Source of the DNA: a virus
Reading direction: 5' to 3' (one strand)
IMG/VR virus record: IMGVR_UViG_3300047562_002648
Coordinates: 1-20,381 of that record
DNA: 20,381 nt
Positions within the stretch are counted from its first letter, which is position 1; the number at the start of each line of letters is the position of its first letter. The notes under the pieces are model-generated. The model was not told the origin of the DNA. It did no database searches and was given only the letters and a program-made list of their open reading frames with translations. Made by a program: the position numbers and the translations under genes. Below are positions 1 to 20,381 of this stretch, one piece after another.

Positions 1-180
1 AACAAAGCCAATGTTAAGTTAGTATCAAATCCAAATGATCTGATTACTGAACTTGCTATGCTGAATGGTGATCTGGAAGAAGTTACATTATTTATTGATA
101 GAAAAGGTGAAAAGATGTTCGTGAATGTAAAGACAAACCACAAGCTTTCTTCCGATTATACGCCTGATGCAGGCAAGTGA
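1..180 (+). CDS. 3' end of an unidentified phage gene
   Basis: Frame 1 is open from the window edge to a TGA at 178-180, giving the last 59 residues of a protein whose start lies outside. The piece is mixed charged and hydrophobic (central segment LEEVTLFIDRKGEKMFVNVK) and ends in a polar tail, DYTPDAGK. It lacks cysteines, transmembrane stretches and any motif I recognise. In T4 the gene upstream of 33 is dsbA, but this segment does not resemble what I recall of DsbA. The stop codon overlaps a possible GTG start of the next gene (GTGA), suggesting translational coupling and membership of the replication / late-transcription operon. Function is unknown. Confidence 0.75.
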   Translation, partial: NKANVKLVSNPNDLITELAMLNGDLEEVTLFIDRKGEKMFVNVKTNHKLSSDYTPDAGK

Positions 181-182
181 TT

Positions 183-410
183 ATGCCAAATAAAGATGAG
201 ATTGCAAATTTTTCTTTGACGATTGAAACATTAGTTGCAGAAAAATCAATACCTTACATGGATGCAATTCTATTATATTGTGAGAATACTGGACTTGAAG
301 TTGAGGTCGCAGCTAAACTCATTTCTGGTGTACTGAAATCAAAAGTCAAGAATGAAGCAGAAGAACTTCATTTCCTACCAAAGTCAAACACAGCAAAACT
401 TCCTTTCTGA
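183..410 (+). CDS. 33: gp33-like late promoter transcription co-activator
   Basis: In T4, gp33 binds the RNA polymerase beta-flap and the sliding clamp, and with sigma factor gp55 activates late promoters. The assignment rests on pattern similarity to the core of T4 gp33 (IE.LV.E..I.Y.DA....EN....E..AKLI...L..KV..EA) and on position directly before gp59 and gp32, as in T4. The protein is 75 residues from ATG 183, or 77 from GTG 177, against 112 in T4; the missing part is the N-terminal extension. The C-terminus, NTAKLPF, is hydrophobic and occupies the place of the T4 clamp-binding tail, but lacks its acidic residue. GTG 177 overlaps the upstream TGA; ATG 183 gives a more gp33-like start. The TATAAATA promoters further along the window fit the presence of this factor. 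Confidence 0.72.
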   Translation: MPNKDEIANFSLTIETLVAEKSIPYMDAILLYCENTGLEVEVAAKLISGVLKSKVKNEAEELHFLPKSNTAKLPF

Positions 411-416
411 GGATAA

Positions 417-1016
417 ATGAAACTCAATGGTTATGAAACATACTGCACATATCTTGCCTTGAAGAGTCATTTTACGAGTGACAAGTATGATTATTTCAAG
501 TATAATGGTAAAGTCAATGCAAGCAAGGAATCGTTCTTGTCTCGCAAGGATAGGTTTCAATTTGAGAAGCTGGCAAGAAAGTGTGATGATGTAAAGACAC
601 ACATTGCGCTTTCTTTCCTAGCAGATAGGACATGGATTGGCGATATGTTGGATGATGAAGCTTTTGAGTCCACTCGGAAGCATAAGCGAAAAGTCCAATC
701 CATGTCCTACGATTTTAAGAATGAGATTGAGAAGTATGATGACATAAGATTGCTCTTCAAGAAAGAAGATGGAAGACCTGATGCTTATCCTATGATATTG
801 AATGAGTACATGCGAGGTGATATCTCACTGGAAACAATTATCATCCTCAATTCATTCACCGATTTCATTCCCAAGTTTGATGCTAAACTGAAAGACGATT
901 TTCTTTGGTCAAAGTTTAGCTTCAAAGCACGGAAGTTTGCTCCGTTTTTAATGCAAACACTTGATCAAAACAAACTCAAAACTATACTTATGGAGAAAGT
1001 GAAATGTCTAAGATGA
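417..1016 (+). CDS. 59: gp59 replicative helicase loader
   Basis: The protein is 199 residues against 217 in T4. In T4, gp59 binds fork DNA, gp32 and the gp41 helicase, and loads gp41 onto gp32-coated single strands. The N-terminal half follows T4 gp59 closely: a YxxYLxLKxHF..xKYDxxKYN segment at about residues 6-30, then SRKDRFQFEKLARK near 42-55, and ADRTWIGD near 69-76, which matches the T4 segment NQDAWIGD. The C-terminal half is helical and charged, with LNSFTDFI matching T4 LDSFLNII, and ends LMEKVKCLR. Shine-Dalgarno TGAGGA at 408-413 overlaps the gp33 stop. The stop overlaps the start of the next gene by 13 bp. Gene order 33-59-(small ORF)-32 supports the call. Confidence 0.92.
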   Translation: MKLNGYETYCTYLALKSHFTSDKYDYFKYNGKVNASKESFLSRKDRFQFEKLARKCDDVKTHIALSFLADRTWIGDMLDDEAFESTRKHKRKVQSMSYDFKNEIEKYDDIRLLFKKEDGRPDAYPMILNEYMRGDISLETIIILNSFTDFIPKFDAKLKDDFLWSKFSFKARKFAPFLMQTLDQNKLKTILMEKVKCLR

Positions 1017-1201
1017 TTTGCGTAACTGATCTTAATGATCACTCTGATATGATTTTCAATAGAGATTTTATTAATTCAATTCTACCTTACAAAGCAGAAG
1101 GAGATACTCATGCATACTATTCGGTTGTTCAATTGAAAGATAATTCTCGTCATTTTATTAGAGAAAGTGTACGTACAATCAACGATTTGTTGTGCATGTA
1201 A
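1004..1201 (+). CDS. FlbD-like small protein between gp59 and gp32
   Basis: The protein is 65 residues. Its start overlaps the end of gp59, with a good Shine-Dalgarno (GGAGAAAG, 992-999) inside gp59, so translational coupling is likely. The layout resembles FlbD (PF06289), a small bacterial protein encoded near flagellar genes: an opening MI.VT.LN, a middle FN.DFI.SI, and an ending VVQLKDNSRHFIRESVRTIN.LL. This corresponds to the FlbD pattern of MI.LT.LNG, N...I..IE, then I.L.nGk...V.EsV.ei. The phage protein has a longer middle (PYKAEGDTHAYY). FlbD similarity is seen by eye only, and its role here is unknown. Position suggests action alongside gp59/gp32, or modulation of a host process if it mimics a host protein. 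Confidence 0.7.
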   Translation: MSKMICVTDLNDHSDMIFNRDFINSILPYKAEGDTHAYYSVVQLKDNSRHFIRESVRTINDLLCM

Positions 1202-1210
1202 TATATATAA

Positions 1211-1239
1211 TTGACAGAGGGAGATTCCTCTGATAACAT
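1211..1239 (+). promoter_or_regulatory. sigma70-like promoter for gp32
   Basis: A perfect -35 TTGACA (1211-1216) is followed by a 17-bp spacer and a -10 of TAACAT (1234-1239), preceded by TG one base upstream (an extended -10, TGATAACAT). The expected start is near 1246, giving a leader of about 30 nt with GGAG at 1265-1268 before ATG 1276. The element lies in the only real gap of the replication module. It is a sequence match only. Confidence 0.5.
1215..1232 (+). promoter_or_regulatory. Inverted repeat in the gp32 promoter spacer, candidate operator or leader hairpin
   Basis: CAGAGG (1215-1220) and CCTCTG (1227-1232) form a perfect 6-bp inverted repeat around GAGATT. On DNA it fills the spacer between the -35 and -10 of the promoter above, where an operator could sit. 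On RNA read through from gp59 it would form a hairpin about 44 nt before the gp32 start, followed by an A-rich unpaired leader. That arrangement recalls the T4 gp32 autoregulatory leader, in which gp32 nucleates at a pseudoknot and spreads over the start site. I see no second stem completing a pseudoknot. Confidence 0.5.
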
Positions 1240-1275
1240 ATACAGATTATACAACGAAACATACGGAGAAAATAT

Positions 1276-2196
1276 ATGACAAACTTTGCTGCACTTAAGA
1301 AGTCCTCTTCTGACATCTCTCGCCTTACCAAAGAAATCGAAAAGATCAATAATCCAGAATCCAGCACTGAGTATGAAGAAGATACTCGTTTCTGGAAGCT
1401 CACTCGTGATAAGTCGGGTAATGGTTCTGCTATCATTCGTTTTCTTCCCGGTCCTGCTGTAGATGGTGATGATGCTCTTCCTTGGGTGCGTTACTTTGAT
1501 CATTGGTTCAAGGGCCCCACTGGTAAGTGGTATGTTGAAAACTCTCTGACGACCTTCGGTAAGAAGGATCCCGTGTCCGAGTTCAACTCTAATCTTTGGG
1601 GTGATTCCTCTATCAAGGAAGAGTCCTATCGTCCTCTTGAGCGTAAGCAGGCTCGTGAACAGAAGCGCAGACTTCATTATGTCTCTAACATCTATGTTGT
1701 ATCTGATCCTGCAAATCGTGAGAACGAAGGTAAGGTGTTTCTGTTCAAGTATGGTAAGAAGATTTTCGACAAGATCACTCTTTCCATGAAGCCTGAGTAT
1801 GAGGGTGATGAGGCTGTTGTACCTTTCGATCTTTGGAAGGGCGCTAATCTGAAGCTTCGCTGTCGTACAGTTGCAGGTTATCCCAACTATGATCAGTCTC
1901 TTTGGGACTCACCTTCTGCACTTAGCGGTGATGATGCTGAACTTGAGAGAATTTGGAAGTCTGAATACTCTCTGAAGGAGTTCATTGATCCCAAGAACTA
2001 CAAGTCTTATGATGACCTGAAGAAGCGTCTCAATGAAGTGCTTGCGGTGAACGACCAGATCACGGACTCTGTAACATCCACAAAGTCCAGTGATGTAGAA
2101 TCTTCAAAGCCGACATTCAATTCTGCCAAGAAGAGCTACAATGATGAAAGTCTTGATGAAGATGAAGACTACTTCAAGAACTTGATGGACGACTAA
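1276..2196 (+). CDS. 32: gp32 single-stranded DNA-binding protein, zinc site lost
   Basis: The protein is 306 residues (T4: 301). Gp32 coats single-stranded DNA cooperatively in replication, recombination and repair. Visible parts are a LAST-like basic/serine motif (KKSSS, residues 8-12) used in T4 for cooperativity, the core start GNGSAIIRFLPG (48-59), HWFKGPTGKWYVEN (76-89), NIYVVSDPANRENEGKVF (138-155), FKYGKKIFDKI (157-167), GYPNYD near 201-206, and an acidic tail DEDEDYFKNLMDD for partner binding. In T4 the zinc is held by one histidine and three cysteines. Here the histidine position remains (H76) but residues 90-110 carry no cysteine, and the only cysteine is C196, elsewhere in the core. 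Arginine codons are mostly CGT/CGC, unlike the AGA-rich genes around it, fitting very high expression. GGAG at 1265-1268 supports the start. Confidence 0.95.
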   Translation: MTNFAALKKSSSDISRLTKEIEKINNPESSTEYEEDTRFWKLTRDKSGNGSAIIRFLPGPAVDGDDALPWVRYFDHWFKGPTGKWYVENSLTTFGKKDPVSEFNSNLWGDSSIKEESYRPLERKQAREQKRRLHYVSNIYVVSDPANRENEGKVFLFKYGKKIFDKITLSMKPEYEGDEAVVPFDLWKGANLKLRCRTVAGYPNYDQSLWDSPSALSGDDAELERIWKSEYSLKEFIDPKNYKSYDDLKKRLNEVLAVNDQITDSVTSTKSSDVESSKPTFNSAKKSYNDESLDEDEDYFKNLMDD

Positions 2197-2224
2197 ATTT
2201 ACCACCTTTCAAATGATGATAACT

Positions 2225-2250
2225 GGGAGAGCTTCGGCTCTCCCTTTTTT
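2225..2250 (+). terminator. Rho-independent terminator after gp32
   Basis: An 8-bp perfect stem, GGGAGAGC (2225-2232) with GCTCTCCC (2237-2244), closes a TTCG tetraloop in the stable C(UUCG)G context, followed by six T. It lies 28 bp past the gp32 stop. The T run overlaps the stop of the convergent gene (TAA complement at 2249-2251). On the minus strand the hairpin has no following T run, so it should be less efficient for that operon. Confidence 0.93.
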
Positions 2251-5200
2251 ATTTCTGCGCGTAGATAGTTCTTGGTGCAGAATGATATCCATGATTGTCA
2301 AAATACTTGTCTCTTACGTATGCTCTCATGGCTGATGGTGAATAATCAATAGAACCAAGAGAAGAAGCGACTGTGGCTTGATTTGATGGTGAATACGATG
2401 ATGACGCCATTCTTGCTTGATTTGATGGTGTCTCGGCAGGCTGAATGTTTGTTGCATCTTCATCCATCGTACCAAGACCATCACGCCGATCTGTTCCATC
2501 TAGAGAAACAATATCTCTGGCTTTGCGTCTTTCATCAGGTGGTATGATCACAGCAGTTTCATCTGATGCTACACGAATGCCCGTTGGTGATCCATCTTCA
2601 CGAACAACTTTGAGATTGTCTTTTGCATTGATGATACCACCTTCATACATGCCCATAGGCGTTACTATTGATTCACTTTCAACATTTGTTACTACAGAAT
2701 TAGCTAAAGGGCTATCATTTTTTCCTTCAGGAACTCGATCATCATAGAGTTTACCTGTAGTCTCAGATTCATTTTCAGATAAACTTCTAGAGTTTGCTTT
2801 ATTTCTTTCTTCTTCTCTTCTTTCTAGAACACTCCAATAAGGACTAATGTCTTCGCCTTTTTTTGCATTCGTCATACGAGCCTGTAAGTCTTCATCTGAA
2901 AGATCGGCATATTTTTCAACATACTTATCGATTAGCATATTGCTATAAACTTGTGATGTATCCATAAGCTTCAAATATTCTTCATCTCTTGTATGATCAA
3001 CACCTTTACTTTTAAGTTCATTTTGTCTTTTTATCCATGCTTTTCTAGCAGAACTTGATAACCTTTTCAAATCTTCTTCTGTGTATTCTTGACCTGCTAA
3101 TTCTTCTCTGATTTGTTGTCGAGAAGCAGCACGTTTAGCTTGATATGCTTGATATTCCGCTGATTTTTCAGTTTCATCTTGAACTGCTTCTGCTGATGTT
3201 TCTGGTTGAACTTCAGCTTTGACTTCTTCTTCTTTTTTCTGTTCATAGAACTCCGCATATTTGTCTCTACTCAACTCATAACCATTTTCTGTTTCAGACC
3301 ATAATCCGTGCTTGACCATAGTATCTGCAAAGCGTTTACCTTCGTCCCCAAAATATTCAGGATTAGTGAACAAAATTTGCCTTACTTGATCATATGTTTC
3401 GGCAGTAACATTTCTACTAGGAGCAAAATGAACGTGATTTGGATGACCATGACCTTTAGGTGATAATCTCCAACCTGATGATGACGCAACTCTTCTACCT
3501 TGATTGATAAGTTCTGTTGGTTTTAATAAACCAACCATTTTATCATTGAACATCAGATCACCTAAAGCTTGATTGATTTCAAGAGAGGCTGATTGTGATC
3601 CTACATGCTTAACCCATTTAGGTCTTGCTACTGTACCACTCGAAATGTCTGCGGCCAAAGCACCATGAGCACCTCTGTGATGTCCTCTTGGAGAGTGTCC
3701 AGTGATAGTTTCAGTGCCTTCAGGATTAAAAACTCCTTGTCTAACATATGGATTTTCACCAATAGCTTTACCTAAACCCAAGCCACCAATAAAATTCATA
3801 GCAGGCATAAAATTCTCTTCTGCATATTTTGATGTAGCATTGCCTTTGCCCGGAAGCGAATAGTCTTCAGAAGGATCATATCCTTTAATAAAACTGCCTG
3901 ATGGAAGAGAAGATACTTGTTCAGCAGTGCTGTCACTATCAGTCAATCCTTTTTCATGTAGAGTGTCAACTAAATTGTCCTTGAACTTAAGTAATTCGTC
4001 TTCACTCATATTATCCATTGCATACTGTATAATGTCAACACCTTTACCCATACCACCGGGGCCAGTTTCAACGAATTCTGGTGAACCATCCATATTTTGA
4101 AGTTTTTTTACAAATTCAGGAACAGCACCTGAATTTGAAACCTCCTCAAGAACGGCATTGGCAATCTCATCTCGCGCAGCAATGTCTCTTCTAGCTTGTT
4201 TCTTCTTTTCGCTTTGATCGGCTGGGTTTTCGAAGTCTGTGAAGAACAAATCTGTCGCCGCATTAACATCATCTATTGTCTTGAACTTCTCATGCATAGA
4301 AGGATAGTGCTTTGCAAATAAATCAAAACTGAAATCGATTGAATCTTTCTGTGCCTGTATGTACTCGTCAACTGTGCCTGTTTCTTTGTTGGTAAAAAAT
4401 CTGTTAACATCAGTGTTAGATTTGAAAAATTTTGTAAGCAGTTTGCTATTACCCGCGCCGCCTTTGTTCAAGTGAAATACACCACCGGATGAACCATTAT
4501 CACCATAAGGCATAAGACCCAATTGACTTTCAGCATAACCATTCGCTATCATGCCTTTGATAGCAGCATCTGTGTATCCTGCTTCTTTGCCTTTCTTTGC
4601 AATGTAGTTTGCTATTTCGGTTTGAATTCGAGCATTATCATCTTTATTGCCCATACCAACACCATATTTCTTATAGTATGCTGTTTTCGATAACCAGCCT
4701 GGTGTTTCAACGGTAGGATTGTCAAACTTAAATCCTGTAACGTCCTTATCGCCGCTATTATATCTATTTAAGATTTGCTGCTTTGCTTGTTCTGCGGACA
4801 TTCTGTCTCTAGTGTATACATTACCACCTTCTTTACCAAGTGTTGTTCTTTTCAATCCTGCACTCTTTAGTTCGGCGTCAGTGAGATTTGCAAAAGGATC
4901 ATCTTTTGCTGAAAATGATCTTGCTTTGTTTTTCGTTGTAATATCATCAAATGCGTCTGACACTTCTTTAGGTAATGACTTTCTCTTTTTTTCTCTGTCC
5001 ACTTCACCAGTCAACTTAGCATCTTTTTCTATCTCTTCTCTTGTTTTCTTTTTTCTAGGACCAGAAACCTGAGATGGTGCTTCTGCGGTAATAGGTGAAC
5101 TAGGTAAACCCTCACCAAACTTACCAGCAGCAATCTGAGATGTTGCTAATTGAAATCCACTAATATCAGGCAGTTTCTCTCTGTAGTATCTTGGAAATAG

Positions 5201-5347
5201 ATTTGCCATTTGAGTAGGAGTCAGCGTCCGTAGAAGCTGATTGAAGAATGTATTATCACTTTGAGCCATATTCATTCGATCACGAATTGTCGTGTTCTTC
5301 ATCAATTGACTGTAGCTGATTGTATATTCTTCTGGATTTATTGCCAT
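2249..5347 (-). CDS. 5: Baseplate hub / tail-tip protein with lysozyme-like and metallopeptidase-like domains (partial gp5 counterpart)
   Basis: The protein is 1032 residues. Residues 1-70 form a helical N-terminus; 90-150 are lysine-rich and probably flexible. Residues about 235-400 resemble the phage tail lysozyme family (Phage_lysozyme2): helical DAAIKGMIANGYAESQLG with candidate catalytic E273, then a loop PYGDNGSSGGVFHLNKGG. Residues about 535-645 contain a histidine cluster (H556, H557, H561), D567 and HPNHVHF (H638, H640), suggestive of a zinc peptidase of the LAS/M15 or M23 type; the exact family is not clear. Residues 700-860 are charged and probably coiled coil. Near 900-940, MYEGGIINAKDN and ETAVIIPPDE recall C-terminal motifs of tail-tip and tape proteins. 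The C-terminus has short repeats (SPSNQA). Such hydrolases cut peptidoglycan during tail penetration. T4 gp5 instead has OB, lysozyme and beta-helix in one chain; here the OB and beta-helix parts appear to be the plus-strand genes at 11012 and 12281. Last gene of the minus-strand operon, 6 bp after gp51. Confidence 0.8.
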   Translation of the reverse strand: MAINPEEYTISYSQLMKNTTIRDRMNMAQSDNTFFNQLLRTLTPTQMANLFPRYYREKLPDISGFQLATSQIAAGKFGEGLPSSPITAEAPSQVSGPRKKKTREEIEKDAKLTGEVDREKKRKSLPKEVSDAFDDITTKNKARSFSAKDDPFANLTDAELKSAGLKRTTLGKEGGNVYTRDRMSAEQAKQQILNRYNSGDKDVTGFKFDNPTVETPGWLSKTAYYKKYGVGMGNKDDNARIQTEIANYIAKKGKEAGYTDAAIKGMIANGYAESQLGLMPYGDNGSSGGVFHLNKGGAGNSKLLTKFFKSNTDVNRFFTNKETGTVDEYIQAQKDSIDFSFDLFAKHYPSMHEKFKTIDDVNAATDLFFTDFENPADQSEKKKQARRDIAARDEIANAVLEEVSNSGAVPEFVKKLQNMDGSPEFVETGPGGMGKGVDIIQYAMDNMSEDELLKFKDNLVDTLHEKGLTDSDSTAEQVSSLPSGSFIKGYDPSEDYSLPGKGNATSKYAEENFMPAMNFIGGLGLGKAIGENPYVRQGVFNPEGTETITGHSPRGHHRGAHGALAADISSGTVARPKWVKHVGSQSASLEINQALGDLMFNDKMVGLLKPTELINQGRRVASSSGWRLSPKGHGHPNHVHFAPSRNVTAETYDQVRQILFTNPEYFGDEGKRFADTMVKHGLWSETENGYELSRDKYAEFYEQKKEEEVKAEVQPETSAEAVQDETEKSAEYQAYQAKRAASRQQIREELAGQEYTEEDLKRLSSSARKAWIKRQNELKSKGVDHTRDEEYLKLMDTSQVYSNMLIDKYVEKYADLSDEDLQARMTNAKKGEDISPYWSVLERREEERNKANSRSLSENESETTGKLYDDRVPEGKNDSPLANSVVTNVESESIVTPMGMYEGGIINAKDNLKVVREDGSPTGIRVASDETAVIIPPDERRKARDIVSLDGTDRRDGLGTMDEDATNIQPAETPSNQARMASSSYSPSNQATVASSLGSIDYSPSAMRAYVRDKYFDNHGYHSAPRTIYAQK
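2376..2430. repeat. Short direct repeats at the 3' end of the 1032-aa gene
   Basis: GCTTGATTTGATGGTG occurs at 2376-2391 and again at 2415-2430, 39 bp apart. On the coding (minus) strand it gives repeated SPSNQA / TPSNQA segments, and a third PSA follows further on (DYSPSAM). This looks like a small tandem duplication in a low-constraint linker. Confidence 0.8.
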
Positions 5348-5353
5348 TTCTTG

Positions 5354-5554
5354 TTATCTCTTCATTCTTTTTTGAGTAGCTGCTCGGTCGCGTCTTGCTT
5401 CTTCTTGCTGCTTGATATGATCTTTCAGTAGATCCAAATAAATTCCTTTTTCCCAAGGTATCATATTCTCTAGTTCTGAAAGACTGTACTTGTGCATGTG
5501 CATTAGAGCAAAGTTTGTCCTATAATAATTCTTCAGACTATCATGGCCGAGCAT
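5354..5554 (-). CDS. 51: gp51 baseplate hub assembly catalyst
   Basis: The protein is 66 residues. In T4, gp51 is needed for assembly of the central baseplate hub but is not reported in the finished particle. The segment YYRTNFALMHMHKYSLSELENMIPWEKGIYLDLL (seen in parts at residues 10-43) matches the conserved family pattern of NYY.TNF.LM..H.YSL.ELE.MIPWE..IY. The C-terminus is basic and helical (DHIKQQEEARRDRAATQKRMKR). The ATG shares one base with the gp26 stop (TAATG), which predicts translational coupling. The next gene begins 6 bp after its stop. Order 26-51-hub protein fits a hub-assembly block. Confidence 0.88.
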   Translation of the reverse strand: MLGHDSLKNYYRTNFALMHMHKYSLSELENMIPWEKGIYLDLLKDHIKQQEEARRDRAATQKRMKR

Positions 5555-6276
5555 TATTGAAAAAAACTTTCAAAGTCCTGAATCTTGATCTTGTGATGAA
5601 ATCCACACTTGTTACAGTCCGCTTCTGCCACAAACTGAAAGAATGGTAGATCATTGATGAACTCATCAAGCTTTCTGAATTGCTGCTCAGACAGATTTTC
5701 AATGAATCCGCGAAGTTCTTCTTTGCTGAAATCTTTGTCAGTCAGAACCTTGTCTTTGTCATAGATGATCTCAATGCAGTTTACCAGCAAGTCTATCTTT
5801 CTATCAAAAGGGTTATCAGAACTGTTGACACTCTTCATTGCAGTGTATGTTGGATACTTCATCTTGAGCTTGATACCATTCTGTAGATCGATATCTAGCT
5901 TTTCTTTATCTGTACCATACACTTCATAGTCTGTGATATTCAGATTTACATCAAAGACATTACGGCACTCAACACCATCTGTCTTGTGATTGCATCTATA
6001 TTTCAACTCAACAGTTTCACCAATAGACTTTGAGCGTAGAGCAACAAACAGATAATCAACATCAAAGAATGCCAGCTTCTCCACATTGATATCACCCGAA
6101 ACCAAGCAGTTGTTTATAACCTGCTTGGTTGTTTTGATGATCTCATTTGAATCATTGCTTTCCGATGCCATCATTAGCAGCTTCTCTTCTTTGACCACGA
6201 ATGGTCTAAAAGTTGATTCTTTGCCAGTTGATGGCACCTTTATTGTGAATGTAGGCAAATCAATCTTCGGTAACAT
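5554..6276 (-). CDS. 26: gp26 baseplate hub assembly protein
   Basis: The protein is 240 residues against 208 in T4 and belongs to the T4 baseplate protein family (PF12322). It is required for assembly of the central hub. The opening LPKIDLPTFTIKVPSTGKESTFRPFVVKEEKLLMMA has the family's typical form: a beta-rich start then FRPF.VKEEK at residues 23-32. Cysteines C95 and C104 (RCNHKTDGVEC), with C221 and C224 (CNKC), could form a four-cysteine metal site that brackets the helical middle. The Shine-Dalgarno AAGGAGA is strong. The stop overlaps the gp51 start. It lies 16 bp after the tube-fold gene, in one operon. Confidence 0.9.
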   Translation of the reverse strand: MLPKIDLPTFTIKVPSTGKESTFRPFVVKEEKLLMMASESNDSNEIIKTTKQVINNCLVSGDINVEKLAFFDVDYLFVALRSKSIGETVELKYRCNHKTDGVECRNVFDVNLNITDYEVYGTDKEKLDIDLQNGIKLKMKYPTYTAMKSVNSSDNPFDRKIDLLVNCIEIIYDKDKVLTDKDFSKEELRGFIENLSEQQFRKLDEFINDLPFFQFVAEADCNKCGFHHKIKIQDFESFFQ

Positions 6277-6292
6277 AATATCTCCTTATCAA

Positions 6293-6946
6293 TTACGTGC
6301 TATTTTCACCAAAATTATAGTCGATCAGATTTCTACCCCACTTGGTATAAGTGAATGTGACGGCAAGTCTCTGAAAGTTATCGTCTGCCCATGTCACTGG
6401 TTGAGGGCTGATCTGAATCGGATATGCTTCAAGTAAAGTGATTACATATTTGGCATCATGTTGCTCACCTAGCTGAAAAATATCAATCTCTGTTGCATAG
6501 TCCTTCTTGTAGTTGAAATCAAACGTGCTGATTGGATTGATCTGTTCTTGCCATGTATCAAACAGATATCTTTCTCTTGATCCAATACGACATAGAAACG
6601 TGAAGTTCACATCTTCATATACGGTCTGAAATGGAAACTTGACACTTGGACCATAGTAACGAATATCTGAATTCATAAATGAGCGACCTGGAAATTCAGC
6701 AACTTCACACAAGTAAACAAGATCACCAAATACTGGCTTGGCTAAAGCCACGGAAGTTCTTCTAGATGAATTTGCATCAGGTCCTAATTCAAATCTTCCA
6801 ACACCATTATTGATAATCGCAGGACATGGTTTGATATTGACCACGAACCTCGCAGAACGAGCAGGTCCCATACCTTCGTTCATCTTACTCAGAATCTTGT
6901 TCATCTCAAGATTAGCTGGTACTTCTTTACCTTGAAAGACTGCCAT
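6293..6946 (-). CDS. Tail-tube-fold protein, probably gp54-like tube initiator
   Basis: The protein is 217 residues with the gp19/gp54 superfamily pattern: SARFVVNIKP near 31-40, LCEVAEFPGRSF near 77-90, IRYYGPSVKFPFQTVYEDVNFTFLC near 94-118, FDTWQEQINPIS near 129-140, and a beta-rich end LAVTFTYTKWGRNLI. In T4 the tube (gp19) and its initiating rings (gp48, gp54) share a fold. The gp48-like protein is encoded at 8006, and this gene lies among hub-assembly genes, so gp54 is the better guess. T4 gp54 is longer (320). A second tube paralogue or the main gp19 cannot be excluded. AAGAGGA before the ATG supports the start. Confidence 0.75.
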   Translation of the reverse strand: MAVFQGKEVPANLEMNKILSKMNEGMGPARSARFVVNIKPCPAIINNGVGRFELGPDANSSRRTSVALAKPVFGDLVYLCEVAEFPGRSFMNSDIRYYGPSVKFPFQTVYEDVNFTFLCRIGSRERYLFDTWQEQINPISTFDFNYKKDYATEIDIFQLGEQHDAKYVITLLEAYPIQISPQPVTWADDNFQRLAVTFTYTKWGRNLIDYNFGENST

Positions 6947-6955
6947 TTATTCCTC

Positions 6956-7459
6956 TTATCTCTTTACTACAAAGAACTCGACTGGTAACTCTATTGCTCT
7001 GTCCCATTCTGTAGCAGGCACTTCAATAAAAGGACTTCTGACATGTGTGAATAGATATCTCTTGATACAAGGACGCATCTGATTTGCAATTCTCTTGGTA
7101 CCAGATAAAAGCTCATATGAAAGCTTAAGCTTGGATCTTTCTGTCAGATTGCTGCTTGATCTGAATTTCATGAGCTTACCAAGCAACTCAGCACGTTCTG
7201 CTTGATTTAGATAGTGTAAGTTCAAGCCTAGGAATCCATCTGAGTATCTCTCAATGGGAAATACCAGAGGAAATCTATCATAGACTGGAAGAGTATCTTT
7301 GTGCTTTGGATCATACCAATAAAAGTACATCTTACCGATAACCGTCGAGCTTCGGCTTCGATCTACGGATCCAATGATTTTTCTGCGATATCCTACGGCA
7401 GTTTTGACTTTGCCAGAGAACCAGTCGCTAAGTTCTTTTTTGTTGTATTTGTTTGCCAT
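6956..7459 (-). CDS. Conserved tail-associated protein of unknown function
   Basis: The protein is 167 residues and I cannot name it. It has a basic N-terminus (KVKTAVGYRRKIIGSVDRSRSSTV, residues 17-40 in parts), a tyrosine/proline-rich core GKMYFYWYDPK (42-52) and LPVYDRFPLVFPI (57-69), GFLGLNLHYL (75-84), then a helical RAELLGKLMKFR segment and a C-terminal beta region ending FFVVKR. A similar core occurs, as I recall, in cyanophage-type T4 relatives, where it is not well characterised. It lies between gp4 and the tube-fold gene, roughly where T4 has gene 53, but gp53 is elsewhere here (9011). GGAAT lies just before the ATG. A structural or assembly role in the tail or head-tail junction is inferred from context only. 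Confidence 0.8.
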   Translation of the reverse strand: MANKYNKKELSDWFSGKVKTAVGYRRKIIGSVDRSRSSTVIGKMYFYWYDPKHKDTLPVYDRFPLVFPIERYSDGFLGLNLHYLNQAERAELLGKLMKFRSSSNLTERSKLKLSYELLSGTKRIANQMRPCIKRYLFTHVRSPFIEVPATEWDRAIELPVEFFVVKR

Positions 7460-7476
7460 ATTCCTATTTATTTCAC

Positions 7477-7505
7477 TTGACAGTCTATTGACAGAGCATT
7501 AACAT
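7477..7505 (+). promoter_or_regulatory. Plus-strand promoter-like element antisense to the minus operon
   Basis: TTGACA (7477-7482), 17 bp, then TAACAT (7500-7505) repeats exactly the hexamers and spacing of the gp32 promoter candidate. A second TTGACA begins at 7488. The element lies in the 69-bp gap between two minus-strand genes and points right, into antisense gp4 and towards gp48. No TG extension is present. It could be an early or antisense promoter, or chance. Confidence 0.3.
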
Positions 7506-7528
7506 GGCTATGTCCACCATGAAATGAA

Positions 7529-7969
7529 TTACTTTATTCCTAATTCAGTTTCAGTCATGATTATGAATTCCCATCCTCTGTCGGCACAGTATTCCTCTGC
7601 TGACTGCCATTTAGCCTGATTTTTACCCCATGTAGTCACCTCTGTAATGTACTGCTTGGTGATACGCTTTCTCTTTGCAGGTTCTCTGGTTTCCTTCTTG
7701 GGTTTAATCTCTACAATCATTTCTTTCAGAGTACCATCTGGATTCTTTGCCTTGACATAAAAGTCAGGAAAGTATCTGTGATATCTGTTATCCAATGGTG
7801 ACTTGTATGGTATCTGAATTTCTTCAGACGACCACTCAAGAACAGCAGCATTCTCATCTAAATATTTCATGAATTTGCGTTCCCATAACGAACGAAAAAT
7901 GATGTTCGTCGGGTCACCTCTGTATTTTTTTGGATTCTGTGGAGTGAATCTACCTTTGTATGTTTTCAT
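7529..7969 (-). CDS. 4: gp4-like head completion protein, PD-(D/E)XK nuclease fold
   Basis: The protein is 146 residues (T4 gp4: 150). In T4, gp4 (also called gp50/65) is needed to complete the DNA-filled head before tail joining. The sequence shows a TnsA-like nuclease layout: basic RFTPQNPKKYRGDP (7-20), SLWERKFMKYLDEN (27-40) with E30, a WSSEEIQIPY strand (46-55), HRYFPDF (64-70) with D69, and MIVEIKPKK (84-92) with E87 and K89, the E-x-K motif. The C-terminal half is helical, with a final strand GWEFIIMTE. The family's conserved acidic residues are present, so nuclease activity is possible. It is the first gene of the minus operon, and its ATG overlaps the plus-strand late promoter; a convincing Shine-Dalgarno is not seen. 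Confidence 0.88.
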   Translation of the reverse strand: MKTYKGRFTPQNPKKYRGDPTNIIFRSLWERKFMKYLDENAAVLEWSSEEIQIPYKSPLDNRYHRYFPDFYVKAKNPDGTLKEMIVEIKPKKETREPAKRKRITKQYITEVTTWGKNQAKWQSAEEYCADRGWEFIIMTETELGIK

Positions 7970-7976
7970 ATAAATA
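7969..7976 (+). promoter_or_regulatory. T4-type late promoter for the baseplate operon
   Basis: A perfect TATAAATA, the gp55/gp33/gp45-dependent late promoter of T4. It lies 29 bp before gp48 ATG 8006, with the ribosome site AAGAGGAA at 7987-7994 between them. Transcription should start near 7982-7983. Its first base is part of the divergent gp4 start codon. Confidence 0.75.
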
Positions 7977-8005
7977 TATATAACTCAAGAGGAATCACGT
8001 AAAAA

Positions 8006-9007
8006 ATGACAACCGAAGATACACGCCGCACATTACCTGGTGTAGATGACAGATATAATTTCAATTACTTCAAGTTTCCGACTGATCTAACTCAGTCGCA
8101 CAACAATCACTACATGGTCATTCAAATCAATGTACCTATTCATACAACAACAGGAATACCACGAGGAAATTATGTGGAATCTGGTGCATTGACAGGTGAG
8201 CTTTCAAAAGTTGATCAATTGAATGTGAATAGTAGTAATGCTCCTTTTGTTGGTGGCGGCGGAGGTCGTATAGGTGGTGTCACTAATTTAGACAGGGCAA
8301 ATGCAAGTTATTTAGATTCAGATCCTTTCAAGTATTTCTATACCCGTGGTACTCGCAGAATATCTGATGCTATCGCTCTCTTCATGCCTACACCTATCAT
8401 CTACAATACAATCAATGACTATGAAGAAATCAAGCTGACACAGCTATTTGGTAGTGGTATTGCTGCCCTCGCAGGATCCATGGCAGGTAGAAGAGCAGCA
8501 GCACAGGCAGGAACATCTGTTGATGCTGCAAGAGAAGCTTCTACAGCCGCGCGCGGCGCTGTTGAATCAGCAGGCAGACTTATTGGTAGGGCATCTCAGA
8601 TGTTTGGTTATCCTATCAATCCAAAGGTCGAAGTGCTGTTCTCAAACACAAAGCTCAGACAATATGTCTTTGAGTTTCTTCTTGCTCCAACATCTGAAGA
8701 AGAATCGAAAACAATCGAAAACATCATTCGCACACTTAGATTTCACTCTGCTCCTGAATTGGAAGCATTGGGTTTGTTCTTCATACCACCAGCAGAATTA
8801 GACATCACATTCTATCATAATGGTAAAGAGAACAGAGCATTACCGCGTATTAATACTTGTGTCGTTGATCGTATCGAAGTTGACTATACACCACAGCAAG
8901 GGCAGTATACAGCATTCAGTAATGGTTATCCAGTAACAACAAGACTTAGCCTTGGTCTTCGTGAAGTTGAAGTCATTCACAAAGCAAGAGTTTACGAAGG
9001 ATTCTAA
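8006..9007 (+). CDS. 48: gp48 tail tube cap / baseplate-tube junction protein
   Basis: The protein is 333 residues (T4 gp48: 364). Gp48 sits on top of the baseplate hub and starts tube growth. The middle is glycine/alanine-rich (GGGGGRIGG near residue 87 and an alanine-rich helix near 155-195), as in the low-complexity middle of T4 gp48. The conserved C-terminal part is VEVLFSNTKLRQYVFEFLLAPTSEEES (about 208-234), an IIRTLRFHSAPE segment, LDITFYHNG near 265-273, and a tube-like ending TRLSLGLREVEVIHKARVYEGF, comparable with the T4 end, FTLEITMREIITLNRASLYTGTF. It follows a late promoter and opens the plus-strand baseplate operon. The next gene starts 3 bp after its stop. Confidence 0.85.
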   Translation: MTTEDTRRTLPGVDDRYNFNYFKFPTDLTQSHNNHYMVIQINVPIHTTTGIPRGNYVESGALTGELSKVDQLNVNSSNAPFVGGGGGRIGGVTNLDRANASYLDSDPFKYFYTRGTRRISDAIALFMPTPIIYNTINDYEEIKLTQLFGSGIAALAGSMAGRRAAAQAGTSVDAAREASTAARGAVESAGRLIGRASQMFGYPINPKVEVLFSNTKLRQYVFEFLLAPTSEEESKTIENIIRTLRFHSAPELEALGLFFIPPAELDITFYHNGKENRALPRINTCVVDRIEVDYTPQQGQYTAFSNGYPVTTRLSLGLREVEVIHKARVYEGF

Positions 9008-9010
9008 GAT

Positions 9011-9763
9011 ATGCCTATGTTTTTCAATAAATTCCCTGTTGTTCGCTATGATATGGAAAACAAAAAATATTCATATCAAAATAGCCAGATTGTCACAAAT
9101 ATTTTATTCCGTATTGGCATAATAAAAGAAGTACTGTCAAATATTGCTTCATATTATGAATATACTGTTAGAGATGATGAAAAACCAGAAATACTGGCAG
9201 ACAAATTCTACAATGATCCAGAAGGTCACTGGGTAATACTCTATGCGAATGACATTTTTGATCCACAATACGATTGGCCTTTAGACTCAAAATCGTTCAA
9301 TAAGTATCTGGCAGACAAGTATCGTTCACAGGCTGAAGCTGATCTTGGCGCTGGAATATCAGATTTTAGAGTTGTTGATTGGACAAGAGATACGACAAGT
9401 GCAAACTCAGTACATCATTATGAGAAAGTTATAACAAGAGAAAATTCCGTATCACAAATAATTAATGAAAAAAGAGTTGAAATCAATAAAGAAAAATTGT
9501 GGGACACCACAATAATTGATGTGCCTCTTGATGTATATGATGATTTACCAGAACAAACAGTTGAATTCTTCAATCTATCGAACACTGGTGTGACAATCAC
9601 ACAAACAATAACAAAAGATGCCATCACATACTATGACTATGAGAATAACTTGAATGAACAAAAAAGAAATATCAAAGTGATAAAAAAACAGTATTACAAT
9701 CAAATACTTGAAGAGTTAAATTCATTGACCGCATCTCGACAATTCCCTAGAAGATTGATCTGA
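9011..9763 (+). CDS. 53: gp53 baseplate wedge protein
   Basis: The protein is 250 residues (T4 gp53: 196). Gp53 joins wedges to one another and to the hub in T4. The N-terminal 100 residues carry the family signature: FFNKFPVVRYDM (4-15), a TNILFRIGI segment, YYEYTVRDDEKPEILADKFYNDPEGHWVILYANDIFDPQYDWPL (seen in pieces between about 48 and 92) and FNKYLADKYR. The C-terminal 100 residues extend beyond T4 and are charged and polar, with VEFFNLSNTGVTITQTIT and a basic end SRQFPRRLI. ATG 9011 is used; ATG 9017 is an alternative. The stop shares one base with the following ATG (TGATG), predicting coupling. Confidence 0.93.
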   Translation: MPMFFNKFPVVRYDMENKKYSYQNSQIVTNILFRIGIIKEVLSNIASYYEYTVRDDEKPEILADKFYNDPEGHWVILYANDIFDPQYDWPLDSKSFNKYLADKYRSQAEADLGAGISDFRVVDWTRDTTSANSVHHYEKVITRENSVSQIINEKRVEINKEKLWDTTIIDVPLDVYDDLPEQTVEFFNLSNTGVTITQTITKDAITYYDYENNLNEQKRNIKVIKKQYYNQILEELNSLTASRQFPRRLI

Positions 9764-11010
9764 TGCCAGAACCAGGTTTAGGATTTGATTTTCAAAGAAC
9801 TCTAGAACAAGCACTTGCATCTTTTGAGGTGAATATTCCATCACCTTTAAAAGATAGGCTTGATGTTACTCCAGTTGAAGTAAATCTGGTTGAAAGCTTG
9901 TTGACACCAGGTCTACAGACATCTGTCACTTTTCACAGTTATATTAATTCGGTTCCTGAAGTAGATAATCAGGTAAAAGACTTTGATAACTTCAAAGGTC
10001 AAGAACTGGATATCAAGATAGAACGACCAATCAACGCCGAATTTGGTGTGCAGTATTATCTACCAATAAAACAAGTTGCATATCGACTAAGCGGTCGTAA
10101 GCTATTGAACATGAATACAGAGATGTTCACCATACATGGTTGTGATCCTTCTCTGTTAAATGATGCAAATGCATTGGTCAATCAAGCTTGGAAATGCGTA
10201 ACACCTTCTGCTGTTGTGTCACAAGTGCTTTCAGCTTGTGCCGGTGTTCAAAATATGGATATTGAATCTTCTGGGCCGGCTAGAGACTATATCGCAAAGA
10301 ATATTCATCCATTTAAAGTCGTTGCTGATCAAGCAGAAGTCGCATTGACATCAGGTGATGATCCTTCATTTGTTCATTATATGACATATCAGAACTATGG
10401 TACACACCACTTCAGATCACTTAGATCACTTGCAAGTCAAGACCCTATATTTACATTCAGTTTCTCCGAAGTGGGTATAAACAATGGTTACGGAAATCCA
10501 TTTACGATCATAGACTATTCTTTTCCTTGTGACTTTGATTTACTATCAGATGTTCTCAATGGTAATGGACTAAATGGTCAACCTATTAACAGTGTTATAG
10601 CATTTAATCCAGCTTTATTCTCTATGGGTCTGTTTGGAACTCAGCAAATTGGTTGTGGTATAGGTGCTGGTGATACCATGGTAACATTTTCAAATGCAGG
10701 ATCAGAACAGCAACTCAATAGCTGTAATCTTGATGTTGAGAAGTATTTACCCAGAAGACAAGCGAGAATGGGTATGCTTGAGCAGGATAAAGTAGCTGTG
10801 AGACTGACCATACCATGGAATCCTGGAGTAAATGCAGGTAATGTTATTGAAGTAAAACTATATGACAAATCTTCACCTGGCGCTGCAACATATACATATG
10901 GTTCAGGTAGATATTTAATTTCTAGTTTGGTACACAATATAAAGCAGGGTGGTTTTGCAACAACTACACTGGATTGTGTGTCAACGACAGTAGGCATCGG
11001 AGTAGTATAA
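9763..11010 (+). CDS. 27: gp27-like baseplate hub protein
   Basis: The protein is 415 residues (T4 gp27: 391). In T4 a gp27 trimer forms the torus that carries the gp5 spike and matches the tube's sixfold symmetry. Evidence is partly positional (between gp53 and the gp5 OB-like protein) and partly layout: an early beta domain (VEVNLVESLLTPGLQTSVTFHSYINS), a second one (INAEFGVQYYLPIKQVAYRLSGRKLLN), then a helical segment before SSGPARDYIAKNIHPFKVVADQAEVALTSGDDPSFVHYMTYQN, which resembles the region where hub proteins process through a 'NIHPF..I..LA..A' motif. TTTLDCVSTTVGIGVV ends the chain. Direct residue similarity to T4 gp27 is weak, as is usual for this family. TGATG overlap with gp53; 1 bp to the next gene. 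Confidence 0.75.
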   Translation: MPEPGLGFDFQRTLEQALASFEVNIPSPLKDRLDVTPVEVNLVESLLTPGLQTSVTFHSYINSVPEVDNQVKDFDNFKGQELDIKIERPINAEFGVQYYLPIKQVAYRLSGRKLLNMNTEMFTIHGCDPSLLNDANALVNQAWKCVTPSAVVSQVLSACAGVQNMDIESSGPARDYIAKNIHPFKVVADQAEVALTSGDDPSFVHYMTYQNYGTHHFRSLRSLASQDPIFTFSFSEVGINNGYGNPFTIIDYSFPCDFDLLSDVLNGNGLNGQPINSVIAFNPALFSMGLFGTQQIGCGIGAGDTMVTFSNAGSEQQLNSCNLDVEKYLPRRQARMGMLEQDKVAVRLTIPWNPGVNAGNVIEVKLYDKSSPGAATYTYGSGRYLISSLVHNIKQGGFATTTLDCVSTTVGIGVV

Positions 11011-11011
11011 T

Positions 11012-12268
11012 ATGGCACTAAAGTATGCAATTGTTTTGGATAGACATCCAGAATATGGTGTAAAAGCATTACCAATTGATCTGAATCCTCAGACAGTACC
11101 ACCAGATAAGCTGGCATGGTCACATGTCTTCTCAGGGCCAAATGAGCGTGGTAGAAACTATGTACCAGAAATTGGACAACCAGTTCTCATTGAAGATGGA
11201 CATTTTGTAGCTGGTCCTTCAGGTTCTAACTTTCATCCTGTTGTTGCTGTGCTGAATCCATCGATCAATCAGCAAGGTGGATTGCCTGGTAATCTTGATT
11301 TGATGCGAGCATTTCAAGAGTTTTTGAATAGTACAAAAAACAATCTACTTCAACCACCAAATGTGCAAGAAGGCGGTAATCCTTCAATACGCAAAAGAGT
11401 CGATAAAGGTGATTTTAATTTTGCATTGACCAAAGGTATACCTTCACATACATCAATTGCTCAGACATTTGGTATGATATTACCACAAGTCAAGAATATC
11501 TCTACAGCTATTGATCAGTTCAGTGGTATTTTAAATGCTGGTATGTTAGGATCATTTCCAGGTATTCCGCTTGGTAATATCATGTCATCTCTATCAAGCA
11601 ATCCTTTGTTTCAGCAGGCATTAAGTAAACTACCATCAGAAGTTCAGCAAGCATTCACTGCCATAAATACATTCTCTCGTAGTGTACAGGGCGGGTCTTC
11701 ATATGGATTTTCACTTGGCAGCAGAGTCAATGAAGACAAGTTTGTTGAAAATGCAATTCAGCTGGTAACTGAAGTCAAAGATGCTACTGATTTATCAAGA
11801 GTTTTGCAAGAGCTTCGCTCAAATACCATGCTCCATGGTTGTGAAACACTTGAAAATAAAGTCATATATGTTGAAGATGTAAACACAGCAAATGCTAATT
11901 CTACATCAAATACAAGCAACGTTATGCTATCAAATACTGCAAATGTAAACTCAAATACATCAGCAGTGATAATAACATCTTGCGGTAAAGTAGAAACAAA
12001 AGAGAGTCCAGATGTATTAAAAGCGTTGCAAACTATATTGTCTTTATTAAATTCATTTCAAAATATATCTTCACCACAAGCCGGTACAGGTATTGGTGGC
12101 ATGAATGAAGTGTATAAAAAATGGGCAGATGCACAAAGCAGATTGCCTCCTCAAATAGCACAAGCGAGACAGAAACTGATCAAAGATGTATCGGTTGCCG
12201 GCGGTAATTTATCAAATCTGGCTATTGCTGCACAAGTTGCAAAACGTGTTTTTAAACTAATATCATAA
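11012..12268 (+). CDS. gp5 OB-domain-like hub protein
   Basis: The protein is 418 residues. The first 85 residues look like the gp5/VgrG OB domain: AIVLDRHPEYG (6-16), VPPDKLAWSHVFSGP (29-43), then VPEIGQPVLIEDGHFVAG, comparable with the T4 gp5 pattern of HTE...PTDSLPWAQV. Downstream are predicted helical, alanine- and glutamine-rich stretches (FQEFLNSTKNNLLQ; NPLFQQALSKLPSEVQQAFTAINTF), an Asn/Ser/Thr-rich low-complexity linker (about 288-323), a segment ESPDVLKALQTILSLLNSF, and a final helical AQVAKRVFKLIS. No lysozyme residues are visible. It lies between the gp27-like hub and the beta-helix spike, so it probably bridges the two. The OB assignment is moderately supported; the rest is unassigned. 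Confidence 0.65.
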   Translation: MALKYAIVLDRHPEYGVKALPIDLNPQTVPPDKLAWSHVFSGPNERGRNYVPEIGQPVLIEDGHFVAGPSGSNFHPVVAVLNPSINQQGGLPGNLDLMRAFQEFLNSTKNNLLQPPNVQEGGNPSIRKRVDKGDFNFALTKGIPSHTSIAQTFGMILPQVKNISTAIDQFSGILNAGMLGSFPGIPLGNIMSSLSSNPLFQQALSKLPSEVQQAFTAINTFSRSVQGGSSYGFSLGSRVNEDKFVENAIQLVTEVKDATDLSRVLQELRSNTMLHGCETLENKVIYVEDVNTANANSTSNTSNVMLSNTANVNSNTSAVIITSCGKVETKESPDVLKALQTILSLLNSFQNISSPQAGTGIGGMNEVYKKWADAQSRLPPQIAQARQKLIKDVSVAGGNLSNLAIAAQVAKRVFKLIS

Positions 12269-12280
12269 AGGACTCATATA

Positions 12281-13069
12281 ATGGCACAAGATAGTGGACA
12301 GACAGAACCAAGAGATAAAACAACATCAAAATTTGATCAGTTTAAGACACCACACGATATTCCTGAAGCATTTCAAAAAATGGAAAATGTAACGGCGCTT
12401 CATCATGGTAGATCAGGAAATCTAATTGCTGCCGGTGATAATAAAAACGGTGAATTTTTGATGTTCCAACATGTATCAGGATCAGCAATCTATATGATGC
12501 CCGATGGTGCTGTTCAGTTCATATCACATAATGGTCAAAATAGTTTGGTTTTTGGTGAGAACCGAATGATGGTAACAGGCGCATATGATATTGTCGTACA
12601 TGGCGGCGGAAGTCTTAAAGTTGATGGTGATTATAATACTACAATCTTGGGCGATTGTATTCAGACAATACAAGGTGATATGATTACTTCATGTAAAAAT
12701 AGATTTGAAACAGTTAATGGTATGAATAGTCAGATAGCTCAAAACCATGCCATGATGGCGACAGAAAGTTTTACAATGTCAGCCAAAGGACATGCAAGTA
12801 TTACAGGTAAAGCAGGTGTAGGTATGTCTTCAGCAGAAGGTGGTATCAAGATCGAAGCCAAAGGTGAACTCAGCATTGAATCTGTTGGCGGCGGCTTGAA
12901 TTTTGTATCTAAAGCTATGTTTAATCTCTTTTCAGGAAAAGATATCAATATGGACGGTTCTCCAAATATTTACTTTAATTCAAAAAAAGCAACAGCAGAA
13001 GACGCACAAAAAGGAACTTTTGCTTCTGCTCAAAAAGCTACACCAGAACCTAACTACACTAGAGCATAA
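12281..13069 (+). CDS. gp5C-like beta-helical central spike protein
   Basis: The protein is 262 residues. The region about 90-230 consists of short strand repeats with V.G.-type turns: VVHGGGSLKVDGDYNTTILGD, then IQTIQGDMITSC, FETVNGMNSQIA, SMSAKGHASITGKAG and EGGIKIEAKGELSIES, ending in LNFVSKAMFNLFSGKDINMDG. That is the pattern of the triple-stranded beta-helix of T4 gp5C and of VgrG spikes. An opening region includes ALHHGRSGNLIAAGD, MFQHVSGSAIYMMPDG and FISHNGQNSLVFG, which are also strand-turn repeats. It would form the membrane-piercing needle under the hub. AAAGGA precedes the ATG. No catalytic domain is seen; a PAAR-type tip protein could be separate. gp25 follows after 8 bp. Confidence 0.8.
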   Translation: MAQDSGQTEPRDKTTSKFDQFKTPHDIPEAFQKMENVTALHHGRSGNLIAAGDNKNGEFLMFQHVSGSAIYMMPDGAVQFISHNGQNSLVFGENRMMVTGAYDIVVHGGGSLKVDGDYNTTILGDCIQTIQGDMITSCKNRFETVNGMNSQIAQNHAMMATESFTMSAKGHASITGKAGVGMSSAEGGIKIEAKGELSIESVGGGLNFVSKAMFNLFSGKDINMDGSPNIYFNSKKATAEDAQKGTFASAQKATPEPNYTRA

Positions 13070-13077
13070 ATACTATC

Positions 13078-13485
13078 ATGCTAAAACAGACTCTATCCAG
13101 ACAAAACGATTACTCTGATCTAGACTTGGATTTTCTTAGAAATCCAACAACTAGTGATGTTGTCATTAAGCGTGGTGACGATGCTATCAAACGTTCTATA
13201 CGCAATCTCATACTGACCAACTATTACGATAGACCGTTCAGACCTTCAATAGGTTCAAATGTGCAGAAGCTATTGTTTGATGAGATAGCAGATCCTTTAG
13301 TCAAGAATTTATTAGAAGCAGCGATTTCAGAAACCATCTTCAAGTTTGAACCTAGAGTGCGTCTTGATTCTGTAATAGTTGAATCAAATTTGGATGCAAA
13401 TGGTATAGATGTAAGACTACAATATACCATTCTCAATAGAGAACTACCAGTAGTAACGACAATATTTTTAGAGAGAATTCGATAA
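13078..13485 (+). CDS. 25: gp25 baseplate wedge protein
   Basis: The protein is 135 residues (T4: 132). Gp25 with gp6 and gp53 forms the core wedge bundle conserved in contractile injection systems; the equivalents are TssE and gpW. The sequence shows DLDLDFLRNPTTSDVVIKRGDDAIKRSIRNLILTNYYDRPFRPSIGS with the family's basic helix, then KLLFDEIADPLVKNLLEAAISETIFKFEPRV with the EPR motif at 91-93, and a C-terminal strand pair IDVRLQYTILN and VVTTIFLERIR. The start has no strong Shine-Dalgarno, and reading by coupling from the spike gene 8 bp away is likely. Its stop is directly followed by the gp6 ATG (TAAATG). Confidence 0.95.
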   Translation: MLKQTLSRQNDYSDLDLDFLRNPTTSDVVIKRGDDAIKRSIRNLILTNYYDRPFRPSIGSNVQKLLFDEIADPLVKNLLEAAISETIFKFEPRVRLDSVIVESNLDANGIDVRLQYTILNRELPVVTTIFLERIR

Positions 13486-15564
13486 ATGTCATCAGCTAAT
13501 ACAGCATTAAGAATAGCAGAGCTTGATTTTCTAACTATTAAAGAAAATCTTAAGAACTATTTGAGAAGTCAATCTGAATTCCAAGATTTTGACTTTGAAG
13601 GTTCTGGTATGTCTGTTTTGCTAGACATTCTAGCATACAATACTCACTATATGGGATACTATCTCAATATGGTAGGTAATGAAATGTTTCTTGATACGGC
13701 ACAGATCAGACAGTCAGTCATATCTCATGCCAAGATGATCAATTATGTTCCTGAAAGCAAAAAATCTTCTGAAACTCAAGTCAATATAAGAGTAACACCG
13801 AGCATCAATGAAGATCAAGACACAAATATTCTAACTCTATCAAAATACAATAGATTTTTAGGAAGAGATATAAGTGGTGTCAACTATCAATTTGTAGCAG
13901 ATGATAGCTACACATCAAGCAAATCAAATGGTTCTTTTTATTTTGCAAATGTAACTCTGAAGCAAGGTGAAGTCGTTTCAAGACAATTTTTGATGACTCC
14001 TACAAACAGCAAGAGAAGATTTGACATAACATCTGCCAATGTTGATATAGACACAGTATCTGTCATTGTACAAGAGTCTAGTACGAACACATACTCTACA
14101 GTTTATACATCTTATGAAAATCTTTTAGACATTACATCAAACACAACAGCATACTTTATTGAAGAAAATGAAAAAGGTGAATACTCAGTTTATTTTGGTG
14201 ATAATGTAATTGGTAAGAGACCTAAAGATGGAAACATCATTACGATCACATATCTTGATACTGTAGGATCAATAGCAAACAAGATTAACAATTTTTCTTC
14301 TGTACAAGCAGTAGGCGGTTTGTATAACGATAACGTTTCTATTACATCCATATCTGCATCATATTCTGGTGCAGAGAAAGAAACGCTTAACGATATAAGA
14401 TATAGAGCGCCATACTTCTATACAACTCAGAACAGAGCAGTCACCAAAACAGATTATGAAACATTGATTACAAAAGACTATAACAACATTGATTCGGTTC
14501 AAGTTTGGGGTGGTGAAGACAATGATCCACCAATTTATGGTAAAGTGTTCATTTCATTAAAAACAAAAGAAAACTACTTCTTAACCAATCTTGAAAAAGA
14601 AAACATAAAAGAGACATTGATCACAAACAGGAATGTTTTGACTGTAATACCTGAAATTGTCGATCCGGATTACACTTATCTTCTAGTAAGAGGAGAAGTG
14701 TTTTATAATCCTAATATCACACAACTGAGTTCAAATGAGATTAAAGAATATGTTCGCGCGGCAATATTGGATTACGAGACTGATAACTTGTTAAAATTCA
14801 GTTCTGTCTTCAGAAAATCACAACTTCAATCATACATTGAAAGTTCTGAAAATTCTATTACAGGATCAAACATCAAGATTTTCTTACAGAAACGTCTTGA
14901 ATTAGATACATCACTCATAAAAAACTATACAATTAAAACAAACTTTCCTATCAAGAAAGGTGACTTCAACAACAGAATATCATCATATCCTGAATTGAAT
15001 GTAAATGATTCCAATAATGTTGCCAGAAGAGTATTCTTTGAAGAAATTTCGGAATCATTCACTGGTATTGATTCAATAGAAATTGTAAATCCAGGTATCA
15101 ACTATACATCAGCACCAACAATAACAATTAGTGGTGACGGATCAGGTGCAACAGCGACAGCAAAGATTGCTGGTGGTAGAATTTCTGAAATAACAATAAC
15201 AAATAGAGGTTCAAACTATACCAGAGCAACAATATCAATAACTGGCGGTGGTGGTTCTCAAGCCTCTGCTGTTGCCAGACTTCAAACTAAGCTTGGTTCA
15301 CTTAGAACATATTACTTCAAGACAAATGGTGAAAAGGTTATTGTGAATAGCAATGCTGGTACAGTAAACTATGAAACAGGTGAAATTGTTCTCACATCAC
15401 TGGCAACATCAGGAACAGTAACAAACAGTTTCTATGACACAAACGTTCTGGTGTTCAACTTGCCTATTGATAGTGAAATCATTACACCTCTTAGAAATCG
15501 AATATTGGACATAGATGAAAATGATGCGTTGGCCATTCAAATAGACATCAATACAGAAGAATAA
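13486..15564 (+). CDS. 6: gp6 baseplate wedge protein with glycine-rich beta insertion
   Basis: The protein is 692 residues (T4: 660), the baseplate J-like wedge core whose dimers form the inner baseplate ring. Family features are FLTIKENLKNYLRSQSEFQDFDFEGSGMSVLLDILAYNTHYMGYYLNMVGNEMFLDTA near the N-terminus (pieces within 15-70), the middle SISASYSGAEKETLNDIRYRAPYFYTTQNRAVTKTDYETLI (about 285-326), and YLLVRGEVFYNP. Residues about 526-600 hold two glycine-rich beta repeats (NPGINYTSAPTITISGDGSG and NRGSNYTRATISITGGGG), followed by a different end piece rich in beta strands. T4 gp6 has no such repeat as far as I recall. It begins directly at the gp25 stop, with the ribosome site inside gp25. 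Confidence 0.95.
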   Translation: MSSANTALRIAELDFLTIKENLKNYLRSQSEFQDFDFEGSGMSVLLDILAYNTHYMGYYLNMVGNEMFLDTAQIRQSVISHAKMINYVPESKKSSETQVNIRVTPSINEDQDTNILTLSKYNRFLGRDISGVNYQFVADDSYTSSKSNGSFYFANVTLKQGEVVSRQFLMTPTNSKRRFDITSANVDIDTVSVIVQESSTNTYSTVYTSYENLLDITSNTTAYFIEENEKGEYSVYFGDNVIGKRPKDGNIITITYLDTVGSIANKINNFSSVQAVGGLYNDNVSITSISASYSGAEKETLNDIRYRAPYFYTTQNRAVTKTDYETLITKDYNNIDSVQVWGGEDNDPPIYGKVFISLKTKENYFLTNLEKENIKETLITNRNVLTVIPEIVDPDYTYLLVRGEVFYNPNITQLSSNEIKEYVRAAILDYETDNLLKFSSVFRKSQLQSYIESSENSITGSNIKIFLQKRLELDTSLIKNYTIKTNFPIKKGDFNNRISSYPELNVNDSNNVARRVFFEEISESFTGIDSIEIVNPGINYTSAPTITISGDGSGATATAKIAGGRISEITITNRGSNYTRATISITGGGGSQASAVARLQTKLGSLRTYYFKTNGEKVIVNSNAGTVNYETGEIVLTSLATSGTVTNSFYDTNVLVFNLPIDSEIITPLRNRILDIDENDALAIQIDINTEE

Positions 15565-15569
15565 TCATA

Positions 15570-17969
15570 ATGGATACAAATAATAGAATATCAAACCTGA
15601 TTTCAACTCAGGTTCCATTCTTTGTAAGAAACGATCATGCAAACTTTGTTCGGTTCATTGAAGCTTATTATGAGTATCTGGAACAAGCAAACACAGTCAC
15701 TGGTATTGGTAAGACAGTCAATATGGCCAAGTCTTTACCCAACAATCTTGATATTGACCAATCAATCGATTTGTTTGCGGAAAAGTTTTATGACACCTAC
15801 CTAAAGATTATACCTAAGAATATCATCGCCGACAAAAATCTAGTTTTAAAACACATCAAAGATGTCTATAGAGCAAGAGGAACTGAAAAGTCTATTGAGT
15901 TTCTTCTTCGTGTCATGTTTGGTGAAGAAGATACTGAGTTTTACTATCCAAAACGCGACATTCTTCGCGCATCTGACGGTAAGTGGTTTATTGAAAAATC
16001 ATTGAAAGTTACAGACATATCTGTTGATGGTGTAGCAAACAATGACATTGCAGCGGTCCAAGATTTTGCCAAGAGACAAATCAAAGGTAATACTTCTCTC
16101 GCTACAGCAATTGTAGAACGAGTTGATGTGTATTATGAAGGAGGCACTCTTGTAAAAGAACTTAAAATTTCTCAGCAGACAAAAAGTTTTTCTGATGGTG
16201 AAGTTCTTTTTGCAACATATACAAAAGAAGGAATAACACATTCTATCACGGCAAACCTGTTCTCAGGTTTGCTAAACACTGTAACAGTGACAAATTCAGG
16301 TACTGGTTATTTTGTAGGTGATGTTGTTCAGATTGAAGGTGGTAATGGTACAGGCGGATCGATTATTGTTTCATCTGTGAGTTCTGGTAATATTTCCGGT
16401 ATATCTGTTTTGAATGGTGGTGCTGGATTTAGAGTAAACAACTCAATTCTTATTTCTGGCGGCGGCGGTGCCAATGCTAGAGCAAATGTACTAACAGTAG
16501 ATACTTCTGAAACATATCATCCTAATTCATATAATATTTCCTACACGACAATCGCATCTCTTGCAAATGTAGCGATAAACGTTGCTGACTATTTTACATT
16601 TAGTGGTAATGTAACTTCTGGATCAAATGCAAATACAACAATAGCAAATACAATATTATCATTTGTCTTTGCAAATACAGGACCTATCCAATCCGTTCTA
16701 TTGATAAATGCCGGTGAGAACTATAGTACAACACCAAATGTTTCTGCTGTAGCAAATACAAGAATACTCAATCTAGGTATTTTAGGTAGAATGCGTATTG
16801 ATGACGGTGGTCTAAACTATCAGGTTGATGATGAAATAGAATTTATCAACGTTCTCGGTGGTTATGGTTCCGGCGCAAGAGCAAATGTATTTAATGTTGA
16901 AGCAAATGGTAAAATAACTGAGGTTAGATTCATATCTAGTCCTATCGAAGGATATCCTATAGGTGGTATGGGATATAGCCAAGATAAGCTGCCAACAGCA
17001 AATGTGATATCAGGAACAGGTAATGGTGCAATCATTACAGTTACCGCAATTCTTGGAGATGGTGAAAATATACCTGCTGGCACAAGCAGTATTGGTGCTA
17101 TTTCAGGTCTAACTATTCTGAACAGAGGTTCTGGTTATGATACTGCACCAACGCTTAATCTAAGTTCAATAGGTGACGGAACAGCACAAGCTGTTGCGAC
17201 AATCATCACAGGTACATTTACCTATCCTGGTAGATATCTGAATGATGACGGGCATTTGTCTGGTTATAACTTCTTGGAAGATAGAGATTACTATCAAGAA
17301 TTCTCTTATGTTGTAAAAGCAAAGCAATCAATTGAAAAGTACAGAAAAGCATTGAAGGATCTTATTCATCCTGCTGGTCTAAAGCTATTTGGTGAGTATC
17401 TATACATTGATGATGGTGCAAATCTAAATGTCAGTGTAACAAGAGCAGCAGAAGATTATAGTTCTACCTTGACATATTCAGGAACATATGAGGCTAATGG
17501 TAATTCATTGACAACTTTCGTCAATGTTTCCATTCAAGACGCAAGCACTCTTAATATAGCAAATCTTACCAATGTGTTTATTGAATTCTTGTCAGGTGAT
17601 ACAGGAAATCTTGTCAATACAGTTTACAGTGTTACACCTATCAGCAATACGATGTTCCAGGTATCATTGACAAGAGCAAATGTAGCAAGCATAACCATTG
17701 CAAATACAGGAACAGGATATTCAAATGGATATATCTACTTTGCTGGTGGATCAGGCAGAGGTGCCAATGCATCTTATACAGCAAATTCAGTCAATGGTGG
17801 TATAGAAAACATTGTTATAACCAGCAATGGTTCTCTGTATATTACAGGAGAGAGTGTTTTTGCGCTTGGTACAGGCGGTGCCAATGCCAATCTGATTGTT
17901 ACGCTTCAAAGCACATTATCTAACACTGTAAACAATGTAACAGGCAATTTGCTCTTTTCTAGCATATAA
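15570..17969 (+). CDS. 7: gp7-like baseplate wedge protein with multiple beta repeats
   Basis: The protein is 799 residues (T4 gp7: 1032). It lies between gp6 and gp8, exactly where T4 has gene 7, the wedge initiator that binds gp10 and gp8. Direct similarity to T4 gp7 is not evident by eye. The N-terminal 150 residues are helical: an opening LISTQVPFFVRNDHANFVRFIEAYYEYLEQ, then LFAEKFYDTYLKIIP and KDVYRARGTEKSIEFLLRVMFGEEDTEFYYPKRDILRASDGKW. From about residue 230 to 550 and again about 705-780 the chain is built of glycine-rich repeats (NSGTGY, NGGAGF, NAGENY, NRGSGY, NTGTGY followed by GGGG/GANA). A conserved helical segment, YYQEFSYVVKAKQSIEKYRKALKDLIHPAGLKLFGEY (about 574-610), divides them. 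Late promoter TATAAATA overlaps its stop. Confidence 0.75.
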   Translation: MDTNNRISNLISTQVPFFVRNDHANFVRFIEAYYEYLEQANTVTGIGKTVNMAKSLPNNLDIDQSIDLFAEKFYDTYLKIIPKNIIADKNLVLKHIKDVYRARGTEKSIEFLLRVMFGEEDTEFYYPKRDILRASDGKWFIEKSLKVTDISVDGVANNDIAAVQDFAKRQIKGNTSLATAIVERVDVYYEGGTLVKELKISQQTKSFSDGEVLFATYTKEGITHSITANLFSGLLNTVTVTNSGTGYFVGDVVQIEGGNGTGGSIIVSSVSSGNISGISVLNGGAGFRVNNSILISGGGGANARANVLTVDTSETYHPNSYNISYTTIASLANVAINVADYFTFSGNVTSGSNANTTIANTILSFVFANTGPIQSVLLINAGENYSTTPNVSAVANTRILNLGILGRMRIDDGGLNYQVDDEIEFINVLGGYGSGARANVFNVEANGKITEVRFISSPIEGYPIGGMGYSQDKLPTANVISGTGNGAIITVTAILGDGENIPAGTSSIGAISGLTILNRGSGYDTAPTLNLSSIGDGTAQAVATIITGTFTYPGRYLNDDGHLSGYNFLEDRDYYQEFSYVVKAKQSIEKYRKALKDLIHPAGLKLFGEYLYIDDGANLNVSVTRAAEDYSSTLTYSGTYEANGNSLTTFVNVSIQDASTLNIANLTNVFIEFLSGDTGNLVNTVYSVTPISNTMFQVSLTRANVASITIANTGTGYSNGYIYFAGGSGRGANASYTANSVNGGIENIVITSNGSLYITGESVFALGTGGANANLIVTLQSTLSNTVNNVTGNLLFSSI

Positions 17970-18669
17970 ATATAAAGAATAACTAAGGAACAAAAATGGT
18001 ATCTGTTTTTTCTGAAAATTTGCGTGTTTATAATGCACAACAGTTTAGGCAATCGTTACTAGATCCAAATCCAACGAACATCTATTTGACTTTTGGAAGG
18101 TCTACTCCTTGGTCTAATGATGCTGCTCCGCCACAGGCAAATTCTTCGGTAACTGTATTTAATGATGTTTGGTACAGAATGCTTGGAGCAAAACAGATCA
18201 GTGGTAACGATGTTCGTCATGCTATACCTAGAAACGATTGGACTGCAAATACATCATATGATGCTTATGACCACTGCACTTGTTCACTCATGATGTATAC
18301 GCCAAATGTAAAATTCTTTGTTCTGACAACAGACTGGAATGTTTACAAATGTCTTGGTAATAATAGTGGTGGTTTATCTACTGTCATGCCAACACAGCTT
18401 TTGACAAACACAGCAGTTGAAGAATCTGATGGATACATTTGGAAATACATGTATACACTGACTGCTGAAGAGCGTATTCGTTTTATGACTGATAGTTATA
18501 TACCTGTTCAGACTTTATCTCTTGATAACAATACTCTACAGTGGAGAGTTCAAGAAGATGCTGTAGACGGTTCTATTGAAGCAATAAAAATAACAAACGC
18601 TGGAACTGGATACACAAATTCAAGCAATCTTATAGTAACAGTAACTGGTGATGGTTCTGGTGCCAATGC
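16467..18669 (+). repeat. Dispersed 11-bp repeat GGTGCCAATGC in glycine-rich repeats of gp7 and gp8
   Basis: GGTGCCAATGC appears at 16467-16477, 17760-17770, 17877-17887 and 18659-18669, each time encoding G-A-N-A in the loop of a glycine-rich beta repeat. Three copies are in gp7 and one in gp8. Identical codons at four places in two genes suggest recent duplication or conversion between repeats, though strong amino-acid and codon preference could also give this. Confidence 0.75.
17965..17972 (+). promoter_or_regulatory. T4-type late promoter before gp8
   Basis: A perfect TATAAATA overlaps the gp7 stop (TAA 17967-17969) and ends 23 bp before the gp8 ATG. Transcription should start near 17978-17979, just upstream of the ribosome site AAGGAA (17984-17989). 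It would give gp8 and the following structural genes an independent late transcript. Confidence 0.75.
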
Positions 18670-19324
18670 TATCGCTCGTATCAATTCAACATCAAATACA
18701 ATATCAAGTATTGTTATGGTTGATAAAGGTAGAAGTTATACTTTTGCCGATGTTACCATTTCTGGCGGCGGTGGAGCAAACGCAGCAGCTAGAGTTATGA
18801 TTAGTCCACCTGGCGGTCATGGATCTGATCCTTTGAGAGAACTTGGTGGCTCATATTTGATATTCAATCCTAGAGTAAGAGGTCTAGAAGAAGGTAAACT
18901 TGCAGGCGTCAATGATTTCAGACAGATTGCTATCATTCAAGACCCTGTGGAAGAATCTACAGGCAATACCGCAACCAAATCTGTATATTCTCAGTTACTG
19001 ACACTTACCGTCAGCAGCGGTTCTGATAATTATATTCATGACGAAATCGTATATCAAGGCGGCTCAATCTCAACTGCATCATTTACAGGTATAGTAATTG
19101 AGTGGGATAGCGGAAATAACCAACTGAAACTGTCCGAAACAACAGGTACACCTACATCAGCAACTATCACAGGAAATACTTCTGCAACAGCAAGAGTTGT
19201 AGAATCAGTAACAGATAAAGAATTGGTAAGTCAATCAGGGCAACTGCTATATATTGATTATGTACAGCCAATTGTTAGAGCAGTTGATCAGACAGAAGAC
19301 TACAAAATCGTTTTTGAATTTTAA
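17996..19324 (+). CDS. 8: gp8 baseplate wedge protein with beta insertions
   Basis: The protein is 442 residues (T4: 334). Gp8 is a wedge subunit bound to gp6, gp7 and gp10. T4-like segments are NIYLTFGRSTPWSNDAAPP (about 28-46; T4 IFITFGRSEPWS), DVWYRMLGAKQISGNDVRHAIPRNDW (T4 DMWTHMMG..., AVIPRRDW), VYKCLGN, ESDGYIWKYMYTL (T4 GDGYVWEYLFEI), GVNDFRQIAIIQDPVE (T4 GNKGFRQISIITNPLE), and the C-terminus SGQLLYIDYVQPIVRAVDQTEDYKIVFEF (T4 SGEMIYMENRPPIIMAMDQTEEINILFTF). The extra length comes from glycine-rich repeats at about 195-268 (NAGTGYTNSS..., DKGRSYTFADVTISGGGGAN) and a second beta insertion at about 345-410. It has a dedicated late promoter and a good AAGGAA ribosome site. Confidence 0.95.
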   Translation: MVSVFSENLRVYNAQQFRQSLLDPNPTNIYLTFGRSTPWSNDAAPPQANSSVTVFNDVWYRMLGAKQISGNDVRHAIPRNDWTANTSYDAYDHCTCSLMMYTPNVKFFVLTTDWNVYKCLGNNSGGLSTVMPTQLLTNTAVEESDGYIWKYMYTLTAEERIRFMTDSYIPVQTLSLDNNTLQWRVQEDAVDGSIEAIKITNAGTGYTNSSNLIVTVTGDGSGANAIARINSTSNTISSIVMVDKGRSYTFADVTISGGGGANAAARVMISPPGGHGSDPLRELGGSYLIFNPRVRGLEEGKLAGVNDFRQIAIIQDPVEESTGNTATKSVYSQLLTLTVSSGSDNYIHDEIVYQGGSISTASFTGIVIEWDSGNNQLKLSETTGTPTSATITGNTSATARVVESVTDKELVSQSGQLLYIDYVQPIVRAVDQTEDYKIVFEF

Positions 19325-19339
19325 GAGGAAGAATAAAAA

Positions 19340-20381
19340 ATGGCAAATGTAGCCAATTTAACAGTGCTAACAACAGATTTTAATGTTTCACCATACTATG
19401 ATGACTATGATGAATCAAAACAGTTCTATCGTATTCTTTATAAGCCTGGTTACGCTGTGCAAGCCCGCGAACTTACACAGATGCAGACAATCATTCAGAA
19501 GCAGATTGAAAGATTTGGTAAGCATATATTTAAAGACGGATCTATCGTTCTTCCTGGTGAATTCTCAATTGAAACTGATCTAGACTATGTAAAGATCAAA
19601 GACAATGATAATTCCAATAATGCAGTAACTGTAAATGATTTTCTAAATACAACTCTAACTGGTGCAACAAACAACATCAAAGCATATGTTGTCAATGTTC
19701 TTGATGGTACAGATACTTCCTCAAATACAAAAACTCTTTATATTCGCTATCAAACCGGTTCAACTGTCAATACAGATATAAAAGTATTTCAAACAAATGA
19801 AGTCCTTACATCCAATTCTGGTGTAAATCCTGTTGCTCTCTCTTCCTCAGCAACAGGTAAAGCGGCAAGATTTCTAATTCGTGAAGGCGTAATTTTTGCA
19901 AAGCAGCACTTTATCTATTTCCCAACTCAGTCAATAGTTATTAGCAGATATTCATCAGATGCAAATTGCCGTGTAGGATTTAATATTGACGAACAAATTA
20001 TATCAAGCACACAAGACGCATCTCTTCTTGATCCTGCACTTGAAGCATCTAACTATTCTGCACCTGGCGCTGATAGATTGAAGCTTGTGCCAACTCTTGA
20101 AGTTCGTTCAATAGACGATACTACAACAGGTCCAAACTTTGTTGAACTGTTCACTATTCAAAACGGCGTTGTTACTGAAAAGTACGAAAGACCTATTTAC
20201 AATATTCTTCAAGATGAAATGGCCAAGAGAACATACGATGAGTCAGGTGACTACTATGTTCGTGGTTTGACAGTTCGTGTTCGTGAAAATCTTGATACAG
20301 GAACAAATGATGGTTTGTCAAATACAGGTAACAGTCAGTTGCTTTCTGTAGGTGTTGAACCAGGATTGGCATATGTTAAAG
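19340..20381 (+). CDS. DUF4815-type virion structural protein (5' part)
   Basis: The frame is open from ATG 19340 to the window end (347 complete codons), so the C-terminus is missing. The opening residues NVSPYYDDYDESKQFYRILYKPGYAVQARELTQMQTIIQKQIERFG (read in pieces between about 15 and 61) are characteristic of the DUF4815 family of phage structural proteins. The domain continues with KHIFKDGSIVLPGEFSIE and, near 182-200, FLIREGVIFAKQHFIYFPTQSIVISRYSSDANCRVGF. The family is common downstream of baseplate wedge genes in cyanophage-type T4 relatives. In T4 this place is taken by genes 9 and 10, so a baseplate periphery or fibre-attachment role is possible but is inference. AAGAGGAA at 19323-19330 overlaps the gp8 stop region and precedes the ATG. 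Confidence 0.88.
   Translation, partial: MANVANLTVLTTDFNVSPYYDDYDESKQFYRILYKPGYAVQARELTQMQTIIQKQIERFGKHIFKDGSIVLPGEFSIETDLDYVKIKDNDNSNNAVTVNDFLNTTLTGATNNIKAYVVNVLDGTDTSSNTKTLYIRYQTGSTVNTDIKVFQTNEVLTSNSGVNPVALSSSATGKAARFLIREGVIFAKQHFIYFPTQSIVISRYSSDANCRVGFNIDEQIISSTQDASLLDPALEASNYSAPGADRLKLVPTLEVRSIDDTTTGPNFVELFTIQNGVVTEKYERPIYNILQDEMAKRTYDESGDYYVRGLTVRVRENLDTGTNDGLSNTGNSQLLSVGVEPGLAYVK

Follow-up and report, generated by a model that had tools for sequence, protein, structure and literature searches.

The question raised by this locus is what a perfect palindrome does inside the spacer of a promoter ahead of gene 32, which encodes the single-strand DNA-binding protein gp32, in the virus record IMGVR_UViG_3300047562_002648 (positions 1 to 20,381; this whole stretch of 20,381 nucleotides is called the window). 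A preliminary description had reported a TTGACA-17-TAACAT promoter with an extended TG together with a CAGAGG-N6-CCTCTG repeat, and both are present, at 1211-1239 and 1215-1232, with GAGATT at the centre of the palindrome. It had also placed the repeat exactly between the two hexamers and spoken of read-through from gp59; in fact the left arm overlaps the last two bases (CA) of the -35 hexamer, and the gene next to the promoter is a 65-aa open reading frame. Gene identities (gp33-like, gp59 and gp32) were assigned via PHROGs, and the gp33-like gene implies that the phage encodes late transcription machinery. No cultured phage was found with a gp32 more than 60% identical to that of the window. 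The features concerned are listed here.

177-410, plus strand: gp33-like late-promoter coactivator (phrog_254, E 1.6e-18)
417-1016, plus strand: gp59, DNA helicase loader (phrog_269, E 2e-47)
1004-1201, plus strand: 65-aa open reading frame between gp59 and gp32, missing here in relatives L002, L003 and L006
1202-1209, plus strand: late-promoter-like box TATATATA, one mismatch to the T4 box TATAAATA, with a predicted late +1 at about 1213-1216
1211-1216, plus strand: -35 hexamer TTGACA of a sigma70-type promoter, present in nearly all gp32 loci of the clade
1215-1220, plus strand: left arm of the hairpin, CAGAGG, supported by covariation and RNA folding
1221-1226, plus strand: hairpin loop GAGAUU, replaced in relatives by C(UUCG)G and other tetraloops
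1227-1232, plus strand: right arm of the hairpin, CCTCTG, supported by covariation, its last TG being the extended -10 TG
1231-1232, plus strand: extended -10 TG, shared with the end of the right arm
1234-1239, plus strand: -10 hexamer TAACAT, with an early +1 predicted at about 1245-1246 from the usual spacing
1240-1275, plus strand: unstructured leader with AUAC units at 1240, 1249 and 1261, around the Shine-Dalgarno GGAG (1265-1268)
1276-2196, plus strand: gp32, single-strand DNA-binding protein (phrog_224, E 1.4e-101)
2225-2244, plus strand: canonical terminator after gp32, GGGAGAGCUUCGGCUCUCCC followed by TTTTTT

Taken alone, the promoter and the palindrome are weak evidence. Within the window, 61 promoter-like sites were counted where chance predicts 70.6, together with 53 perfect 6-bp inverted repeats; among the latter, arms with at least four G/C occur at three places only, one of them the gp32 terminator. 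A perfect 6-bp repeat in the promoter register arises in 0.05% of spacer shuffles (probability 0.0005), and RNA folding of the element predicts a single hairpin and nothing more, at -9.5 kcal/mol (z = -2.9); a search of Rfam gave no relevant match at the element. A second TTGACA-17-TAACAT occurs in the window at 7477-7505 on the plus strand, between two minus-strand genes and antisense to a head-closure gene, and carries no palindrome. It is the comparison with relatives that is decisive.

This comparison drew on scans of a viral contig collection, three with gp32 proteins or an alignment and two with DNA patterns, which together with a few phage records yielded 229 gp32 loci with readable upstream DNA. 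The nearest relatives (L002, L003 and L006) carry an identical element even though the gene preceding it differs, while in L004 (TTGACGGAACGAGATTGTTCTGTCAACAT) the loop is unchanged and the stem is altered. Farther away, the stem becomes CACAGG, CATACC, CAGAAC, CAGGAC, CAGGGG, CGGAAC, ACATGAA and others, and the GAGAUU loop alternates with C(UUCG)G, C(UUAG)G, C(CCUG)G and A(GCAA)U. The exact sequence TTGACANAGGGAGATTCCTNTG, the GAGATT form, lies directly before gp32 in 36 of its 37 occurrences in the collection, the remaining one falling at a contig end, and the element is thus specific to gp32. One contig, L238, has the same 22-mer and a similar promoter before another gene and was set aside, as were other non-gp32 matches with UUCG loops, most of which lead into a run of T and resemble unrelated terminators. 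Shortly before gp32, relatives L055 (599-879), L111 (109-388), L150 and L044 have permuted alphaproteobacterial-type tmRNA genes, hinting at alphaproteobacterial hosts.

Counting from the first T of TTGACA as 1, stem position i pairs with 27-i (register 27). TTGACA and TGn by themselves already supply the outer pairs A4-T23, C5-G22 and A6-T21, and the informative pairs are therefore 7-20 to 10-17. Among the 57 distinct gp32 promoters of the two clades surrounding the window, 51 share one fixed register (27); the other six rows, counted on the gp32 tree, are two with a shifted register and four without any. In the 51 register-27 sequences, whose rows were chosen for pairing, 200 of the 204 cells of the inner four pairs are paired, compared with a mean of 129 and a maximum of 152 in 5000 arm permutations, and parsimony on the gp32 tree places about 39 double changes in these pairs. 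No such inner pairing was seen in the 47 other gp32 promoters. An independent count over 40 distinct sequences gave 98.3% of cells paired versus 75.7% after shuffling, with a covariation score of 0.658 versus 0.224; the score is at most 0.19 when the register is slid, collapsing at a slide of a single base. Imperfect inner pairs on the mRNA strand comprise 19 G.U, no A.C and four others, an excess of G.U that could come in part from C-to-T mutation bias on the non-template strand. Conservation of the stem in relatives, proposed earlier as a check on the element, was therefore found strongly. Since the arms vary around a kept centre, tetraloops are exchanged and wobble is confined to the mRNA strand, the palindrome is best read as encoding a sense-strand RNA hairpin, not a DNA operator; of the two competing readings offered at the outset, it is the RNA hairpin that the compensatory stem changes support.

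The late box at 1202-1209 bears on which transcripts would carry this hairpin. TATATATA is a non-canonical variant, found also before the gene at 7969 on the minus strand of the window and in relatives G004 and G005, and its place is taken by CTATATA in the nearest relatives L002/L006 and L004. Of the palindromic gp32 promoters, 71 distinct ones had sufficient DNA upstream for boxes to be sought within 16 nt before the -35 hexamer; in 50 of these, a T4-type late box (CTAWATA/TATAAATA) ends 1-4 nt before TTGACA, as against 1.5% in shuffles, and the other 21 have no canonical box. The late motif of phage Aeh1 has been described as CTAAATA, with C at -12 (PMC1524935), and that of cyanophages as NATAAATA (PMC2984593). 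In two large relatives, CTAAATA upstream of open reading frames is strongly strand-biased (19 versus 2 and 15 versus 2), and in both it precedes the gene for the head scaffold protein, a late gene. With the late start taken as 6 nt after the box, late RNA is predicted to begin at T2 to C5, which would leave 0-3 unpaired nucleotides ahead of the stem.

The association of folding with the late box extends beyond the palindromic promoters. Taken over every gp32 locus, the folding profile reaches its maximum about 4 nt downstream of the late box, and loci that lack the spacer palindrome also show a peak of folding energy just after it; in S-SSM5, P-TIM40, Mosig and the L007 group the box lies lower down and a clear hairpin follows directly, the L007 group having its sigma70 promoter upstream of this hairpin at the late start. 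At other late starts, flush hairpins with 6-bp stems are not generally enriched (8/89 versus 195/2420), so that a general rule of 5' protection is not established, although very stable folds, of -8 kcal/mol or lower, occur at these starts more often (10% versus 2%). As a separate observation, late boxes stand exactly 5 nt before an ATG at 7459 (minus strand), 7969 (minus strand) and 13078 of the window and also in G001, G004 and G005; 11 such sites were counted and none for the reverse-complement control. With that spacing, late transcription would be predicted to begin on the A of the ATG itself, which makes these sites candidate leaderless late mRNAs.

The account that we consider probable is that the hairpin forms the 5' end of a late gp32 mRNA with a T4-like leader layout, in which it replaces the pseudoknot. 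According to this model, gp32 would have two stacked promoters, one T4-type late (box at about 1202-1209, predicted start 1213-1216) and one sigma70-type (1211-1239, start about 1246). Since the sequence of the hairpin lies within the sigma70 promoter, only late transcripts and any read-through would carry it, flush or nearly flush at the 5' end in the late ones, whereas early transcripts would start after it and be devoid of it. This fits the earlier suggestion that mRNA started at the promoter does not include the hairpin and that both modes could operate at different times; gp59 read-through alone, named then as the origin of the hairpin-bearing RNA, is a less likely source than the late promoter directly before the -35 hexamer. 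It has been thought that overlapping early and late promoters stand in for middle transcription in RB49 and S-PM2 (PMC2984593).

Regarding function, we infer that the 5' hairpin would protect late gp32 mRNA from 5'-end-dependent decay and that, together with the AUAC repeats, it would form a T4-like control region in the gp32 leader. That stem and loop sequences change freely favours a structural function at the 5' end, for example decay protection, and the gp32-specific repeats and the T4 layout favour a part in gp32 feedback; both may apply. More tentatively, and with somewhat less than even confidence, promoter choice might act as an RNA switch in a broad group of uncultured T4-like phages, by which early gp32 mRNA would escape control and late mRNA, with its 5' hairpin, would come under gp32 feedback and/or have altered stability.

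Downstream of the hairpin, the leader up to the AUG is unstructured and carries repeated AUAC units that extend across the ribosome-binding site. Window RNA 1246-1285 has a minimum free energy of 0, and the leaders of the clade, from -10 to AUG, contain 136 AUAC units versus 18 expected, 65 of 93 spacings being 10-11 nt; leader self-similarity peaks at lags 10 and 11 (z = 24 and 27) and is weaker, yet present, in other groups and in cyanophages. When all open reading frames of two relatives were taken together, repeats at lag 10-11 were not seen, and paired AUAC units upstream of open reading frames in five genomes were found at gp32 and in one other case; the repeats are gp32-specific. By eye, P-SSM2 and its relatives L016-L018 have AATCC-type repeats about 10 nt apart before the gp32 start codon; this suggests that groups differ in their repeat unit and share the layout. 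Two other leader elements were observed. In L111, L120, L123, L150 and L166, about 60 nt of additional structured leader, AGAGTATGG...CCATACTCT, separate the promoter of gp32 from its AUG; this segment has folding energies of -19 to -26 kcal/mol and an inner hairpin whose variation is consistent with pairing. An Rfam search with L120 gave no match for this longer leader. In other gp32 leaders of relatives (e.g., L053, L082, L139 and L217), TGTGGATAA/TGTGGACAA, the reverse complement of a DnaA box, follows just after a -10-like TATTATG; it occurs in 65 of 150 distinct leaders, on the sense strand only, with 1.3 expected in shuffles, and is not in the window.

In T4, the gp32 operator combines a folded element on the 5' side with UUAAA repeats that cover the ribosome-binding site (PMC535899). 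Its structure starts roughly 67 nt upstream of the AUG, and the T4 gene 32 mRNA, which is processed at -71, has unusual stability (PMC3014915). The operator of T4, T2 and RB69 belongs to the same gene, and its distance to the AUG is similar in the window, where the hairpin spans -61 to -44. Both leaders are unstructured over the ribosome-binding site, with UUAAA repeats in T4 and AUAC units at 10-11 nt here, whereas the folded part is a pseudoknot in T4 and a simple hairpin here; in addition, the T4 5' end arises from RNase E cleavage at -71, while the hairpin here lies inside a sigma70 promoter, at a predicted late start. Of the T4 parallel drawn in the preliminary description, what is retained is therefore the layout, with a folded 5' part ahead of unstructured repeats that cross the ribosome-binding site, and not the pseudoknot, none having been seen. 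A pseudoknot between loop and leader was rejected: no conserved partner is visible by eye, and the exchange to UUCG loops leaves no conserved loop partner.

This layout invites the proposal that the hairpin is itself a nucleation site, at which gp32 would bind and from which it would spread along the AUAC repeats until the ribosome-binding site is covered, in the manner of the T4 pseudoknot. The gp32 specificity of the element and of the 10-11 nt repeats, which reach the start codon, and the matching position and layout favour it, and it is compatible with the 5'-end explanation rather than exclusive of it. We nevertheless regard it as possible but doubtful, as loop and stem sequences are freely exchangeable, the distance from -35 to AUG varies from 61 to 145 nt among the relatives, transcripts from the sigma70 promoter would be devoid of the site and no partner of the loop for a pseudoknot was seen by eye. 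A RegB-type GGAG in the loop was also considered and discarded, since it is not conserved (L004, L036 and the UUCG forms).

Less likely still is that the hairpin marks the 3' end of the gp33-gp59 transcript, as a weak terminator or a block to 3'-exonucleases that would also stop read-through from entering the gp32 promoter. The hairpin follows the upstream stop codon within about 15 nt in the window and L002/L006, and stems capped by C(UUCG)G are typically found between cistrons and in terminators, that of gp32 itself among them. Yet the 1215 hairpin has no U-tract like that of the gp32 terminator, its stem running into the -10 sequence, and this proposal leaves unexplained both the late box close upstream and the L007 group, with its hairpin at the late start and its sigma70 promoter upstream. 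An ordinary intrinsic terminator was rejected on similar grounds: the stem is followed by ATAACATATAC, without a U-tract, and the element is missing from the list of terminators of the window.

A double-stranded DNA operator, bound by a dimeric regulator of the sigma70 promoter, had been put forward initially and is now very improbable. Its appeal lies in the symmetry of the palindrome and its fixed register between -35 and -10 in nearly all clade relatives, but this register follows from the fact that TTGACA and TGn share ACA and TGT with the stem. The arms vary freely (CAGAGG, CACAGG, CGGAAC, CATACC, ACATGAA) and the centre GAGATT is often kept, the reverse of what an operator would show, and the tetraloop substitutions and wobble-type mismatches of the G.U kind only also argue against it. 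That the element works as single-stranded DNA (a cruciform or folded strand aiding promoter opening or replication, as in the N4 hairpin promoters) is the least credible proposal, for although single-stranded DNA would show the same sense-strand pairing and tolerate G.T in the same way, the C(UUCG)G tetraloop is classically one of RNA, the promoter is made of ordinary double-stranded sigma70 elements, and the link to the late start and the occurrence at gp32 only would need extra assumptions.

The hairpin at the 5' end of late gp32 mRNA, as we favour it, has partial counterparts elsewhere. Tuerk et al. reportedly described C(UUCG)G intercistronic hairpins of T4 in 1988; these CUUCGG-capped stems between phage genes resemble those of some members here, but UUCG is found in some only and GAGAUU in many, and the position here is tied to a promoter. 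Stem-loops that stabilize E. coli mRNAs at the 5' terminus are listed in PMC3997798. The ompA and papA mRNAs of E. coli have a stable, sequence-independent stem-loop near the 5' end, like the predicted late gp32 5' end, while the gp32 hairpin differs in overlapping promoter elements and in belonging to one transcript class only, its 5' position being predicted. The overlapping promoters of RB49 and cyanophages likewise stack an early sigma70-type promoter and a T4-type late box on a replication gene; here, by contrast, the overlap contains a covarying RNA hairpin, and promoter choice would thereby alter the mRNA 5' end. The element is neither a T4-type pseudoknot operator nor an intrinsic terminator, nor, given that the arms are not conserved, a classical DNA operator. 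What is new is a covarying mRNA hairpin nested in an early promoter, whose presence in the transcript would be set by promoter choice.

Autocontrol by gp32 has been documented for T4 and RB69 and not for diverse T4-like phages, RB49 being without the pseudoknot (PMC3014915, PMC535899). The comparison now argues strongly that the plan of this leader is kept by many environmental T4-like phages with other parts, a hairpin in place of the pseudoknot and AUAC (by eye AATCC in P-SSM2) in place of UUAAA, and the question of the leader plan becomes testable with short synthetic leaders. In these phages one and the same stretch of DNA would serve as promoter spacer and as RNA structure, and the choice of promoter would set whether the RNA carries that structure.
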